This document shows, one piece after another, positions 1 to 64,000 of a stretch of 64,000 bases of DNA; position 1 is the first letter of the stretch; every line of letters starts with the position of its first letter. This stretch comes from Pseudodesulfovibrio sp. zrk46. Lineage in GTDB: Bacteria; Desulfobacterota; Desulfovibrionia; Desulfovibrionales; Desulfovibrionaceae. The notes beneath the pieces were generated by a model that saw only the letters and a program-made list of their open reading frames with translations, was not told where the DNA came from and did no database searches. Both the position numbers and the translations under genes were made by a program. The stretch lies in NCBI RefSeq assembly GCF_012516435.1, contig NZ_CP051216.1, forward strand, positions 1,738,001 through 1,802,000, in the 5' to 3' direction.

Positions 1-641
1 TTGCCTTCACTTACCATGAAGAGGGCCTGTTCCATGGTGTCTACGTGTTTGACCTTGATAGAGGGGAAGTCCCGGCGAATATCCTCATCCATCTTGTAGC
101 CCCGGACCAGCGCCATGGTCTTGCCGCGCATGTCTGACATGCCGTTGCTGAGCCACTGGCCTCCTTTGCCGATGACTACGTAGCTGGAGGTGAAGTAGGG
201 GGAGGTAAAAAGGAGATACTGTGATCGCTCGGGCGTCTTGTTCAAAATGGGGAGGACGTCGCATTTCCCGTCTCGTGCCAGCTTCAGACTTTCAGTCCAG
301 TTCTTGGTGGGAATCCTGCGGAACGGGATGCCAATGCGTTGGCTGATGAGCTTGAGGTAATCCGCTCCCATACCGGAGTATCGCTCTTCGTTATCGACGA
401 ATTCAAATGGCGCCCATGATGGGTCACAGGCAAAGGTCACTTCGTTCTTGTTGCCGAGGTAGAGTTTTTCTTCCGTGGTCAGTCCGAGTAACAGGCCTGT
501 CTGGGAGAAAAGGTGGGTGACATCTTTCTTGCCGTTCTGTGCCATGGCCGGGGTCGAATATGCGGCAAACGCCATGAACCATGCTGTCAGTAACAGCAGG
601 GGCCAGTGGTGGTTGCGGATGTATCCAGACGTTCCGATCAT
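1..641 (-). CDS. Periplasmic solute-binding (SBP_bac_3) protein, C-terminus cut by window edge
   Basis: The reading frame is open from an ATG at 641 to the window edge, so 213 codons of the N-terminal part are present and the end is missing. It begins with a signal peptide (hydrophobic run, then a likely AMA/QN cleavage site) followed by a family-3 solute-binding fold. The stretch with FACDPSWAPFEF and GMGADYLKLISQRIGI is typical of polar amino acid binding proteins and of the sensor domains of membrane kinases and diguanylate cyclases. The missing end decides which it is: a plain binding protein stops near 260 residues, while a sensor would continue into a membrane segment and a signalling domain. 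It lies 99 bp downstream of the symporter-kinase gene on the same strand. Family assignment is firm; the full-length identity is open. Confidence 0.8.
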   Translation of the reverse strand, partial: MIGTSGYIRNHHWPLLLLTAWFMAFAAYSTPAMAQNGKKDVTHLFSQTGLLLGLTTEEKLYLGNKNEVTFACDPSWAPFEFVDNEERYSGMGADYLKLISQRIGIPFRRIPTKNWTESLKLARDGKCDVLPILNKTPERSQYLLFTSPYFTSSYVVIGKGGQWLSNGMSDMRGKTMALVRGYKMDEDIRRDFPSIKVKHVDTMEQALFMVSEG

Positions 642-740
642 GTCTCTTCCCGGTCATTCTAACCGTTGAATAAAAATATGTTTATCCGTGTCGTTTTTCT
701 CTCTTCCTGACGCCGTGTAATATGTGTTCCGGCTTTGGCC

Positions 741-3485
741 TTATTCTACATCCGACTCTTCTTCCAAGGTAAAGAAGAAGGCCGCTTCGCCTTCGGGCCC
801 TTGCTCGGTCATGATCTTGCCGCCGTGTCGTCGTATGGCCCGGGCAACGATGGTCATGTCGAGACTTGTTTCAGAGAACTTGTCTTGATCCAGTCGGGAC
901 AAGGTGCAGATGGGAGTCTGCTTGGACGTAGTGTCAAAGGGGGCACCATTGTCCCTCACCATGAACCACGTTGCGCCTTCCCTGACCTCGGTCTGGAAGG
1001 CTATGCTGGGCTGCGCCTGTTCCTGGCTGCATGTCCATGCGTTGCCCAGCAGGGTTCCCATGATCATCCGCGCCATCTCAACGTCGGCGTTGGCCTTGAG
1101 ATGGGGAGCGATGTACGCGTTAACGTGTGGCTCAGGCATGTGGGCGTGCAGCGCCTCGACGACGTCCAGTGCCATGGCGCTCAGGTCCACTTCGGTTCGT
1201 TCCAGAGGCCGTGTCGCCAGCGCTGTGAGGTCCAAAAGATCGTCGATGCGTCGTTCCAGCCCTTCGGCTGTCTGTCGGATTCTTTCGAGCTGTTCACGAC
1301 TTTCTTCGCTCAACTCTTCCCCGCGTTGCTCGTTGAAGTCCGTGATCATATCGTCAATATTATGCAGGGGCAGACGCAGGTGATGGGCGAGGCACAGGGA
1401 CAGGGTCTTCAACTCTTCGTGCAGGGTCTTCACTTCCTGAAAGCGTGACCACGCCCGTCGCTTCAATTCATCGGCCTGTTCCGACATCATGGCTTCCCGT
1501 TCCCGGTAATAGTCCACACGCTTCTTGAGTTCTCCCGGGGTGAGCTTCAGGTCCGCAAGGATGTTCGCATACATGTTGGACAGCTTCTCGCGCTCTTCCT
1601 CGGTGTAGACTTCAGTGCTCACGACAGCCATGTGTGCTTCGGCCGCACCGACGGCTCCGGCGAGACTCTTTTCCACTTCGCTGAGGAGTTCGGTCAACTC
1701 GGTCAGCGAGACCATTTGCCGTCTCTGTAAGCCGGTTCGATCAAGGCTGTTGGCGAACATCAGCTTGGCGTCGGATTCCGGCACGTAACGGGTCAGGGTG
1801 TCGATGATGCTGGAGGCCTTGGCCATCAAGTTGATGGTGGGCTTATCGTCCTGCTTGGAACTTTCGCTTTCCTTGTTCATGATGTGGACGAAGTCCTGTG
1901 CCAACGCCACTTCTGTGGAAGTTTGGCGGGTCATGAGCGAAAATCCCACATACAGGGAAATGTTGAGAAGCATGGACCAGAACACGCCCTGTGAGAGAGG
2001 GTCGAGTACCGTCATGCCGAGCAGCCCTTCGGGGCGGAGATACTCCAGACCGAAGAGGCCGTCCTTGACAATTGCCTGTACGGTCACGCTTCGAGGGCTG
2101 AGGGTCGGGAGAACCAGTGTGTAGAGCCAGATGGAGAAGCCTGCCATGAGGCCTGCCAGTGCGCCGGTCTTGTTGCCTCGTTGCCAGAACAGGCCGCCGA
2201 GGATGCTTGGCCCGAACTGGAGCGCGGCCGCAAAGGAGATCATGCCCATGTTCACCAGCAGGAACCGCTCGACTGCCATGCTCTCGAACCAGTATCCGGT
2301 AAGGATGACCACCACCACGCTTAGCCATCTGAGGGTGAGCAGGCGGCGTCTGAGCGGTTCAAGGATAGGGATGGTCCGGATGACCGGCAGCAGGATGTGG
2401 TTCACCATCATGGTGGAGAGGGTCATGGAGGAGATCATGACCATGGAGACGGCAGCGGACACACCGCCTATGTAGACGAACATGGTCAGCCACGGCTTGT
2501 CATGCCACATGGGGAGCCGGAGTACGAAGGTATCTGCCCATGTGGAGGGGAAACCGATGCGAACGCCTTCCAGGGCGATGGGGATGACGAACACGGAAAT
2601 GAGCAGCAGATACAGGGGAAGTATCCACATGGCCGAGGTGAGGTGCCTCTCGTCGCTGTTCTCCACCACTGTGACATGGAACTGCCGGGGCAGGAACATG
2701 ATGGCGGACATGGAGAGTATCAGGTAGGTGGCCCATGTCGAATAGGGCGACTCGGTCGGCCCGGACAGGGAGATTACCTCGTCGATGGGGATACCCATGG
2801 CGCGCGTGTTGCGGATCATATCCTCAAAGCCAGAATGGACGGTGAAGGTGACGAACACGCCGCACGCCAGAAAAGCGAACAGCTTGATGACGGATTGCAC
2901 GGCCACGGCAGTAATCATGCCTTGATGGCGCTCCGTGGGGTCGAGGCGGCGCACACCGAAAATGATGGTGAAGGTGGTCATGAGGAACACGGCCACGGGC
3001 CCGATCAGGTCCTGCAGCCATGAGTGGGTCTGCCCTGTGTCGCCCACGATGATGGAAAAGGTGGCTACCACCGACCGTAGCTGCAGTGCAATATACGGAG
3101 TGATGCCGAGCAGGGCCGCACACGCAGCCATGGCTGCCAGCATGGGCGACCGGTCATAGCGGGCGGAGATGAAGTCCGCGATGGAGGTGATGCGGTAGCG
3201 GTGCTTGATGCGCACCATGCGCCGCATGATCTGCCACCACAGGATGATCATCAGGGTCGGCCCGATATAGACGGTGGTGAAGAGCATACCCGAGGTTACA
3301 GCCTTGCCCACGCTGCCGTAGAATGTCCATGAGGTGGCATAGACTGCCAGCGACAGCCCATAGACCATCGGGCTGCCGGCGACACGCTTGCTCAGAGATG
3401 AGCGACCCTCAACCCATTGTGCAAGCAGGAAAAGCACCAGGAAGTAGGACAGCAGAATAGTGAGGACTGTAATGGGGCTGAACAT
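741..3485 (-). CDS. Sodium/solute symporter-histidine kinase fusion (SSS-type sensor kinase)
   Basis: The product has 914 residues. Residues 1 to about 500 are a polytopic SSS-family (SLC5-like) module with many membrane helices; about 500-680 form a linker and coiled coil; the C-terminus is a histidine kinase. This is the architecture of CbrA/CrbS-type sensors, where a transporter-like domain senses or gates a solute. The phospho-acceptor region reads LAHHLRLPLHNI. The ATPase domain has a recognisable N-box (TLLGNAW) and G1 box (VRDNGAPFD), but the glycine-rich G2 loop is replaced by SETSLDMTIVARAI with no GxGxG, so kinase activity may be altered or lost. The small membrane gene upstream ends 3 bp before this start codon, so the two are probably co-translated. 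No response regulator lies beside it. Confidence 0.85.
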   Translation of the reverse strand: MFSPITVLTILLSYFLVLFLLAQWVEGRSSLSKRVAGSPMVYGLSLAVYATSWTFYGSVGKAVTSGMLFTTVYIGPTLMIILWWQIMRRMVRIKHRYRITSIADFISARYDRSPMLAAMAACAALLGITPYIALQLRSVVATFSIIVGDTGQTHSWLQDLIGPVAVFLMTTFTIIFGVRRLDPTERHQGMITAVAVQSVIKLFAFLACGVFVTFTVHSGFEDMIRNTRAMGIPIDEVISLSGPTESPYSTWATYLILSMSAIMFLPRQFHVTVVENSDERHLTSAMWILPLYLLLISVFVIPIALEGVRIGFPSTWADTFVLRLPMWHDKPWLTMFVYIGGVSAAVSMVMISSMTLSTMMVNHILLPVIRTIPILEPLRRRLLTLRWLSVVVVILTGYWFESMAVERFLLVNMGMISFAAALQFGPSILGGLFWQRGNKTGALAGLMAGFSIWLYTLVLPTLSPRSVTVQAIVKDGLFGLEYLRPEGLLGMTVLDPLSQGVFWSMLLNISLYVGFSLMTRQTSTEVALAQDFVHIMNKESESSKQDDKPTINLMAKASSIIDTLTRYVPESDAKLMFANSLDRTGLQRRQMVSLTELTELLSEVEKSLAGAVGAAEAHMAVVSTEVYTEEEREKLSNMYANILADLKLTPGELKKRVDYYREREAMMSEQADELKRRAWSRFQEVKTLHEELKTLSLCLAHHLRLPLHNIDDMITDFNEQRGEELSEESREQLERIRQTAEGLERRIDDLLDLTALATRPLERTEVDLSAMALDVVEALHAHMPEPHVNAYIAPHLKANADVEMARMIMGTLLGNAWTCSQEQAQPSIAFQTEVREGATWFMVRDNGAPFDTTSKQTPICTLSRLDQDKFSETSLDMTIVARAIRRHGGKIMTEQGPEGEAAFFFTLEEESDVE

Positions 3486-3488
3486 GGA

Positions 3489-3734
3489 TTACGCCCCCCT
3501 GTCCTTGTCGCGTCCCAGGCAGCGCCCCATGATGACCAGTAGACATACCAATACACCCCACACGAGGAAGATGTAGCTGAACAGCGATGGGCCGCCGTCT
3601 TCGGCACAAAGGGAAAGAAGCGGCCAGCTGAACAGCAGTGTGCCCAGATGAAAGAGGAGCAACGCAAGGCCCCGGGATTGGAAAAAGGCAATCAATCGAT
3701 CCACAGCCATCCCCTTGCTACGGCCTGAGGACAT
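3489..3734 (-). CDS. Small membrane protein paired with the symporter-kinase
   Basis: This 81-residue protein has two predicted membrane helices (around residues 22-42 and 50-68) and a basic C-terminal tail. Its stop codon lies 3 bp before the start of the symporter-kinase, so the two form a tight operon. Small two-helix proteins often precede SSS-type kinases and symporters, as in the DUF485/DUF4212 arrangement. I cannot assign this one to a named family from sequence alone. The ATG at 3734 is preferred, although its ribosome binding site is weak (GGAA); an internal ATG at 3710 has no usable spacing. A role as a partner or stability factor for the kinase is inference. Confidence 0.65.
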   Translation of the reverse strand: MSSGRSKGMAVDRLIAFFQSRGLALLLFHLGTLLFSWPLLSLCAEDGGPSLFSYIFLVWGVLVCLLVIMGRCLGRDKDRGA

Positions 3735-3871
3735 GAAGGTCAGTTCCGAAGAGATTTCTCAGGCCTAGGAAATATATAGCAGATCATGCCACCGATGGCT
3801 AACCCATTAGAATGATAATTCGCCAAGAAAAGAAAAGTTGGGAGAATCAGTAAAAAAATGTCTGGCTGGGC

Positions 3872-4621
3872 TTAATTGCGATGCAACTCAAAGGTTGTTT
3901 GGTCCTTGAGAAGGCGGAAACGAAAGGCATCACAGGCGCCGTCATCCACCACGAGCAGAGGGGACTGGTTGTCCGGATATTCTGCCCGCAGCGAGATACT
4001 CTGGGCACACAGCCCGTTTTGCCCGTCAATGGGGATGGCTACATGGGCAATGTGGTCGGAGCCCCCTATCAGCACCGCCATGATGGCAGTGGCCGTGTTG
4101 TCCGGTAATTGCCCTGTGCGGATTCCAAGAAAAGCGTCGTCAAAGATGCCGTCATGGTTGAAGTCATCGGAGACTACATCCGGGTGCCAGAAGATATCAC
4201 CGGGAAGCTGGTCCCCGGCCAGACTGATCAAACGGGCCAGATCCGTAGGCCAGACGATTTGGTCAACCAGTTGGGTCGTGCGGGCGCGCACCAGCTCTGC
4301 GTGACAAAGCAGCCGGACGCCGGGCGCCATAGACCCTCCGCGAAACTGGTCTGCCTCATACTCGCACTGTGCATCCCGATAGGCCTCCCAGGCCTTTTGC
4401 GAAGCCTCCAGCATCTCTCTGTCCGTCTCGTCACCAGCCTGTTCCAGTATTTTCTTGTAAGCGGCATCGAGCAACTTCTGCTCCCCCCGAAGTAATCGGT
4501 CGGCGCAACGGTTCATCTCCCCCTGCGTTCCGGCGCAGTTGTCCACGGCCTCCGCCAAGGCAGGCAAGGAAGGAAACGAAAGGAAAATCATCAAGGCAAG
4601 GCAAATAGGATAACGATACAT
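3872..4621 (-). CDS. Secreted LprI/DUF1311-domain protein
   Basis: I place the start at ATG 4621, which has GGAG 8 bp upstream and opens directly into a signal peptide (cleavage near LPALA). The product has 249 residues. After the signal, the segment with NCAGTQGEMNRCADR and an AYKKIL helix matches the LprI/DUF1311 pattern: paired cysteines and a helical hairpin ending in CHAEL. This domain occurs in lysozyme-inhibitor LprI and many periplasmic proteins of unknown role. The C-terminal half (about 130-249) is a separate region with DDFNHDGIFDDAF, resembling a calcium-binding-like loop. It stands alone, downstream of cydB and a repeat element. Lysozyme inhibition is only one possible function. 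Confidence 0.65.
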   Translation of the reverse strand: MYRYPICLALMIFLSFPSLPALAEAVDNCAGTQGEMNRCADRLLRGEQKLLDAAYKKILEQAGDETDREMLEASQKAWEAYRDAQCEYEADQFRGGSMAPGVRLLCHAELVRARTTQLVDQIVWPTDLARLISLAGDQLPGDIFWHPDVVSDDFNHDGIFDDAFLGIRTGQLPDNTATAIMAVLIGGSDHIAHVAIPIDGQNGLCAQSISLRAEYPDNQSPLLVVDDGACDAFRFRLLKDQTTFELHRN

Positions 4622-4725
4622 GGTATGACTCCAAATTTGATTCCAAACAGGTACCCCACCACCCAGAATCAAGCAATAAATCTCTCAACCCCAGCGTCCT
4701 CTTCTCCAATACCACCGTAAGGCCC

Positions 4726-4744
4726 TTGGGTGCAAAGCACCCAA
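4726..4744 (-). repeat. 19-bp hairpin module accompanying repeat A1
   Basis: TTGGGTGCAAAGCACCCAA is a perfect inverted repeat with a 3-base loop. An identical 19-mer lies at 38701-38719. In both places it is about 60 bp beyond the 120-bp hairpin element on the side away from the gene, and an ACCGAGTC motif lies between them. Confidence 0.75.
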
Positions 4745-4807
4745 CACCGAGTCTCTTCCTCGTCCTTGGAGGATCGGCGACTTCCTCTCTTCTCCCCGAC
4801 ACCGTGA

Positions 4808-4927
4808 GGCTTTGTAGAGTGGTGCAGCTGCAAGGCGACAGGCACGATTTGAGCGGAGGCGTAGCAACGCTACGTCGAGCATCAAATCGCGCCTGGCAAC
4901 GCCGCAGATGCGCCGCTATACAAAGCC
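4808..4927 (-). repeat. 120-bp hairpin element, copy A1 (downstream of cydB)
   Basis: This is one of four full-length 120-bp copies, the others being at 32046, 38778 and 50853. Read on the minus strand it starts GGCTTTGTATAGCGG and ends CTCTACAAAGCC, so its ends pair. An inner stem pairs AGGCGCGATTTGA with TCAAATCGTGCCT, and the apex is GTAGC-GTT-GCTAC. Where other copies have different stem bases, both arms change together. It lies directly behind the mirrored arm of the cydB terminator palindrome, and its outer flank continues with a conserved GTGTCGGGGAGA-type tract. Confidence 0.85.
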
Positions 4928-4932
4928 GTGTA

Positions 4933-5000
4933 GCTCACCCACAACGCAATAAAAAAGCCCGGCTGATTAGCCGGGCTTTTCAATTGCGTTGTGGGTGAGC
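4933..5000 (-). terminator. cydAB terminator nested in a mirrored palindrome
   Basis: The core stem is GCCCGGC/GCCGGGC with T-runs on both sides (AAAAGCCCGGC...GCCGGGCTTTTTT), a strong bidirectional intrinsic terminator. The 18 bp between the cydB stop codon and the core (4983-5000) are repeated exactly, inverted, on the far side (4933-4950). The palindrome therefore begins on the first base after the stop codon and ends against repeat A1. Confidence 0.85.
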
Positions 5001-6050
5001 CTAGTAGTGGATGTCACTCTCGGTCATGGGAGTGGCAAAGTGCTTGTAGACCCAGAACTGGTAACCGATGACGATGGGAACGAAGACCAGAGCCACACCG
5101 AGCATGATGGACAGGGTGAGTTCGCTGGATGCAGAGTTCATGATCGTCAGGGAGTGGGCCGGGTTCGGGTTGGACGGGATGATGGCGGGGAAGATGCCGA
5201 TCACGCCGAACAGAGCCACGCCGCCAATGTAGGCGCAGGAGGAAGCCCATGCCATCCAGTACTTCTTGGCACCGAGGTAAGTGCGCATCATGATCAGGCC
5301 GCCCACGGGCAGGGCCAGGACCACGAAGAGGAACGGATAGACCATGTAGTTGCTGAACAACTGGGTAGCCATGGCGGTGTACACCAGGAACAGCACGGTC
5401 AGCACTACTTCCACGGGCCAGATCTTGGTGGCCAGGGATTCTGCACGGGTGTGCAGGTCGCCGGTGGCGCGGATGGTCAGCCAGAGCGCGCCGTGCATGA
5501 CGAAGATCACCACGAACAGGACGCCGCCTGCCAGACCGTAGGGATTCAGCAGACCGAACAGGCCAGCCTGGGAGAACCCGGTGTTATCCAGAGGCAGGCC
5601 CTGGAAGATGTTGCCGAAGGCCACGCCGAGCAGCAGTGCGGGCAGGAACGAACCTGCGAAGTGAGCCCTGTCCCAGATGTTTTTCCAGGTCTCGCTTTCC
5701 ACCTTGGAGCGGAACTCGAAGGAGACGCCGCGGATAATCAGCGCAAAGAGCAGCAGCATCAGCGCGGTGTACAGCCCGGAGAACATCTGGGCGTAAGCGT
5801 ACGGGAATGCAGCAAAAGTGACGCCGCCCGCAGAGATGAGCCACACCTCGTTGCCGTCCCAGAAGGGACCGGTCGAGTTGAGCATGGCGCGTTTTTCCTG
5901 CTCGTTCTTTGCGAGGAACGGGAGCAGGGAGCCAACGCCGAGGTCAAAGCCGTCGAGGATAAAGTAGACGGCCCACAATACGCCCCAGAGGACGAACCAG
6001 ATCATGGCAAGGTAATAGTGCCAGGAGCCAACTTCCATAATTTCAGTCAT
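5001..6050 (-). CDS. cydB: Cytochrome bd quinol oxidase subunit II
   Basis: The 349-residue product is the second subunit of the bd-type quinol:O2 oxidoreductase, which takes electrons from menaquinol and reduces oxygen to water at the cytoplasmic membrane. The N-terminal helix has the family pattern WGVLWAVYFILDGFDLGVG, followed by NSTGPFWDGNEVWLI; seven to eight further membrane segments follow. AAGGAG lies 9 bp before the ATG. It follows cydA with a 30-bp gap and ends at a strong terminator. In strict sulfate reducers this enzyme serves oxygen defence and microaerobic respiration; its place here with no other oxidase fits that role. Confidence 0.97.
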   Translation of the reverse strand: MTEIMEVGSWHYYLAMIWFVLWGVLWAVYFILDGFDLGVGSLLPFLAKNEQEKRAMLNSTGPFWDGNEVWLISAGGVTFAAFPYAYAQMFSGLYTALMLLLFALIIRGVSFEFRSKVESETWKNIWDRAHFAGSFLPALLLGVAFGNIFQGLPLDNTGFSQAGLFGLLNPYGLAGGVLFVVIFVMHGALWLTIRATGDLHTRAESLATKIWPVEVVLTVLFLVYTAMATQLFSNYMVYPFLFVVLALPVGGLIMMRTYLGAKKYWMAWASSCAYIGGVALFGVIGIFPAIIPSNPNPAHSLTIMNSASSELTLSIMLGVALVFVPIVIGYQFWVYKHFATPMTESDIHY

Positions 6051-6080
6051 CGGAGATTCTCCTTGTACTCTTATCTCAGG

Positions 6081-7394
6081 CTAGACCTGGATGGGAGTGT
6101 TATCTTCAGGGCCCTTCTTGGCCAGCTTGATCATCAGCCAAATGCCTGCAGCGCCGAGAACGGTGTACAGGGCACACATGAGCACGAAGGAGAAGCCGAC
6201 TTCACCGGTGGAGACCGGGGAGACCGCATCAGACGTGCGCATCAGGCCGTAGACAATCCACGGCTGGCGGCCAACCTCTGCCAGTACCCAACCCGCCTGA
6301 ATGGCGATGTATGGAATCGGAATGGCGTAGGGGAGGTACTTGAGATAGAGCGGGAACTTGTCGAGTCGATTACGCATGACCCAGCCGAACAGGGCAAGGG
6401 CAGGCATGAGCGTGCCGAGACCAACCATGATGCGGAAAGCAAGGAAGGTGATGGTAATGGGCGGACGATCTTCCTTGGGAATATCGTTGAGGCCTGTCAC
6501 CTCGGCGTTGAAATCATTGAATGCGAGGAAGCTCAGTGCGCCGGGAACGGGCAGGGCTTCGATGAGGTTGCCGTCTTCACCGGGGACCAGCAGCAGATAG
6601 AGCGGTGCGTTCTTCTGGGTTTCCCAGTGGGATTCCATGGCGGCCAGCTTTGCGGGCTGCTTCAGTGCCATGTTGTTACCGTGCATGTGACCTTCCACCG
6701 CAGTGAAGATGGTGGCGACCACGGCCAGGGAAACAGCCACGTTGAAGGACTTCTGGAAGAACTCGGTGTTGGACTTGCGATACAGGTGCCATGCGGAAAC
6801 GCCCATGATGAAGAAGGCGCCTACACACAGGGAAGCCGGGATGACGTGGAAGAATTCCAGCCAGGCCCATTTGTTGGTGATAACCTCAAAGAAGTTATCC
6901 AACTCGGCGCGTCCGTTGCGAAGGACGTACCCTTTGGGATCCTGCATGAAGCCGTTGGCGATGAGAATCCAGATGGCGGACATGTTGGATGCGCCGGCCA
7001 CCAGCCATGCAACGATGGCATGCGCCTTGGGAGAGAGCTTGTCCCAACCAAAGTGCCAGACACCGATGAAGGTGGATTCGAGGAAGAAGGCTACCGTGGC
7101 CTCGATGGCCAGCAGGGAGCCGAAGATATCACCCATGAACATGGAGTAGCGGGACCAGTTGGTACCGAACTGGAACTCCAGGGTGATACCGGTGACGACG
7201 CCGAGGGCGAAGTTCACCAGAAAGATTTTCCCCCAGAATTTCGCCATTTTTTTCCACACCTCATTCCCGGTGCGGACATATGCCGTCTCCATACAGGCGA
7301 TGAGAATGGAGAGTCCCAGAGTCAATGGGACGAAGATGAAGTGGAACATGGTGGCCGCGGCAAATTGCAGCCTGGAGAGCATTAGCACATCCAT
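6081..7394 (-). CDS. cydA: Cytochrome bd quinol oxidase subunit I
   Basis: The 437-residue product is the haem-bearing subunit. The expected axial ligands are present: His18 (in MFHFIF), His183 (in FFHVIPAS) and Met323 (in FRIMVGLG). The GRQPW signature follows later. At 437 residues it is shorter than the E. coli protein (about 522), because the periplasmic Q-loop is of the short type. Several membrane helices are evident. It starts the cydAB operon. The gene upstream on the same strand (phosphofructokinase) ends 109 bp before it, and that gap is AT-rich and may hold the promoter, although I see no clear consensus there. Confidence 0.97.
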   Translation of the reverse strand: MDVLMLSRLQFAAATMFHFIFVPLTLGLSILIACMETAYVRTGNEVWKKMAKFWGKIFLVNFALGVVTGITLEFQFGTNWSRYSMFMGDIFGSLLAIEATVAFFLESTFIGVWHFGWDKLSPKAHAIVAWLVAGASNMSAIWILIANGFMQDPKGYVLRNGRAELDNFFEVITNKWAWLEFFHVIPASLCVGAFFIMGVSAWHLYRKSNTEFFQKSFNVAVSLAVVATIFTAVEGHMHGNNMALKQPAKLAAMESHWETQKNAPLYLLLVPGEDGNLIEALPVPGALSFLAFNDFNAEVTGLNDIPKEDRPPITITFLAFRIMVGLGTLMPALALFGWVMRNRLDKFPLYLKYLPYAIPIPYIAIQAGWVLAEVGRQPWIVYGLMRTSDAVSPVSTGEVGFSFVLMCALYTVLGAAGIWLMIKLAKKGPEDNTPIQV

Positions 7395-7503
7395 ACAAAC
7401 CCCCTTGCGGATATTGCCATCTAAATACCTTTACCTACTTTGAAAGTTTTCATCCGGGCAATGTAGCCCCGGCTTCTTCTAAAATCAAGAATAATTATTA
7501 TTT

Positions 7504-8832
7504 TTATTTATTCTTCATTTTGATGGGCTGCCCCGTGGATTCGAGGACGGCTCGCCAGTAATTAGAAGTGATGTTTATACTTTTTTTGCCGGTTGTGACA
7601 ACATCCATGGGGATATGTACATACCGGCCGTTCCAGCGGGAAATGACCATGCCGGTGCGTCCCGACATGCCAGCGTGTACGGCGTTGATGCCGAGGAACG
7701 AGCAGTAGATGCGGTCGTTGGCGTTGGCCGGGACCGAGCGGATAATGTAGCTGGGGTCGATATATTTCAGGGTCGGTTTGATGCCCTGATCCGTGAAATG
7801 CTTGATGATACGTTCTTTGAGTAGCAGAGCGAAGTCCCCGAGCTTGACGTTGCCGGAGGCGTCGGTCTCTGCTGAGGCTTTCAGATGCTCCTGCCCCGCG
7901 CCCTCGGCCACGACCACCACGGCGTTGCCTGCGGTGCGCATGCGCTTCTCAAGGACGGCCAAAAAGCCTTTTTCGCCATCAAGATCAAAGGGAGCTTCCG
8001 GTACGAGGACGTAGTTGACTTCCTGACAGGAGAGGGCGCACTGGGCTGCGATGTAGCCCGCATGACGGCCCATGACCTTGACCAGACCTATGCCCCATGG
8101 GGCGCCCGTGGCCTCCACATGTGCCCCTCTGATGGCGGTGGTTGCAGTTTCCACGGCGGTGTCAAAGCCGAAGGAGGGCGACGCGTAGTTGATGTCGTTA
8201 TCAATGGTCTTGGGCAGGCCTACCACCGAGATGGAGAGGTTGCGCTGGGTGATTTCCTTCACCACCTTGCTGGCCGCGCGCATGGTGCCGTCGCCGCCGA
8301 TCATGAACAGGATGGAGACGTTCATGCGCTCCAGAGCGTCGACAATGGCTTCGGGATCCTGCGGGCCGCGTGAGCTGCCGAGGATGGTGCCGCCGAATTC
8401 ATGAATACGGCTGACATACTCCGGGGTCATCTCGATGACATCGTGTCCGTATTCGGGGATAAAGCCCTCCAATCCGAATTTGATGCCGAGGACCGAGGGT
8501 ACGTGGTATTCGTGATAGGCGGTCATGACCACGGCGCGGATGACGTCATTGAGGCCGGGGCAGAGCCCGCCACAGGTGACGACAGCGCATTTGGTCTTAC
8601 TGGAATCATAGTAGATTTTGTCACGGGGTCCGGCAGGTTCAAAAAAGATGTGCTTGGGCTTGGAGCGGGATCGTTTGGTCCCTTCCACATTGCGCCGCGA
8701 GATGTTCACCAGAACAGCGTCATCGTCTTCCACAAAGCGACCGAACTTGATCGGGTTATTGATTTTGGCCTCGCCGACCACTTTGATTTCCGTGCTTTTT
8801 GGAAGCAGGGATTCATCCTGGTTGCTCTTCAT
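7504..8832 (-). CDS. pfk: 6-phosphofructokinase, ATP-type signature
   Basis: I place the start at ATG 8832, with GGGGGA 7 bp upstream, giving 442 residues. An in-frame extension upstream has no family character. Core motifs are TCGGLCPGLNDVIR (nucleotide loop), MIGGDGTMRAA and LPKTIDNDI, followed by MGRHAGYIA. GGDGT, with Gly after the Asp, is characteristic of ATP-using enzymes, while PKTIDND with Lys is shared with pyrophosphate-dependent enzymes and with the long plant/trypanosome-type ATP enzymes. The length of about 440 residues and this residue pair place it in that long clade. It catalyses fructose-6-phosphate to fructose-1,6-bisphosphate in glycolysis. It is divergent from the binding-protein gene at 8981. 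Confidence 0.9.
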   Translation of the reverse strand: MKSNQDESLLPKSTEIKVVGEAKINNPIKFGRFVEDDDAVLVNISRRNVEGTKRSRSKPKHIFFEPAGPRDKIYYDSSKTKCAVVTCGGLCPGLNDVIRAVVMTAYHEYHVPSVLGIKFGLEGFIPEYGHDVIEMTPEYVSRIHEFGGTILGSSRGPQDPEAIVDALERMNVSILFMIGGDGTMRAASKVVKEITQRNLSISVVGLPKTIDNDINYASPSFGFDTAVETATTAIRGAHVEATGAPWGIGLVKVMGRHAGYIAAQCALSCQEVNYVLVPEAPFDLDGEKGFLAVLEKRMRTAGNAVVVVAEGAGQEHLKASAETDASGNVKLGDFALLLKERIIKHFTDQGIKPTLKYIDPSYIIRSVPANANDRIYCSFLGINAVHAGMSGRTGMVISRWNGRYVHIPMDVVTTGKKSINITSNYWRAVLESTGQPIKMKNK

Positions 8833-8980
8833 AAACGGTTCCCCCGGGAGAATTAACAGAGATATCGCGCCTATTGTTATATGTATTTGTGACGTGGCGC
8901 AAATTATAAATGCGTTTTTACGGTCCGTTACGACAGCTAATCCGCTTGCGGCCCGGTACCATACCAAGTACGGTCTGCCC

Positions 8981-9736
8981 ATGAATTTGATTGAAAGTCG
9001 TATATTCGCAGGAGTGTTCATATACATTGCCCTGCTTTTCCCTGCATCTGCATGGGCGCAGTCGGAATTGCCGCTGCCCATTGTTTTTGAAGATTACCCT
9101 CCCTATGAGTTCGTGGAAGATGGCGAAGTCAAAGGCATGAACATCGAGATCATCCGAGAGGCCTTTTCACGAATGGGCATCAAGCCCTACTTCGAACCCC
9201 GGCCGTGGAAACGCGCCCTTTTTCAGCTTTTGGAAGGGGAGATACTTGCCCTGTCCTCCGGATTTCAGACCAAGGATCGCGAGGAATTTGTCGCGTATCC
9301 CTCCGGAGGAGGTCTGGGGATGGAAATCAATTGCGTCATCATCCCCGCAGACAGTGACCTGAAGATCACTTCGCTGGATGACCTGCGGGGCCTCCGCGTG
9401 GGCGTTGTGCGCAGCTATGTCTACGGCGGTGGATTCGATGAAATCGAAGGTCTGAACAAGATCGAGGCCGGATCCACGCATCAGCTCCTGCGTATGCTGC
9501 TGAAAAGGCGCATGGACGTGGCCATCGGCAACAAGATGGTTTTCCGCTATCTGGCTCTAAAGCGAGAACAGGAGAGCAGCCTGCAATTCCCATTGGAAAT
9601 TGCCCGCGAGCCGTTGCATCTCATGTTCTCCAAGGCCTACGGCCCCAGGGGAATCCAAATGGCCCGCGACTTCGGTGTTGCCTTGGAGCAGATGAAGAAG
9701 GACGGTACCTTCGACGCCATCGTATCGCGATATTGA
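8981..9736 (+). CDS. Periplasmic solute-binding protein, SBP_bac_3 family
   Basis: Starting at ATG 8981, the product has 251 residues with a signal peptide ending near SAWA/Q. The fold is the family-3 solute-binding domain: PIVFEDYPPYEFVEDGEVKG, the NIEIIREAFSRMGI helix, PWKRALFQL, and a second lobe with LDDLRGLRVGVVRSYVYG. Such proteins bind polar amino acids or other small ligands. No permease or ATPase gene is adjacent, so it is an orphan, as is common in this group. A paralogue with the same layout follows 52 bp later. No strong ribosome binding site precedes the start; the choice rests on the signal peptide. The ligand cannot be named. Confidence 0.85.
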   Translation: MNLIESRIFAGVFIYIALLFPASAWAQSELPLPIVFEDYPPYEFVEDGEVKGMNIEIIREAFSRMGIKPYFEPRPWKRALFQLLEGEILALSSGFQTKDREEFVAYPSGGGLGMEINCVIIPADSDLKITSLDDLRGLRVGVVRSYVYGGGFDEIEGLNKIEAGSTHQLLRMLLKRRMDVAIGNKMVFRYLALKREQESSLQFPLEIAREPLHLMFSKAYGPRGIQMARDFGVALEQMKKDGTFDAIVSRY

Positions 9737-9788
9737 GACAACGCTTCTAATAATTGCTTTCTTTGTTTGCAGCGTGGTACGCTGCATT

Positions 9789-10541
9789 ATGTTTTCCCGC
9801 ATTTTGACATCTCGGGGGAACCTCTTATTTGTCCCTCTTCTGGTCGCGCTGCTGGCGGCCCTCTTCCTGTGTGTTCCGCAGCCCCTGCGGGCGGAGGAAC
9901 CCTACGTCATTCTGGCTGATGAGTACCCACCGTGGTATCACTGGCATGAGGGCCAGATCTCAGGGCCATACGCTGACGCTGTCCGTGCGACGTTTGCGCG
10001 TATGGGCATCCCCATCCATATCAAGCACAGCACCTGGAAGCGCGCGTTGTTCGAGTTGGAACGGGGCGGTACCGTGGGAATGTTTGCCGGTATCTGGACC
10101 CGTCGTCGTGCAGAGTTCACCATGTATACGACCGTTCCTCTGGGTGAAGAGGAGAAGTGGGTCGTGACCCTGAAGGATTACCCCACGGAGTTCAAAACGC
10201 TGGGTGATCTGCGGGGACACACTGTGGGCGTTGTGCAGGCATATTCGTACGGGGCTGACTTCGATTCTATGGAAGGGGTGAAGCGCTGCCGTTTCATTAC
10301 CGAAGATCTGCTTATCAAGAAGTTCCTCTCCGGTCGCGAGAAGATCATACTGATCAGTCGTGAGGTGTTGGAGAACCATGTCGCTCAAAGTGGCGGTTTG
10401 GAGCGGATAAAGTTCCATTTCATGATTCAGCAACTCCCTCATTATATGATGTTTTCCCGCAAGCATCCGAACGCCAGCAACTTGGCGCGCGATTTTTCCC
10501 AGGCTCTACGCGAGCTGCGGATGGAAGGTCTAATCAAGTAG
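9789..10541 (+). CDS. Periplasmic solute-binding protein, SBP_bac_3 family (tandem paralogue)
   Basis: The product has 250 residues from ATG 9789; a GTG at 9774 is an alternative that would add five residues. The signal peptide is long and hydrophobic and ends near PLRA/EE. The mature part repeats the pattern of the previous gene: [14 protein letters not shown], a helix with [38 protein letters not shown]. The two are clear tandem duplicates that have diverged. Again there are no ABC transporter partners nearby. Ligand and partner are unknown. Confidence 0.85.
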
Positions 10542-10562
10542 TATTCTCCTGCTGCTTCTCTC

Positions 10563-10590
10563 TTGACGTCTGCATCGAAATTCCTATCTT
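10563..10590 (+). promoter_or_regulatory. Sigma70-type promoter of htpX-degP
   Basis: TTGACG at 10563-10568 and TATCTT at 10585-10590 are separated by 16 bp. The inferred start lies about 25 bp before the htpX ATG, which has TTGGAGGA upstream. The elements match 5 of 6 and 4 of 6 consensus bases. I see no sigma32-type element. Confidence 0.55.
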
Positions 10591-10624
10591 CTATTACCAA
10601 ACTCAATTTGGAGGATTCACTGAC

Positions 10625-11473
10625 ATGACCAGTCAGATTAAGACAGTTTTGCTTTTGGGCCTGCTTACCGGCCTTTTGATGATGCTCGGCGGTGCCATGG
10701 GCGGTCGCGCCGGGCTTGTTCTCGCCTTCGGATTTGCCATGGTAATGAACGTGGGTTCCTACTGGTACTCGGACAAGATCGTCCTGAAGATGTACAAGGC
10801 GCAGGAACTCTCCCCCGGCGATGCCCCGCATATCCACCGCGTAGTGGAAGAGATGGCCCAGGCCGCTGGCATTCCCAAGCCCCGCATTTTTCTTATCCCG
10901 CAGGACTCCCCCAACGCGTTCGCCACGGGTCGTAACCCCGAGAACGCCGTGGTGGCCGTCACCCGCGGTATCGTCAACATCCTGAGCCCGGATGAGCTCA
11001 AGGGCGTATTGGCTCACGAACTGGGGCACATCGCCAACCGTGACATCCTGATCCAGACCGTGGCTGCGGTGCTGGCCGGTGCCATCGTGTTCATTGCCAA
11101 CATGCTGCAGTGGACCGCCATCTTCGGCTTTGGCAATGACGACGAGGAAGGCGGCAACCCCATTGCGGCTCTTGCCATGGCATTCCTCGCGCCCATTGCT
11201 GCCGGTCTCATTCAGATGGCCATTTCCCGCTCCCGCGAGTACCTCGCTGATGATACGGGCGCACGCCTCGCCGGCAACCCGCTTCATCTGGCGGGCGCAC
11301 TCGGCAAGCTCGACTCCGCCAGCAAGCAGGTCCCCATGGAGGGCAGCCCGGCCACAGAGAACATGTTCATCGTGGCACCATTCAGCGGCAAGCGCGCAGC
11401 GTCCCTGTTCGCTACCCACCCGCCCATTGAGGACCGTATCGCTCGACTGCGCGCCATGGCGGAAGGTCGTTAA
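10625..11473 (+). CDS. htpX: Membrane zinc metalloprotease HtpX (M48)
   Basis: The 282-residue product has two N-terminal helices, then the M48 active-site motif HELGH, with the downstream zinc ligand Glu in [10 protein letters not shown], and two further hydrophobic segments around residues 140-200. HtpX degrades misfolded membrane proteins at the inner membrane. The C-terminus carries the expected [13 protein letters not shown] segment. The ATG follows a TTGGAGGATTCACTGAC leader. The stop codon is one base from the ATG of the DegP-type protease, so the two are translationally coupled and form an envelope-stress pair. Confidence 0.96.
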
Positions 11474-11474
11474 T

Positions 11475-12800
11475 ATGTATCGTACCGCTCTCGCTCTTCT
11501 CGTCGCACTCTTCGTTTTGTTCCCGGCTCTGCATGCCAAAGCCGACCATCGGCGTACGCCTGTGGTCCAGGCGGTGGAGTCTGTCAGCCCGTCCGTGGTC
11601 AACATCACGGTGGTGAAAGAAGCGCAGGGCGGTGCCCGTTCGCCGTTCGGCGATCCTTTCTTCGATCAGTTCTTCAAGGGCTTCCCCGGTGTCCAGCCGC
11701 GTCAGTCCCAGTCGCTTGGTTCCGGCGTTATTATCGATGGGGCCAAAGCCCTTGTCCTGACCAACGCCCATGTCGTTGCCAAGGGCAACAGCATTACGGT
11801 GCGTCTCAATGACGGCCGTGAGTTCCAGGCCGATCTGGTCGGTTCCGACCCGGACTTCGACCTTGCGGTGCTCAAGTTGCGCAAGGGCCATGACCTGCCG
11901 CAGGTGGCCATGGGCGATTCCGATGACATCTACATCGGTGAGACGGTCATCGCCATCGGCAATCCTTTTGGCTACTCCCACACTGTCACCACCGGCGTGG
12001 TCTCGGCCCTGAACCGCCCCATGAAGACTAACGCGGGCGCCTATGGTTCCTTTATTCAGACCGATGCCGCCATTAACCCCGGCAACTCGGGTGGCCCGCT
12101 CCTGAACATCAACGGCAAGCTCATCGGCATCAACACCGCCATCCACGCCCGTGCCGAGGGGATCGGTTTCGCCATCCCCATCAACAAGGCCAAGTACGTG
12201 ATCAACGAGCTGCTCAACACCGGCCACGTGGCCCCCATCTGGCTCGGCATCTTCGGACAGGATCTTGACCAGCCCACGGCACGCTATTTCAACCTCAAGT
12301 CGCTGGACGGTATGCTTGTGGCCGAGGCCATGAGCGGGACCCCCGCAGCCAATGGCGGCATTCAGCCCGGTGATATCGTCCTCGGCTTCAATGGGCGCAA
12401 GATTTCCGGCAAGGATGACTACATGACCCAGCTCTTCGGCATCACGCAGAAAGAGAAGGTCAAGCTCGTGGTCCAGCGCGAGGGCAAACGACGCACCGTG
12501 ACTCTCTCGCCGCAGGCCATCGATAAAACCACGGCCCTTGATCTCGTGCGCCTTCGCTGGGGATTTGAACTGGTTGACCGCAACTCCGGTGGCGGCGCTG
12601 AAGTCACCACGGTTATTTCCGGCAGCCCCGCCGACAAGCTCGGCCTGCAGCGCGGCGATGTCATTCATCAGATCGGCAACCGCCGTCTGTCGTCCGGCAT
12701 GGATTTGCTCAATGCCTTTCTCCGCAACCGCATGCAGAAGACCGTTCTCATGCGAGTGCAACGTGGACGTGGTTTCTACCACGTTCGCCTGACCCTCTAG
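11475..12800 (+). CDS. degP: Periplasmic serine endoprotease, DegP/HtrA family
   Basis: I place the start at ATG 11475, one base after the htpX stop, giving 441 residues with a signal peptide (cleavage near HAKA/DH). The catalytic triad is visible: His in LTNAHVV, Asp in DPDFDLAVLKL and Ser in GNSGGPLL. Two PDZ domains follow, at about residues 260-345 and 355-440, giving the full Do/DegQ architecture. The enzyme acts as protease and chaperone on misfolded envelope proteins. Coupling with htpX suggests shared control by the promoter at 10563. The symbol could equally be degQ; I cannot separate them by sequence alone. Confidence 0.95.
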   Translation: MYRTALALLVALFVLFPALHAKADHRRTPVVQAVESVSPSVVNITVVKEAQGGARSPFGDPFFDQFFKGFPGVQPRQSQSLGSGVIIDGAKALVLTNAHVVAKGNSITVRLNDGREFQADLVGSDPDFDLAVLKLRKGHDLPQVAMGDSDDIYIGETVIAIGNPFGYSHTVTTGVVSALNRPMKTNAGAYGSFIQTDAAINPGNSGGPLLNINGKLIGINTAIHARAEGIGFAIPINKAKYVINELLNTGHVAPIWLGIFGQDLDQPTARYFNLKSLDGMLVAEAMSGTPAANGGIQPGDIVLGFNGRKISGKDDYMTQLFGITQKEKVKLVVQREGKRRTVTLSPQAIDKTTALDLVRLRWGFELVDRNSGGGAEVTTVISGSPADKLGLQRGDVIHQIGNRRLSSGMDLLNAFLRNRMQKTVLMRVQRGRGFYHVRLTL

Positions 12801-12812
12801 GGGGACTCAATC

Positions 12813-12831
12813 AAAAAAGCTTGCGCTTTTT
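12813..12831 (+). terminator. Weak terminator after degP
   Basis: AAAAAGC-TTGC-GCTTTTT forms a short stem followed by T residues, a little after the degP stop codon. The stem is AT-rich, so termination is probably partial. Confidence 0.45.
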
Positions 12832-12897
12832 AATCACATCGAAGACTACTATACCGTGATTGAAGGAATGGATTAATATTTAGCAGGGAGGTCTCCC

Positions 12898-13533
12898 ATC
12901 GAAGGTCAACGAAGATACTGGACGGAGCAATGCGCGAACAAAGAGTTCACGACTCCGTTCATGATCGATACATTTTCGGATAATGTGGCCAAGGATGCAC
13001 GCATCCTCGACTTCGGCTGTGGTTACGGCCGTACCCTCAACGAGCTCGATCAGGCGGGATTCACCGATCTGACCGGCATAGATTTTTCCGAGTCGCTCAT
13101 TCAGCGTGGTCTCAGGGAACATCCCTCTCTCAATCTCGCCGCCTATCCCGGCGGGCCGCTTCCCTACGAAGACAACACTTATGACGCCGCTCTCATGCTC
13201 GGTGTGTTTACCTGTATGCTGGAAACCAAGGAGCAGGCAGAAGCCCTCCTTGAGTTACAGCGTGTGCTCCGTCCCGGTGGTATTCTCTACGTTAACGACT
13301 TCCTGCTCAACCGCGACAAGCGCAATCTTGACCGTTATCAGGCCGGGCAGGAGAAGTATGCGTTTTACGGGACCTTTGACGTAGAAGACGGCGGAGTGCT
13401 TCGTCATCACGATCGTCATCACATGGAAGCCCTGTTCTCGGCCTTCGAGACCATCGTCTTCGAAGAGGTTGTCTACGATACCATGCACGGGCATCATTCC
13501 AACGGGTTTTACGCTGTGCTTCGGATGCCGTAA
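12898..13533 (+). CDS. Class I SAM-dependent methyltransferase, possible ATC start
   Basis: Motif I is ILDFGCGYGRTL, with the acidic end of the second strand in LTGIDFSESLI; this is a methyltransferase-11/25-type Rossmann fold. The open frame runs from just after a stop at 12874 and has no ATG, GTG or TTG until 12961. A strong Shine-Dalgarno sequence, AGGGAGGT (12885-12892), sits 5 bp before an ATC codon at 12898. From that ATC the protein begins with EGQRRYWTEQCANKEFTTPF, a segment I recognise as the usual N-terminus of this family. Starting at ATG 12961 would delete it and leave no ribosome binding site. I therefore annotate from 12898 (211 residues), with 12961 (190 residues) as the alternative. 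The substrate is unknown. Confidence 0.75.
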   Translation: MEGQRRYWTEQCANKEFTTPFMIDTFSDNVAKDARILDFGCGYGRTLNELDQAGFTDLTGIDFSESLIQRGLREHPSLNLAAYPGGPLPYEDNTYDAALMLGVFTCMLETKEQAEALLELQRVLRPGGILYVNDFLLNRDKRNLDRYQAGQEKYAFYGTFDVEDGGVLRHHDRHHMEALFSAFETIVFEEVVYDTMHGHHSNGFYAVLRMP

Positions 13534-13539
13534 TGCCTC

Positions 13540-13645
13540 CGGCGGGCCCTCGCCGGGCAGGCGTCGCCGACGGCCAGAGAACCACTTGAAAGAGGTTCTC
13601 TGGATTCTCCAGAACTTTTTGTAGCTCGCTTCGCTCGAGGGTGTT
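13540..13645 (+). repeat. Family-B terminator repeat after the methyltransferase gene
   Basis: CCAGAGAACC (13574-13583) pairs with GGTTCTCTGG (13594-13603) and is followed by a TTTTT run at 13616. The flanks CGCCGACGG upstream and GCTCGCTTCGCTCGAGG downstream are shared with the copies at 17838 and 60595. It probably serves as the transcription terminator of the methyltransferase gene. Confidence 0.75.
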
Positions 13646-13668
13646 TGTACTCTTTCATAACAACGTAA

Positions 13669-13749
13669 GGCTTTGGAGGGTGGTGCAGCGCTACGGTGAG
13701 GATTTACTCGTCGCCCGGTAACGCAGCAGATGCGCCGCTATACAAAGCC
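13669..13749 (-). repeat. Hairpin element copy A2, internally deleted (downstream of ppiD)
   Basis: On the minus strand the element begins GGCTTTGTATAGCGGCG and runs through the first arm to CACCGTAGC, then jumps to GCTGCACCACCCTCCAAAGCC. Compared with the 120-bp copies, 39 bp of the apical loop and second arm are missing, with the junction at a repeated AGC. The outer ends can still pair (CTTTGTA with TCCAAAG, partly). It sits behind the ppiD terminator in the same orientation as the other copies. Confidence 0.75.
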
Positions 13750-13753
13750 GGGG

Positions 13754-13815
13754 CAAACACCAACAAAAAAGCCCTTGCCTGCAGATGCAGACAAGGGCTT
13801 TTTTATTGGCGTTTG
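13754..13815 (-). terminator. ppiD terminator nested in a mirrored palindrome
   Basis: The core is AAAAAAGCCCTTG / CAAGGGCTTTTTT, a bidirectional intrinsic terminator. The arms extend outward for about 25 bp in total with three mismatches (CCAAACGCCAAT on the gene side, GCAAACACCAAC on the far side). The palindrome spans most of the stretch between the ppiD stop codon and repeat A2. Confidence 0.8.
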
Positions 13816-13822
13816 GTTACGC

Positions 13823-15715
13823 CTAGTTCAACAGGTCCGGACGGGCAATGTCGATCTGAGCGTTTTCACGAAGTCCTGCCATGTAGGCGGTCAGGATTTC
13901 GTTCTCGTAGTTCTGGGAGGCCTGAGCCATCCATGCTTCCTTCTGCTCTTCCCAGGTCTTTTCATCCGCGGCAATGCGCTGGTTCAGGCGAGCAACGATG
14001 ACGCCGGTAGGCATGGCGAACGGCTGGGCCAACCAGGCCTTGTCCTTGGCACCGAAGACTGCGGTGGCAAGGTTCGGGTTCTGGCCGAGGTTCGGCACGA
14101 AGCCCTGGCGGTTGAAGGGCATGGAGGTCTTGATCTTGTCCTTGTACAGCTTGGCTGCTTCCGGATTGGAAGTGACAGTGGCAAGGATCTCCTCGGCAGC
14201 CTTCTGAGCTGCTGCGGTGGCCTTTTCCTGCTTGATGTTCTGAACGATGAGGTCCTTGACCTGCTCAAGCGGCATGGGGGTGGAGGGGATGTCCTCGACC
14301 TTTTCGATGAGCATGTAGCCACCGTCCACGGCGAGCGGGGTCATGTGAGCTTCACCAGCGGGGATGTCCATGACGACCTTGGCGGCTTCGGGAGTCATGC
14401 CGAATGCCTGGGGCAGGAACTGCTCGGGGATGGGCTGGGAGGTCACGGCGAGGAGGCCGAGTTCGTCAGCAACTTCTTCGAGCTTCATGCCGGAAACCAT
14501 GCGATCCATGGCCTGATCGAGGAGATCGGAAACTTTTTCGGAAGCCTTTTCCTCGGCGATGGTCTGGGTGATTTCTTCCTTCACGTCGTCGAAAGACTTG
14601 GAAGTGGCGTCCTTCTTGTCTTCAACAAGGATGATGTGCCAACCGAACTGGGTCTGGACCGGCTCGGAGACAGTGCCCTTGTCGGTCTTGAAAGCCATCT
14701 CTTCGAATTCGGGAACCATGGCGCCGCGGCCGAACCAGCCGAGGTCACCGCCGTTCACGTTGGACGGGCCTTCGGAGTACTTCTTGGCCAGCTCGGCGAA
14801 GTCTTCACCGGCGCGGGCTTTCTTGAGCACACGGTCGATCTTGGCCTTGGCTTCCTTCTTGACGGAATCAGGGTCGGAATCCTTGGTCATGACCAGAATG
14901 TGGCGGGCCTTGACCTCTTCCTTCTGCTTCATGGAGTCGGAGTGGGCGTCGTAGTATGCCTTCACTTCCTCGTCAGCAACCTTCTGGAAAGAAGCGAGTG
15001 CCTTGGGGGAGAAGGTCAGGTAGCGGACGCGCACCTGATCGGGAACCATGAATTTTTCTTCGTTCTTGGTGTAGAACTCCTGCACTTCGCCGTCGGTGAC
15101 GGACACGGACTTCATGAAGTCGGTGGGGGAGGACAGGATGTAGTCGATGGTGGCCTGCTCGCCTACCCAGTCGTAGATGGCGCGGGCCTGTTCCGGAGTG
15201 ACTTCACCGGTCTTGCGGACCATGTCCTTGACCTTGCCGGCGATGTACTCGTTTTTGAAATTGGCTTCGAACTGAGCGGGGGTCATGCGGATGGAGCGAA
15301 GCGCCATCTGGTAGATGTTGCGGTCGAACTGACCCTGCTGGTTCCAGAAGATGGACTGGCGGGTGATGGCCGCGAACACTTCCTCGTCAGAAGCGGAGAT
15401 ACCAAGACGGGCGGCTTCGGCGAGGAGCAGGCGAGAATTCACCAGGTCACCGAGAACCATCTGCTTGAATTGCGGCGACTGCAGCTGGGCTGCAGTGACC
15501 TGCGGGTTGGCCTGGCGCATGGATTCGGCTGCGCGCTGGAAGGAGTCTTCAAATTCGGCGCGGGTAATGACCTGGTCATTTACCGTAGCCAGCACGGGAT
15601 CGTTGCCGGTATCAAGACCGGACATACCGAAGGCGAAGACAAAAACGATGATGATAATGGCGAAAAGGATCTTTACGATCCAACCCGACGCGTTTTCACG
15701 CATAATCTCAAGCAT
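13823..15715 (-). CDS. ppiD: PpiD/SurA-type peptidyl-prolyl isomerase, membrane-anchored
   Basis: I place the start at ATG 15715, with GGAG 5 bp upstream, giving 630 residues. A single N-terminal helix (about residues 13-33) anchors the protein, which is then periplasmic. A SurA-N/PpiD chaperone domain covers about 35-200. A parvulin PPIC domain lies at about 260-355 and shows ARHILVM, the [16 protein letters not shown] helix, [16 protein letters not shown] and FGWHIILVE. The C-terminal part is chaperone-like and partly duplicated. It assists folding of secreted and outer-membrane proteins. It is monocistronic, downstream of aconitase. Confidence 0.9.
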
Positions 15716-15780
15716 TGGCACTCCAAAACACTTTTTCCGGCCGCCCCGCACCATGCGGGGCGGCCAGTTCTATTACTGTA

Positions 15781-17703
15781 TTAGGACTGGTTGTTGCGGA
15801 CTGCATTAAGCAGACCACCTGACTGGATAATCTCCAGTTCCTTTTTGGTCAAATCATTTGTGACCGCAATGGTCTCTCCATTTCCAGTCTTGATCTCGAT
15901 TGTGCCGCCCGGAGTCATGTCTCCGGCCGGAATGGTCAGGTCCACGCCTTCCGCCAGCTTGTCGTAGTCGGACGGATCTACCAGCAGCAGCGGGAGGATT
16001 CCGAAGTTGACCAGATTGGCGCGGTGGATGCGGGCCAGGGACTTGACGATGACAGCCTTGACGCCCAAGTGACGCGGGCCGAGAGCTGCGTGCTCGCGGC
16101 TCGAGCCCTGACCGTAGTTTTCGCCACCAAGAATAACACCAGTGCCGTGCTCCTTCATGCGACCGACGAAATCGGCGTCCACGCGGGAGAAGATGTACTG
16201 GCTGATGGCCGGGATATTGGAACGCAGGGCAGTGATCTCGGCACCGGCGGGCAGGATGTGGTCAGTGGTGATGTTGTCTTCCACCTTGAGCAGCACCTTG
16301 GCCTCAACGGTCTCGGGCAGCACGGCGAAGTCTTCCAGCGCCACGATGTTGGGTCCGCGCAGGATCTCAACGGCGTCCTTGTCTTCCGGCGGGAACACGA
16401 ACAGGTCGCGGATGGACGGAACATCTTCGGGCAGCTCAACGCGCTCAGGAGCAGGGCCCCAGGTGGCGGGATCGGTGAACTCGCCTTCCAGCGCGAGGCG
16501 GGCAGCGGTCTGGGCGGAAGCCAGGTAAACCTGACCGTCCAGAGTGCCGGAGCGGCCTTCGAAGTTACGGTTGAAGGTACGCACGGAAACACCCGTCGTG
16601 GTCGGGGAGCCGCCCATGCCGATGCACGGACCGCAGGAACATTCCAGCAGACGTGCGCCGGAATCCAGCAGCGGTTCGATCAGGCCTTCGCGGGACAGCA
16701 TCTTCATCACCTGCTTGGAGCCGGGAGAGATGAGCAGGTCCAGCTCGGGCGGAGTCTGCTTGCCGTCCAGAATCTGGGCGGTGTTCTTCAGATCAGAATA
16801 GGAAGAGTTGGTGCAGGAACCGATGGCGCACTGGTCGATCTTCTTGCCAGCCAGGTCTTTCACCTTGCAGACGTTATCCGGCATGTGCGGCTGGGCAACC
16901 AGCGGCTCGAGCTCGGACAGGTTGATCTGGACCACTTCGTCGTATTCGGCGTCTGCGTCGGCGATCAGTTCCACCCAGTCGTCGCCACGGCCCATCTTCT
17001 CGAGGAAGTCCTTGGTCTTCTCATCGGACGGGAAGATGGAGGTGGTGGCGCCCAGTTCTGCACCCATGTTGGTGATGGTGGCGCGATCAGGGACGGACAG
17101 GGAAGCCACGCCGGGACCGGCGTACTCAAAGACCTTGCCCACGCCGCCTTTCACGGTCAGCATGCGCAGCAGTTCAAGGATGACGTCCTTGCCTGCGGCC
17201 CAACCGGTCAGTTCGCCGGTCAGTTCGACCTTCACGACCTTGGGCATGGGAATGAAATATGCCTCGCCAGCCATTGCCAGTGCAACGGACAGGCCGCCAG
17301 CGCCCATGGCCATGGAGCCGATACCGCCAGCGGTGGGGGTATGGGAGTCGGAGCCGATCAGGGTTGCGCCGGGCTTGGCGAAATTTTCGAGGTGCAGCTG
17401 GTGGCAAATACCAGTGCCAGCCGGAGAGAATACTGCGCCGGATTTGGCAGCTACAGTACGCAGGTAGCGGTGATCATCAGGGTTGCGGAAACCCATCTGC
17501 AAGGTGTTGTGGTCAACGTAGCTGACCGACAGGTCGGTGCGCACTTCGCCGATGCCGATGGCTTCGTACTGCAACCATGCCATGGTGCCGGTGGCATCCT
17601 GGGTCAGGGTCTGGTCGATGCGCAATCCTACTTCCTGGCCCGGGATCATCTCTCCGGAGATCAGGTGTTTCTCAATGATCTTGTGGGTAATGGACTTTCC
17701 CAT
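15781..17703 (-). CDS. acn: Aconitate hydratase
   Basis: Two ATGs are adjacent. The one at 17703 has AGGAG 5 bp upstream and is preferred over 17706, giving 640 residues. The protein interconverts citrate and isocitrate with a [4Fe-4S] cluster whose cysteines are visible in AIGSCTNSSYSDL and CSCGPCIGMGGSP. GSDSHTPTAGGIG and the swivel-domain loop GQGSSREHAALGPRHLG are also typical. The length of about 640 residues matches the compact bacterial/archaeal aconitase type rather than the 890-residue AcnA/AcnB. It serves the incomplete TCA cycle that makes 2-oxoglutarate. It stands alone, with a repeat-rich gap upstream. Confidence 0.93.
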   Translation of the reverse strand: MGKSITHKIIEKHLISGEMIPGQEVGLRIDQTLTQDATGTMAWLQYEAIGIGEVRTDLSVSYVDHNTLQMGFRNPDDHRYLRTVAAKSGAVFSPAGTGICHQLHLENFAKPGATLIGSDSHTPTAGGIGSMAMGAGGLSVALAMAGEAYFIPMPKVVKVELTGELTGWAAGKDVILELLRMLTVKGGVGKVFEYAGPGVASLSVPDRATITNMGAELGATTSIFPSDEKTKDFLEKMGRGDDWVELIADADAEYDEVVQINLSELEPLVAQPHMPDNVCKVKDLAGKKIDQCAIGSCTNSSYSDLKNTAQILDGKQTPPELDLLISPGSKQVMKMLSREGLIEPLLDSGARLLECSCGPCIGMGGSPTTTGVSVRTFNRNFEGRSGTLDGQVYLASAQTAARLALEGEFTDPATWGPAPERVELPEDVPSIRDLFVFPPEDKDAVEILRGPNIVALEDFAVLPETVEAKVLLKVEDNITTDHILPAGAEITALRSNIPAISQYIFSRVDADFVGRMKEHGTGVILGGENYGQGSSREHAALGPRHLGVKAVIVKSLARIHRANLVNFGILPLLLVDPSDYDKLAEGVDLTIPAGDMTPGGTIEIKTGNGETIAVTNDLTKKELEIIQSGGLLNAVRNNQS

Positions 17704-17837
17704 CATCTCTCCTGCTTTAAACGTTATCGGGTCACTCTCTCGTCAATCTCCGCGCACGGCACCCTAGCAGGAATGCAGGGGGTCCTCTCTCACAAGCCCC
17801 TACGCCGTGGCGGGTTTATATATTAATGTATAGGGAG

Positions 17838-17945
17838 ACATCGCTGCCGCGGGTCTCCTCGCCGGAGTGGCGTCTCCGACGGCCCAAGAACCTTTTGGAA
17901 AAGGTTCTTGGGAATCTCCAAAAATTTTTGTCGCTCGCTTCGCTC
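17838..17945 (+). repeat. Family-B terminator repeat, plus orientation
   Basis: The hairpin CCCAAGAACCTTTT / AAAAGGTTCTTGGG spans 17883-17912 and is followed by ATTTTTG and CGCTCGCTTCGCTCGG. The upstream flank CTGCCGCGGG and CGCCGGAG matches the copy at 60595. No plus-strand gene feeds into it, so it is either an orphan copy or blocks antisense transcription. Confidence 0.7.
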
Positions 17946-18098
17946 GGAGGCGGGCAAACGCATAGATGTCTGCTTTATTCGCGCAGAAACCTTATATTTT
18001 TTATTCCGAATCTCTTCAAGACAAACTTATCTAGTCAGATAAGCTGAAAATACAAGATTCGCATCCCAGATTAATCCCTAACCGCGCGGATGCGCATA
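17946..18098. other. AT-rich spacer between two family-B repeats, no gene seen
   Basis: This stretch is distinctly more AT-rich than its surroundings and has no credible reading frame. It ends in CCGCGCGGATGCGCATA, a motif that also precedes the family-B copies at 53000 and 60874. With the flanking copies it fills the roughly 500-bp gap upstream of aconitase. Confidence 0.6.
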
Positions 18099-18202
18099 CA
18101 AAAAGTTTAGGAAAGGGGATGGGATGGGGGTCTGGGGGAAGGGAAGGGGAAGAACCCTTTACAAAGGGTTTTCTCCTTCCCTTCCCCCAGCCGCCGGAGG
18201 CA
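18099..18202 (-). repeat. Family-B terminator repeat, minus orientation
   Basis: The long stem CTGGGGGAAGGGAAGG... pairs with ...CCTTCCCTTCCCCCAG (18132-18190). An inner AACCCTTT/AAAGGGTT hairpin forms the tip, and a CTAAACTTTTTG run follows on the minus strand. It lies directly after the gene at 18207-18530 and is probably its terminator. The GCCGCCGGAGGC edge is shared with copies at 53000 and 60874. Confidence 0.8.
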
Positions 18203-18206
18203 TTCT

Positions 18207-18530
18207 TTAAAAAAGAAAGCCTTTAGACAGCCCGGGGCTGGTTTCCATCTCTTCCATACCGAGGTTGATGCGGTTGATCTTATTGGTGCGGAACTTGATT
18301 TCCACATCCAGACGCAGCTTGAGCTGCTGTGCCTGAAAGATCTCCTCGTGATGGTATATTTTCTTCACCGGATCTTCTGCTTCGCGAAGATCGCGGATGG
18401 ACTGGATGGCCTTTTCGCGTTCCAGAGTCATCTGGGCCACTTCGGCTTCCAGTACATTGACGTCGTCGCTGAGGCGCTTTTCCCCCTGTTCGACGGGACT
18501 AACGGATTTTGATTCGTCTGCGTTTGTCAT
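18207..18530 (-). CDS. Small coiled-coil protein overlapping the EPSP-synthase-like gene
   Basis: The 107-residue product is acidic at its N-terminus, then almost entirely helical with heptad character (DVNVLEAEVAQMTLEREKAI and QQLKLRLDVEIKFRTNKINR). It has no signal peptide or membrane segment. Its start overlaps the 3' end of the aroA-like gene by 32 bp in another frame, with AGGAAAAGAAAG before the ATG, so translation is probably coupled. I do not recognise a family. The overlap suggests a partner or assembly role for the upstream protein, which is inference. Confidence 0.7.
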   Translation of the reverse strand: MTNADESKSVSPVEQGEKRLSDDVNVLEAEVAQMTLEREKAIQSIRDLREAEDPVKKIYHHEEIFQAQQLKLRLDVEIKFRTNKINRINLGMEEMETSPGLSKGFLF

Positions 18531-20598
18531 CTTTCTTTTCCTGAACCGGCTTGGGTTTCATCTTACCGGTGGGCAGAGAGTTGTAGAAGTTCCAGAATTC
18601 AGGCCAAGTGGCAGTTACTTCGCCGTGGTTTTCCAGCTTGATGCCGGGCACGGAGTAACCGGCCAGAGCACAACCCATGGACCAGAGCGGGTCCGGAGAG
18701 AACCAGGTGCCAGACCAGGAACGCTCGCCGGGCTTGATCTCGATGCCGTTTTCGATCTCGTCGTAGGCAACACCCATGCGGTCTAGCAGTTCGACAGTCA
18801 CTTCGTCCATCTCGCCGGTGAGGGTGGCGGTGTCGAGCTTGAGGGCAAGGGCCATGGCAAGGGGCTGCAGGTCTGCGTATTCACCCAGCGCGATGACCGG
18901 GTTGGCAGGCACTTCGCCGTCCATGGTTGCAATGATGTTTTCGGTGCCGACGTCGATGCGAAGGCCCAGAGCGCGGAACTGTTCCAGCACTTTGTCAGCC
19001 TTTTCAGACTTGGGCCAGGTGCCTTCGATGTTGATGGAACCGCCAGCCATGAAGGGCAGGGCCAACAATACGGAACAAAGACGCATGGACAGAGGCAGAC
19101 GCGGATGGCCGTCGATCTTGGGCATGCCGTCGGAGACCTTAACGGAATCCTTGCTGAGTTCGGCGTTGATTCCACAGGCGGTCAGCACGTCAACTGCTTC
19201 GGCAACGCGCTCGCGGGCGGCCTTGGACAGACCGTTGATGGTCAAGCCACCGGGGAACGACCAGGCTGCGAGGGTCAGGGCAGCTGCGAAATCCGGGTCA
19301 ATGGAACCGGGCAGGGTGACTTCCTCGTCCATGGCACCACCGCACTCGAGGCGGGCGGGCAGGCCGGGGTTGTTCGGGTTCATGGCCACGAGGCGAGCGC
19401 CGAGCTTGGGCAGCACCTTGTTCAGGCCATTGATGTCGAGCAGCTGAAGGCTCGGCTTGCCGGTGAACTTGCAGCGACCAGCGTGTGCCAGTGCCAGACA
19501 GAGCAGCATGTAGAAGTTGAACGGGTCCTCGCCCACGAAGATCATGTTGCCTTCGAAACCGAGGGTTCGGCCACCAGCGTTCTTGATGAAGTCGTCATCC
19601 CAGGAGATCGGAGCACCGGCCTGCTTGAGAGCCTTGGCCAAGTCCTTGTTGGGAGCGTTCATGGTAACGGGGGCCAGCGTGGTTTCCACTCCGGCGCTGG
19701 CTGCCATGGCAAGCAGCATGCGGGTGTAGCGGAAAGAGCGGGGACCGGTGATGCCGGCGCTGATAGCTTCGACGCGCGGGGCGAGCTTATATGCGTCGCC
19801 GGTGAATTTCTTACGGGCGTCGGCCAGAGAGAACTGGTTGAGCAGGGTGAACAGCTGCTTGGTCAGCTTGGCGTCGAGGCCGAGCTCACCAGCGCGGGTG
19901 TCGAAAGAAGAGCGGAGCAGCTTTTCGAGCTTGGGATCGACCAGAGACTTTTGGCGGGATTTGCGCCATGCGCCTTCCTTGCGAATGAGGAATGCGCGCT
20001 TTTCAAGGAGGTAGAGGAATTCGCGGTCGAGTTCGGAAATGTCATTGAAGCGATGGTTGGTGACGATCTCAGACTTGGAGATGTCATTGTCACTGCCGCC
20101 ACGGTTGTCCTGGAAGTCACGCTTGGGGCGACGATCAAACTTGCGGTCACCGTCGCGCTTGTCGAAATTGCGGGGGCCGCCACGCTTTTCGAACTTGCGG
20201 TCGTTGTCACGGCGCTCGAACTTGCGGTCGCCGTCACGCTTGTCAAATCGGCGCTGACCGTCACGGCGGTCGAATTTGCGTTCACCATCACGGCGGTCGA
20301 ATTTGCGTTCACCATCACGGCGGTCAAATTTGCGGTCGCCGTCGCGTTTGTCAAATTTGCGCTCGCCATCACGGCGGTCGAATTTGCGTTCGCCATCGCG
20401 TCGGTCAAACTTGCGTTCGCCGTCACGTCTGTCGAATCGACGGTCATTGCCGTGCTTTTCGAACTTGCGGTTGTTGTCGCGCTTGATAAATTTGCGGGGG
20501 GCTTTGGATTCGTCGCGTTCGGGGCGTTCTACCCGTTCTTCGCGGCGCGGTGCATCAGAGGCACCACGACTGTCGTCGTCTTTGCGGATCTTAATCAT
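18499..20598 (-). CDS. EPSP-synthase-like protein with chorismate-mutase-like and charged repeat regions
   Basis: I use ATG 20598 (MIKIRKDD), giving 699 residues; the upstream TTG frame adds nothing recognisable. Residues about 41-159 are a charged repeat with a nine-residue unit like ERKFDRRDG. Residues about 183-262 (ISELDREFLYLLEKRA, then LADAR) follow the three-helix pattern of AroQ chorismate mutases. From about 272 an EPSP-synthase (AroA) fold follows. Its catalytic signatures are altered: GPRSFRYTR stands for GSKSxSxR, no NAGTAxR is visible, and GSIDPDF replaces GSxSSQF. A standard AroA is about 430 residues. Annotation as 3-phosphoshikimate 1-carboxyvinyltransferase would be automatic, but activity on shikimate-3-phosphate is doubtful. 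Confidence 0.7.
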   Translation of the reverse strand: MIKIRKDDDSRGASDAPRREERVERPERDESKAPRKFIKRDNNRKFEKHGNDRRFDRRDGERKFDRRDGERKFDRRDGERKFDKRDGDRKFDRRDGERKFDRRDGERKFDRRDGQRRFDKRDGDRKFERRDNDRKFEKRGGPRNFDKRDGDRKFDRRPKRDFQDNRGGSDNDISKSEIVTNHRFNDISELDREFLYLLEKRAFLIRKEGAWRKSRQKSLVDPKLEKLLRSSFDTRAGELGLDAKLTKQLFTLLNQFSLADARKKFTGDAYKLAPRVEAISAGITGPRSFRYTRMLLAMAASAGVETTLAPVTMNAPNKDLAKALKQAGAPISWDDDFIKNAGGRTLGFEGNMIFVGEDPFNFYMLLCLALAHAGRCKFTGKPSLQLLDINGLNKVLPKLGARLVAMNPNNPGLPARLECGGAMDEEVTLPGSIDPDFAAALTLAAWSFPGGLTINGLSKAARERVAEAVDVLTACGINAELSKDSVKVSDGMPKIDGHPRLPLSMRLCSVLLALPFMAGGSINIEGTWPKSEKADKVLEQFRALGLRIDVGTENIIATMDGEVPANPVIALGEYADLQPLAMALALKLDTATLTGEMDEVTVELLDRMGVAYDEIENGIEIKPGERSWSGTWFSPDPLWSMGCALAGYSVPGIKLENHGEVTATWPEFWNFYNSLPTGKMKPKPVQEKKDDKRRRIKIR
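20122..20478 (-). repeat. 27-bp in-frame repeat encoding (E/D)RKFDRRDG units
   Basis: About a dozen consecutive nine-residue units of the form [ED]RKF[DE][RK]RDG are encoded here. Most units are nearly identical in DNA, which suggests recent expansion by slippage or unequal crossing-over. The reverse strand gives a false Ser/Arg-rich reading frame. Confidence 0.9.
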
Positions 20599-20767
20599 AG
20601 TCTTTCCGTCTTCCTTATAAATGATATGGTTTCCCGACGAATCGGGAACGACCCTTCTATCTTGAAACGGAATCGCTGGCAACCCCTGTAAATCGTGGGT
20701 TTCCGGCAGATCAAGAAAATAGTGTATGCTGCTGATTCGTCAATCAAAATTGATATCCGATAGTCAA

Positions 20768-21598
20768 TTATCGAGCTAATGCACTGCGAATTCCGCGCAG
20801 CGTGACCGAAATTATAACGACGATTCCACCCACAATTGCCCAGAAACCAGGCAACTCACCGTAACCAAGTGCCACCCAGATGGGATTGAAGATGGGTTCC
20901 AGCATCATGATGAGGATTGCCTCGAGGGCCCTCAGACGCTTGATGGCCCATGTGTACAGCGCGAGTGAAACCCCTTGTTGAAGTATGCCGAGATAGATCA
21001 ACCCGGCCCAGCTTTCAGCAGAGGGCATGGTCTCGAACATGAAGGGCAGCCCGCACACACAGGTAATGATATGGCCAAGAATGACGGACTCCACAGGGGA
21101 GGCATCCTTTTGTGCTCGCATGCAAAGCGTGAAGATGGCGTAGGAAAATCCGGTCCCGACTGCGACTATATTACCTAACAGACCAGTGGGAGATAGTCGG
21201 TCGAGAAAGAAAAGAACCATACCACCAACAGTTACGCCGATGAACATCCAATCACTGCGCCGCGTCTTTTCCTTTAATAGCCACGGAGCGAGGAGCGCTA
21301 CATACACAGGTGCGGTGTATGCCAACAGGATGGCGTTGGCAGAGGTCGTCCATTTAGTGGCAACGACGTTGGTAATGAGTAACCCGGCATATCCGGCAGC
21401 CGCGGCGATCTGGATAGGGGAAAAACGAAATGTCAGTTTGTCACGGAATAGCAAAACCAATGTCAACGCCGCCAACCCGCTGCGAAAACCCGTGATAGCC
21501 ATGGGGTTCCAGTCAACGAGCTTGATGGCAAGGCCGCCAGAGCTCCATATGAGAGCCGTTGTAGCCATGAGTATTATGGCTTTGGTTTTGTCCGACAA
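20768..21598 (-). CDS. EamA/DMT-family membrane transporter
   Basis: The 276-residue product has about ten membrane helices in two EamA repeats (roughly residues 8-135 and 148-270). Family marks are TTALIWSSGGLAIK at the start, then RSGLAALTLVLLF, YTAPVYVALLAPWLLKE and EPIFNPIWVALGYGELP in the second half. DMT transporters of this kind export or import metabolites such as amino acids and nucleosides. The substrate cannot be predicted. It is a single gene upstream of the aroA-like gene on the same strand, with a 169-bp gap that holds no clear terminator. Confidence 0.88.
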   Translation of the reverse strand: MSDKTKAIILMATTALIWSSGGLAIKLVDWNPMAITGFRSGLAALTLVLLFRDKLTFRFSPIQIAAAAGYAGLLITNVVATKWTTSANAILLAYTAPVYVALLAPWLLKEKTRRSDWMFIGVTVGGMVLFFLDRLSPTGLLGNIVAVGTGFSYAIFTLCMRAQKDASPVESVILGHIITCVCGLPFMFETMPSAESWAGLIYLGILQQGVSLALYTWAIKRLRALEAILIMMLEPIFNPIWVALGYGELPGFWAIVGGIVVIISVTLRGIRSALAR

Positions 21599-21770
21599 AT
21601 CACAATCTCCGGTATCGGTACAATACTCAGTGCGGTTGCTGATAAAAAGCTACGATATATCGGGATGTTTAGTTGCTCGTGCCGTGTAAGTGACATATGT
21701 CACAAACCCGCGCAAGGCGTTCTGCATGGCATCAACGATAATCGAAGAAGACGGGAAAGAGTCTGCCAAT

Positions 21771-21804
21771 AAAAAAGGGGAGGCTGCAAAAGCAACCTCC
21801 CCTC
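21771..21804 (-). terminator. sat terminator
   Basis: On the minus strand AGGGGAGGTTGC pairs with GCAGCCTCCCCT across a TTTT loop and is followed by TTTTTATT. It lies 33 bp after the sat stop codon. The gap to the stop also contains a smaller GTCAGC/GCTGAC hairpin. Confidence 0.9.
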
Positions 21805-21836
21805 GGATAGTCAGCTAGATGCTGACCGCAGTGAGA

Positions 21837-23120
21837 CTACATGTCTTCTGCGGAAGCAGCCTTCTGCATCTTAACCTCAACCTTTTCGGTGAGGTTTGCG
21901 TAGTAGTCGCGCAGGATAACGAGGACTTCTTCACGACCGAAGTGATCGGGAATCTCGGTGCCCTCGGACAGGCCCTTGCGGAGCTTGGTGCCGGACAGGA
22001 TGACGCGATCGTCCTTGCCGTGGGGGCAGGTACGCATGGAAGCCATGCCGTCGCACTTGTAGCAGTAGAAGGTCCAGTCGATGTTCATCGGCTGGCAGAG
22101 CAGAGCCTTGCCCGGCTCGGGGCAAGCTTCGGTGACGTAAGGAATCTTCTTGAAGATTTCCTGAGCTTCGAACAGACCGTAGAAGTCGCCGACGCCAGCG
22201 TGGTCACGACCGATGAGCATGTTGTTGATGCCGTAGTTCTGACGGAAGGTAGCGTGGATGAGACCTTCACGGGGACCGGCGTAACGCATGTCGAGGGGGT
22301 AACCAGCGTTGATGACGTTCTCGGGAACGAAGTAGTTGTCGATCAGGGTCTGGATGCACTTGACGCGGACATCACCCGGGATGTCGCCCGGCTTCAGGTT
22401 ACCGATCAGGGAGTGGATGACAACGCCATCACAAACTTCAACGGCGATCTTGGCCAGGAATTCGTGGGAGCGGTGCATGGGGTTACGCAGCTGCAGTGCG
22501 GCAACCTTGGACCAGCCGCGCTTTTCCATTTCAGCACGGATCTGAGCGGGGGTCAGGTATACGCCGGGGAAACGCTCTGCGTAGTCGCCTTCGGAGAGGA
22601 CCTTAACGGGACCGGCCAGGTTGTACTTGCCCTGAGCCATAACCATCTGGACGCCCGGATGATCTTCCATGGCGATCTTCCAGAAGACATCGTCAGCGGA
22701 CTCTTCGCCCTCGCCCTTGTAGACGAGTTCGCATTCCCACTTCTTGTCCTCTTCGGTCATCTCGTACTTTTCTTCAACCTTCATGGTTGCGTACACAGTG
22801 CCGTCAGCAGCCTTCAGAGCAACTTCGTCACCGACTTTGACGTCTTCGTCATCGGTGTCGAGGGTGATGGGGATGGGCCAGAAGGTGCCATCAGCCATCA
22901 GGAATTTTTCGCAAACGCCGGCCCAGTCAGCCTTGGTCATGAAGCCGTTCAGCGGAGAGAAGCCGCCGATACCCATCATGATCAGGTCGCCCTTGGCGCG
23001 GTCAGAAATTTCGAGGGTCTTCAGGCCTTCAGCCTTTTTGACTTCTGCTTCGAGCTCTGCGCCTTCGAGCAGGCAGCAGACGAGCCCTTTACCACCGTGA
23101 GGTGCTACGAGATTGGACAT
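21837..23120 (-). CDS. sat: Sulfate adenylyltransferase (ATP sulfurylase)
   Basis: The 427-residue product activates sulfate with ATP to give adenosine 5'-phosphosulfate, the first step of dissimilatory sulfate reduction. The nucleotide-binding motifs [11 protein letters not shown] and [13 protein letters not shown] are intact. The C-terminal region with [16 protein letters not shown] is the metal-binding (zinc/cobalt) site known in Desulfovibrio Sat. The homo-oligomeric ATP sulfurylase type without a kinase domain fits the length. TAGGAGG precedes the ATG by 6 bp, marking strong translation. It is divergent from aprBA-qmoABCD. A Rex-like operator overlaps its promoter. Confidence 0.98.
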
Positions 23121-23231
23121 AGTAAGCCTCCTAAAAGATAATTTTTCAAGAAAACCATTGCCTTAATTCATGGTGTGCGTCGTTCGCCGCCCCAGAACCA
23201 TGATGATTTCCCATGTAAATGGTCAGCCTTT

Positions 23232-23258
23232 AATGTACGTTTGTGAAAGTCGTGTCAA
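23232..23258 (-). promoter_or_regulatory. sat promoter with overlapping Rex-like operator
   Basis: On the minus strand TTGACA (23253-23258) is followed at 15 bp by TACATT (23232-23237), a weak -10. Overlapping them, 23241-23258 reads TTGTGAAAGTCGTGTCAA on the plus strand. Its TTGTGAAA half matches the Rex consensus TTGTGAAnnnnTTCACAA exactly, while the other half is degenerate. Rex is known to repress sat in Desulfovibrio vulgaris in response to NADH, so the location is right. The site itself is a prediction. Confidence 0.5.
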
Positions 23259-23441
23259 GCGGTTTTTTCCGGAGAGTGGGCGTGTTCTTATATTTGTAAT
23301 GTGGGAGATTCTGAAGGTAGATTTACTCATAAAAAAGTCTAGAAAAATGTAGATTCCATGCGGCATAAATGTCGTGTGTTTTCGGTCACTTCTGTCGTTT
23401 TGATGATATTCGTGCAACACAGAGAAAAAAGGCTTGCTAAC

Positions 23442-23459
23442 AAGTGAATATTTACACTA
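23442..23459. promoter_or_regulatory. Second Rex/FNR-like palindrome between sat and aprB
   Basis: AAGTGAATATTTACACTA has AGTG and CACT ends around an AT-rich centre and matches the core GTGAA/TCAC pattern of Rex sites with a few mismatches. It lies mid-way in the 609-bp divergent region, about 180 bp upstream of the apr -35 element. Confidence 0.35.
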
Positions 23460-23610
23460 AAACGTTGGTGGTTTTTCATGGATAATGCCAGGTTTTCACA
23501 AAGGCTCTCCGGTCCGGCGGGAATGGACGGGGTAAACGCCGAATTTCTGGCTTCCTGATGCCGCTGCCAAGGCATGACGAGTACCGCTTGTTCAAAAATT
23601 CACTTTCTCG

Positions 23611-23639
23611 TTGACAAGGTCTGGTCGTCTTGCTAATTC
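23611..23639 (+). promoter_or_regulatory. Candidate aprBA promoter
   Basis: A perfect -35 TTGACA (23611-23616) is followed by TGCTAATTC. With a 15-bp spacer the -10 would be GCTAAT; with 17 bp it would be TAATTC with an extended TGn. The -10 is weak in either reading. The leader to the aprB ATG would be about 85 bp and carries AGGAGGAG 6 bp before the ATG. Confidence 0.5.
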
Positions 23640-23647
23640 CCAATTTC

Positions 23648-23661
23648 CACACTTAATTGTG
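23648..23661 (+). promoter_or_regulatory. CACA-TTAA-TGTG inverted repeat at the start of the apr leader
   Basis: CACACTTAATTGTG is a 14-bp palindrome apart from one base pair, centred on TTAA. It lies about 10-20 bp after the candidate -10, where an operator would block initiation. The half-sites point the opposite way to a Rex site, so another regulator would be needed. Confidence 0.35.
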
Positions 23662-23729
23662 TCGATATTTTTGTTTAGGTAGAGGACGTCGGTTTATTTG
23701 AATAATAAAACCCTTTAGGAGGAGAAGTT

Positions 23730-24230
23730 ATGCCGACTTTTGTTAACCCGGAAAAATGTGACGGCTGCAAGGGTGGCGAAAAGACCGCCTGCATGTACAT
23801 TTGCCCGAACGATCTGATGATCCTGGATGCTGACGAAATGAAGGCTTACAACCAGGAACCTTCCGCATGCTGGGAGTGCTACTCCTGCGTTAAGATTTGC
23901 CCCCAGGGCGCAATCGAAGCTCGTCCGTACGCTGACTTCGCACCCATGGGTGGTACCTCCATCCCCATGCGCGGCGCTGAAGATATCATGTGGACCATCA
24001 AGTTCCGTAATGGTTCCGTGAAGCGTTTCAAGTTCCCCATCCGCACCACCGCTGAAGGCTCCATCAAGCCTTACGAGGGCAAGCCTGAGCCTACCGATCT
24101 CGAAAACGAACTGCTGTTCACCGAGACCGAGCTGGCTACTCCTATTGCTACCGCAATGGAAGAGGCTCAGATCTCTGATGCAGATCTGAAGAAAGAGTGG
24201 AAGATGGAAGACTACGCTAACCTCGTTTAA
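23730..24230 (+). CDS. aprB: Adenylylsulfate reductase beta subunit
   Basis: The 166-residue iron-sulfur subunit passes electrons to the FAD of AprA. Two [4Fe-4S] cysteine sets are visible: one beginning CDGCKGGEKTACMYICP, the other CWECYSCVKICP. The C-terminal tail (about 110-166) is the arm that wraps around AprA in known structures. AGGAGGAGAAGTT before the ATG is a very strong ribosome binding site. aprA follows after 67 bp. Codon use is strongly biased, as expected for one of the most abundant proteins of a sulfate reducer. Confidence 0.98.
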   Translation: MPTFVNPEKCDGCKGGEKTACMYICPNDLMILDADEMKAYNQEPSACWECYSCVKICPQGAIEARPYADFAPMGGTSIPMRGAEDIMWTIKFRNGSVKRFKFPIRTTAEGSIKPYEGKPEPTDLENELLFTETELATPIATAMEEAQISDADLKKEWKMEDYANLV

Positions 24231-24297
24231 TTCGAGTTTACGCGTAACATCGTCTTTTTAGACAACTTGAATCACGAATAATACTAGGAGAAATATT

Positions 24298-26295
24298 ATG
24301 CCTCTGCTTCCCAGTAAAGAAGCTTCCAAGGGTGTTGCTCTCGCCGAGCCGGAAATCGTTGAGAAAAGCGTAGACATCCTGCTCGTCGGTGGCGGTATGG
24401 GTAACTGCGGTACTGCTTTCGAAGCCATGCGTTGGATCGAGAAAGTGGATCCGTCCATCACCCTGGAACTGGTTGACAAGGCTTGCCTGGAGCGCGGTGG
24501 TGCTGTTGCTCAGGGTCTGTCCGCAATCAACACCTACTGCGGTGAGAACGATGTTGACGATTACGTCCGCATGGTCCGCACCGACCTCATGGGCCTGGTC
24601 CGTGAAGACTTGATCTTCGACCTCGGCCGTCACGTTGATGATTCCGTTCACCTCTTCGAAGAATGGGGCCTCCCCGTTTGGGTTAAGAAAGACGGTAAGA
24701 ACCTCGACGGCGGCAAGGCTAAGGCTGAAGGCCTGGCCATCCGCAACGGCGCCGAGCCCGTTCGCTCCGGTCGCTGGCAGATCATGATCAACGGTGAGTC
24801 CTACAAGTGCATCGTTGCTGAAGCTGCTAAGAACTCCATCGGCGAAGAACGCTACATCGAGCGCGTCTTCATCGTTAAGCTTCTCCTCGACGAGAACGAG
24901 CCCAACCGCGTCGCTGGTGCTGTTGGTTTCTCCACTCGCGAAAACAAGATCTACATCTACAAGGCCAACGCTATCTCCGTTGCTTGTGGTGGTGCAGTTA
25001 ACGTGTACCGCCCCCGCTCCACCGGTGAAGGCATGGGTCGTGCATGGTACCCGGTATGGAACGCTGGTTCCACCTACACCATGGTCGCTCAGGTCGGCGG
25101 CGAAATGACCATGATGGAAAACCGCTTCGTCCCCGCCCGCTTCAAGGACGGTTACGGCCCGGTTGGCGCATGGTTCCTGCTGTTCAAAGCTAAGGCCACC
25201 AACTACAAGGGTGAGGATTACTGCGAGACCAACCGTGCTATGCTGAAGCCTTACGAGGATCGCGGCTACGCCAAGGGTCACATCATCCCCACCTGCCTGC
25301 GTAACCACATGATGCTCCGTGAAATGCGTGAAGGCCGCGGCCCGATCTTCATGGACACCAAGACCGCTCTGCTGAACACCGTTAACGGTGACCTGTCCGG
25401 TCCCGAGTGGAAGCACCTCGAGTCTGAGGCTTGGGAAGACTTCCTCGACATGTGTGTTGGCCAGGCTAACCTCTGGGCTGCTACCAACTGCGCTCCTGAA
25501 GATCGCGGTTCCGAAATCATGCCCACCGAACCTTACCTCCTCGGCTCCCACTCCGGTTGCTGTGGTATCTGGTGCTCCGGCCCGGACGAAGACTGGGTTC
25601 CCGAGTCCTACAAGGTTAAAGCTGACAACGGTAAGGTCTACAACCGTATGACCACTGTTAACGGCCTGTGGACCTGTGCTGACGGTGTCGGCGCTTCCGG
25701 TCACAAGTTCTCCTCCGGTTCCCACGCTGAAGGCCGCATCGTCGGTAAGCAGATGGTCCGCTGGGTTGTTGATCACAAAGATTACACCCCCTCCTTCAAG
25801 GAGACCGCTGCCGATCTGAAGCAGGAACTCTACCAGCCCTGGTACACCTACGAAGAGAACAAGGGCGGTTCCACCGATCCTGTTGTCAACCCCGCTTACA
25901 TCACTCCGCACAACTTCATGATGCGCCTCGTTAAGTGCACCGATGAATACGGCGGTGGTGTCTCCACTCTGTACATGACCTCCAAGGCTCTGCTGAACAC
26001 CGGTTTCTGGCTGCTCGGCATGATGGAAGAAGATTCCAAGAAGCTCGCAGCTCGTGACCTCCACGAACTGATGCGCTGCTGGGAACAGTTCCACCGCCTC
26101 TGGACCGTCCGCCTGCACATGCAGCACATCGAGTTCCGCGAAGAATCCCGCTACCCCGGCTTCTACTACCGCGGCGACTTCATGGGTCTGGACGATTCCA
26201 AGTGGAAGTGCTTCTGTAACTCCAAGTACGATCCCGCCACTGGCGTGACTACTGTCTTCAAGAAGCCTTACGTCAAGATCATCCCTGACGCCTAG
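24298..26295 (+). CDS. aprA: Adenylylsulfate reductase alpha subunit
   Basis: The 665-residue flavoprotein reduces APS to sulfite and AMP in the cytoplasm. The FAD-binding start is DILLVGGGMGNCGTAFEA, followed by LERGGAVAQGLSAINTY. The fumarate-reductase-like fold and the downstream capping domain have the standard length. Other family marks are HSGCCGIWCSGPDEDW and ASGHKFSSGSHAEGR. AGGAGAAATATT precedes the ATG. Strong codon bias (ggt, cgt, aac, tcc) sets it apart from neighbouring regulatory genes. The stop codon is followed by two hairpins before qmoA. Confidence 0.99.
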   Translation: MPLLPSKEASKGVALAEPEIVEKSVDILLVGGGMGNCGTAFEAMRWIEKVDPSITLELVDKACLERGGAVAQGLSAINTYCGENDVDDYVRMVRTDLMGLVREDLIFDLGRHVDDSVHLFEEWGLPVWVKKDGKNLDGGKAKAEGLAIRNGAEPVRSGRWQIMINGESYKCIVAEAAKNSIGEERYIERVFIVKLLLDENEPNRVAGAVGFSTRENKIYIYKANAISVACGGAVNVYRPRSTGEGMGRAWYPVWNAGSTYTMVAQVGGEMTMMENRFVPARFKDGYGPVGAWFLLFKAKATNYKGEDYCETNRAMLKPYEDRGYAKGHIIPTCLRNHMMLREMREGRGPIFMDTKTALLNTVNGDLSGPEWKHLESEAWEDFLDMCVGQANLWAATNCAPEDRGSEIMPTEPYLLGSHSGCCGIWCSGPDEDWVPESYKVKADNGKVYNRMTTVNGLWTCADGVGASGHKFSSGSHAEGRIVGKQMVRWVVDHKDYTPSFKETAADLKQELYQPWYTYEENKGGSTDPVVNPAYITPHNFMMRLVKCTDEYGGGVSTLYMTSKALLNTGFWLLGMMEEDSKKLAARDLHELMRCWEQFHRLWTVRLHMQHIEFREESRYPGFYYRGDFMGLDDSKWKCFCNSKYDPATGVTTVFKKPYVKIIPDA

Positions 26296-26318
26296 TCACT
26301 AGGATAAATGATCATCCC

Positions 26319-26350
26319 GTGACCGCGGGCCCCCCCGGGCCCGCGGTCAC
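26319..26350 (+). terminator. GC-rich hairpin after aprA
   Basis: GTGACCGCGGGCCC pairs perfectly with GGGCCCGCGGTCAC around a CCCC loop. There is no T-run directly after it, so it may protect the aprBA mRNA 3' end rather than terminate transcription. Confidence 0.7.
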
Positions 26351-26368
26351 TTCCCAAAACGCCGGGGA

Positions 26369-26430
26369 AAAATGGTCTGAATCCGGGCCGGGATGAATCA
26401 ACCCCGGCCCGGGTTTAGGCCATTTTTTTG
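26369..26430 (+). terminator. Terminator/attenuator in the qmo leader
   Basis: AAAATGGTCTGAATCCGGGC pairs with GCCCGGGTTTAGGCCATTTT, leaving a small loop and three G-T type mismatches. A run of seven T follows, which is the form of an intrinsic terminator. It lies 37 bp before the qmoA ATG and would reduce read-through from aprBA into qmoABCD. Confidence 0.75.
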
Positions 26431-26466
26431 GCTTATCCTCAACTTTATTCGGGAGGAGTGAAGAGA

Positions 26467-27690
26467 ATGTCGAACAACAGTATTCTCGTTGTAGGCGGTG
26501 GATTCGCAGGAATCACCGCTGCCCTCGAAGCCGCAGAGCTCGGCTACGAGGTTTACATCGTTGAAACGAATCCCTACCTCGGTGGCAGGGTCGCACAGCT
26601 GAATCAGTATTTCCCGAAGCTGTGTCCCCCGTCCTGCGGTCTGGAGATTCAGTTCCAGCGCATCAAAAACAACCCTAACGTCAAGGTCATCACCATGGCC
26701 GACGTCGCATCTGTTTCCGGCACCGCTGGTAACTATGATGTGAAGATCACGCAGCGTCCCCGCTTCGTGAACGAAAAATGTACTGCCTGCGGCGAATGTG
26801 AGAAGGCTACCGCCACTCAGATCGAGTCCGAATTTGATTTCGGCACCGGCAAGCGCGGCCTGGCATACAAAACCCATCCTTTCATGTTCCCCATGCGCTA
26901 CGTGGTGGACGCAGAGAATGCTTCCGAAGGCGAACTGACTGCCATCAAGAACGCCTGCCCCTACGACGCAGTGGAACTGGACGACGCACCCAAGACCATC
27001 GACTTGGCTGTCGGTGCCATTGTCGTCGCCACCGGCTGGAAGCCCTACGATGTTTCCAAGCTGACCAACCTCGGCGGCGGCGCTCTGAAGAACGTCGTCA
27101 CCAACATGCAGTTCGAGCGCCTTGCTGCTCCCAACGGCCCCACCAACGGTAAGATCCAGCGTCCCTCCGATGGTTCCGAGCCCAAGAAGATCGCATTTGT
27201 TCAGTGCGCCGGTTCCCGTGACCAGAACCACCTGAACTACTGCTCCTACATCTGCTGCATGGCTTCCCTGAAGCATGTCCGCTACGTCCGCGAGCGTTCC
27301 GATGCAAACGTCACCGTTTTCTACATCGATCTGCGTACTCCCGGCCGTTACGACAAGTTCAAGACCATCACCGAGGCTGATGACAAGCTCAACCTGGTGA
27401 AGGGTAAGGTTGCCGGAATCGTCGAAGACGCACAGGGCAACCCGATCGTGACTGTCGAAAATGCCGTCACCGGCATCAAGACTGAAGAGAAGTTCGATAT
27501 GGTCGTGCTCGCCACCGGTATGGAGCCTTGCGGCGCCGGCGCTGGCACCACCGATGCAGACGGTTTCGTCATGGATGGCGAAGGCATCATCGCCGCAGGT
27601 TGCGCCAAGCAGCCCTTTGACGTCATGAAGACCGCCCAGTCCGGCACCGCTGCCGCGATGAAGGCGATTCAAACCGTGGTAGGGAGGTAA
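26467..27690 (+). CDS. qmoA: Quinone-interacting membrane-bound oxidoreductase subunit A
   Basis: I place the start at ATG 26467, with GGAGGAG 8 bp upstream, giving 407 residues. The protein is a soluble flavoprotein related to HdrA of heterodisulfide reductase. The FAD dinucleotide motif is ILVVGGGFAGITAALEAAEL, with ETNPYLGGRVAQL following, and a CPPSCGLEIQ segment contributes cysteines. VVLATGMEP and CAKQPFDV are later family marks. QmoA sits on the cytoplasmic face of the QmoABC complex, which passes electrons from menaquinol toward AprAB. The frame extending upstream to 26428 is not part of the family. Confidence 0.96.
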   Translation: MSNNSILVVGGGFAGITAALEAAELGYEVYIVETNPYLGGRVAQLNQYFPKLCPPSCGLEIQFQRIKNNPNVKVITMADVASVSGTAGNYDVKITQRPRFVNEKCTACGECEKATATQIESEFDFGTGKRGLAYKTHPFMFPMRYVVDAENASEGELTAIKNACPYDAVELDDAPKTIDLAVGAIVVATGWKPYDVSKLTNLGGGALKNVVTNMQFERLAAPNGPTNGKIQRPSDGSEPKKIAFVQCAGSRDQNHLNYCSYICCMASLKHVRYVRERSDANVTVFYIDLRTPGRYDKFKTITEADDKLNLVKGKVAGIVEDAQGNPIVTVENAVTGIKTEEKFDMVVLATGMEPCGAGAGTTDADGFVMDGEGIIAAGCAKQPFDVMKTAQSGTAAAMKAIQTVVGR

Positions 27691-27693
27691 CCC

Positions 27694-29970
27694 ATGGCTG
27701 AAAAGCTTGGAGTATATATCTGTGGAGGTTGCGAGATCGGGGATAACCTCGAGATCGACGCCCTGGCCGAATTCGCTGCCAACGGCAAACACTCCTCCAT
27801 CGTGACCGTGGCCAAGTCCAACGCGGTGCTCTGTAGCCCCGAAGGCAAAGCCATGATCGAGGCCGACATCAAAGAAAATGAACTGGACGGCGTGGTTTGC
27901 TGCGCCTGTACCCCCCGCGCCAAGTGGGACGTGTTCAAGTTCGGCGATGCAATCCAGGTTGAGCGCGTGTCTCTGCGTGAGCAGTGCGTGTGGTCCTACC
28001 AGGAAGACCCCAAGTTCCCTGGCCAGATGGAAATCATCGCCAAGGACTATATCAATATGGGAATCACCAAGCTGTTCAACAGCCGGATTCCTGAACCGGA
28101 ACTCCCCGATGCCTTCAAGACCGTGCTGGTCGTAGGTGGCGGTTTCACCGGTCTGAAAGCTGCACAGAACGCTACTGCTCTGGGTTACGAAGTCATCCTC
28201 GTTGAAAAGGAAGACACCCTTGGCGGTAAGGCTTCTGGCATGTACAAGTCTTTCCCTCTGGGCGCTCCCTTCAGCGAGCGTGAGCAGGAAGTCGGCATCG
28301 ACGCCCTGATCAAGGAAGTGGAAGGCAACGCCAAGGTGAAGATCATCACCGGCGCTACCGTTGAGTCCCTGGCTGGCGCTCCGGCCCAGTACAAGGTCAC
28401 CATCGGCGGCACCGAATACGAGATCGGTTCTGTCGTCCTGGCCACTGGCTGGGTCCCCGGCAAGACCAAGTTCCTGGCTCCCCTCGGTTACGGTTCCATC
28501 AAAAACGTGGTTACCACTGCCGAATTTGAAAAGATGGCCAAGAACGGTGGCATCCAGATGGCCGACGGTCGCGCTCCCGCTTCCGTTGCCTTCATCGTTG
28601 ACACCACTCTGCTGATGAAGGGCGTCACTTACGGCGAGTGCGGCGAAGCCTGCGAAGCTCCCGAAGACATGCCCTGTGATGACACCAAGGAAGATGTGGA
28701 AGAGTGCGAAACCTATGTCTACGAAGACAAGGAATCCGCCAAGCACCTCGCTTACTCCTCCGAGCTCACCTCTCTGGTTGCCCTGAAGCAGGCCAACTAC
28801 GTTCGTGAACTCACTCCGGATGCCATGGCATACGTCGTGTACGATCACATGATGGTCCCCGGCATCAACGAGAAATACTACCAGGCAGCTCAGGACGACG
28901 CTGGCGTGATGCTCACTAAGGGTACCGTCACCGCTGTCAAGGAAGCCGGTTCCAAGATCGCCATCACCGCCAAGGACACCCTCCTGGGCGCCGAGATCGA
29001 ACTGGTCGCCGACATGGTCGTGGTTCCCACTGCCCTCGTTCCGACCACCGCTGCCGATCCGATCATGAACTTCGTCTACCGCCAGGGCCCGGCATTCCCG
29101 GACCTCGAGCTGTTCGACGGATTCGCTGATTCCAACTACATCTGCTTCCCCTACGAAACCCGCCGTACTGGTGTTTACGCCGCTGGTTGTGTGCGTCAGC
29201 CCATGGGCCTGGGTCTCGCTGAGGAAGATGCTGCCGGTGCTGCCCTCAAGGCAATCCAGTGCATCGAGTCTGCCAACCGCGGCATGGCTGTGCACCCCCG
29301 CTCCGGTGATATCAGCTTCCCCGAGTTCAACTTCACCCGTTGTACTCAGTGTAAGCGTTGTACTGAAGAGTGCCCGTTCGGCGCTCTGGACGATGACGAG
29401 AAGGGTACGCCGATGCCGAACCCCAGCCGCTGCCGCCGCTGTGGTACCTGCATGGGTGCATGCCCCGAGCGCGTTATCTCCTTCGCCAACTACGGCATCA
29501 ACCAGATCGGTTCTGCCATCAAGGAAGTCAAAGTTCCCGATACCCTCGACGAAGGCGGTCCCCGTATCATCGTCCTGGCTTGTGAGAACGACGCCTACCC
29601 GGCCCTCGACATGGCTGCCATGCGCGGCAAGTCCTGGTCCCCGTATGTTCGCTTCCTGCCCGTCCGTTGTCTCGGTTCCGTTAACGCCATCTGGGTTGCA
29701 GACGCAATGTCCAAGGGTGTTGATGGCCTGATGATGCTCGGCTGTAAGTACGGCGACGACTACCAGTGCCACTTCGTCAAGGGTTCCGAGCTGTGTAACC
29801 GCCGTAAGGAAAACATCGCCGAATCCCTGGGCCGCCTGGGTGTTGAGCCTGAGCGCGTTGAGCAGTACGAGGTCTCCATCGACATGTACGACCAGGTGCC
29901 TGACATGATCGATGAGTTCGTAGAGAACATCACCACCAACTTCGGCCCGAACCCGTTCAAGGGTTACTAG
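27694..29970 (+). CDS. qmoB: Quinone-interacting membrane-bound oxidoreductase subunit B
   Basis: The 758-residue flavoprotein is HdrA-like with an MvhD-like tail. The N-terminal region (about 1-130) includes GGCEIGDNLEID and CCACTPRAKWDVF. The FAD motif VLVVGGGFTGLKAAQNATAL follows at about 145. Two [4Fe-4S] motifs, CTQCKRCTEECP and CRRCGTCMGACP, lie near residues 550-590. An MvhD-type domain (from about 622, with VRCLGSVNAIW and LGCKYGDDYQC) ends the protein. It probably shuttles electrons between QmoC and the cytoplasmic partner AprAB. It starts 3 bp after the qmoA stop behind GGGAGGTAACCC. Confidence 0.96.
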   Translation: MAEKLGVYICGGCEIGDNLEIDALAEFAANGKHSSIVTVAKSNAVLCSPEGKAMIEADIKENELDGVVCCACTPRAKWDVFKFGDAIQVERVSLREQCVWSYQEDPKFPGQMEIIAKDYINMGITKLFNSRIPEPELPDAFKTVLVVGGGFTGLKAAQNATALGYEVILVEKEDTLGGKASGMYKSFPLGAPFSEREQEVGIDALIKEVEGNAKVKIITGATVESLAGAPAQYKVTIGGTEYEIGSVVLATGWVPGKTKFLAPLGYGSIKNVVTTAEFEKMAKNGGIQMADGRAPASVAFIVDTTLLMKGVTYGECGEACEAPEDMPCDDTKEDVEECETYVYEDKESAKHLAYSSELTSLVALKQANYVRELTPDAMAYVVYDHMMVPGINEKYYQAAQDDAGVMLTKGTVTAVKEAGSKIAITAKDTLLGAEIELVADMVVVPTALVPTTAADPIMNFVYRQGPAFPDLELFDGFADSNYICFPYETRRTGVYAAGCVRQPMGLGLAEEDAAGAALKAIQCIESANRGMAVHPRSGDISFPEFNFTRCTQCKRCTEECPFGALDDDEKGTPMPNPSRCRRCGTCMGACPERVISFANYGINQIGSAIKEVKVPDTLDEGGPRIIVLACENDAYPALDMAAMRGKSWSPYVRFLPVRCLGSVNAIWVADAMSKGVDGLMMLGCKYGDDYQCHFVKGSELCNRRKENIAESLGRLGVEPERVEQYEVSIDMYDQVPDMIDEFVENITTNFGPNPFKGY

Positions 29971-29980
29971 GAGGTACGGC

Positions 29981-31252
29981 ATGTCTAATACCGTTAAGGT
30001 ACAACCGGACCTTAAGTTCGTAAAAGAGTTGCAGGCCGTAGGCGGCGACTCCCTGAAAAAATGCTACCAGTGCGCCACCTGCTCTGTGGTGTGCCCGCTG
30101 TCTCCGTCCGATTCTCCTTACCCTCGTAAGGAAATGGTCTGGGCTCAGTGGGGTCTGAAAGACCGCCTGGTCAATGATATCGACATCTGGCTGTGCCACA
30201 ACTGCGGCACTTGCTCTGATCTCTGCCCCCGTGGCGCCAAGCCGGGCGACCTGCTGTCCGCCCTGCGTAACATGGCCTACCAGAACCTGGCTCCGCTGCC
30301 GATCATCGGCAAGCTGATGGCCTCTTCTTCCGGTATGCTGCCTCTGGCTGCCATCCCGGCACTGATCTACGGCATCATCTGGGTCATCATGGCTGGCAAG
30401 GTTGGTTCCTTCCTGCCCAAGTTTGACTGGGATGCCCTCAATCACAAGTGGGTCCCCACTGCAGACGGCAACGTCGTCTTCGGTGGTCTGTTCCCCGGTG
30501 ACTTCACCATCGACCCGATCTTCATGCTCGTGTTCGCATTCATGGTGTGGGGCTTCTACGCCGGTGTCCGTAATATGCTCAAAGCTCTGGAAGCTCAGCC
30601 CAAGACCTTCATCGTGGGTCGTAAGGAAGAGCCTTGCTTCTGCTCCTGCCTGATCGATACGGTCAAGTACGAGATCCTGCAGCACACCCAGTTCAACGAC
30701 TGCAACGATGACCACTCCGACGAGCTCGACGTGAAGCGCGCCGGTGGTCACAAGATGCTGATGTTCGCCTTCATTTGCCTGATGGTCGTCACCGGTGTCG
30801 TTGCTGCCGGTCACTGGGGCGGTTGGCTCCTCCGCGCTATCGGAATCACTGGTCTTGGCGACATCGTGTCCGCCATCGGCCACACCCCGATGCCGATCTA
30901 CCACCCGATCAAGCTGCTCGCCTTTGTTGGCGCCGGCCTGGGTGTCTACGGTCTTATCGCCCTGACCAAGCGTCGCGTAAACCTCGACGAAGCAAAGCAG
31001 TCCTCCAGCTGGTATGACTGGTACCTGATCACCCTGATCTGGACCATCTTCCTGACCGGTATCGCCGCATTCGTCTTCCGCATTCTGAACGTGGCTCTGC
31101 TCGCATACCCGATCTACTACGTGCACCTGATTGGCGTCTTCATGATGCTGGCCTACCTGCCGTGGTCCAAGCTCGGTCACCTGGTTTACCGTACTGTGGC
31201 ACTGTCCTACGCCAAGAAAATTGGCCGCATCCCCATGGGCGCTGACAAATAG
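29981..31252 (+). CDS. qmoC: Quinone-interacting membrane-bound oxidoreductase subunit C
   Basis: The 423-residue product fuses an HdrC-like iron-sulfur domain to a haem-b membrane domain. Cysteine motifs are CYQCATCSVVCPLSPSDSPY and CHNCGTCSDLCPRGAKPGD in the first 90 residues. Membrane helices begin around residue 115 and number about six, with histidines suited to haem binding (for example VTGVVAAGHWGG and YYVHLIGVFMML). This subunit oxidises menaquinol in the membrane. TAGGAGGTACGGC precedes the ATG, 10 bp after qmoB. Confidence 0.96.
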   Translation: MSNTVKVQPDLKFVKELQAVGGDSLKKCYQCATCSVVCPLSPSDSPYPRKEMVWAQWGLKDRLVNDIDIWLCHNCGTCSDLCPRGAKPGDLLSALRNMAYQNLAPLPIIGKLMASSSGMLPLAAIPALIYGIIWVIMAGKVGSFLPKFDWDALNHKWVPTADGNVVFGGLFPGDFTIDPIFMLVFAFMVWGFYAGVRNMLKALEAQPKTFIVGRKEEPCFCSCLIDTVKYEILQHTQFNDCNDDHSDELDVKRAGGHKMLMFAFICLMVVTGVVAAGHWGGWLLRAIGITGLGDIVSAIGHTPMPIYHPIKLLAFVGAGLGVYGLIALTKRRVNLDEAKQSSSWYDWYLITLIWTIFLTGIAAFVFRILNVALLAYPIYYVHLIGVFMMLAYLPWSKLGHLVYRTVALSYAKKIGRIPMGADK

Positions 31253-31302
31253 TCGCCTTGGTGAAACTATAAAAGAAGCTTACTTAGTTAAGGAGGCATC
31301 AA

Positions 31303-31962
31303 ATGGCTGAAGCTAAGGTTTACCCCATGAACGCTTTCGTGTCTGTCCTGCGCGGTGAAGCCGCCGACCAGACTCAGCTCGATATGCTGGCTTACATCAC
31401 TGGTTCCGAAACCGTCGAAGCCGACGTCGCTCCCGTTGCCCAGGCTCTGTCCAAGGCATGGATCTACGAGCAGGAACCCGGCCTGACCAAGTACGCCGAA
31501 GGCGATATCGCCAAGCTCGGCAACCAGGTCAAGATCGAAGCTCTGCCCGAGGCAGAAGCTACTCGCGCTCAGGCTGTCCTCGACATCCTGGCCGCTCTGA
31601 AAGCCGAAAATGCAGCCCTCAAGGCTGAAGTAGAAAAACTGACCGGTGAAAAAGCTGATCTGGCCGCTAAGATCGATCCGCTGGAAGCTAAGGTCAAAAC
31701 CATCGATGCTGCCAACGCAGCCGGTGAAAACCAGGTTTCCGTTGCTACCACCAAGCTCAACGAAATGACCACCAAGCTCAACGATCTCATGGCAGAAGTT
31801 GAGAAGGTCAAGAGCCAGGGCGTTGTGGTTGCCGGTGTTGCCGGTGCCGAAGGCGCTGCAGACGCTGGTGGCGACACCCTGTCCACCGGTCCTGAAGTTG
31901 GCGGCGAGCCCGAAGCTGACTTCGGTCTCGGCGGTGACGCATTCGGCGGCGACAACTGGTAG
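31303..31962 (+). CDS. qmoD: QmoD, accessory protein of the qmo operon
   Basis: The 219-residue product has no transmembrane segment and no cofactor motif. Residues 1-80 are a compact domain; about 95-175 form a continuous coiled coil (ALKAENAALKAEVEKLTGEK and onward); the last 45 residues are Gly/Ala/Asp-rich and end in FGLGGDAFGGDNW. A gene of this kind follows qmoC in Desulfovibrio and is called qmoD; its biochemical role is not settled. GGAGGCATCAA precedes the ATG. Codon bias is as strong as in aprBA, so the protein is probably abundant. A powerful terminator follows directly. Confidence 0.85.
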   Translation: MAEAKVYPMNAFVSVLRGEAADQTQLDMLAYITGSETVEADVAPVAQALSKAWIYEQEPGLTKYAEGDIAKLGNQVKIEALPEAEATRAQAVLDILAALKAENAALKAEVEKLTGEKADLAAKIDPLEAKVKTIDAANAAGENQVSVATTKLNEMTTKLNDLMAEVEKVKSQGVVVAGVAGAEGAADAGGDTLSTGPEVGGEPEADFGLGGDAFGGDNW

Positions 31963-31966
31963 GTCG

Positions 31967-32040
31967 CGAACCGAAATTGTACGCCAAGGGGCCCGCGCTT
32001 TTCGCGCGGGCCCCTTTTTTTGCGTCCAATTTTCGGTTCG
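31967..32040 (+). terminator. qmoD terminator nested in a mirrored palindrome
   Basis: The core GGGGCCCGCG/CGCGGGCCCC with TTTTTTT is a strong terminator. The arms continue outward: CGAACCGAAATTGTACGC on the gene side and GCGTCCAATTTTCGGTTCG on the far side pair with two mismatches. It begins 4 bp after the qmoD stop codon and ends 5 bp before repeat A3. Confidence 0.85.
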
Positions 32041-32045
32041 GTGGC

Positions 32046-32165
32046 GGCTTGCGATAGCGGCGTATCTGCGTCGTTGCCGAGTACAAAGCTGTCCTCGCCG
32101 TAGCTGGGCTACGACTGCGGTAACTTTGCACTCGGCGCCTAGCAGCTACACCACTCTCGCAAGTC
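32046..32165 (+). repeat. 120-bp hairpin element, copy A3 (downstream of qmoD)
   Basis: The ends GGCTTGCGATAG and CTCTCGCAAGTC pair, and the inner stem pairs GAGTACAAAG with CTTTGCACTC. The apex is GTAGC-TGG-GCTAC. The inner stem has a different sequence from copies A1, A4 and A5 but is changed on both arms, which is good evidence for selection on pairing. A GGTCGGGGAGGGG flank follows. Confidence 0.85.
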
Positions 32166-32267
32166 TTGGGTGGTCGGGGAGGGGAGTGTGGTTCTTTGCG
32201 GGGCGGTGTGCGGTAACTTGCTGTTTGTGGCGGTGCCACAAAGGCGCGTGGAGTGCTATGAAAGAAG

Positions 32268-32300
32268 AAAGGCCGGCATCCGTGTGGATGTCGGCCTTTT
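32268..32300 (-). terminator. Terminator of the short-chain dehydrogenase gene
   Basis: On the minus strand AAAAGGCCGACATCC pairs with GGATGCCGGCCTTT around ACAC, followed by CTTCTTT. It lies 22 bp after the dehydrogenase stop codon and could work in both directions. Confidence 0.8.
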
Positions 32301-32322
32301 ATCAGTATTGGGTACTGTGAGG

Positions 32323-33072
32323 TTATTTTCTATTCACCGCGAAGGGGGAGAATGCCTGGTCTACGGGCATGACTTCGAGGGAGTTGATGTTGACGTGCGG
32401 GGGCAGGGTGGTGGTCCAGTAGACGATCTCGGCGATGTCTTCGGGCTGGATGGATTCGGTGCCTTCGTAGACGTTGTCGGCTTTGGACTTGTCGCCACGG
32501 AAGCGGACAACGGAGAACTCGGATTCACACATGCCGGGTTCGATGTTGGTAACGCGGATTCTGGTGCCCAGCAGATCAGCCAGCAGGTTTTTGGAGAAGT
32601 GGTTCACGAAGGCCTTGGTGCCGCCGTAAGTGTTGCCGCCGGGGTAGGGGTAGGTGCCAGCCACGGAGCCGAGGTTGACGATGTGGCCCTTGTCTCGTTC
32701 GACCATGCCTTCGAGGACGGCGCGGGTGATGTAGAGCAGTCCCTTGATGTTGGTGTCGACCATGCATTCCCACTCTTCGATATCGCATTTCTGAGCGGGC
32801 TCCACGCCGAGGGCGAGGCCTGCGTTGTTGACCAAGATGTCGATGTCAGAGAACTCGGCAGGCAGGTCCGCTACGGCAGCCTGACAAGCGGCCTTGTCGC
32901 GGATATCGAAGCAGATGGTGTGGACAGGCACATCAAGGGTGGACTTGAGTTCGTCCAGGCGCTCCTGGCGGCGGCCGGTCAGGATGAGCTGCCATCCTTC
33001 TGCGGCATATCGTTCAGCCATGGCCTTGCCGAATCCGGCGGTCGCGCCGGTAATGAAAACTGTTTTGGGCAT
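32323..33072 (-). CDS. Short-chain dehydrogenase/reductase, YdfG-like
   Basis: I place the start at ATG 33072, with AGGAGAGA about 6 bp upstream, giving 249 residues. The classical SDR marks are all present: TGATAGFGKA (dinucleotide loop), NNAG, the catalytic Ser in LGSVAGTYPYPGG and YGGTK for Tyr and Lys. The TGRRQERL segment after strand 2 favours NADP. Overall it resembles YdfG, the NADP-dependent 3-hydroxy acid (serine/allo-threonine) dehydrogenase, but the substrate is not fixed by sequence. It is a single gene with its own terminator. Confidence 0.85.
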   Translation of the reverse strand: MPKTVFITGATAGFGKAMAERYAAEGWQLILTGRRQERLDELKSTLDVPVHTICFDIRDKAACQAAVADLPAEFSDIDILVNNAGLALGVEPAQKCDIEEWECMVDTNIKGLLYITRAVLEGMVERDKGHIVNLGSVAGTYPYPGGNTYGGTKAFVNHFSKNLLADLLGTRIRVTNIEPGMCESEFSVVRFRGDKSKADNVYEGTESIQPEDIAEIVYWTTTLPPHVNINSLEVMPVDQAFSPFAVNRK

Positions 33073-33521
33073 ATTTCTCTCTCCTGATTTGCTGTTTTGG
33101 ATGGAAAAAGGTGTACGCCTATTCGCAATAGGGTGCAAAGGGGAAGTGTACCAATGGTTTTTTTGAATCGTTTTGATCAGTTTGAGGAATGATTGAAGTG
33201 CAAAAAATGCATGATTCAGCAGAACAAAATATGAGATTGGTGCATCGCTGTAGTCAGGCGATACGGATTTCATGGGGTGGTAACCATCTATGTATGGTTT
33301 ATGGTGGGGTCAAATGAATGTTGTTCTGTGATTTGCAAATTTTAAAAAACATTAATCAGGAGATCATCATTCTTGACGGTGATTAGACATTTTTTGTCAA
33401 ATGGGTTAATAGGTTGTGTCCAATTCTCAAAAAAGTCACTCATTTCAGTTTGTTGAACAGGTACGGGGCTTGGGTCAGCAAGGTGAGTTTTTGGGTTTAG
33501 TTTCAAGATAATCAGGAATTT
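33073..33521. other. AT-rich divergent intergenic region upstream of livG
   Basis: These 449 bp separate the dehydrogenase (minus) and the liv operon (plus), so they should hold both promoters. The region is much more AT-rich than the genes around it. A TTGAC...GTCAA pair (around 33373-33405) forms an 18-bp-spaced inverted repeat, and TTGACG there could be a -35 element. I see no convincing -10, no riboswitch fold and no small reading frame. Confidence 0.4.
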
Positions 33522-34277
33522 ATGGCAAAACTCGTATTAGACGATATATGCGTTCGTTTTGGTGGGTTGCAGGCTTTGACCGATGTCTCCTTCTCTTTGG
33601 ACAAGGGTGACGTGGTCGGTCTCATCGGTCCCAACGGCGCAGGCAAGACTACGGTATTCAATGTAATTACCGGAGTTTACAAAGCGTCGTCCGGCACTGC
33701 TTCCTATGACGGGGAGACCATTACCGGGCTGCGTCCTTATCAGATCCTTTCCAAAGGTATCGCACGTACCTTCCAGAACATCCGGCTCTTCCAGAACATG
33801 ACCGCCCTGGAGAACTGCATGATCGCCCAGCACAGCCGCTCTACCAAGGGCGTCGTCGGGGCCATTCTGCGCAGTCCTTCACAGAAACGTGAAGAGGAGC
33901 GCATCACGGAGAAATCCATGGAGGCTCTGAAATTCATGGGGTTGGAAGAGGTCGCCGACGAGGTGGCTTCCAACATGGCCTATGGTCACCAGCGCCGTCT
34001 GGAGATCGCCCGTGCCCTGGCCAGTGAGCCGCATACCATCCTGCTGGACGAACCTGCTGCCGGTCTGAACCCGGCCGAGTCCATGGAGTTGATGCACGAC
34101 ATCGGGCGTATCACCGACCTCGGCATCAACGTGCTCATGGTTGAGCATGACATGAAGGTCGTCATGGGTATCTGCAACCGTATCATCGTTTTGGATCACG
34201 GAGTAATGATCGCTGAAGGGCTGCCCGAAGAGATTCGGAAGAACCCCGACGTGATCGAGGCATATTTGGGCCAGTAA
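33522..34277 (+). CDS. livG: Branched-chain amino acid ABC transporter ATPase LivG
   Basis: The 251-residue product is one of two ATPases of the high-affinity branched-chain amino acid importer. Walker A is GPNGAGKTT. The signature loop is degenerate (MAYGHQRRLEIARAL in place of LSGGQ), which is normal for LivG. Walker B is TILLDEPAAGLNP, with the switch His in MVEHDMKVV. The C-terminal extension (PEEIRKNPDVIEAYLG) is characteristic. It is the first gene of the operon, ahead of the binding protein, which is a less usual order. AGGA precedes the ATG. Confidence 0.95.
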   Translation: MAKLVLDDICVRFGGLQALTDVSFSLDKGDVVGLIGPNGAGKTTVFNVITGVYKASSGTASYDGETITGLRPYQILSKGIARTFQNIRLFQNMTALENCMIAQHSRSTKGVVGAILRSPSQKREEERITEKSMEALKFMGLEEVADEVASNMAYGHQRRLEIARALASEPHTILLDEPAAGLNPAESMELMHDIGRITDLGINVLMVEHDMKVVMGICNRIIVLDHGVMIAEGLPEEIRKNPDVIEAYLGQ

Positions 34278-34312
34278 CGGCTGGCTAAACCGCAACAATG
34301 GAGAGAGTGTCT

Positions 34313-35470
34313 ATGAAACGTGTACTCGTGCTGATCGCGGCTCTTGCCGTACTGACCATGGCCCTCACGGGCTGCGGCGGTGGCGGCGAAGAGAAGAAAG
34401 CCGACCAGATCCTTAAAATGGGAACAATGTCCCCGCTGACCGGCCCCTATGCCGCTGACGGTAACGACATCCGCCAGGGTGCCGAAATCGCTGCTGAAGT
34501 CATGAAAGAACAGGGTGGTGTTCCTGGCTTCACCGATATTCAGATTTTTCCGCAGGACACCGCGTGTGATCCCAAGCAGGCCGTGGCCGCAGCTAACAAG
34601 CTGATCAACGACCAGGTCACCGGCGTTGTTGGCGCATACTGCTCCAGCTCCACCATCCCCGCTTCCGAAACCCTGGCCGAAGAAAACATCATCATGCTGA
34701 CTCCGGCTTCCACCAACCCGAAGGTTACCGAACGCGGCCTGACCAACATGTTCCGCATCTGCGGTCGTGATGACCACCAGGCTCCCGCCGCCGTCAAGTT
34801 CATGAAAGAAGTTGAAGGCGTGAAGACCATCTTCGTCGTTGACGACAAGACCACCTATTCCCAGGGCCTGGCCGACGGCGTTGTCGCCGCTGCCAAGGAA
34901 AACGGCATTGAAGTTCTGGAACACGACCACGTCAACCAGGGCGACAAGGACTACTCCGCAGTGCTGACCAAGGTGAAGGCTGCCAACCCGGATCTGCTCT
35001 ACATCTCCCTGCAGAACTCCGCCACCGGCGCTCTGATGGTCATCCAGGCCAAGCGCATGGGCATCAACGCCAAGATGATGGGCCAGGATGCAGTTTACCA
35101 TCCCAAGCTCATGGAAATCGCCAAGGCCGATGCTGAAGGCATGTTCCTGACCTTCGGTGCCATCGACAAGGATGCTCCGGCATACAAGGACTTCTACGCC
35201 AAGTGGAAGTCCAAGACCGGTACCGAGCCCGGTGCTTACTCCGCTTACGCCTATGACTCCGCCATGTCCTACCTGCTGGCCGTCAAGGCTGCCGGTTCCA
35301 CCGACTTCGAGAAGGTTCGTGCTGAGATCCTGAAGCTGAAGTTCGTTGGCGCCTCCAAGGACATGTCCTTCAACGAGAAGGGCGACTCCGGCTCCAACTA
35401 CACCGTGTACCAGGTCAAGGACGGCAAGTTCGTACCTTACTGGAACTCCCTGACCGGCGAAAAGTACTAA
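34313..35470 (+). CDS. livK: Branched-chain amino acid binding lipoprotein LivK/LivJ
   Basis: I place the start at ATG 34313, with GGAGAG 7 bp upstream, giving 385 residues; an ATG 15 bp earlier overlaps that ribosome binding site. A lipoprotein signal ends in LTGC, so Cys21 would carry the lipid. The mature part is a type-I periplasmic binding protein: GTMSPLTGPYAADGNDIRQG, ANKLINDQVTGVVGAYCSSS and DDHQAPAAVKFM. It delivers leucine, isoleucine, valine or related amino acids to LivHM. A GC-rich hairpin follows, likely giving this gene more transcript than the permeases. Confidence 0.95.
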   Translation: MKRVLVLIAALAVLTMALTGCGGGGEEKKADQILKMGTMSPLTGPYAADGNDIRQGAEIAAEVMKEQGGVPGFTDIQIFPQDTACDPKQAVAAANKLINDQVTGVVGAYCSSSTIPASETLAEENIIMLTPASTNPKVTERGLTNMFRICGRDDHQAPAAVKFMKEVEGVKTIFVVDDKTTYSQGLADGVVAAAKENGIEVLEHDHVNQGDKDYSAVLTKVKAANPDLLYISLQNSATGALMVIQAKRMGINAKMMGQDAVYHPKLMEIAKADAEGMFLTFGAIDKDAPAYKDFYAKWKSKTGTEPGAYSAYAYDSAMSYLLAVKAAGSTDFEKVRAEILKLKFVGASKDMSFNEKGDSGSNYTVYQVKDGKFVPYWNSLTGEKY

Positions 35471-35486
35471 GCAACAATCAAACTCC

Positions 35487-35513
35487 GGGGCCCCGCTCTA
35501 AGCGGGGCCCCGA
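35487..35513 (+). terminator. Intra-operon hairpin between livK and livH
   Basis: CGGGGCCCCGCT pairs perfectly with AGCGGGGCCCCG around a CTA loop. There is no T-run, so it more likely stabilises the upstream mRNA or causes partial attenuation than full termination. Binding-protein genes commonly carry such hairpins. Confidence 0.7.
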
Positions 35514-35525
35514 TATTGGAACCTT

Positions 35526-36428
35526 ATGGAATTTTTTCTACAACAGTTGATCAACGGCATCACGCTCGGCGGCGTCTACGCACTCATCGCCCTGGGCTAC
35601 ACCATGGTCTACGGCATCATCCAGCTCATCAACTTCGCCCACGGCGAGTTCTTTGCGGCTGGCGGCTACATGGGCGTGATCCTCATTTCCTACTTGGCTG
35701 CGCAGGGACTGCATCCCTACGCCTGCCTCGGTATTTCCCTGGTTCTGGCCATGGGCTATTGCGCGCTGCTCGCCATGGCGGTGGAACAGCTTGCCTACAA
35801 GCCTTTGCGTCAGGCCTCCCGTCTTGCCGCGCTCCTCTCGGCGCTGGGTATGTCCATCTTCCTGCAGAATGGACTCATGCTCACCCAGGGCGTGTACGAC
35901 AAGGCGTACCCCACTGAGATCACCTCCGGCGGGTTCCACTGGGGACTGGTTTCGGTCTCCTACATGCAGATTTTCATCGTGGCCCTGACCGCTGCGTTGC
36001 TGGTAGGCCTGAATGTGCTGGTCTTCAAGACCCGCATCGGCCGTGCCATGCGCGCCACTGCTCAGGATAAGACCATGGCTGCGCTGGTTGGCATCAACTC
36101 CAACCGTATCATCGCCACCACCTTTGCCATCGGCGCGGCGCTGGCTGCCGCCGCAGGCATCATGGTGGGCCTGTATTACGGCTCGGTGAACTATTCCATG
36201 GGCTTCGTCCCCGGCATCAAGGCATTTGCCGCCGCAGTACTCGGCGGTATCGGCAACATCACGGGCGCGCTCATCGGCGGCCTCATCATCGGTATGGTCG
36301 AGATTTTTGCCGCCGGATACATCTCCGGCGAGTACAAAGACGTGTTCGCCTTCATCATTTTGATCGCGGTCCTGTACTTCCGACCCACCGGCATCATGGG
36401 AGAGAACGTTGACGATACACGAGTCTAA
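35526..36428 (+). CDS. livH: Branched-chain amino acid ABC transporter permease LivH
   Basis: The 300-residue inner-membrane permease has about eight helices. The N-terminus FLQQLINGITLGGVYALIAL and the LINFAHGEFFAAGGYM segment are LivH signatures. The coupling-helix region RIGRAMRATAQDKTMAALVG, with LVGIN, is also typical, as is AAVLGGIGNITGALIGG. It pairs with LivM to form the channel. The reading frame overlaps livM by 20 bp, so the two are co-translated. Confidence 0.95.
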   Translation: MEFFLQQLINGITLGGVYALIALGYTMVYGIIQLINFAHGEFFAAGGYMGVILISYLAAQGLHPYACLGISLVLAMGYCALLAMAVEQLAYKPLRQASRLAALLSALGMSIFLQNGLMLTQGVYDKAYPTEITSGGFHWGLVSVSYMQIFIVALTAALLVGLNVLVFKTRIGRAMRATAQDKTMAALVGINSNRIIATTFAIGAALAAAAGIMVGLYYGSVNYSMGFVPGIKAFAAAVLGGIGNITGALIGGLIIGMVEIFAAGYISGEYKDVFAFIILIAVLYFRPTGIMGENVDDTRV

Positions 36429-37599
36429 AAAATTGTGGCTGGCCTGTGGCGTCGGCCTCGTCTGGTTTCTCATCCTGCTCTTCCCGATGCTCGGCATTCA
36501 GCCGGACGGGTTGGAGTTCGGCAAGACCTTCACGGTGTTTGGCTACGTGGCCGTGGCTGCCGTGTTTGTCATGTTTTTCTATCAGGTCAAGGAAGCGGGT
36601 TACCTCGATTCCGTAGGGAAGCCTGCCCAATCAGGCGTTTCCGCCCTACAGGCGTTTTATGAGAAGCTGCCCAGATGGCTTGTCTTGACCATTATTTTGG
36701 CTCTGGCCATTATCTATCCGCTGGTCACTGGCCGTTATGCTCATGACGTCGCCATTCAGGTGTTGGTTTACATCTGCCTTGGTCTCGGTTTGAACATCGT
36801 GGTCGGTCTGGCTGGTCTCCTTGATCTCGGTTACATCGCTTTCTACGGCGTGGGAGCATATACCTACGCATTGCTCAGCATCAACTTTGGGCTGTCCTTC
36901 TGGGTCTGTCTGCCCATCGCTGCTGTTCTGGCTGCCATTGCCGGTTGCATCATCGGTTATCCGACCCTGCGCATGCGTGGTGACTACCTCGCCATCGTGA
37001 CATTGGGCTTTGGTGAAATCGTCCGCCTCATCCTCAACAACTGGATGGAGCTGACCAACGGTCCCAATGGTATCCTGAGCATCCCGCGGCCCGAGCTGTT
37101 CGGCTTCACTTTCCGCAGCCTGAGTTCCATGTACTACGTGATCCTCGGCATTGCGGTGATAACCATCATCTCGGTCTATCGCCTCAACTATTCGCGCATC
37201 GGGCGCGCATGGGAGGCCATCCGCGAGGATGAGACCGCAGCCGAGCTCATGGGGGTGAACACCTTCCTGCTCAAGCTGCTGGCCTACGCCATGGGCGCAA
37301 CCTTTGCCGGGTTTGCCGGTGCCTTCTTTGCCGCGCGCATGAAGTTCGTCGGCCCCGAGTCCTTCTCCTTCCTGGAATCCGCCATGGTGCTTGCCATGGT
37401 CGTTCTCGGCGGTATGGGCTCTATCCCGGGCGTTATTCTTGGCGTTCTGGTTCTGGTTGCTCTGCCCGAGCTGTTCCGTGAATTTGAACTCTACCGTATG
37501 CTCATCTTTGGTGGTGTCATGACCCTCATGATGCTCATCCGTCCCGCTGGCATCTGGCCTGCAAAGCGTCTCGGTCGTCGTTCCGAAGAATCAGAGTAA
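36409..37599 (+). CDS. livM: Branched-chain amino acid ABC transporter permease LivM
   Basis: The 396-residue permease starts at a TTG (36409) behind GGGAGAG, inside the livH end; no ATG fits as well. An N-terminal extension of about 100 residues with three helices precedes the conserved core, as in many LivM proteins. The core begins near ALAIIYPLVTGRYAHDVAIQ, with YIAFYGVGAYTYALL and the coupling segment IGRAWEAIREDETAAELMGV. livF follows after 12 bp. Confidence 0.94.
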   Translation: MTIHESKKLWLACGVGLVWFLILLFPMLGIQPDGLEFGKTFTVFGYVAVAAVFVMFFYQVKEAGYLDSVGKPAQSGVSALQAFYEKLPRWLVLTIILALAIIYPLVTGRYAHDVAIQVLVYICLGLGLNIVVGLAGLLDLGYIAFYGVGAYTYALLSINFGLSFWVCLPIAAVLAAIAGCIIGYPTLRMRGDYLAIVTLGFGEIVRLILNNWMELTNGPNGILSIPRPELFGFTFRSLSSMYYVILGIAVITIISVYRLNYSRIGRAWEAIREDETAAELMGVNTFLLKLLAYAMGATFAGFAGAFFAARMKFVGPESFSFLESAMVLAMVVLGGMGSIPGVILGVLVLVALPELFREFELYRMLIFGGVMTLMMLIRPAGIWPAKRLGRRSEESE

Positions 37600-37611
37600 T
37601 CGAGATACAAA

Positions 37612-38334
37612 ATGTCTGATAAAACACCTATATTGGAAATGAAGAACGTGGTTTCGGCCTATGGTCGAATCCAGGCACTCAAAGGGATTTCGCTGAAGGT
37701 CTACGAGGGTGAAATCGTGACCATCATCGGTGCCAACGGGGCCGGAAAATCCACTACGCTGATGACGATCTGCAATATCGTCAAAGCTGCTGAAGGCGAT
37801 ATCTTCTACAAGGGCAACCGCATCAACAATGTGGGCAGCGAACTCCTGCCGACCATGGGGTTATGTCAGGTTCCTGAAGGCCGCCGCATCTTCCCGCGCC
37901 TGAGCGTGCTGGAAAACCTCGACATGGGCGCCTTCTTCCGTGACGACAAGGCTGAGCAGGCCGAAGATATCGAACGAGTCTTCGAGCTCTTTCCCAAACT
38001 GCGCGAACGCCGTAAACAGTTGGGCGGCACCCTGTCCGGCGGCGAACAGCAGATGCTTGCCATGGGCCGCGCCCTCATGAGCCGCCCCAAGGTCCTGCTC
38101 CTCGACGAGCCCTCCATGGGCCTCGCACCGCTGCTGGTGCAGCAGATCTTCGACATCATCAAGATGATCAACGAGCAGGGCGTGACCGTCGTGTTGGTTG
38201 AGCAGAATGCGAACCTTGCTCTGCAATGCGCCCAGCGCGGGTATGTGCTGGAGACGGGTAGCGTTGTGATGGAAGACGATGCCCAGAAGTTATTGGCCAA
38301 CCCGGATATTCGTAAGGCGTATCTTGGCGAGTAG
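37612..38334 (+). CDS. livF: Branched-chain amino acid ABC transporter ATPase LivF
   Basis: The 240-residue second ATPase of the importer. Walker A is GANGAGKSTT, the signature is GGTLSGGEQQMLAMGRALM (intact LSGGE), and Walker B is VLLLDEPSMGLAPL. The switch region reads LVEQNANLALQ. The PEGRRIFPRLSVLENLDMGA segment is diagnostic for LivF. It ends the five-gene operon, and a strong terminator follows 28 bp later. Confidence 0.96.
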   Translation: MSDKTPILEMKNVVSAYGRIQALKGISLKVYEGEIVTIIGANGAGKSTTLMTICNIVKAAEGDIFYKGNRINNVGSELLPTMGLCQVPEGRRIFPRLSVLENLDMGAFFRDDKAEQAEDIERVFELFPKLRERRKQLGGTLSGGEQQMLAMGRALMSRPKVLLLDEPSMGLAPLLVQQIFDIIKMINEQGVTVVLVEQNANLALQCAQRGYVLETGSVVMEDDAQKLLANPDIRKAYLGE

Positions 38335-38362
38335 TTTTTTTAGGAAATGAAGAGATAAGGAA

Positions 38363-38388
38363 GGCCGCCCTTTTGGGGCGGCTTTTTT
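38363..38388 (+). terminator. liv operon terminator
   Basis: GCCGCCC-TTTT-GGGGCGGC followed by TTTTTT is a textbook intrinsic terminator after livF. Confidence 0.92.
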
Positions 38389-38698
38389 ATTGTCAGATCC
38401 CTGCCGGGGGCGTCCTTCGCGGAAGGCGGTTCTTTTTTGGCTGAGCCGCCCCAAAAAAGAACGAAAAAAGCGCGGCTTTTGTAGTTTGGTCGCCTCGTGA
38501 GCTTTCGCTGAGAATCTGATCCAAATAGAATGCCTTGAGTTTGACTGCGCGAACTAGTTCGCTGTGACAATGGTGTTGTCATCGGCGGCATTCGATTTGG
38601 TCAGCTTCTAGTGCTCGGGCTCAAGGGCTGATTCCGGTCTTCGTATGGGGAGGGGGGAGAGTGCGGATAACAAAAATTTTCTTAACTCACAAAGAGCA
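38389..38698. other. Gene-free stretch with an exact 12-bp inverted repeat
   Basis: GTTCTTTTTTGG (38429-38440) and CCAAAAAAGAAC (38451-38462) form a perfect 12-bp stem over a 10-base loop. The minus strand holds an 83-codon frame (38340-38591) that runs through the liv terminator and has no ribosome binding site or family character, so I treat it as non-coding. Part of this stretch (CGTCCTTCGCGGAAGGCGG) looks like repeat sequence, but I see no second copy in the window. Confidence 0.5.
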
Positions 38699-38700
38699 CC

Positions 38701-38719
38701 TTGGGTGCAAAGCACCCAA
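38701..38719 (-). repeat. 19-bp hairpin module accompanying repeat A4
   Basis: TTGGGTGCAAAGCACCCAA is identical to 4726-4744 and lies 58 bp outside the 120-bp element, the same layout as at copy A1. Confidence 0.75.
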
Positions 38720-38777
38720 CAGCGGGTTAACGCACACAGTACCGAGTCGAGGGCTCTTTCTTTCCCTGACAACGTGA

Positions 38778-38897
38778 GGCTTGTGAGAGTGGTGAAGCTG
38801 CTAGGCGCCGGGTGTGATTCACCCGGAGGCGTAGCCTAGCTACGGTGAGGATTGAATCATGCCCGGCAACGACGCAGATGCGCCGCTATCGCAAGCC
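38778..38897 (-). repeat. 120-bp hairpin element, copy A4
   Basis: Read on the minus strand it starts GGCTTGCGATAGCGG and ends CTCTCACAAGCC. The inner stem pairs GGGCATGATTCA with TGAATCACACCC with two mismatches, and the apex is GTAGC-TAG-GCTAC. The outer flank TCACGTTGTCAGGGAAAG matches the other copies. It follows the terminator of the gene at 38965 in the standard orientation, but here the terminator has no mirrored arms. Confidence 0.85.
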
Positions 38898-38910
38898 GGG
38901 GCACAAAAGA

Positions 38911-38945
38911 GCCCCCTTGGATTGCTTGCAGCAATCCAAGGGGGC
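38911..38945 (-). terminator. Terminator of the gene at 38965-39423
   Basis: GCCCCCTTGGATTGCTTG pairs with CAGCAATCCAAGGGGGC, with TCTTTT after it on the minus strand. It is 19 bp after the stop codon. Unlike the terminators next to A1, A2, A3 and A5, its flanks are not inverted copies of each other. Confidence 0.88.
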
Positions 38946-38964
38946 GAAATAGAACACACCTGGG

Positions 38965-39423
38965 CTAGATGTAATCGCCGCGATTGAACTTGAATCGTTC
39001 AGCTGCGGTGAGCGTTTCCAACTCGTCGACGATGGACTTGAGGCCTGGGTCAAGGTTGGCGTTGCCTTCCTTGAGGGCCGCTACATCGCTGGCGATCTCA
39101 TCCAGGGCACCGGAGGCGGACTTGAGGCCTGCCTCGGGGTTGGCAAGGGTCGCTGCGTAGCTGTCCCACTTGTCGAGAATGGATTCCACCTGTCCGGTTG
39201 CGGCAGCTCCAGTGTTGGAACTGACGGGCGCGGCGGCTTCCGCGGCGATCAGAGGATTCACGATCGGAGGCGGTGCAATGTGCGCGGCAGCCTGCGGCGT
39301 ACCGGTCTTGCTCACTTCCTGATTGAGAATATCCCCGAAGGCTTGCCCAGGCGCATTGGCCTTGTCCTTCCGTCGCAATTGCTCTGGTTGGACGCCCTCG
39401 ATCTGATCAGGACGGATCTTCAT
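38965..39423 (-). CDS. Uncharacterised 152-residue protein under a sigma54-type promoter
   Basis: I place the start at ATG 39423, with AGGAG 8 bp upstream. The protein is soluble. It has a polar N-terminus (MKIRPDQIEGVQPEQLRRKD), then a conserved-looking AFGDIL segment, an Ala/Pro-rich linker (about 45-75) and a C-terminal helical region (ILDKWDSYAATLANPEAGLK, then LETLTAAERFKFNRGDYI). I do not recognise a family. The promoter at 39461 is of the sigma54 type, which in this group often drives flagellar, nitrogen and stress genes. That suggests, but does not show, a role in such a regulon. Confidence 0.75.
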   Translation of the reverse strand: MKIRPDQIEGVQPEQLRRKDKANAPGQAFGDILNQEVSKTGTPQAAAHIAPPPIVNPLIAAEAAAPVSSNTGAAATGQVESILDKWDSYAATLANPEAGLKSASGALDEIASDVAALKEGNANLDPGLKSIVDELETLTAAERFKFNRGDYI

Positions 39424-39460
39424 GGTTCTCACTCCTATCCTGTGGTTTCTGCTCGTATTT

Positions 39461-39478
39461 GAGCAAGAAGCTTGCCAA
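39461..39478 (-). promoter_or_regulatory. Sigma54-type (-24/-12) promoter
   Basis: On the minus strand TTGGCAAGCTTCTTGCTC has the invariant GG and GC exactly 10 bp apart and fits TGGCAnG-N4-TTGCT in full. The predicted transcript start is about 27 bp before the ATG at 39423, leaving room for the AGGAG site. No activator-binding site could be recognised upstream. Confidence 0.7.
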
Positions 39479-39717
39479 GTAATGAAAAGTTGCAATCTGC
39501 CGAAAATGCAGGTTTTTTCTCTAAAACAAACAGGGAAAAAAATGCCGGGCAGGGTGTGCTTGCCTATCCAGTGTTATTTTTATGGTAATGCAGAAGAAAA
39601 ATGTTGTCTATGGCAGGTGGCTCTGGCATTTTATAAATAGGATAATACCCGTTTAGCGAGGATGACCCGTCGGATTTCGGGGCAGGCAGGCGGGAGCAGT
39701 TAAATAAGGAGGACGGT

Positions 39718-40158
39718 ATGGCTGATATCAAGAAGATTCTGTGTGCGGTGGACTTTTCCGATTACAGTCCCATGGTGGCTGAATATGCGGCCATGGTAGG
39801 CAACTGCGTGGGCGCAAAGATTGTTGTGCTCTACGTGGCCCCGTCCCTGAGTCAATATGTAGGATTCCATGTGCCGCCCAGCTCCATCGAGTCCTTTGTG
39901 GGCGAGATCGTGACTGGCGCAGAAGACACCATGAATGAGTTCGTGAAGGACAACTTCAATGACCTCAACGTGGAAGGCAAGGTCGTGACCGGTTATCCGG
40001 CAGAGGAAGTGCTCGCCATTGCCGAGGCCGAGAACGCCGACATGATCGTCATGGGTACCCATGGACGCAAGGGCATCGACCGCATCCTGTTTGGCTCCGT
40101 GGCCGAAAAGGTGGTCAAGTCTTCGCCGGTTCCGGTGTTGACCGTGCGCCCAAAGTAG
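39718..40158 (+). CDS. Universal stress protein, UspA family
   Basis: The 146-residue protein is a single Usp domain. It starts IKKILCAVDFSDYSPMVAEY and carries the ATP-binding signature MGTHGRKGIDRILFGS-VAEKV, so it belongs to the ATP-binding UspFG-like type rather than the UspA type that lacks nucleotide. AAGGAGGACGGT before the ATG gives strong translation. It is monocistronic, with a terminator 56 bp after the stop. Proteins of this kind act in stress and growth-arrest adaptation; the specific role is unknown. Confidence 0.92.
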   Translation: MADIKKILCAVDFSDYSPMVAEYAAMVGNCVGAKIVVLYVAPSLSQYVGFHVPPSSIESFVGEIVTGAEDTMNEFVKDNFNDLNVEGKVVTGYPAEEVLAIAEAENADMIVMGTHGRKGIDRILFGSVAEKVVKSSPVPVLTVRPK

Positions 40159-40213
40159 TCGCGTTGGGTAAGGTGTGAATTGCCCCCTTTACGGGGCATC
40201 GTAAAGTTTATAC

Positions 40214-40243
40214 AAGGAACGGCTCTGGCCGTTCCTTCTTTTT
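40214..40243 (+). terminator. Terminator after the universal stress gene
   Basis: AAGGAACGGC-TCTG-GCCGTTCCTT followed by CTTTTT is a clear intrinsic terminator. Confidence 0.9.
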
Positions 40244-40299
40244 GCTTCGGGCAATTCCGGTACGTCGCGGCCTGATACGATACATTGAGAGAAGAGATC

Positions 40300-41400
40300 A
40301 TGAGAGAATTCAGCGTCCGTTCGGAGATTCTGGAGTTCGATCCGTACACTCCGGGTCTGACCATCGAACAGATTCAGCAGCAATATGGTCTGGATACCGT
40401 CATCAAACTCGCCAGCAACGAGAATCCGCTGGGCGTGTCTCCGGTAGTCCAGAAGACAGTGGCCAACAACGCCGACCGCGCCTTCCGCTATCCCGAGAAC
40501 CACTCCCCGAGACTGGTCAAGGAGATCAGCAAGCACGTTGGCGTGCCTGCCGAATCCATTCTGGTGGGCAACGGCTCCGACGAGATCATCGACATGCTGT
40601 TCCGCATGAAGGCGCGCCCGGGTAAGTCCAACGTGGTGTGCTATGAGAACTGCTTCTCCATGTACCGCATGTGCGCCAAGCTGGCTGGTGTGGAATACCG
40701 CGAAGTGGCGCGCGGTGAGAATTTCGAATTGCCGCTGGACAAGATGGCCGAAGCCGCTGACGAGAACACCGCCATGGTCATCGTCACCAGCCCGGACAAC
40801 CCGACTGGCGTTGCCGCTGGCGTGGAAGACCTGTCCGTATTGGCTGGCGTGCTGCCCGAAGACTGTCTGCTGGTGGTGGACGAGGCCTACATCGACTTTG
40901 TCTGGCCGCCCGAGTCCTACACTCCGGTGCAGGCGTACGACAAGTTCGACAACCTCGTTGTGCTGCGTACCTTCTCCAAGGCCTATGGTCTGGCCGGTCT
41001 GCGCGTTGGCTATGGCATCCTGCCGCCCAAGCTCGCCAGCCTGATGAAGAACGCGCGCATCCCGTTCACGGTCAACCTGTTGGCCGAAGACGCTGCCGTG
41101 GCCGCCCTCAATGACGAGGTCTTTTACAATGAGACGCTCCAGTTGGTTATGCGCGGTCGTGAATATTTCATGGAAGAACTGCCCAAGCTCGGCTGCAAGG
41201 TGTGGCCCAGTCAGGCCAACTTCCTCATGTTCCAGCCGCCCAAGCCTGCACAGACCGTGTTCAAGGCGCTCCTCAAGAAGGGCGTAATTGTCCGTCCGCT
41301 GGCCAGCTTCGGGCTCGGCAAGCTGATCCGTGTCAATGTGGGCACGGACCACGAAAACAAGGAATTCATCAAACGCCTGGGAGAAGTGCTCGGTGCATAA
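40300..41400 (+). CDS. hisC: Histidinol-phosphate aminotransferase
   Basis: I place the start at ATG 40300 (MREFSVRSEI), giving 366 residues; a TTG at 40285 is less likely. The PLP-dependent fold type I enzyme converts imidazole acetol phosphate to histidinol phosphate in histidine synthesis. KLASNENPLGVSP near the N-terminus, DEAYIDF and the PLP-lysine segment FSKAYGLAGLRVGY are diagnostic. The last 8 bp overlap cmk, so the two genes are translationally coupled. The rest of the his pathway is elsewhere. Confidence 0.93.
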   Translation: MREFSVRSEILEFDPYTPGLTIEQIQQQYGLDTVIKLASNENPLGVSPVVQKTVANNADRAFRYPENHSPRLVKEISKHVGVPAESILVGNGSDEIIDMLFRMKARPGKSNVVCYENCFSMYRMCAKLAGVEYREVARGENFELPLDKMAEAADENTAMVIVTSPDNPTGVAAGVEDLSVLAGVLPEDCLLVVDEAYIDFVWPPESYTPVQAYDKFDNLVVLRTFSKAYGLAGLRVGYGILPPKLASLMKNARIPFTVNLLAEDAAVAALNDEVFYNETLQLVMRGREYFMEELPKLGCKVWPSQANFLMFQPPKPAQTVFKALLKKGVIVRPLASFGLGKLIRVNVGTDHENKEFIKRLGEVLGA

Positions 41401-42055
41401 CCTTATCGTCACCATCGACGGCCCCGCCGGAGTCGGCAAGTCCACCATGGCCAAGCGGCTCGCCCGCGAACTCGGCATTCCCTACCTCGACACCGGAGCC
41501 ATGTTCCGCTCCATCGCCTGGAAACTGGGCGAAGGTGCCTGGGAATGGGACGAGTCTCGTATAGAAGCTGCATTGGCCGAATTCGACTACACTCTGTCCG
41601 GCATTGGTGAGGAATCCATCCTCTCCTTGAACGGCACGCCCATTGGTGACGAAATCCGTACCGAGCAGGTCGGCATGTGGGCCTCCAACGTGGCCACACT
41701 CCCGGTCGTTCGCTCCTTCCTCAAGACAGCCCAGCAGTCCCTCGGTGCACGGTTCTCCCTTGTTGCCGAAGGCCGCGACATGGGTACTGTCATCTTCCCG
41801 GATGCGCCCAACAAATTCTTCCTCGACGCCTCTGTGGAAGAGCGCGCCAACCGCCGCTGCCATCAGCTCGAACGCCTCGGCAAACCGGCCGACCTCGAAG
41901 AGTTGAAAGAGCAGATCGCCAAGCGCGATCATCAGGATCGCAACCGCGCCGTGGCACCGCTCAAGGCTGCCGACGATGCAACCACCATCGACACCACCGA
42001 GCTGAGCAAAGATCAGGTGTTCGAAGCGCTGGTTGCGGGAGTGAAGGCTTCTTAA
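41393..42055 (+). CDS. cmk: Cytidylate kinase
   Basis: I place the start at GTG 41393, inside the hisC end, with GGGAGAAG upstream, giving 220 residues. The frame extending upstream from it is hisC in another phase. The enzyme phosphorylates CMP/dCMP. The P-loop is TIDGPAGVGKSTMAK. The CMP-site segment LDTGAMFRSIAW follows, and VAEGRDMGTVIFPDA, the lid RANRRCHQL and RDHQDRNRAVAPLK are the family signatures. A bidirectional terminator follows at once. Confidence 0.93.
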   Translation: MHNLIVTIDGPAGVGKSTMAKRLARELGIPYLDTGAMFRSIAWKLGEGAWEWDESRIEAALAEFDYTLSGIGEESILSLNGTPIGDEIRTEQVGMWASNVATLPVVRSFLKTAQQSLGARFSLVAEGRDMGTVIFPDAPNKFFLDASVEERANRRCHQLERLGKPADLEELKEQIAKRDHQDRNRAVAPLKAADDATTIDTTELSKDQVFEALVAGVKAS

Positions 42056-42082
42056 ATATACTTATTCTCTGTATTGCAAAAT

Positions 42083-42127
42083 AAAACGCGCCCCATATCC
42101 GGAAGGATGTGGGGCGCGTTTCTTTTT
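42083..42127. terminator. Bidirectional terminator between cmk and the SPOR gene
   Basis: AAACGCGCCCCATATCC pairs with GGATGTGGGGCGCGTTT, with a T-rich run on each side. It serves both convergent genes. Confidence 0.9.
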
Positions 42128-42144
42128 GACTCTCTGGTGCTGTC

Positions 42145-42846
42145 TTATTGAACAGCTTTCTTTTTCTTGAGCAGCGGCTTCTTGATGCCGAACTTGGCCA
42201 GCACCGCCTTCATGTCGTTGGTGGACGCCGGGGTGCCGTGGTGCAGCACCTGCACGCGGTGCCACGTGGTGCCTTTGACGTCACCGGAAGAGATGTTGGT
42301 GCGCAGTCCTGCGGCCACGAGCTTGGCGCTCAGAGCGTCGGCCATGTCGGCCTTTTTGAAGGATGCGACCTGATAGACGTAGTCGAAAACGGGTTCACCG
42401 TAATTGACTTCCGGGGTGAACGTCTCGGGCTTTTCAGCATCAGCGGGCTTTGCCTCCACCTTAGGCTCGGGTTTCGGCTCAGGCTTGGCGACAGGCTTGG
42501 GCGCAGGAGCCGGAGCGGTTTCGGCCATCATGGTTTCAGGCTTTTCCTTGAGGCGTTCCGGGTATTCAAGCTCTTCGGGCTTGAGAATCTCCGGCTTGGG
42601 CTGCTCGGCAACCTGGCCATGCTGTTTGGAGGGCATGATCTCGTTGAGCTGGGGCACGTCCGTCTCGGGGCGGTAACCGCGCCCGATGAGGATACCCATA
42701 ATGAAGAAGAAAGTGAGGGCAAGTACGCCCGCACCCACGGCACTGATCATGCCGGGCAGGGAAAGGGAGAAGTCGTAGGTCTTCTGGGAAGCGTTGAGCT
42801 TCGGAATCTTGACCTTGAATTTGGAGTCCTTCTTCTTATCGGCCAT
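42145..42846 (-). CDS. SPOR-domain membrane protein
   Basis: The 233-residue product has a lysine-rich cytoplasmic start, one membrane helix (about residues 32-54), a long Pro/Lys/Glu-rich linker (about 75-145) and a C-terminal SPOR domain (about 155-230). SPOR domains bind denuded peptidoglycan at the septum. The domain shows YVYQVASFKKADMADALSAK and the second half WHRVQVLHHGTPASTNDMKA. This FtsN-like topology suggests a role in cell division or wall remodelling. It sits downstream of argS, where SPOR-domain genes are often found. Confidence 0.88.
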   Translation of the reverse strand: MADKKKDSKFKVKIPKLNASQKTYDFSLSLPGMISAVGAGVLALTFFFIMGILIGRGYRPETDVPQLNEIMPSKQHGQVAEQPKPEILKPEELEYPERLKEKPETMMAETAPAPAPKPVAKPEPKPEPKVEAKPADAEKPETFTPEVNYGEPVFDYVYQVASFKKADMADALSAKLVAAGLRTNISSGDVKGTTWHRVQVLHHGTPASTNDMKAVLAKFGIKKPLLKKKKAVQ

Positions 42847-42876
42847 GTGGCTACCTTTGCGGTGATTTCGGTTGAT

Positions 42877-42934
42877 GAAAAAAACGGAAGTCCCAAGTCT
42901 TCCGCGATGAAACGCGGCAGGCTTGGGACTTCCT
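42877..42934 (-). terminator. argS terminator
   Basis: On the minus strand AGGAAGTCCCAAG pairs with CTTGGGACTTCC around a smaller CCGCG/CGCGG hairpin, followed by GTTTTTTT. Confidence 0.85.
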
Positions 42935-42954
42935 AAATGCGTTCTTGCTGTGCG

Positions 42955-44598
42955 CTACATGGATTCCGGTGCGCTTACACCAAGCAGTCCCAGACCGTTC
43001 TTGATCACGCCTGCCACGCAATTGAGCAGCATGAGGCGGGCGGCCGCGATGTCACCCTCGGCAGAGAGGACATGACAGTTTGTATAGTATCTGTGCAGGG
43101 TAGATGCAAGCTCCTGCAAATACATGCTGATCATGTGCGGGGACTGGGCGCGGGCAGCGGCCTCAACGTAGTCCGGGTACTGATCGAGCAGCTTGAGCAT
43201 TTCCATGTCGTACTGGGTGTCGAGCAGGGACATGGCGTCCGGTTTGACATCGGCGGGCTTGATGCCGGCCTCTTCCGCCTTCTTGTTCAGGGAACAGATG
43301 CGGGCGTGGGCGTACTGCACGTAGTAGACCGGGTTGTCCATGGACTTCTGCTTGACCAGCTCCAGGTCGAAGTCGAGCTTGGAGTCGGACTTGCGGGACA
43401 GGAACATGAAGCGGGAAGCATCGGCTCCGACTTCGTCCACAACGTCCTTCAGGGTCTCGAACTGACCGGCGCGGGTGGACATGGCGATGGGCTCGCCGTC
43501 ACGCAGCAGGTTGACGAGGTTCACGAGGATGACGTCCAGCTGGCCCTTGTGGCCGATGGCCTCACAGGCAGCCATCATGCGGGGGATGTAGCCGTGGTGG
43601 TCTGCGCCCCAGATGTCGATGACCTGATCGAAGCCGCGCTTGAACTTGTTGTCGTGGTACGCGATGTCGGATGCGAAATAGGTGGTGTCGCCGTTGGACT
43701 TGCGCAGGACGCGGTCCTTGTCGTCGCCCAGTTCGGTGGACTTGAACCAGAAGGCGCCGTCTTTCTCGTAGCCCATGCCGGTCTTGGTCATGTCGGCAAA
43801 GGTCTCATCAACCTTGCCGTCGGTGACCAGAGACTTCTCGGAGAACCAGACATCGTGGCGGACGCCAAAGGCCTTGAGGTCTTCCTTGATGCCTTCGAGG
43901 ATGTCGTTCATTCCGTAGTTCTTACAGATCTCAACGGCTTCCTCTTCGGGCTTGTCGAAAATGTCCGGGTTGGCGTCGAGCACGGCGCGGGCGATATCGA
44001 TGATGTATTCGCCGCGGTAGTAATCCTCGGGCTCAGCCACTTCCTTGCCTGCCACTTCCTGCAGTCGGTACCAGATGGAGGAACCGAGGATGAGCATCTG
44101 ACGACCGGCGTCGTTGATGTAGTATTCGGCTTCCACTTCGTAACCGGCCTTCTCCATGATGCGGACAAGGGAGTCACCCAGTGCCGCGCCACGGCCGTGA
44201 CCGATGTGCAGGGGGCCGGTGGGGTTGGCGGAAACGTATTCCACCTGCACCTTGGTGCCGTGACCCATACCGGACTCGCCGTAGTGTTCGCCGGTGCCCA
44301 CGATGGTGGGGATGGTCATCCACCAGAAGTGGGGGGCGAAGGTGAAATTCAGGAAGCCGGGGCCGGCGATCTCGATACCGGTGATGTACGGATCGTTCTG
44401 CATGGCCTCGACGATATCCTCGGCAATGGCGCGAGGAGCCTTCTTGGCCTGCTTGGCCAGCATCATGGCGACGTTGGCGGACATGTCGCCGAATTTTTTA
44501 TCTTTGGGCGGTTCAATGACAGCCTTTTCGGGCCATTCCCAGCCCTTGTCGGCCAGAACCGCTTTCAATGCGCTTTCCAGATGGATTTTTGCTCTCAT
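42955..44598 (-). CDS. argS: Arginyl-tRNA synthetase
   Basis: The 547-residue class I synthetase charges tRNA-Arg. The HIGH motif lies in [20 protein letters not shown], and the KMSKS equivalent is MSTRAGQF. An N-terminal additional domain (about 1-100) and the C-terminal all-helical anticodon domain with DALP-box type sequence ([18 protein letters not shown]) are present. The ATG at 44598 is preceded by AAGGAG 11 bp upstream. It is divergent from the small secreted protein gene at 44801. Confidence 0.96.
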
Positions 44599-44800
44599 GC
44601 TTTATGTATCTCCTTAAACAAAGCTCGTGACGGGGCCATTATCACGTTTGCTCACGAACTCCAAGTGGAGAAATGGCCCTCTCGCCGGAGAAAGGAGGGC
44701 AAAAACGGCTTGTGGGATTGACTGGTCCAATATGCAGGATTCCTTGCGTTGCTTCGCTGAAATCTTTAGGATTGACCGAATAACTAACAGCGAGGTGACC

Positions 44801-45217
44801 ATGCTTGTACGAATATTTCCAGCTTTTGTTCTGCTCTTCGTGCTGGTCGCCACTTCCCCGGTGGCCAACGCTCAGTCCGATGACACCCCTGATATCGCGG
44901 GTGAATACCTGATTCTCGGCTGGGATCCTGGCTCTGATGGCTCCGGGCCGCCCGATTATCAGGGCAAGGCCGTGCTCAGAAAATGGGGAGATGCGTGGCA
45001 TTACCGCGGGTTTATGGATGATCAGACCTATGCGGGGGCCGGGCTGTATGATCCCAAGGGGTCGACCTTGAGCCTCTCCTTTACCAATGTCAGTGGTGTG
45101 GAGCGTGGCGTTACGGTGCTGCGGCTGGAGGCCGACGGCAAGCTGAGTGGTCGCTGGGTAATGGATAACAGAGATAAAGCCCTGATCGGACTGGAAGTCT
45201 GGACAAGGAAGAAATAG
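44801..45217 (+). CDS. Small secreted protein of unknown function
   Basis: The product has 138 residues from ATG 44801 (GAGGTG 3 bp upstream) with a clear signal peptide, cleaved near VANA/QS. The mature domain of about 112 residues looks like a beta-rich fold that starts DIAGEYLILGWDPGSDGSGP and contains YQGKAVLRKWGDAWHYRGFM. The alternating pattern resembles small lipocalin/avidin-like barrels, but I cannot name a family. It ends 3 bp before the radA GTG, so read-through into radA is likely even though the functions look unrelated. Confidence 0.75.
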   Translation: MLVRIFPAFVLLFVLVATSPVANAQSDDTPDIAGEYLILGWDPGSDGSGPPDYQGKAVLRKWGDAWHYRGFMDDQTYAGAGLYDPKGSTLSLSFTNVSGVERGVTVLRLEADGKLSGRWVMDNRDKALIGLEVWTRKK

Positions 45218-45220
45218 CTA

Positions 45221-46546
45221 GTGAAGACCAAGGAAGCCTATCGTTGCGCCGCATGCGGCGCGCAGTCTCCTCGTTGGCAGGGCCAGTGTCCCTCCTGCAA
45301 GGAATGGAATACTCTTGAGGCCGTGACCGTGGCCAAGCGCTCGGCCAAGCCTGTGGGCGCTGCCGCCGCGCAGGACAAGCCGCTTCCACTGGAAGAGCTC
45401 GCCTCCGAAGACCTGCATGCCCGTACTTCCGGGTTTGATGCCCTCGATCAACTGCTCGGCGCCGGATTGGTGCCGGGTGCAGCCATCCTGTTGGGCGGTG
45501 AACCGGGCATCGGCAAGTCCACGCTGCTCCTGCAACTGGCAGGAAGCCAGTCCCGCATCGGCCATACTGCCGTGTATCTTTCGGGCGAGGAGTCCCTGCC
45601 GCAGCTCAAATCCCGCGCCGAACGCCTCGACCTGCTCGGTCCCGGGCTGATGGCCATTTCCACCAACAAGGTGGAGGACGCCCTCGCTATTCTCGATGGC
45701 CCCGAGCCGCCGGAGCTCCTCATCGTGGACTCCGTGCAGACGCTGGCCTCTGCCATGGCCGAAGGCATTCCCGGCTCCGTGAGTCAGGTGCGCGCCGTGG
45801 CCTCCGAATTGGTGGAGAAGACCAAGAAGACCGGCACCACGCTTATTCTTGTGGGCCATGTCACCAAGGACGGGCAGATCGCCGGTCCCAAGCTGCTCGA
45901 GCACATGGTGGACACGGTCCTCTATCTGGAAGGCGACCGAAAACATTTTTCCCGCATTCTGCGCGTGCTCAAGAACCGCTTCGGCCCCAGCGACGAGCTG
46001 GTGGTCTTCACCATGAAGGAGAAGGGCCTCGAAGTGGTGGAAGACCCGGCCACCTTCTTTCTCGGCACGCGTGACCCCTCTTTGTCCGGCACGGCCATGG
46101 CCATGGCGGTTGACGGGCAGCGGCCGTTCGCTGTGGAGGTGCAGGCGTTGGTCTCCAAATCCTTCCTGACCATCCCGCGCCGTACGTCCCTCGGGTTCGA
46201 CACCAACCGGCTCAACTTGCTGCTGGCAGTGTTGGAGAAGCGACTCCGTCTCAACCTGAGCGGGTATGATATTTACGCAAAGATCACCGGTGGTCTTGCC
46301 ACCAAGGATCCCGGACTTGATCTGGCTGTGATTTCAGCCATCCTGTCCTCGTTCTATGATCAGCCCTTGCCTGAATCGTCGGTCTACTGGGGAGAGATCG
46401 ACCTGAACGGTCAGGTGCGTCCGGTGGCGGCCCACGATGTTCGCCTCAAGCAGTCGCAGCGTCTGGGGCATGAGCCTGCCTGTCATTCCGGCACCTGTCC
46501 GACGCTGGCCGACCTGCAACGTATTCTGTTTGGTAAGAACAATTAG
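45221..46546 (+). CDS. radA: DNA repair protein RadA
   Basis: The 441-residue product starts at GTG 45221. An N-terminal zinc finger (YRCAACGAQSPRWQGQCPSC) precedes a RecA-like ATPase: Walker A GGEPGIGKSTLL, Walker B LLIVDSVQTL. The RadA-specific KNRFG motif (LKNRFGPSDE) follows. The C-terminal Lon-protease-like domain runs from about residue 280 (AVDGQRPFAVEVQALVS to the end). RadA/Sms drives branch migration in recombinational repair. The length matches the family. Confidence 0.96.
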   Translation: MKTKEAYRCAACGAQSPRWQGQCPSCKEWNTLEAVTVAKRSAKPVGAAAAQDKPLPLEELASEDLHARTSGFDALDQLLGAGLVPGAAILLGGEPGIGKSTLLLQLAGSQSRIGHTAVYLSGEESLPQLKSRAERLDLLGPGLMAISTNKVEDALAILDGPEPPELLIVDSVQTLASAMAEGIPGSVSQVRAVASELVEKTKKTGTTLILVGHVTKDGQIAGPKLLEHMVDTVLYLEGDRKHFSRILRVLKNRFGPSDELVVFTMKEKGLEVVEDPATFFLGTRDPSLSGTAMAMAVDGQRPFAVEVQALVSKSFLTIPRRTSLGFDTNRLNLLLAVLEKRLRLNLSGYDIYAKITGGLATKDPGLDLAVISAILSSFYDQPLPESSVYWGEIDLNGQVRPVAAHDVRLKQSQRLGHEPACHSGTCPTLADLQRILFGKNN

Positions 46547-46704
46547 CTGGTTGAGAAGCTGTGACTTCTTCGCTGATTTTCTGATTTGCTTCACTTTTTT
46601 AAAAATAATGGTATCCTTTCCCTCGCTGTGTACTAGTTTATTGGCGGTGAATTGCCGGAAGGCATTAATGCGAGAAACCCATATGCTGACACACGGAGGT
46701 CGTC

Positions 46705-48045
46705 ATGGCTGATAATCTGGACTGGACGAACGCGGACCTGGATAAACTGGATGTAGACGCATACGCGGCGCGTGCCGAAGAGATGGCAGCGCGATTATCT
46801 CAGGAGACCGCCGCCGGGAGGCTGCCGTTTCTGACTATGCCCTATGCGGCTTCCCTGAAGGAGCAGTTGGGAGAGCTGAAAGGCTACCTCAAGAAGTTTG
46901 ACCACATGCTGCTGCTCGGCATCGGCGGTTCTGCGCTGGGCGCCCGTGCCCTCCAGCAGGCCTTTTTCCCGCAGCAGGATCAACCCGGTCACGACGGACC
47001 GTATCTCTGGATCGCCGACAACGTGGACGCCTATGCGCTGGAAGCGTATCTGGCCAAGCTCCCCGCGGAAAAGACTGTCATCGTCACGGTGTCCAAATCC
47101 GGTGGTACCATTGAGACCGTGGGCCAATATTTCATCCTCAAGGAATGGGCGCAGGAACGCCTCGGCGACAAGTGGGCCGAGCACATGCTGCTGGTCACGG
47201 ACGAGAAGCAGGGCTTCCTGCGTGGCGAAGTGGAGCAGTACGGTATCAAGGCATTGCCTGTGCCCGACAACCTTGGCGGCCGTTACTCAGTGCTTTCGGC
47301 TGTTGGTCTGATTCCGGCCCTGTTCCTGGGCATGGATATCGATGCACTCATGGCCGGTGCCCGTGAAGTGGCCGATATCTTAGCCGATCCCGGTCTGACA
47401 GGTGATGCGCTCAAGAAGCACAGCTCTTTCCAACTGGCTGTGTGGGGCGCGGCTCTGTTGGACAAGGGGTTTGATGAAATGATCTTTTTTGCCTATATCC
47501 CTCTGTGGGCCAGTTTTGGTGACTGGTTCGCCCAACTCTGGGCCGAGTCCCTGGGTAAGGAGGGCAAGGGTAGCCAGCCGGTGCCTGCCATCGGCGTGAC
47601 GGATCAGCACTCCGTGAACCAGATGTTCATGGATGGCATCCGAAACAAGGCGTGTCTGTTCCTGACCTGCCCGAATCTGCCTGCCGGGCCGAAGTTCCCG
47701 TCCGATCTGCCGGATCAGTTCGGCTACGTGCGCGGCAAGGACTTCGGTGAACTCATCCAGGCCGAAGGACTCGGCACTCGCATGGCGCTCTCCAAGAACG
47801 GCGTGCCGCTGGTGGAGTTGCAGATGGGCGAAGACGGTCCCAGACAGGCGGGTAAGTTGATCGCGCTGCTCGGCGCGGCCACCATCCTGACCGGATGGCT
47901 CATGGACATCAACCCCCTGGATCAGCCTGCGGTGGAGCTCGGCAAGCGCCTTGCCAAGGCCCGCATGGACGCCGACGGCTTGGCCGAAGAAAAGGCGGAC
48001 CTGAACGAATTCCTCACGGCTGACAGGGATATACGGGAGTTCTAA
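46705..48045 (+). CDS. pgi: Glucose-6-phosphate isomerase
   Basis: The 446-residue product interconverts glucose-6-phosphate and fructose-6-phosphate, with the phosphofructokinase gene at 7504 acting next in glycolysis. Family marks are LGIGGSALGARAL, SKSGGTIETVGQYF (sugar-phosphate loop), GGRYSVLSAVGL and the catalytic-His region TDQHSVNQMFMDG. It is the shorter bacterial type of about 450 residues. ACGGAGGTCGTC precedes the ATG. The kinase gene downstream starts 5 bp after its stop. Confidence 0.95.
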   Translation: MADNLDWTNADLDKLDVDAYAARAEEMAARLSQETAAGRLPFLTMPYAASLKEQLGELKGYLKKFDHMLLLGIGGSALGARALQQAFFPQQDQPGHDGPYLWIADNVDAYALEAYLAKLPAEKTVIVTVSKSGGTIETVGQYFILKEWAQERLGDKWAEHMLLVTDEKQGFLRGEVEQYGIKALPVPDNLGGRYSVLSAVGLIPALFLGMDIDALMAGAREVADILADPGLTGDALKKHSSFQLAVWGAALLDKGFDEMIFFAYIPLWASFGDWFAQLWAESLGKEGKGSQPVPAIGVTDQHSVNQMFMDGIRNKACLFLTCPNLPAGPKFPSDLPDQFGYVRGKDFGELIQAEGLGTRMALSKNGVPLVELQMGEDGPRQAGKLIALLGAATILTGWLMDINPLDQPAVELGKRLAKARMDADGLAEEKADLNEFLTADRDIREF

Positions 48046-48049
48046 CCCT

Positions 48050-49477
48050 TTGGTACAACATAATGACGGCGGCAGCAGGCCGCTCCAGTTCGTAAAAGTC
48101 ATTTCATGGAGCCTGTTCGCCATTATTCTTGGCTTCAGTCTGCTGCTGTCGGTCTTCATTTCGAAATACGCTGAACGCACTCTGCTGGAGAAACAGGAAG
48201 AGTTCGGCCTGTTGCTGGCGGAGAACGTCAGCCATCAGGTGTTCACCCGCTTCGTCATGCCTACCGCCATGCGGTATGGCCGCATTAGCCTGCGCAATCC
48301 GCAGCAGGCCCAGGCGCTCGATGAAGTGGTGCGATCCACCATCCATAGTTTCCATGTCACGACCCTGCGTATCTATGATGCCAACGGTGTCATCACCTAT
48401 TCCTTGGACAAGGACGAGGTCGGTAAGCAGGGCAACGCGCTGTTCATGGTGACCAAAACGTGGGAGAACGCCCTGTTCTCCTCGCAGATTTTGGCCAAGG
48501 TCTCCAAGATGGTGTCCATCTTCAGGGTCAATCTCAAGCCCGGCAGTCTCATGTTGCAGGCCTACTATCCCCTCAGGGCGGAGCGCAGTCTGACCAATAT
48601 TGATGAAAACCCCATCATGGGTGTGCTGGAGTTCAATCAGGATATCACCTCGGATTTCATGGCCATGCTCAACTTCGAGCGACTCGTCATTGCCTTTTCC
48701 CTGCTCACTTCTGTAGTCCTCTTCCTTATTGTGGTTGCGGTTCTTCGGCGCGCAGAGCGTCTTAGCAACAAGCAGCTCAAGGAAAAGGAACAGCTCATCT
48801 TCGAGTTGCAGCAGCAGGAGAAGCTGGCAGGCATGGGCCGCATGGTGGCTGGTGTGGCTCACGAGATTCGCAATCCGTTGGGCATCATCTGTTCCAGCTC
48901 CGAGCTGATTCTCAAGAAGGCTGAAAAGGAAGGAAGCTCCTATACCCGTATCCTCCAAGCCTTGCACGAAGAGGCCAAGCGGCTCTCGCGAACGGTTGCC
49001 GAGTTCCTCGACTATGCCCGGCCCAAGAAGCCGGCCATGATGCCTCTGGATGTGGGTAAATTGCTGGATCAGTTGGCCGTGTTCATGGAACAGGAGTGCG
49101 AAAAGCTCGAGGTGACCATTGACCGCGAGTACTCAGGCGATCTCTCTGCGCAGGGAGACAAGGATTTGTTGTACCGCGCCTTCTACAATCTGGTAGCCAA
49201 CGCGTTGCAGGCCATGGATGGAAAGGGCGGACACATCTACATTCGCGCCGCCCAGGATGAAGGGCGTTTGCATGTAACCGTGCAGGATACCGGGCCCGGC
49301 TTTACGCCCGAGCATCTCGACAAGGTGCGTGACCCCTTCTTTACCACCAAGGACGCGGGAACTGGGTTGGGTCTGGCGTTGGTTTCCACCATTCTCGAGT
49401 CACATGGCGTGGAGATGCACCTCTCCAACGCCGAAGACGGTGGTGCAAGGGTGGACATCCTTTTCCCGGAACAGTAG
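48050..49477 (+). CDS. Membrane sensor histidine kinase
   Basis: The 475-residue product starts at TTG 48050 with GGGAG upstream. Two membrane helices (about 20-40 and 203-226) flank a periplasmic sensor of about 160 residues. A HisKA domain follows with VAHEIRNPLGII, and the HATPase has its N-box (YNLVANALQAM), G1 (VQDTGPGFTP) and G2 (GTGLGLALV) boxes intact, so it should be an active kinase. No response regulator is adjacent. The two genes downstream follow closely, and the unknown protein starts 9 bp after its stop. The signal is unknown. Confidence 0.9.
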   Translation: MVQHNDGGSRPLQFVKVISWSLFAIILGFSLLLSVFISKYAERTLLEKQEEFGLLLAENVSHQVFTRFVMPTAMRYGRISLRNPQQAQALDEVVRSTIHSFHVTTLRIYDANGVITYSLDKDEVGKQGNALFMVTKTWENALFSSQILAKVSKMVSIFRVNLKPGSLMLQAYYPLRAERSLTNIDENPIMGVLEFNQDITSDFMAMLNFERLVIAFSLLTSVVLFLIVVAVLRRAERLSNKQLKEKEQLIFELQQQEKLAGMGRMVAGVAHEIRNPLGIICSSSELILKKAEKEGSSYTRILQALHEEAKRLSRTVAEFLDYARPKKPAMMPLDVGKLLDQLAVFMEQECEKLEVTIDREYSGDLSAQGDKDLLYRAFYNLVANALQAMDGKGGHIYIRAAQDEGRLHVTVQDTGPGFTPEHLDKVRDPFFTTKDAGTGLGLALVSTILESHGVEMHLSNAEDGGARVDILFPEQ

Positions 49478-49486
49478 GAAAGATAT

Positions 49487-50254
49487 ATGTCTAGATGGGT
49501 TCAAGTTAAGCATCCGGAATTTGTCCGTGATCTGTTCAAGTTCTTCTGCCAGAGCTGCGAAGTGCTTGAGGATCAGTTCCACATGTTCGATGAAGATGGG
49601 ACACTGCAGTTCGAGGTCTTCAAGGATATTGTGGGCAACGAGATGGACAAGGGGCTTTTGTGGCGTATGAAGGATACGGCGCATCATGTGTTCCGTAATG
49701 ATCCCCATTCGCAGCTTGGTGGCAAGTTTCTGGACTGGGCCATCGGGTATATTTTCCACGAGACCATCAAGCTCAAGGAAGATGCCTACCAGAAGCAGAA
49801 CTATGCGCCATGGTTTCATGAATTAAGTGAACAGGATTTGCAGACCAGTGAGAAAGATATCACCGGGCAGTTGTTCCAGATTCTTAGCCAGACGGAAGAA
49901 TCCATTCGCCGTGAGATAGAGCGTATCCGCTTTATCATCGCCAAGTGCCGACAGTTGTTGCCTTATTATCTCCGCCGATATAGCGACAATGTCCTCCTTG
50001 CGCGGTATATTTTCTCGCAAAATGAGCGGGTTAGGGCTGTTTTCAAGGATGAATACGACGGTTTGATTCATGCCATTTACGGTCCTGAATCTGAACGTAT
50101 GTACATCCTTGCCAGTCAGTCCCTGCGTCTGGGCGGCTGGCTCGAAGAGGCTGCCGAGGCCGTAAACCAGGCTCTCGAGCAGAATCCGTCAAGCAAAATG
50201 GTGTTGCAAGAAAAGAAAATAATTGATAATTGGGCGGGGAGAATGAACAATTGA
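49487..50254 (+). CDS. Unknown soluble helical protein following the sensor kinase
   Basis: The 255-residue product has no signal peptide, membrane helix or motif that I can name. It looks mostly helical and aromatic-rich at the N-terminus (RDLFKFFCQSCEVLEDQFHM). A central segment with QILSQTEESIRREIERIRF is coiled-coil-like, and the end (LGGWLEEAAEAVNQALEQNP) resembles a single TPR-type helix pair. AGGAAAGATAT precedes the ATG. Its tight spacing to the kinase gene suggests a shared transcript. I have no function to assign. Confidence 0.75.
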   Translation: MSRWVQVKHPEFVRDLFKFFCQSCEVLEDQFHMFDEDGTLQFEVFKDIVGNEMDKGLLWRMKDTAHHVFRNDPHSQLGGKFLDWAIGYIFHETIKLKEDAYQKQNYAPWFHELSEQDLQTSEKDITGQLFQILSQTEESIRREIERIRFIIAKCRQLLPYYLRRYSDNVLLARYIFSQNERVRAVFKDEYDGLIHAIYGPESERMYILASQSLRLGGWLEEAAEAVNQALEQNPSSKMVLQEKKIIDNWAGRMNN

Positions 50255-50307
50255 TCTGGCTGCATCAGGTTATATTGAAAGAAAGCTAAATTTCGAGGAG
50301 GCCGTTA

Positions 50308-50775
50308 ATGAAGAAGCTGATTTTGCTCGCAATCGCCATGTGCCTTATCTTTGCCTGGGGTTGCTCCAAGAAAGTTAAGACAGAACCCGAAGTGGTTGTA
50401 GTCGAAGAAAAGGAAGTCATCGTTGAAGAAAAGGTCGTCACCGACCCCATGCAGGTCTACAAGGCCGAGTACGATGCACTGCCCGTGTCCCACACCGTAA
50501 CCAAGGGTGAATGCCTGTGGTGGATCTCTGAGTACAAGCACGTGTACAACGATCCCTTCATGTGGCCCCTTATTTTCAAGGCTAACCGTGACCAGATCAA
50601 GAATCCTGATCTGATCTACCCCGGTCAGCAGTTCGAGATCCCCCGCTACGGCTTCGATCTCGAAGACGTCAAGGCATCCCGCAAGGAAGCCGGCGCACCT
50701 TGGCAGGCTCTCGAGCCCGGTCAGGACGCCATGCTGCCTGCAGAGATGCGTGCTGCTCTCGGCTACTCTTTCTAG
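50308..50775 (+). CDS. LysM-domain lipoprotein
   Basis: The 155-residue product has a lipoprotein signal with lipobox FAWGC (Cys19), a short Val/Glu-rich linker (EVVVVEEKEVIVEEKVV), and one LysM domain (about residues 62-113: SHTVTKGECLWWISE to IYPGQQFEIP). LysM binds peptidoglycan. The C-terminal 40 residues lack a catalytic domain, so it is probably a wall-tethering or structural lipoprotein. GAGGAGG precedes the ATG. A perfect 31-bp palindromic terminator follows, starting on the first base after the stop codon. Confidence 0.88.
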   Translation: MKKLILLAIAMCLIFAWGCSKKVKTEPEVVVVEEKEVIVEEKVVTDPMQVYKAEYDALPVSHTVTKGECLWWISEYKHVYNDPFMWPLIFKANRDQIKNPDLIYPGQQFEIPRYGFDLEDVKASRKEAGAPWQALEPGQDAMLPAEMRAALGYSF

Positions 50776-50847
50776 CCTCGAAATCACGACATAAAAAAAG
50801 GGCCGTTCCTCTTGGGACGGCCCTTTTTTTATGTCGTGATTTCGAGG
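50776..50847 (+). terminator. LysM lipoprotein terminator nested in a perfect 31-bp mirrored palindrome
   Basis: The core AAAAAAAGGGCCGT / ACGGCCCTTTTTTT is a strong terminator. The outer part CCTCGAAATCACGACAT is repeated exactly inverted as ATGTCGTGATTTCGAGG. Together 50776-50806 and 50817-50847 are perfect reverse complements. The palindrome begins on the first base after the stop codon and ends 5 bp before repeat A5. Confidence 0.9.
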
Positions 50848-50852
50848 GTGCC

Positions 50853-50972
50853 GGCTTCGGAGAGCGGCGCATCCGCGTCGTTGCCGGGCGCGATTCAATC
50901 CTCACCGTAGCTGGGCTACGCCTGCGGGTGAATCGTGCCCGTCGCCTAGCGGCTGCACCACTCTCCGAAGCC
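50853..50972 (+). repeat. 120-bp hairpin element, copy A5 (downstream of the LysM gene)
   Basis: The ends GGCTTCGGAGAG and CTCTCCGAAGCC are perfectly complementary. The inner stem pairs GGGCGCGATTCA with TGAATCGTGCCC, and the apex is GTAGC-TGG-GCTAC. The flank TCAAGGTGTCGGGGAGAG follows. Of the five copies this has the best outer pairing. Confidence 0.88.
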
Positions 50973-51195
50973 TCAAGGTGTCGGGGAGAGTGGACGGGGC
51001 GTCGCCTTTTGGCTCCTTGTTGGGGGAGAGTGCTTCGTAAGGTGGGGGCGGGTGAAGGCTTCGTTTGGAGGAGCGGCAAAAGGCGCTTTGCTGTTTTGCC
51101 TTTTGGGGATGCCGAGGAATTTTAGGTATTGGTCTGATTTATTTGATTTTTATAGGCGGATTGCTTTTCTTTGATTTCCGGTACATGCTTTGAAG
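50973..51195. other. Purine-rich tail of repeat A5 and gap before the AraC gene
   Basis: Just after the element come GGGGAGAG-type tracts, then a GGCAAAAGGCG / TTTTGCC hairpin near 51073-51102. There is no reading frame I would support. The promoter of the AraC-type gene should lie at the AT-rich end (51122-51180), but no clear hexamers are visible. Confidence 0.4.
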
Positions 51196-52035
51196 ATGGG
51201 TCGCACTGCAACGAAAGAATCTTCTTCCATGGTCTCCTTGCCGTTTCTTGGTGGGGTGGATTTGTTGCGTGCGCGGTTTGTGACGCATTCCTTCTCCCGG
51301 CATTTTCATGAAGGCTACGCTGTGGGCTGCATCGAGGATGGGGCCATGCGTTTTCGATATCTTGGCGAGACCATGGTGGCGCCCAAGGGGCAGGTCAATC
51401 TGGTGGTGCCGGGTGAGGCGCATGACGGGCATGGAGCGGACGAGGGCGGCTGGGCCTACCGGATGTTCTACATGCGGCCTGAGGCGTTGTTGGAAGCTGC
51501 CACAGCCCTGATGGTGCGGCCTTCTTTGCCGAACTTTCGGATGGGCGTCATTGATGACCCCGCGTTGGCCGGGTGTATTCATCAGACCCATGCCTTGCTG
51601 GAGTCACCAGATACTTCGGCTATCGAGAAGGAAACGCGGTTGCTGTGGCTTTTGGCACACTGGATATCCCGGTATGCCGATGAGAAGGGCGTTTGGCCCA
51701 AGGATGGTCGTGAACATGACGCCGTCAATAGGGCGAGGGAAGTGATTCAGGATCGTTTTCAAGAGGATGTGTCGCTGACTGAGTTGGCTGGGTTGGCTGG
51801 ATTGTCACCGTTTCATCTTGTTCGCGTCTTTGAGAAGCACATGGGCGTAACGCCGCACAGCTATTTTACGCAGGTTCGCGTCGAGCGTGCCCGTGATCGA
51901 TTGCTTGGGAGCGATCGCCTTGCCGACATTGCCGTGGATTGTGGTTTTTCTGATCAGGCGCACCTGACACGGCTCTTCAAGCGGCAGGTTGGTGTCACTC
52001 CCGGCAAATACCGCAATATTCTTCAAAACAGTTAA
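51196..52035 (+). CDS. AraC-family transcriptional regulator
   Basis: Starting at ATG 51196 the product has 279 residues; a TTG at 51190 and an ATG at 51229 are alternatives, and none has a good ribosome binding site. The N-terminal part is a cupin-like ligand domain (HSFSRHFHEGYAVGCIEDG). The C-terminal 100 residues are two helix-turn-helix units: SLTELAGLAGLSPFHLVRVF, then RLADIAVDCGFSDQAHLTRL. GVTPGKYR closes the AraC signature. It precedes an EamA transporter by 24 bp. AraC regulators of this subtype are often found beside amino acid or drug exporters, so it probably controls that gene. The ligand is unknown. Confidence 0.88.
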   Translation: MGRTATKESSSMVSLPFLGGVDLLRARFVTHSFSRHFHEGYAVGCIEDGAMRFRYLGETMVAPKGQVNLVVPGEAHDGHGADEGGWAYRMFYMRPEALLEAATALMVRPSLPNFRMGVIDDPALAGCIHQTHALLESPDTSAIEKETRLLWLLAHWISRYADEKGVWPKDGREHDAVNRAREVIQDRFQEDVSLTELAGLAGLSPFHLVRVFEKHMGVTPHSYFTQVRVERARDRLLGSDRLADIAVDCGFSDQAHLTRLFKRQVGVTPGKYRNILQNS

Positions 52036-52059
52036 GCGCCCCGCAGATATGGTGCCGCC

Positions 52060-52938
52060 ATGTCTGCAACTACCACCGCATATCTCAATCTTGTTCTGGC
52101 CATGGTCATCGTGGGCAGCTCCGTGGTGGCCGGAAAGATCATGGTGGCAGAATTGCCCGTCTTCCTCTCCTCGGCCATCCGCTTCGCCCTTGCCCTAGTC
52201 GTCCTGCTCCCGCTCATAAAAGTGCACGAAGGCGGCCTTCCAGCTATCTCTCGCCGTTCCTGGGTCATGCTCGCCCTGCAATCCCTCTGCGGTTCGTTCC
52301 TCTTCACCGTCTTCCTGCTCTACGGCCTGACGTTTACCGCACCATCCAGCGCAGGTATTGTCACGGCCACCACCCCGGCCTGCATGGGTGTCATCGCATG
52401 GCTCTTCCTTAATGAGAGACCATCCAACCGTGCCAGCCTCGGTATCATCCTTTCCGTCGCTGGCGTTATCGTCATCAATCTCGTCCAGGATTCCGGTGGC
52501 GTAACCGGCAGCAATCCTCTCTTAGGAAACCTGCTCGTACTCGGCGCCGTCATCTTCGAGTCGCTGTTCCTCCTCATGAGAAAGACCGTCCCCGAACCGC
52601 TTTCACCACTGGCCGTCTCCACAATCATCTCCCTGTTCGGTCTCCTCTGGTTCCTTCCTGTTGGCCTCTACGAATTGACAACCACCGATCTCGCTGCCGT
52701 CTCCACAACAGGTTGGCTGACTGTCGTCTACTACGGCCTCGGCATAACCGTTCTCGCCTACCTCTTCTGGTTCGCAGGCATTACTAAAGTCCCGGCCTCC
52801 ACAGCCGGAGTCTTCACCGCCGTCATGCCAGTATCCGCACTGATCCTCTCCGCCCTCATCCTCGGTGAACCCATCGGCTGGGCTCAACTAACAGGCTGCG
52901 CTTGTGTCCTCGGCGGAATAGTCATGATCTCAAAGTAA
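52060..52938 (+). CDS. EamA/DMT-family transporter paired with the AraC regulator
   Basis: The 292-residue membrane protein has ten predicted helices in two EamA repeats. Marks are LAMVIVGSSVVAGKIMV at the start, SSAIRFALALVVLLPLI, TFTAPSSAGIVTATTPACMG and, in the second repeat, VPASTAGVFTAVMPVSALIL. It is not a close copy of the EamA protein at 20768. It lies 24 bp after the AraC gene, on the same strand. Likely export of a small metabolite is inferred from family and context only. Confidence 0.88.
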   Translation: MSATTTAYLNLVLAMVIVGSSVVAGKIMVAELPVFLSSAIRFALALVVLLPLIKVHEGGLPAISRRSWVMLALQSLCGSFLFTVFLLYGLTFTAPSSAGIVTATTPACMGVIAWLFLNERPSNRASLGIILSVAGVIVINLVQDSGGVTGSNPLLGNLLVLGAVIFESLFLLMRKTVPEPLSPLAVSTIISLFGLLWFLPVGLYELTTTDLAAVSTTGWLTVVYYGLGITVLAYLFWFAGITKVPASTAGVFTAVMPVSALILSALILGEPIGWAQLTGCACVLGGIVMISK

Positions 52939-52997
52939 AACCCACCGAGCAGCAGGGTACCTCTACAAGGCCCAGTGCCCGCGCGAATGCGCCACCA

Positions 52998-53158
52998 AAA
53001 AGTTTAGGAAAAGGAGGGGATGGGGGTCTATCTCTGCTGTCGACATCTCTAAGACCGAACAAGTTCGGCCTAAGAGCTGACGCGGGGGAAGGGGAGGAAA
53101 GAACCCTTTTCAAAGGGTTTTTCCTCCCCTTCCCCCAGCCGCCGGAGGCTGCCGCAAA
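52998..53158 (-). repeat. Family-B terminator repeat carrying insert D
   Basis: The minus-strand copy runs from GCCTCCGGCGGCTGGGGGAA through an AACCC..GGGTT hairpin to CCTAAACTTTTT. At 53027-53082 it is interrupted by a segment of about 56 bp starting TCTATCTCTGCTGTCGACATC and containing a CCGAAC/GTTCGG hairpin. The related copy at 60874 lacks this insert. Confidence 0.75.
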
Positions 53159-53169
53159 ACGGCAAAAAG

Positions 53170-53208
53170 AAATCCGCCCTGACCGACGACAGTCGATCAG
53201 GGCGGATT
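53170..53208 (-). terminator. tyrS terminator
   Basis: AATCCGCCCTGA pairs with TCAGGGCGGATT, and TTCTTTTTG follows on the minus strand. Nearly the same stem (AATCCGCCCTG/CAGGGCGGATT) follows the acyl-CoA synthetase at 60992. Confidence 0.88.
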
Positions 53209-53228
53209 AAATTATTATCTGTAACTGA

Positions 53229-54509
53229 CTAGCCCTTGGTGATCAGGCCGTAGTTCTTCTTGCCTTTACGGATGATGAGCATCTCATTGGCGATGAAATC
53301 GGTATCAGCGATTTCCTGACCGTCTTCGAAACGCTCGCCGTTGATGTAGACGCCGCCAGCCTTGATGTCCTTGCGGGCCTGGCCCTTGGACTTGACGAGA
53401 CCGAGGTCCACCAACATCTGGGGCAGATCGGGAACGTCGCCGGGTGCGTAACGGAAGTTGGGAGCGGACTCGAGCGCGGAACGCAGAGTGCCGGGATCAA
53501 CTGCCTTGAGATCACCCTTGCCAAAGAGTGCCTCGGTGGCTGCCAGAACACGATCCAGCTCGTGCTGGCCGTGAATCATGCGGGTGACTTCCTCGGCCAG
53601 ACGCTTCTGCGGGATGCGCAGATGCGGTGCCTCTTCCATCTCCTTCTCAATGGCCTTGATTTCGGCCTCGTTGAGGAAGGTGAAGATCTTCAGGAACTTG
53701 ATGACGTCGCGGTCATCAGTGTTGATGAAGTACTGGTAGAAGGCGTAGGGCGAGGTGAGCTCGGCATTCATGTATACGGCGTTACCTTCGGACTTGCCGA
53801 ACTTCTTGCCGGATGCAGTGGTGATGAGCGGGAAGGTCAGGGCGAATGCTTCGGCCTGGTCGCCTTCGTGGGCTTCGCGGCGGCGAATGAATTCGCAACC
53901 TGCGGTGATGTTGCCCCACTGATCGCCACCACCGATCTGCAGCTTGCAGTTACGGTTCTTGTAGAGATGGTAGAAGTCATAAGACTGGAGGATCATGTAG
54001 GAAAATTCGGTGTAGGAAATACCGACTTCGTCACGGCCGATGCGGCCCTTGACGGATTCCTTCTGGAGCATCCAGTTGATGGTGAAGTGCTTGCCCACGT
54101 CGCGCAGCAACTCGATGGCAGTCATGTCCTTGGTCCAATCGTAGTTGTTGACGATGTCGGGGCGCTCATTGGTGTTGCGCTCGACGAAGCGGCGAACCTG
54201 AGCCTTGATCTTCTCAAGGCGCTCTTCCATCATCTTGGGATCGGAAAGCTCGCGTTCCTTGTCCTTGCCGGAGGGATCGCCGATGCGACCGGTGGCACCA
54301 CCCATCAGGTAGAGCGGGTTGTGACCGGCGCGCTTCATGCGCACCAGGCAGAGAAGGGGAACCAGGTTACCAATGTGCAGGGATTCGGCAGTCGGGTCAA
54401 AGCCGCAATACATGGTGGCGCCAGGCTGAGACAGATACTCGCGTACCTTCTCTTCGTCAGAAACCTGATTGATAAGCCCCCGCCATTTCAAATCGTCGTA
54501 AATATTCAT
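53229..54509 (-). CDS. tyrS: Tyrosyl-tRNA synthetase
   Basis: The 426-residue class I synthetase charges tRNA-Tyr. The N-terminal YCGFDPTAESLHIGNLVPL contains the HIGH equivalent (HIGN). The KMSKS equivalent is KKFGKSEGNAVY. The C-terminal S4 RNA-binding domain (about 355-426) includes LVKSKGQARKDIKAGGVYIN. GAGGAATCG precedes the ATG. It is the last gene of a minus-strand series after the YmdB-like phosphoesterase, with a 56-bp gap. Confidence 0.96.
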   Translation of the reverse strand: MNIYDDLKWRGLINQVSDEEKVREYLSQPGATMYCGFDPTAESLHIGNLVPLLCLVRMKRAGHNPLYLMGGATGRIGDPSGKDKERELSDPKMMEERLEKIKAQVRRFVERNTNERPDIVNNYDWTKDMTAIELLRDVGKHFTINWMLQKESVKGRIGRDEVGISYTEFSYMILQSYDFYHLYKNRNCKLQIGGGDQWGNITAGCEFIRRREAHEGDQAEAFALTFPLITTASGKKFGKSEGNAVYMNAELTSPYAFYQYFINTDDRDVIKFLKIFTFLNEAEIKAIEKEMEEAPHLRIPQKRLAEEVTRMIHGQHELDRVLAATEALFGKGDLKAVDPGTLRSALESAPNFRYAPGDVPDLPQMLVDLGLVKSKGQARKDIKAGGVYINGERFEDGQEIADTDFIANEMLIIRKGKKNYGLITKG

Positions 54510-54565
54510 CGATTCCTCATGTATTTTGCGTCAATCGCGTAATCCAGCCGCGTCTTGCGGCATCC

Positions 54566-55342
54566 TTAATTCTGCCGGTAGGTCGCCATGGAAAGCGCCC
54601 GCCCGGTCGTATCATCTATGTCAAAAATCGCGCCTTGTAAAATACCTCTTCCGGAGGCTGCCTCGAGCTGTCTGGGCAACCCGGTGAGGTAACGGTCCAG
54701 AATGATTTCCGGCTTCATGCCGAGGCAGGAATCCTCGGCTCCGCACATACCCAGATCGGTCAGATAGGCAGTGCCCCCGGGCAGGACCTTGGCGTCGTTG
54801 GTCTGGACATGCGTGTGGGTGCCGACCATGGCGGAAACCTTGCCGTCCAGAAAATATCCCATGGCGATCTTTTCGCCTGTGGCCTCGGCGTGGAAATCCA
54901 CCAGTTGAACCGGGATGTCGGCAGGAAGCTCGTCCAACACGGTCTCGATGGAGGCAAAGGGGCAGTCGATGGGCGGCATGAAGGTGCGGCCGATGATGTT
55001 GATGACTGCCACCTTGGGGAAGCCGGTTTTTTCGAATACGGCGACGCCGCTGCCGGGCAGGTGGTCGGCGTAGTTGTGCGGACGTACGATGCGACCATCC
55101 TTATCCAGCATATTGTAGAGGTCTTTGTACTTCCAGATATGGTTGCCGCCGGTGATGCCGTCCACGCCTGCCTTGAAGAATTCTTTGGCGTGCTTGGTCT
55201 TGAGACCGTAGCCGCCGCTGGCGTTCTCGCCGTTCACGAACACGAAGTCTGCTTCCAACTCCTTTCGGATGCGGGGAAGATTCTCTGTCAGGGCCCGACG
55301 GCCCGGGCGACCTACTACGTCGCCGAGGAAAAGTATGCGCAT
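54566..55342 (-). CDS. ymdB: YmdB-family metallophosphoesterase
   Basis: I place the start at ATG 55342 (MRILFLGDVVG), giving 258 residues; the longer frame upstream is a low-complexity artefact. Metal-binding motifs are GDVVGRPGR, VNGENASGGYG, GITGGNHIWK and the double histidine in VGTHTHVQT. Proteins of this family hydrolyse 2',3'-cyclic nucleotides. In Bacillus the gene follows rny, as it nearly does here (cheR lies between). AAGGAA precedes the start. The location next to RNase Y fits a role in RNA turnover signalling. Confidence 0.9.
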   Translation of the reverse strand: MRILFLGDVVGRPGRRALTENLPRIRKELEADFVFVNGENASGGYGLKTKHAKEFFKAGVDGITGGNHIWKYKDLYNMLDKDGRIVRPHNYADHLPGSGVAVFEKTGFPKVAVINIIGRTFMPPIDCPFASIETVLDELPADIPVQLVDFHAEATGEKIAMGYFLDGKVSAMVGTHTHVQTNDAKVLPGGTAYLTDLGMCGAEDSCLGMKPEIILDRYLTGLPRQLEAASGRGILQGAIFDIDDTTGRALSMATYRQN

Positions 55343-55498
55343 ATGTGTGGCGTTCCTTTGGGGGAGGGAAATCAGGAGTGGATACCGCCCTGCGGGCGGG
55401 GCTGTCTGGTGATTTCGCCTCCGGCGGGCAAGAACTCGCGCCCTTGCATCCCGCTTGTGCACCTTTGGTGCAGATTGTTTTCGTCGTCGTGAATGTAA

Positions 55499-55529
55499 TT
55501 GCCCCGGTTCAGATAGTAAACCGGGGCAA
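55499..55529 (-). terminator. cheR terminator
   Basis: TTGCCCCGGTT pairs with AACCGGGGCAA around a 9-base loop, about 30 bp after the cheR stop. There is no long T-run, so termination may be partial. Confidence 0.7.
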
Positions 55530-55557
55530 GGAAGGAATAATCATCCTGTGGTTAACG

Positions 55558-56481
55558 TCAACCCACTCGTTGGAAAACCGTGGGGGCAACCTGTCTGAGT
55601 GGCAGCTTCATGCCGGACAGGGATTCTGAGTGGCCGATGAACAGGTAGCCGCCGGGCTTGAGGTTGTTACAGAACTTGTTGAACAGCACCACCTGTGTGG
55701 AGCGATCGAAATAGATGACCACGTTGCGGCAGAAGATGATGTCCTGCTTGTCCTGCAACTGAAAGTTGTCCATGAAATTAAGGCGCTGGAAGCGAATCTT
55801 GTTGCGCAGCACGGAATCGATCTTGATGAGTGGCTTTGCCTTGTTCTTGCTCTTGAGCACATACTTCTTCTTCATTTCCATGGGGATTTCGTCGGCCTTT
55901 TCCATGGAGTAGATGGCACGCTTGGCTTTCTCAAGAATTTCAGCGGAAATATCAGTGGCCATAATGGTGTAGTCAAAGCCGTTGTGCTTGGCTCCGAACT
56001 CGGACAGGACCATGGCGAGAGTGTAGGGCTCTTCGCCACTGGAGCAGCCTGCACTCCACATCTTCAGGGGAGCGCCACGGCCAACGCCGCGTCGCCACAG
56101 GTCAGGCAGCACGATATTGTTGATGATATCCCAGTGCTTGGGCTCACGGAAAAAATGCGTGGTGTTGGTGGTGACAACGTCAATGAGGTGGCGCCGCTCC
56201 ATCTCGCGGCCCTTTTCGGAAAAAACGTAATCGCAATATTCCTTATAGGAATGCATGCCCAGCGCGCGCAGGCGCTTCTGGAAACGTGACTGAAGAAGCA
56301 CCTTCTTGGTAGGTGGCATCTTGATGCCGAATTCGCTCTGGATCAGCTCGGAAAAGCGTGCGAATTCCTTGTCCCCCATTTCGGCACGGAAGAGGCTCAT
56401 GGATTTCTTCATGGAATCGTTCAGGCCCTTTTCGTCTAAGACTGCGATCTTTTTGGTTGTCTTGCCATTATTTGCGGTCAT
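55558..56481 (-). CDS. cheR: Chemotaxis protein methyltransferase CheR
   Basis: The 307-residue product methylates glutamate residues of chemoreceptors using SAM. An N-terminal helical CheR-N domain (about 35-95) leads into the Rossmann domain. Marks are VVTTNTTHFFREPKHWD, the SAM loop MWSAGCSSGEEPYTLA, ATDISAEILEKA, FCRNVVIYFD and YLFIGHSESL. A polar N-terminal tail of about 30 residues is extra. No other che gene is near, so it lies outside the main chemotaxis operon, between rny and ymdB on the same strand. Confidence 0.94.
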   Translation of the reverse strand: MTANNGKTTKKIAVLDEKGLNDSMKKSMSLFRAEMGDKEFARFSELIQSEFGIKMPPTKKVLLQSRFQKRLRALGMHSYKEYCDYVFSEKGREMERRHLIDVVTTNTTHFFREPKHWDIINNIVLPDLWRRGVGRGAPLKMWSAGCSSGEEPYTLAMVLSEFGAKHNGFDYTIMATDISAEILEKAKRAIYSMEKADEIPMEMKKKYVLKSKNKAKPLIKIDSVLRNKIRFQRLNFMDNFQLQDKQDIIFCRNVVIYFDRSTQVVLFNKFCNNLKPGGYLFIGHSESLSGMKLPLRQVAPTVFQRVG

Positions 56482-56622
56482 TGTCTGTCTTCTCCGCGTC
56501 GGCTCAGTATATAGTTGTCAGCCGTGCTCAAATACTATGCCTCAAAAAAGATGCGACGCGCCATGATAATCTGCATAGGTGCGCAAGAATTTAACGTTTT
56601 CGCCCTCGGTTGGCGGCATCGG

Positions 56623-56657
56623 AAAAAAAAGCCCGGTTCCGAGAGCGGAACCGGGCT
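56623..56657 (-). terminator. rny terminator
   Basis: AGCCCGGTTCC-GCTCTC-GGAACCGGGC followed by TTTTTTTT on the minus strand is a strong intrinsic terminator, 12 bp after the rny stop. Confidence 0.92.
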
Positions 56658-56668
56658 GAATGATCGCG

Positions 56669-58225
56669 TTATTTCGCGTACCCGACGGCACGCTTCTCGC
56701 GGATGACCGTGACCCGGATCTGGCCAGGGTAGGTCATGTTGTTTTCGATCTTTTCCGCGATGTCCTTACACAGAACATAGGTGTTCTCGTCTCCGATCTT
56801 GTCGGAGTCCACCATGACGCGGATTTCGCGGCCTGCCTGAATGGCGTAGGCCTTGGACACGCCGTCGAAGCTGGTGGCCAGGCCTTCCAGCTCTTCAAGG
56901 CGCTTGACGTAGTTCTCAAGCAGCTCTTTACGTGCACCGGGACGTGCGCCGGACAGGGAGTCGGCAGCCTGAACCAGATTGGCCAGGATGGACATGGGCG
57001 GCGTGTCTTCGTGGTGCGCGGCAATGGCGTGGATGATATCCTTGGATTCGCCGTGCTTTTTGGCCAGGTCTGCGCCGATGATGGCGTGGGGGCCTTCGAT
57101 CTCGTGGTCGACGGCCTTGCCGAGGTCGTGCAGCAGGCCCGCGCGCTTGGCTTCCTTCTCGTTGAGGCCGAGCTCAGCGGCCATGACGCCACAGAGGAAG
57201 GCTACTTCCATGGAGTGCTGCAGCACGTTCTGGGAGAAGGAGGTGCGGTAGTGCAGGCGGCCCAGCAGATTGACCAGCTCGGGATGGATGCCGTGCACGC
57301 CAACGTCGAAGGTGGCCTGCTCGCCGATTTCCTTGAGCTTGGTGTCCATCTCGGACTCGACCTTGCGGACGATCTCCTCGATGCGGGCCGGGTGAATGCG
57401 GCCATCGTGGATCAGGCGTTCCAGAGCCTGCTTGGCGACTTCGCGCTTGAGCGGGCTGAACGCGGACAGAACCACGGTCTCGGGGGTATCATCGATGATC
57501 AGATCGACGCCGGTGGCGGCTTCAAGGGCGCGGATGTTGCGGCCCTCGCGACCGATGATGCGGCCCTTCATATCTTCGGAGGGCAGGGTCACGGCAGTGA
57601 CGGTCTGCTCGCCTGCATAGTCGCCCGCATAACGCTGCAAGGCCAAAGAAAGTACTTCCTTGGCCTTTTTGCTGGCATTTTCCTTGGCCTCCATTTCGAT
57701 GTTGCGAATCATCTTGGCGGCTTCGTGGCGGGTGCGGGATTCGATCTCGGTCATGAGGCTTTCTTTGGCCTCTTCGACGGTCAGCCCAGAGATTTCCTGC
57801 AGCTTGCGCTCATGCTCGTCAGCTTTATATTCGAGTTCTTCCTCGATGTCGCCGAGTTGCTTTTCCTTTTTGATGAGCTGTTTTTCCAGCTCAACGATCT
57901 GGGCTTCCTTGTCAGCGACTTTTTCGCGCTTGGAATCCAGACGTTCCTCTTTGGAATGCAGGCGTTTTTCTTCACTTTTCAGCTGGGTTTCGCGGTCTTT
58001 GAACTCGCGCTCCAGCTCTTTCTTCTGACTGTAGATTTCGTCCTGAGCCTGGAGGCGTGCTTCCTTTTTAAGGGCTTCGCTCTCCTTGCGGGCTTCGGAA
58101 ACAATACGTTCTGCCAGCCCCTGTGAGTCGGAAATCTGTTTATCTGAAATGTATCGCTGCAGTAGATAGCCGGTCCCCAGCCCGACCCCTACGCCTGCAC
58201 CGATCATGGCGATTTCGGTTAACAT
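56669..58225 (-). CDS. rny: Ribonuclease Y
   Basis: The 518-residue endoribonuclease has one N-terminal membrane helix (about 3-22), a long charged coiled coil (about 30-190), a KH domain ([20 protein letters not shown] near residue 220) and an HD phosphohydrolase domain ([16 protein letters not shown], with AAHHED). It starts turnover of many mRNAs at the membrane. GAGGAGAACCCC precedes the ATG. It follows the 6S RNA gene and zapA. Confidence 0.97.
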
Positions 58226-58401
58226 GGGGTTCTCCTCTTATATATAATGTTGACAGACTTTGGGCGGTCTGTTTTCGCCTACAGGCAGCGCAAGAGTTTG
58301 CACGGCACGCGAAGCGTACAAGAAGAGAAGGATGCTAATGCAACTGTCGGTGAAATATTGGCTGGCTAATGTATATATCTATTTACCGGTCATCCGGTTT
58401 G
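58226..58401 (-). other. Leader between 6S RNA and rny
   Basis: The stretch starts with a CCGGATGACCGG hairpin just after the predicted 6S 3' end, which may terminate or process that RNA. AT-rich TATATATAAG close to the rny start could be a -10 region, but it would leave a leader of under 20 bp. I see no reading frame on this strand. Confidence 0.4.
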
Positions 58402-58588
58402 GAAAAATCCCCGGGAGGCCGTGTTACCTGTTTGTTTAGAACCTGGTATGTCCAGGTGGGCACGGCTCGCGCACCTTTAGGCTTCCCGATTCGAGTCGGG
58501 CCTGCTCACCGGCACGCTGGAGCGCTAACCCTTTGTCAGAGCATTGGTTCAATAACACTCCGGGCAATCACAAACGCCCCAGGGTAAT
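58402..58588 (-). ncRNA. ssrS: 6S RNA
   Basis: The minus strand between zapA and rny has the 6S RNA signature: a closing stem made from CCCTGGGGC at the 5' end and GCCTCCCGGGG at the 3' end; a central region with CGGTGAGCAGGCCCG, a GATTCGAGTCGGG-type hairpin and AAGCCTAAAGGTGC; then CCCACCTGGACATACCAGG. These match E. coli 6S RNA segment by segment (GGTGAGCAT, GAAGCCTTAAA, TTCACCTTGAACCAAGGG). The position next to zapA is the conserved genomic location. 6S RNA binds sigma70 RNA polymerase as a promoter mimic in stationary phase. The ends are estimates within a few bases. Confidence 0.88.
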
Positions 58589-58603
58589 TTCTTTTGCCTG
58601 ACC

Positions 58604-58885
58604 TCAATCCTTCCTATCATCGGCCTGGATTGATTCGGTCTTGTCCAAAATCTCTCCGATCTTCTCTTCCAGCTGCACAAGTCTTGTAGTGCTGACCAAA
58701 TAATCGTCGGCGAGGCTGAGAAGCAGAAAAGTTAGCGCCTTTTCCTTGCTCAGATCACCGGCCCCGGCGGTCAGCTCCTTGTACTTTTGTTCAAGATATT
58801 CCTGTGCAGCATTGATACGGTCGTTTTCCGCATCCGTCTTGAAGGAAATATCAAGACCAAACAGGTTCAACGTGTAGCGTGGCAT
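58604..58885 (-). CDS. zapA: Cell division protein ZapA
   Basis: The 93-residue product promotes FtsZ-ring assembly. An N-terminal beta-strand head (YTLNLFGLDISFKTDAEND) is followed by helices with RINAAQEYLEQKYKEL and ALTFLLLSLADDYLVSTTRL. The charged tail is coiled coil, as in ZapA tetramers. It begins 12 bp after the stop of the ZapB-like gene and its stop lies about 15 bp from the 6S RNA 5' end. Confidence 0.93.
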   Translation of the reverse strand: MPRYTLNLFGLDISFKTDAENDRINAAQEYLEQKYKELTAGAGDLSKEKALTFLLLSLADDYLVSTTRLVQLEEKIGEILDKTESIQADDRKD

Positions 58886-58897
58886 TGTTTCTCGCTG

Positions 58898-59074
58898 TTA
58901 TTCCAGCTCGTTCTGGATTTTCTCCAAAAGCGTGTCGATGCGAGATTCAATGTCGCGCCGCTTATCCCGTTCGGCTTCGACTTCCTCCCTCAAGCGCTGA
59001 TTTTCGTCCTTTAAATCGATAATTTTATTTAACAACTTTCCGAAACGTTCTTCAAGTTGGTCGACAATTTCCAT
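58898..59074 (-). CDS. ZapB-like 58-residue coiled-coil protein
   Basis: The frame opens at ATG 59074 and reads MEIVDQLEERFGKLLNKI, then DLKDENQRLREEVEAERD, and ends ERDKRRDIESRIDTLLEKIQ plus NELE. The whole protein is one parallel coiled coil, in the style of ZapB. AAGGA lies about 12 bp upstream, which is rather far. It sits between glmU (37 bp) and zapA (12 bp) on the same strand. ZapB partners with ZapA at the division ring, so the context supports the assignment. Because it is so short it is easily missed. Confidence 0.8.
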   Translation of the reverse strand: MEIVDQLEERFGKLLNKIIDLKDENQRLREEVEAERDKRRDIESRIDTLLEKIQNELE

Positions 59075-59111
59075 ACTTTGTATTTATCCTTGTACTTGTT
59101 AAAAATCAATC

Positions 59112-60485
59112 TCATTTTTTAAGCTTGCGCTCGATGTTTCGCTGCTTGCCGCGCGCGATGCCGGCGCCTTCGTCCGGCACATCGCGGGTAATGGTGGAAC
59201 CCGCGCCCACCAATGCTTCGCGGCCAACGGTCACTGGGGCCACAAGGGCGGTGTTGGAGCCGATGAAAGCCCCGTCGCCAATGGTGGTTTTGAATTTGTT
59301 TTTGCCGTCATAATTACAGGTGATTGTTCCGGCGCCAATGTTGGCTCCCTTACCCACCTCGGTGTCGCCCAGATAGGTCAGATGGCTCGCCTTGGAGCCC
59401 TCGCCCAGCACGGCCTTTTTCATCTCGACAAAGTTGCCGACTCGTGCGCCGTCTTTGAGCACCGCACCCGGACGCAAACGGGCATACGGACCAACCCACG
59501 AATTCGGGCCGACCTCGGCTCCTTCGATGTGGCAGAACTGCTTGATATCGCAGCCAGCCTCAAAGGTGGAGTCGGTGATATAATTATAAGAACCCATGCG
59601 TGCGCCAGCTTTGACTACGGATTTGCCGTAGATCTCGCAGTGGCCGAAAATCTCCACGCCCGGCTCTACCGTGACGCGAGGGCCGATGATGACAGTCTGC
59701 GGATTGTGGACCAGCACGCCCTTGTCCAGCAGATCTTCCACGATCATGCTGCGCAGGGCGTTCTCGGCATGTACCAGTTCACGCGGGCTATTGATGCCCA
59801 TGAGGCTCAGATCATCACCGCACTGTACGCCTTCGACCTTCAGGCCGCGAGCTACAGCAAGGCCCACCAGATCGGTGATGTAGTATTCACCGCTGGCATT
59901 TTCATTCTTGAGTTCGTCGAGCAGGGCCTCAATGGTCTCCACCTTGAGCAGGTAGATCCCGGCGTTCACTTCACCAGTGACAGGGCCGTGCTTGTTGATA
60001 TCGTAATCCTTGGCTTCCACGATGGCCGTGATACGGCGATCTTCATCACGCACCACGCGGCCGAATGCGCCCGCATCCTTGGGGGTGATGGTCATGAATG
60101 CCAGGTCGTTGCTCCCGGCAACAGCGGTCAGCCGTTCCATGGCCTCGGTCTTCACCAGCGGGGTGTCGCCATTGATCACCGTGCAATGCGTGGCGCCACT
60201 TTTTTTCACAGCGTCCCAAGCAACCTGCAGGGCGTGCCCGGTTCCCAGTTGTTCGGCCTGCAGCACGAAGCTGCCAGCCTTTTCCGGGAACGCCGCTTCC
60301 ACCTGATCAGCGCCGTGGCCAATCACAGTCAGGATATTTTTGCTGAACAGCGGCTCCAGTGCTGCATACACGTAGTACAGCATGGGTTCGTTCAGGATCG
60401 TTTGCAGCACCTTCGGTTTTGCCGAGTGCATGCGAGTGCCCTTGCCAGCAGCAAGAACAACAGCAGTAACGGACGTTTCAGACAT
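59112..60485 (-). CDS. glmU: Bifunctional GlmU (GlcNAc-1-P uridyltransferase / GlcN-1-P acetyltransferase)
   Basis: I place the start at ATG 60485, with GGAG 8 bp upstream, giving 457 residues; an ATG 18 bp earlier overlaps that site. The N-terminal pyrophosphorylase domain shows VVLAAGKGTRMHS and the GTGHALQVAW loop. The C-terminal left-handed beta-helix has many hexapeptide repeats and the acetyl-CoA site (HLTYLGDTEVGKGANIGAGT, then CNYDGKNKFKT). The enzyme makes UDP-GlcNAc for peptidoglycan and lipid A. It heads the cluster with zapB-like, zapA, ssrS and rny. Confidence 0.96.
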   Translation of the reverse strand: MSETSVTAVVLAAGKGTRMHSAKPKVLQTILNEPMLYYVYAALEPLFSKNILTVIGHGADQVEAAFPEKAGSFVLQAEQLGTGHALQVAWDAVKKSGATHCTVINGDTPLVKTEAMERLTAVAGSNDLAFMTITPKDAGAFGRVVRDEDRRITAIVEAKDYDINKHGPVTGEVNAGIYLLKVETIEALLDELKNENASGEYYITDLVGLAVARGLKVEGVQCGDDLSLMGINSPRELVHAENALRSMIVEDLLDKGVLVHNPQTVIIGPRVTVEPGVEIFGHCEIYGKSVVKAGARMGSYNYITDSTFEAGCDIKQFCHIEGAEVGPNSWVGPYARLRPGAVLKDGARVGNFVEMKKAVLGEGSKASHLTYLGDTEVGKGANIGAGTITCNYDGKNKFKTTIGDGAFIGSNTALVAPVTVGREALVGAGSTITRDVPDEGAGIARGKQRNIERKLKK

Positions 60486-60594
60486 ATTTTGTTCTCCGTT
60501 CATACGGTTTTCGTCGATGTTCGTTCTATCGATTCGGGCAAAATACAGCGTTGGAAAGAAAAGGACAAGAAAAGTTGTCGTTTCTGTGTGCTTC

Positions 60595-60775
60595 CGGCAG
60601 CGCTGCCGCGGGCCTCCTCGCCGGAGGGGGCGTCTATCGCTGCTGTCTACATCCGTAAAGCTCGAAGACTCGCTAACGGCTGAAGCCCGACTGCTTAAGA
60701 ACCCTTTGAGAAAAGGGTTCTTAAGAATCTCCTAAACTTTATATAGCTTGCTTCGCTCGAGTTATTTCGAGAATC
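60595..60775 (+). repeat. Family-B repeat carrying insert D, plus orientation
   Basis: The hairpin CTTAAGAACCCTTT / AAAGGGTTCTTAAG lies at 60694-60725, followed by CTCCTAAACTTTATATAGCT and GCTTCGCTCGAG. Between the CGCCGGAGGGGGCG flank and the hairpin, 60633-60686 holds an insert of about 54 bp starting TCTATCGCTGCTGTCTACATC. It is the same insert type as at 53027. It has no plus-strand gene to terminate. Confidence 0.7.
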
Positions 60776-60873
60776 AAACGAACACTATTTATCAAACTTT
60801 ATCTAAAACGAGTGACGTTTCGAGGAAGAAGTTTGTCTTATTATCCAATCATCCCCGCGCGGATGAGCCGATA
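60776..60873. other. AT-rich spacer between family-B repeats
   Basis: This region is AT-rich with no reading frame. It ends with CCGCGCGGATGAGCCGAT, equivalent to the end of the spacer at 17946-18098, so both gaps share a B-spacer-B layout. Confidence 0.55.
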
Positions 60874-60989
60874 AAAAGTTTAGGAAAAGGAGGGGATGGG
60901 GGGCTGGGGGAAGGGGAGGAAAGAACCCTTTCCAAAGGGTTTTTCCTCCCCTTCTCCCAGCCGCCGGAGGCAGCCGCAAAGCGGCAAAA
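60874..60989 (-). repeat. Family-B terminator repeat without insert
   Basis: The stem CTGGGGGAAGGGGAGG... pairs with ...CCTCCCCTTCTCCCAG (60903-60960) with an AACCCTTT/AAAGGG tip. CCTAAACTTTTTAT follows on the minus strand. It is nearly identical to 52998-53158 apart from the insert there. Confidence 0.78.
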
Positions 60990-60991
60990 GA

Positions 60992-61029
60992 AATCCGCCC
61001 TGACCGACGAAAGTCGGACAGGGCGGATT
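60992..61029 (-). terminator. Acyl-CoA synthetase terminator
   Basis: AATCCGCCCTG pairs with CAGGGCGGATT around CCGACGAAAGTCGGA, itself a small CCGAC/GTCGG hairpin. TTCTTTTG follows on the minus strand. Confidence 0.85.
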
Positions 61030-61051
61030 CATTATTTGCAACTATACTACG

Positions 61052-62689
61052 CTAAGCGGAGTACTTCTTGAGATCGGCTTCGCGGATTTCCTTGCGCTTG
61101 ATCTTGCCGGAGATGGTCTTGGGCAGATCGGTGACGTACTCGATGATACGGGGATACTTGTACGGCGCGGTCAGGTTCTTGACGAAATCCTGGAGCGTTT
61201 TGGTGAGCTCGTCGTTGCCTTCGTAACCGGGTGCGAGCACCACGGTGGCCTTGACGAGCTGGCCGCGAACATCGTCGGGCACGCCGGTAACAGCGGCTTC
61301 GACAATGGCATCGTGGGCCACGAGGGCGGATTCGACCTCAAAGGGTCCGATGCGGTAACCGGAACTCTTGATCAGATCGTCGGTGCGACCCATGAACCAG
61401 AGATAGCCGTCTTCGTCAGCCCAGGCTTTGTCACCGGTGTGATACCAGCCGTCGAATTTGACGGAGGCAGTCTTTTCCGGCTCGTCCATGTAGGAATCGA
61501 ACAGACCGAGAACGGGCTTGTCGATGCGGATGCAGATTTCGCCTTCTTCACCCTGCGGCACTTCGTTGCCTTCCTCGTCCATGAGCGCGATGTCCCAACC
61601 GGGCATGGGTTTGCCGATGGAACCGGGCTTGGGCTTCATGAACTTGAGGGTGGCCACCTGCAGGGTGGTTTCGGTCTGACCATATCCTTCATAGATGGGC
61701 ATGTTCAGAGCCTTTTCCCAGGCGTGGAAGACCGAATCGTTCAGGAGTTCGCCAGCAGTGGTGCAGTGGCGCAGAGAAGAGAGATCGTATTCGGAGAGGT
61801 CTTCGCGCACGAGGAAACGGTAGACGGTGGGCGGCGCACAGAAGGTGGTCAGCTTGTTGTCGGCCATGATCTGGAGGAGATTGGCGGCACTGAATGCACC
61901 ACGGAAATCCCAGACAAAGACGACGGCACCAGCCATCCACTGGCCATAGAATTTGCCCCATACGGACTTGCCCCAACCGGTGTCGGAGAGCGTCAGGTGG
62001 ACGTCGCCGTCCTCCAGATCGTGCCAGATGGCGCCGGTGGTGTAGTGACTGTAAGGGTAGTTGTGGTTGTGCAGCACCATCTTGGGCAGACCGGTGGTGC
62101 CGGAGGAGAAGAAGATCACCATGGGGTCGTCGCCACCGGGAGAATCGGCAGTGCGAGGACATTCGACGTCGCCCGAGGCAAGGAGCTCCCTGTAGTCGAG
62201 CCAGCCGTCCTTGAGCAGACCGTCTACCTGCACGAGCAGGTTCAGGCCGGGACATTCCGGTTTGGCCTCGTCCACGCGGTCGCAGATGGTGTCTTCGCAG
62301 ATGATGGCGGAGACGTTGGCGTAGTTGACGCGCTGGGAGATATCTTTCTTGGTCAGCAGGGAAGGAGACGGGATCGGGATGGCGCCGATGCGGTGCATGG
62401 CGAGCATGACGGTCCAGTATTCCACGCGGCGATAGAGCACCAGCATGACGCGGTCGCCCTTTTTTACGCCCTTTTCCATGAGGGAATTGGCGAGCTGTGC
62501 GGACTCTTCCTGGAAGAATTTGAAGTCGAATTCGCGGCGTTTGCCTTCATCGTCAACATGGATCAGCGCAGTCTTTGCGGGGTCCATTTTGTCCAGAACA
62601 TCGTAGGCGAAGTTGAAATTCTCGGGTGCTTCGAGTTTATAGTTTGCGCAGAAGTCCGCGAAGTCTTCGTAAGTTCCTTTGGTAAACAT
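61052..62689 (-). CDS. AMP-forming acyl-CoA synthetase
   Basis: The 545-residue product belongs to the ANL superfamily and activates a carboxylic acid with ATP and CoA. Core motifs are FFSSGTTGLPKMVLHNHN (P-loop), IYEGYGQTE (A5), GWYHTGDKAW (A7), FMGRTDDLIKSSGYRIGP (A8) and ISGKIKRKEIR with the catalytic lysine. The pattern and length fit medium-chain acyl-CoA synthetases rather than acetyl-CoA synthetase, which is about 650 residues. It follows the cupin regulator (62789) on the same strand, which may control it. The true substrate is not fixed by sequence. Confidence 0.9.
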   Translation of the reverse strand: MFTKGTYEDFADFCANYKLEAPENFNFAYDVLDKMDPAKTALIHVDDEGKRREFDFKFFQEESAQLANSLMEKGVKKGDRVMLVLYRRVEYWTVMLAMHRIGAIPIPSPSLLTKKDISQRVNYANVSAIICEDTICDRVDEAKPECPGLNLLVQVDGLLKDGWLDYRELLASGDVECPRTADSPGGDDPMVIFFSSGTTGLPKMVLHNHNYPYSHYTTGAIWHDLEDGDVHLTLSDTGWGKSVWGKFYGQWMAGAVVFVWDFRGAFSAANLLQIMADNKLTTFCAPPTVYRFLVREDLSEYDLSSLRHCTTAGELLNDSVFHAWEKALNMPIYEGYGQTETTLQVATLKFMKPKPGSIGKPMPGWDIALMDEEGNEVPQGEEGEICIRIDKPVLGLFDSYMDEPEKTASVKFDGWYHTGDKAWADEDGYLWFMGRTDDLIKSSGYRIGPFEVESALVAHDAIVEAAVTGVPDDVRGQLVKATVVLAPGYEGNDELTKTLQDFVKNLTAPYKYPRIIEYVTDLPKTISGKIKRKEIREADLKKYSA

Positions 62690-62759
62690 GGTCGGTTTTC
62701 TCCGTAATTCCGTGGTGTTTTTTCGGTTTTCCAGTGTAAAAAATCGTCAAAAACTTTGT

Positions 62760-62786
62760 CCGGGCGGAGCGCCTCACAGCGCCCGG
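62760..62786 (-). terminator. Hairpin after the cupin regulator gene
   Basis: CCGGGCG pairs with CGCCCGG over a GC-rich 13-base loop that can itself fold. AAAGTTTTTGACGATTTTTT follows on the minus strand. It probably gives partial termination before the acyl-CoA synthetase gene. Confidence 0.55.
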
Positions 62787-62788
62787 CC

Positions 62789-63337
62789 CTACAGAATTAC
62801 GTCGAGGAACGTTACTTCTTTGCCGTCCAAACCACGCAGAGCGTGAGGCGTTTCCGAGTTGAAGTAGAGCGAATCGCCTTCTTCAACAATGATGGGTTCG
62901 CCACCCATGCGGACCTCCAAACGGCCCTTGAGTACGTAAATAAATTCCTGTCCGCGGTGGGAAGTTTCCGTCATTTCCTCACCGGATTTGGCTGGAACCG
63001 TGATCAAAAATGGCTCCATCTCGCGGCCCGCGAACTTGTAACCGAGGCTTTTGTAGTCGTAATCCTTGCGACGATCGACAGAAAAACCTTCGTTTTTGCG
63101 CACCAGCGAGTACGATTTCAGGTGCGGTTCGCGACCGGAAATCAGCGTGGTCAGGTCCACGCGACACAGACGGGAAACGTCCAGCATGTATCCCACAGGG
63201 ATCTCGACTTCGCCGGATTCGTATTCCGCCACCTTCTCTTCCGGCAGACCGAGCAGGTCCGCCATCTCCTTGACCGTCCAGCCGATGCCCTCGCGAACAC
63301 CGATCAGACGAGGAGCAATGTCTTTGTACTGTTCCAC
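62789..63337 (-). CDS. XRE-family regulator with C-terminal cupin domain
   Basis: The 182-residue product has an N-terminal helix-turn-helix (IGVREGIGWTVKEMADLLGL, then EEKVAEYESGEVEIPVGYML) and a C-terminal cupin-2 barrel (about 105-180: TETSHRGQEFIYVLKGRLEV, GDSLYFNSETPHALRG). Regulators of this architecture sense a small metabolite through the cupin. It lies between two acyl-CoA ligase genes on the same strand, so it probably regulates acyl-CoA metabolism. GGAGAGAG precedes the ATG. The effector is unknown. Confidence 0.9.
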   Translation of the reverse strand: MEQYKDIAPRLIGVREGIGWTVKEMADLLGLPEEKVAEYESGEVEIPVGYMLDVSRLCRVDLTTLISGREPHLKSYSLVRKNEGFSVDRRKDYDYKSLGYKFAGREMEPFLITVPAKSGEEMTETSHRGQEFIYVLKGRLEVRMGGEPIIVEEGDSLYFNSETPHALRGLDGKEVTFLDVIL

Positions 63338-63360
63338 AATCTCTCTCCTTGTCTATTTGC

Positions 63361-63440
63361 CTCCGGCGGCCCTGCCGGGGGCCTTAAGAACCCTTTGGAA
63401 AGGGTTCTTAAGAATCTCCTAAACTTTTTATAGCGGCGCA
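63361..63440 (+). repeat. Family-B repeat ending in the element-A module
   Basis: The hairpin CTTAAGAACCCTTT / AAAGGGTTCTTAAG spans 63383-63412, followed by CTCCTAAACTTTTTATAGCG and GCGCAGG. The end TATAGCGGCGCA is the same string that opens the 120-bp hairpin elements, so the two repeat families share a module. It is oriented away from the cupin regulator start. Confidence 0.7.
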
Positions 63441-63564
63441 GGTGTATTGTGCGGAAGTCACAAGACCGTATGCGCCGAGGCGGTGTTTTGGGCGTGAATT
63501 CGAGGTGTGACTATGGGGATCGTGCGCCCTAACGCGGCCATCTATTCTTCAATTATCCTTTTGA
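63441..63564. other. Gap between two family-B copies, no gene seen
   Basis: There is no supported reading frame. The stretch should carry the promoter of the cupin regulator gene, but no clear hexamers stand out. Confidence 0.4.
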
Positions 63565-63645
63565 ATTTGTTGGCAGCGAAGCCAAAAAGTTCAGAAAGGA
63601 CGCTTGGGGAAACCTTTTTCAAGAGGTTCCCCCAAGGCTTATTTC
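63565..63645 (-). repeat. Family-B terminator repeat after the truncated acyl-CoA ligase
   Basis: CTTGGGGGAACCTCTT pairs with AAGGTTTCCCCAAG (63603-63637), and CTGAACTTTTTGGCTTCGCT follows on the minus strand. It is placed as the terminator of the gene ending at 63653. Confidence 0.75.
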
Positions 63646-63652
63646 TTCAATT

Positions 63653-64000
63653 CTACGCGTCAGGCCACAGTTCGGCGGCGAGGTCGCGGAGCTTGTATTT
63701 CTGGATTTTGCCCGAAGCGGTCATGGGATATTCCTTGAGGAACGTGACGTATTTCGGGATTTTGTAGTGGGAGATCTGGCCGCGGCAGTAGTCGGTGACA
63801 TCTTCCGGCTGGAGGTCTACGCCTTCCTTGAGGATGATGAATGCGCCGACCTGCTCGCCGAACTTTGCACTGGGAACGCCTGCCACCTGCACGTCGAGGA
63901 CGCCGTCCATGGTGTAAAGGAACTCTTCGATCTCGCGCGGGTAGATGTTCTCACCGCCGCGAATGATCATGTCCTTGAGGCGGCCGGTGATGGTCAGATA
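63653..64000 (-). CDS. Acyl-CoA ligase (ANL family), C-terminal part only
   Basis: The frame is open to the window edge, so 115 codons of the C-terminal domain are visible and the larger N-terminal part is missing. It begins [20 protein letters not shown], the A8 hinge of the ANL superfamily, and ends with [18 protein letters not shown], which contains the catalytic lysine of the A10 motif. [15 protein letters not shown] is typical of fatty-acyl-CoA or long-chain acid ligases. It shares the strand with the cupin regulator and acyl-CoA synthetase that follow. Confidence 0.88.

Follow-up and report, generated by a model that had tools for sequence, protein, structure and literature searches.

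Mirrored gene ends beside a palindromic repeat element, E, are a real regularity across the genus Pseudodesulfovibrio: the 3' UTR between a gene's stop codon and its terminator is repeated, inverted, past the terminator, and this copy runs up to E. The reading that we hold to be slightly more probable than not is that recurrent fold-back (template-switch) copying at the DNA level keeps remaking the far arm from the gene's own 3' UTR in inverted form, with the terminator hairpin as anchor and E as boundary.

Mirrored gene ends in the window

The window is the whole stretch of DNA analysed: 64,000 nucleotides (G000:C1:1738001-1802000) from a genome of 4.08 Mb. Past the LysM gene the order is the stop codon TAG (50773-50775), CCTCGAAATCACGACATAAAAAAAGGGCCG..., the reverse complement of this segment, GTGCC, and then the GGCTT of E at 50853. 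The near arm (50776..50809, plus strand), which begins on the first base past TAG, holds the 3' UTR and the 5' half of the terminator, while the far arm (50814..50847, plus strand) holds the 3' half, the T run and the inverted 3' UTR copy. The outer 31 bp are perfectly paired and 5 nt separate the far-arm end from GGCTT; the adjoining E copy (50850..50973, plus strand; G000:C1:1788850-1788973) is an imperfect palindrome that scores 145 bits with the covariance model. A sequence-only reading of the window had described just this 31-bp repeat, from the base after the stop to 5 nt before the element, and the coordinates bear it out, as they do the outer arms of 18 out of 18 bp at cydB, again from the base after the stop (4933..5000, minus strand; arms 4933-4964 and 4969-5000; E at 4807..4930, minus strand, 1742807-1742930 in the genome).

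The same layout had been proposed for ppiD, where the palindrome is confirmed, and for qmoD, a weaker case. At ppiD (13754..13815, minus strand) the arms are mirrored (13754-13783 and 13786-13815, 30 nt each, 27 of 30 positions or 90% complementary) and start at stop+8 rather than stop+1, next to a shortened E copy (13668..13752, minus strand; 1751668-1751752 in the genome). The palindrome at qmoD (31967..32040, plus strand; E at 32043..32166, plus strand, 1770043-1770166 in the genome) is mirrored from stop+5 and is the weakest of the four because of its gaps and mismatches. As had also been noted, arm sequences differ between the loci, and a fifth locus carries the element with no mirrored arms: the hairpin at 38911..38945 (minus strand; E at 38777..38900, minus strand, 1776777-1776900 in the genome) has no mirrored arms past its 16-bp stem and serves as a negative example.

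The element E

E is an imperfect palindrome of ~125 bp. Searches with a covariance model built from ten copies found ~48 copies in G000 and tens in several congeners; carriers are Pseudodesulfovibrio and one related Desulfovibrionaceae bin. All five copies in the window point their GGCTTNNNATAGCGGCGCATCTGC end toward the end of the gene. Copies occupy three kinds of site: directly past a stop codon (mode 0-1 nt), past a terminator, and, in 9 candidates, just before the Shine-Dalgarno site of a gene that runs leftward. Copies of the last kind in G000 (e.g. 757906, 770225, 1721750 and 1899037) are flush with the Shine-Dalgarno site and so mirror the stop-flush placement of others; several are of a subtype with TTGAAAAA-type ends. 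Mismatches within E, counted on the gene-sense strand, comprise 364 A·C against 115 G·T: it is therefore the complementary strand that folds with wobble pairs.

E resembles REP elements in being a short palindrome with many intergenic copies. No E copies flank the genome's sole Y1 (RAYT-type) transposase gene, at G000:2412136, the nearest lying ~48 kb away, and mobilization of E by this transposase was rejected on that ground. Nearly all copies are common to the near-identical genomes G033 and G034, and no empty site is available among such genomes that would mark a recent gain. At the gathering score, Rfam reports only 6S RNA in the window (RF00013, 92.6 bits; 58404-58588, minus strand) and nothing at the palindromes or at E; a literature search for palindromic repeats in Desulfovibrio or Pseudodesulfovibrio found no relevant paper.

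Long outer arms are confined to terminators beside E

E flanks were compared with 18 control stretches of 20 kb from the same genome (G000), whose terminators were merged to give n=128; a terminator was considered E-adjacent if it lay <=55 nt upstream of E (n=11 in G000). An outward arm-extension score of >=11 was reached by 5 of the 11 E-adjacent terminators and by none of the 128 controls (p = 1.1e-6). Long extensions are enriched next to the element, a test that the sequence-only reading had proposed, and its refuting outcome – equally long arms at terminators lacking the element – was not found at the 128 controls. A looser measure (>=10 nt paired beyond the T run) gave 6/11 against 11/154 (p = 1.6e-4). 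The sequence pattern for E that was used alongside this measure overlooked the copy at G010 and the truncated ones at G018 and G040; three mirrored loci of its E-less group thus do have E or a remnant. Long hairpins flush with E (score >=14) are found on its left side in 5 of 49 cases, on its right side in 0 of 49, and at 0 of 720 random positions. Chance as the origin of the long outer arms was rejected, there being none among the 128 controls; chance and ordinary terminators are excluded as the cause of the mirrored arms. The pairing of element and palindrome that had been claimed is a genuine link, albeit a partial one: arms accompany only about half of the elements that follow a terminator, and many copies lie directly past a stop codon with no terminator in the gap.

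A preference of E for inserting beside terminators that already have long arms is very improbable. E does often directly follow terminators, and hairpin-seeking elements are known in general; against this stand the absence of long arms from all 128 control terminators, E-less orthologues devoid of arms, and arms at qmoD that have changed since E arrived. The E-less orthologues likewise contradict the notion of pre-existing palindromes as E targets. A further scheme, in which E originally adjoined the stop and an inverted duplication of the UTR came later, was discarded: it predicts the opposite orientation of E past the far arm, which is not seen.

Orthologous gene ends across the genus

Both the link of the arms to E and the layout recur in several other Pseudodesulfovibrio species; what does not generalize from the layout first described is the start at stop+1, which is typical and not universal. 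Orthologues of the LysM gene are mirrored solely in G000 and G006, both of which have E and whose arms differ (G018 has E and lacks arms), and among cydB orthologues only G000 is mirrored and only G000 was seen with E. At qmoD, E is present in 16 Pseudodesulfovibrio species, nearly all of them mirrored (G038 partly); G039 and G041 have long arms from stop+1 with at most one wobble mismatch and a sequence unrelated to the G000 arms. Additional mirrored loci are G000:687855 and G000:1352390, G011:C27, G006:2868523, 1673199, 1611812 and 2412796, and L223, L227, L231 and L232 in G034. The same gene may thus carry different arms in different species: this is true of qmoD, of LysM, of G011:C27 and L231, and of G000:687855 and L223.

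Arms are kept at loci where E is truncated (G018, G040) or lost (G006). In G045 E is lost and the far arm eroded; in G007 both the far arm and E are lost, the tail of E is kept, and so is the near arm, which is identical to that of G010. In the LysM, cydB and qmoD 3' flanks compared, no orthologue free of any trace of E is mirrored, and hence mirrored orthologues that never had the element, a second outcome named as refuting, were not found.

Near and far arms track each other

For each near arm, complementarity to its own partner was compared with complementarity to the far arms that other species have at that locus. The own mean at qmoD is 12.0 compared to a cross mean of 6.2 (p = 5e-5), and 14.7 compared to 6.1 with one sequence per arm type (p = 5e-5), the test shortening the arm of q_G041, which has a T run inside; at the other loci the values are 11.5 and 4.2 (p = 5e-5). 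Own complementarity being far above cross complementarity, pairing is kept while sequence turns over. Between the near-identical G034 and G033, a perfect 27-bp arm pair (L227) corresponds to one with three uncompensated changes in G033 (L245), and no compensated pair was seen in this comparison. Arms that are perfect in some lineages and decayed in others look like the product of episodic resetting followed by decay. A template switch that rewrites one arm toward a perfect repeat may leave such a pattern, in which arms track within species and are perfect or decayed by lineage; G033 and G034, which have nearly all E sites in common, differ by few changes. Since E at qmoD is old (16 species, with remnants elsewhere) and the arms there have turned over and remain paired, either copying recurs or pairing is maintained long after the arrival of E.

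Base pairing in RNA and in DNA

Read on the gene strand, the terminators themselves are of the intrinsic type: a stem rich in G+C leads into a run of T. Gene-strand mismatches within this core and T run number 14 G·T and 1 A·C, as expected of selected RNA pairing; the outer arms have 6 G·T and 8 A·C alongside 409 Watson-Crick pairs. These numbers are low and in part reflect common descent; the poor alignments of G018_C62, G018_C26 and q_G038 contribute little to them. As the outer arms show no G·T excess, pairing in sense RNA is probably not what maintains them.

This bears on the possibility that pairing is selected as such: that a functional helix, in DNA or in read-through RNA, joins stop codon and E and is kept by compensatory point mutations. 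Covariation of the arms over the genus is what such selection would leave. The outer arms nevertheless lack the excess of G·T over A·C that the core of the same hairpins displays, decay in G033 is uncompensated, and the far arm lies past the T run, so that terminated RNA does not contain it; moreover, long perfect arms that are wholly different between species would require many double changes. Overall we regard selection for pairing as rather unlikely, while recognizing that the borders of the arms speak for it.

The border at the stop codon

At roughly one locus in two the near arm starts precisely at stop+1; the palindrome at G000:373736 is the only one that extends through the stop into coding sequence (CCGCTAG...CTAGCGG). 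The first base pair past the stop is C-G, T-A or G-C depending on the species; two qmoD groups have a mismatched inner arm and still pair over the outermost 6-9 bp; and where no hairpin intervenes E abuts the stop – three points in favor of selection for pairing. Together, the borders at stop codons and Shine-Dalgarno sites and the surviving outermost pairs favor either an origin where stop codon meets UTR or a maintained helix that links the stop to E. Because these observations do not fit fold-back copying, our confidence in it is held at the level given at the outset. Two E-flush hairpins (G006:C1:2156230 and G000:C1:1287558) have the stop codon inside the far arm, a near arm made of coding sequence, and no terminator.

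The stop+1 border and the flush joining of E would also be accounted for by one-step reverse transcription, in which a 3' UTR fragment with its 5' end at the stop primes itself from the terminator hairpin, the enzyme jumps to E RNA, and the product integrates. The strand of E that folds best is the one complementary to the gene, and a retron-type reverse transcriptase is encoded, albeit by a single gene whose tie to E is conjectural. Such a process leaves unexplained why arms stay matched after E has arrived; the palindrome at G000:373736 passes the stop into coding sequence, and no recent insertion of E is seen, copies being almost all common to near-identical species. We consider this route improbable: it had been suggested as one form of fold-back synthesis, and nothing found points specifically to it.

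Proposed fold-back copying at the terminator hairpin

Fold-back copying at the DNA level would proceed as follows. During DNA synthesis the nascent strand would fold back on the terminator hairpin, copy the near arm outward, and rejoin the template at the foot of E; E, itself a palindrome, may stall synthesis and mark the outer limit, and between copying events the arms would decay by ordinary mutation. From sequence comparisons we infer template switching as the copying step, E as the stall or anchor point, and a direction from near to far arm. The direction is suggested by the near arm of LysM in G006, which holds CGCACA missing from the far arm, and by near arms that persist unaltered despite loss of the far arm and E (G007, G045).

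Fold-back copying agrees with the link to E, the complementarity of own partners, the different arms at the same genes, the mismatch types, the decay at L245, the erosion in G045 and the retained near arm of G007. Against it, nothing inherent in such copying would halt it at a stop codon, and yet a start at stop+1 is the usual case; the outermost 6-9 bp kept in qmoD around a mismatched inner arm are the opposite of what inside-out copying predicts; and the genus-wide persistence of the qmoD arms also fits selection for pairing. The evidence supports the earlier view that far arms repeat the local 3' UTR in inverted form and are tied to the element. The earlier proposal that fold-back synthesis accompanied gain of the element fits as regards copying at the terminator hairpin, and is not supported as regards a single event, the qmoD arms having turned over and remained paired after E arrived. 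A more speculative extension, which we think unlikely, is that E acts in cis to make the adjoining terminator self-copying, driving recurrent fold-back conversion of the 3' UTR with the stop codon as boundary, such that the borders of translation units mark DNA copying.

Relation to known systems

The reading that suits mirrored gene ends best is palindrome formation by template switching, in a variant linked to a repeat; this class of mechanism is known, and we know of no earlier coupling of it to a repeat element. Fold-back template switching at quasipalindromes is documented in E. coli, where imperfect inverted repeats are perfected by copying one arm via a folded nascent strand (PMC7202029); those are mutational events at reporter genes or natural hot spots, whereas here whole 3' UTRs are mirrored with a border at the stop codon, genus-wide and confined to E-adjacent terminators. 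One study argues that template switching creates RNA hairpins and maintains them over evolution, giving perfect stems and multi-base compensatory changes with no point-by-point compensation (PMC8794818). That work concerns RNA genes with selected stems, unlike the present outer arms, which lie beyond the terminator and have no sense-RNA wobble bias. Similar events have been tied to high transcription in yeast (PMC3820800). With REP elements (PMC12306157) E shares a short imperfect palindrome, tens of intergenic copies and, for many copies, a position few nt from a stop; E differs in its ~125 bp and in a Y1 transposase gene that it does not flank. The G+C-rich core stem, the A and T runs and the RNA-type wobble bias are those of intrinsic (Rho-independent) terminators, from which these hairpins depart in arms that continue 10-20 bp past the T run and are bordered by the stop codon at one end and by E at the opposite end; control terminators do not do this. 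We know of no REP with mirrored host 3' UTRs.

Covariation between the arms of a long, perfect hairpin is usually taken as proof of selected RNA structure. The arms described here covary outside the terminator, have no RNA wobble bias, and depend on a neighboring repeat: covariation alone can mislead in 3' UTRs. Arms linked to E thus offer a natural setting in which to ask how frequently hairpins owe their origin and upkeep to template switching instead of selection, and the sharp border at the stop codon is a regularity testable in 36 genomes of one genus.

Further palindromes and repeats

Partly mirrored arms are found beside E at a terminator past the apparent end of a 5S rRNA gene, where there is no stop codon (L208, Pseudodesulfovibrio MC-06). 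Past qmoD in G002 (L187), E is followed by a tail (GAGAGTTGCTGTTTGGGGGGC...GCCCCCAAAGGCGCTCC) that has been multiplied into a tandem array with units of ~55 nt. The window also contains a second family of palindromic repeats, unrelated to E, at 60899-60965, 18127-18195 and 53084-53136 (GGGGGAAGGGGAGGAAAGAACCCTT / AAAGGGTT...), and the palindromes at 53171-53208 and 60992-61029 have AATCCGCCCTGACCGAC in common.
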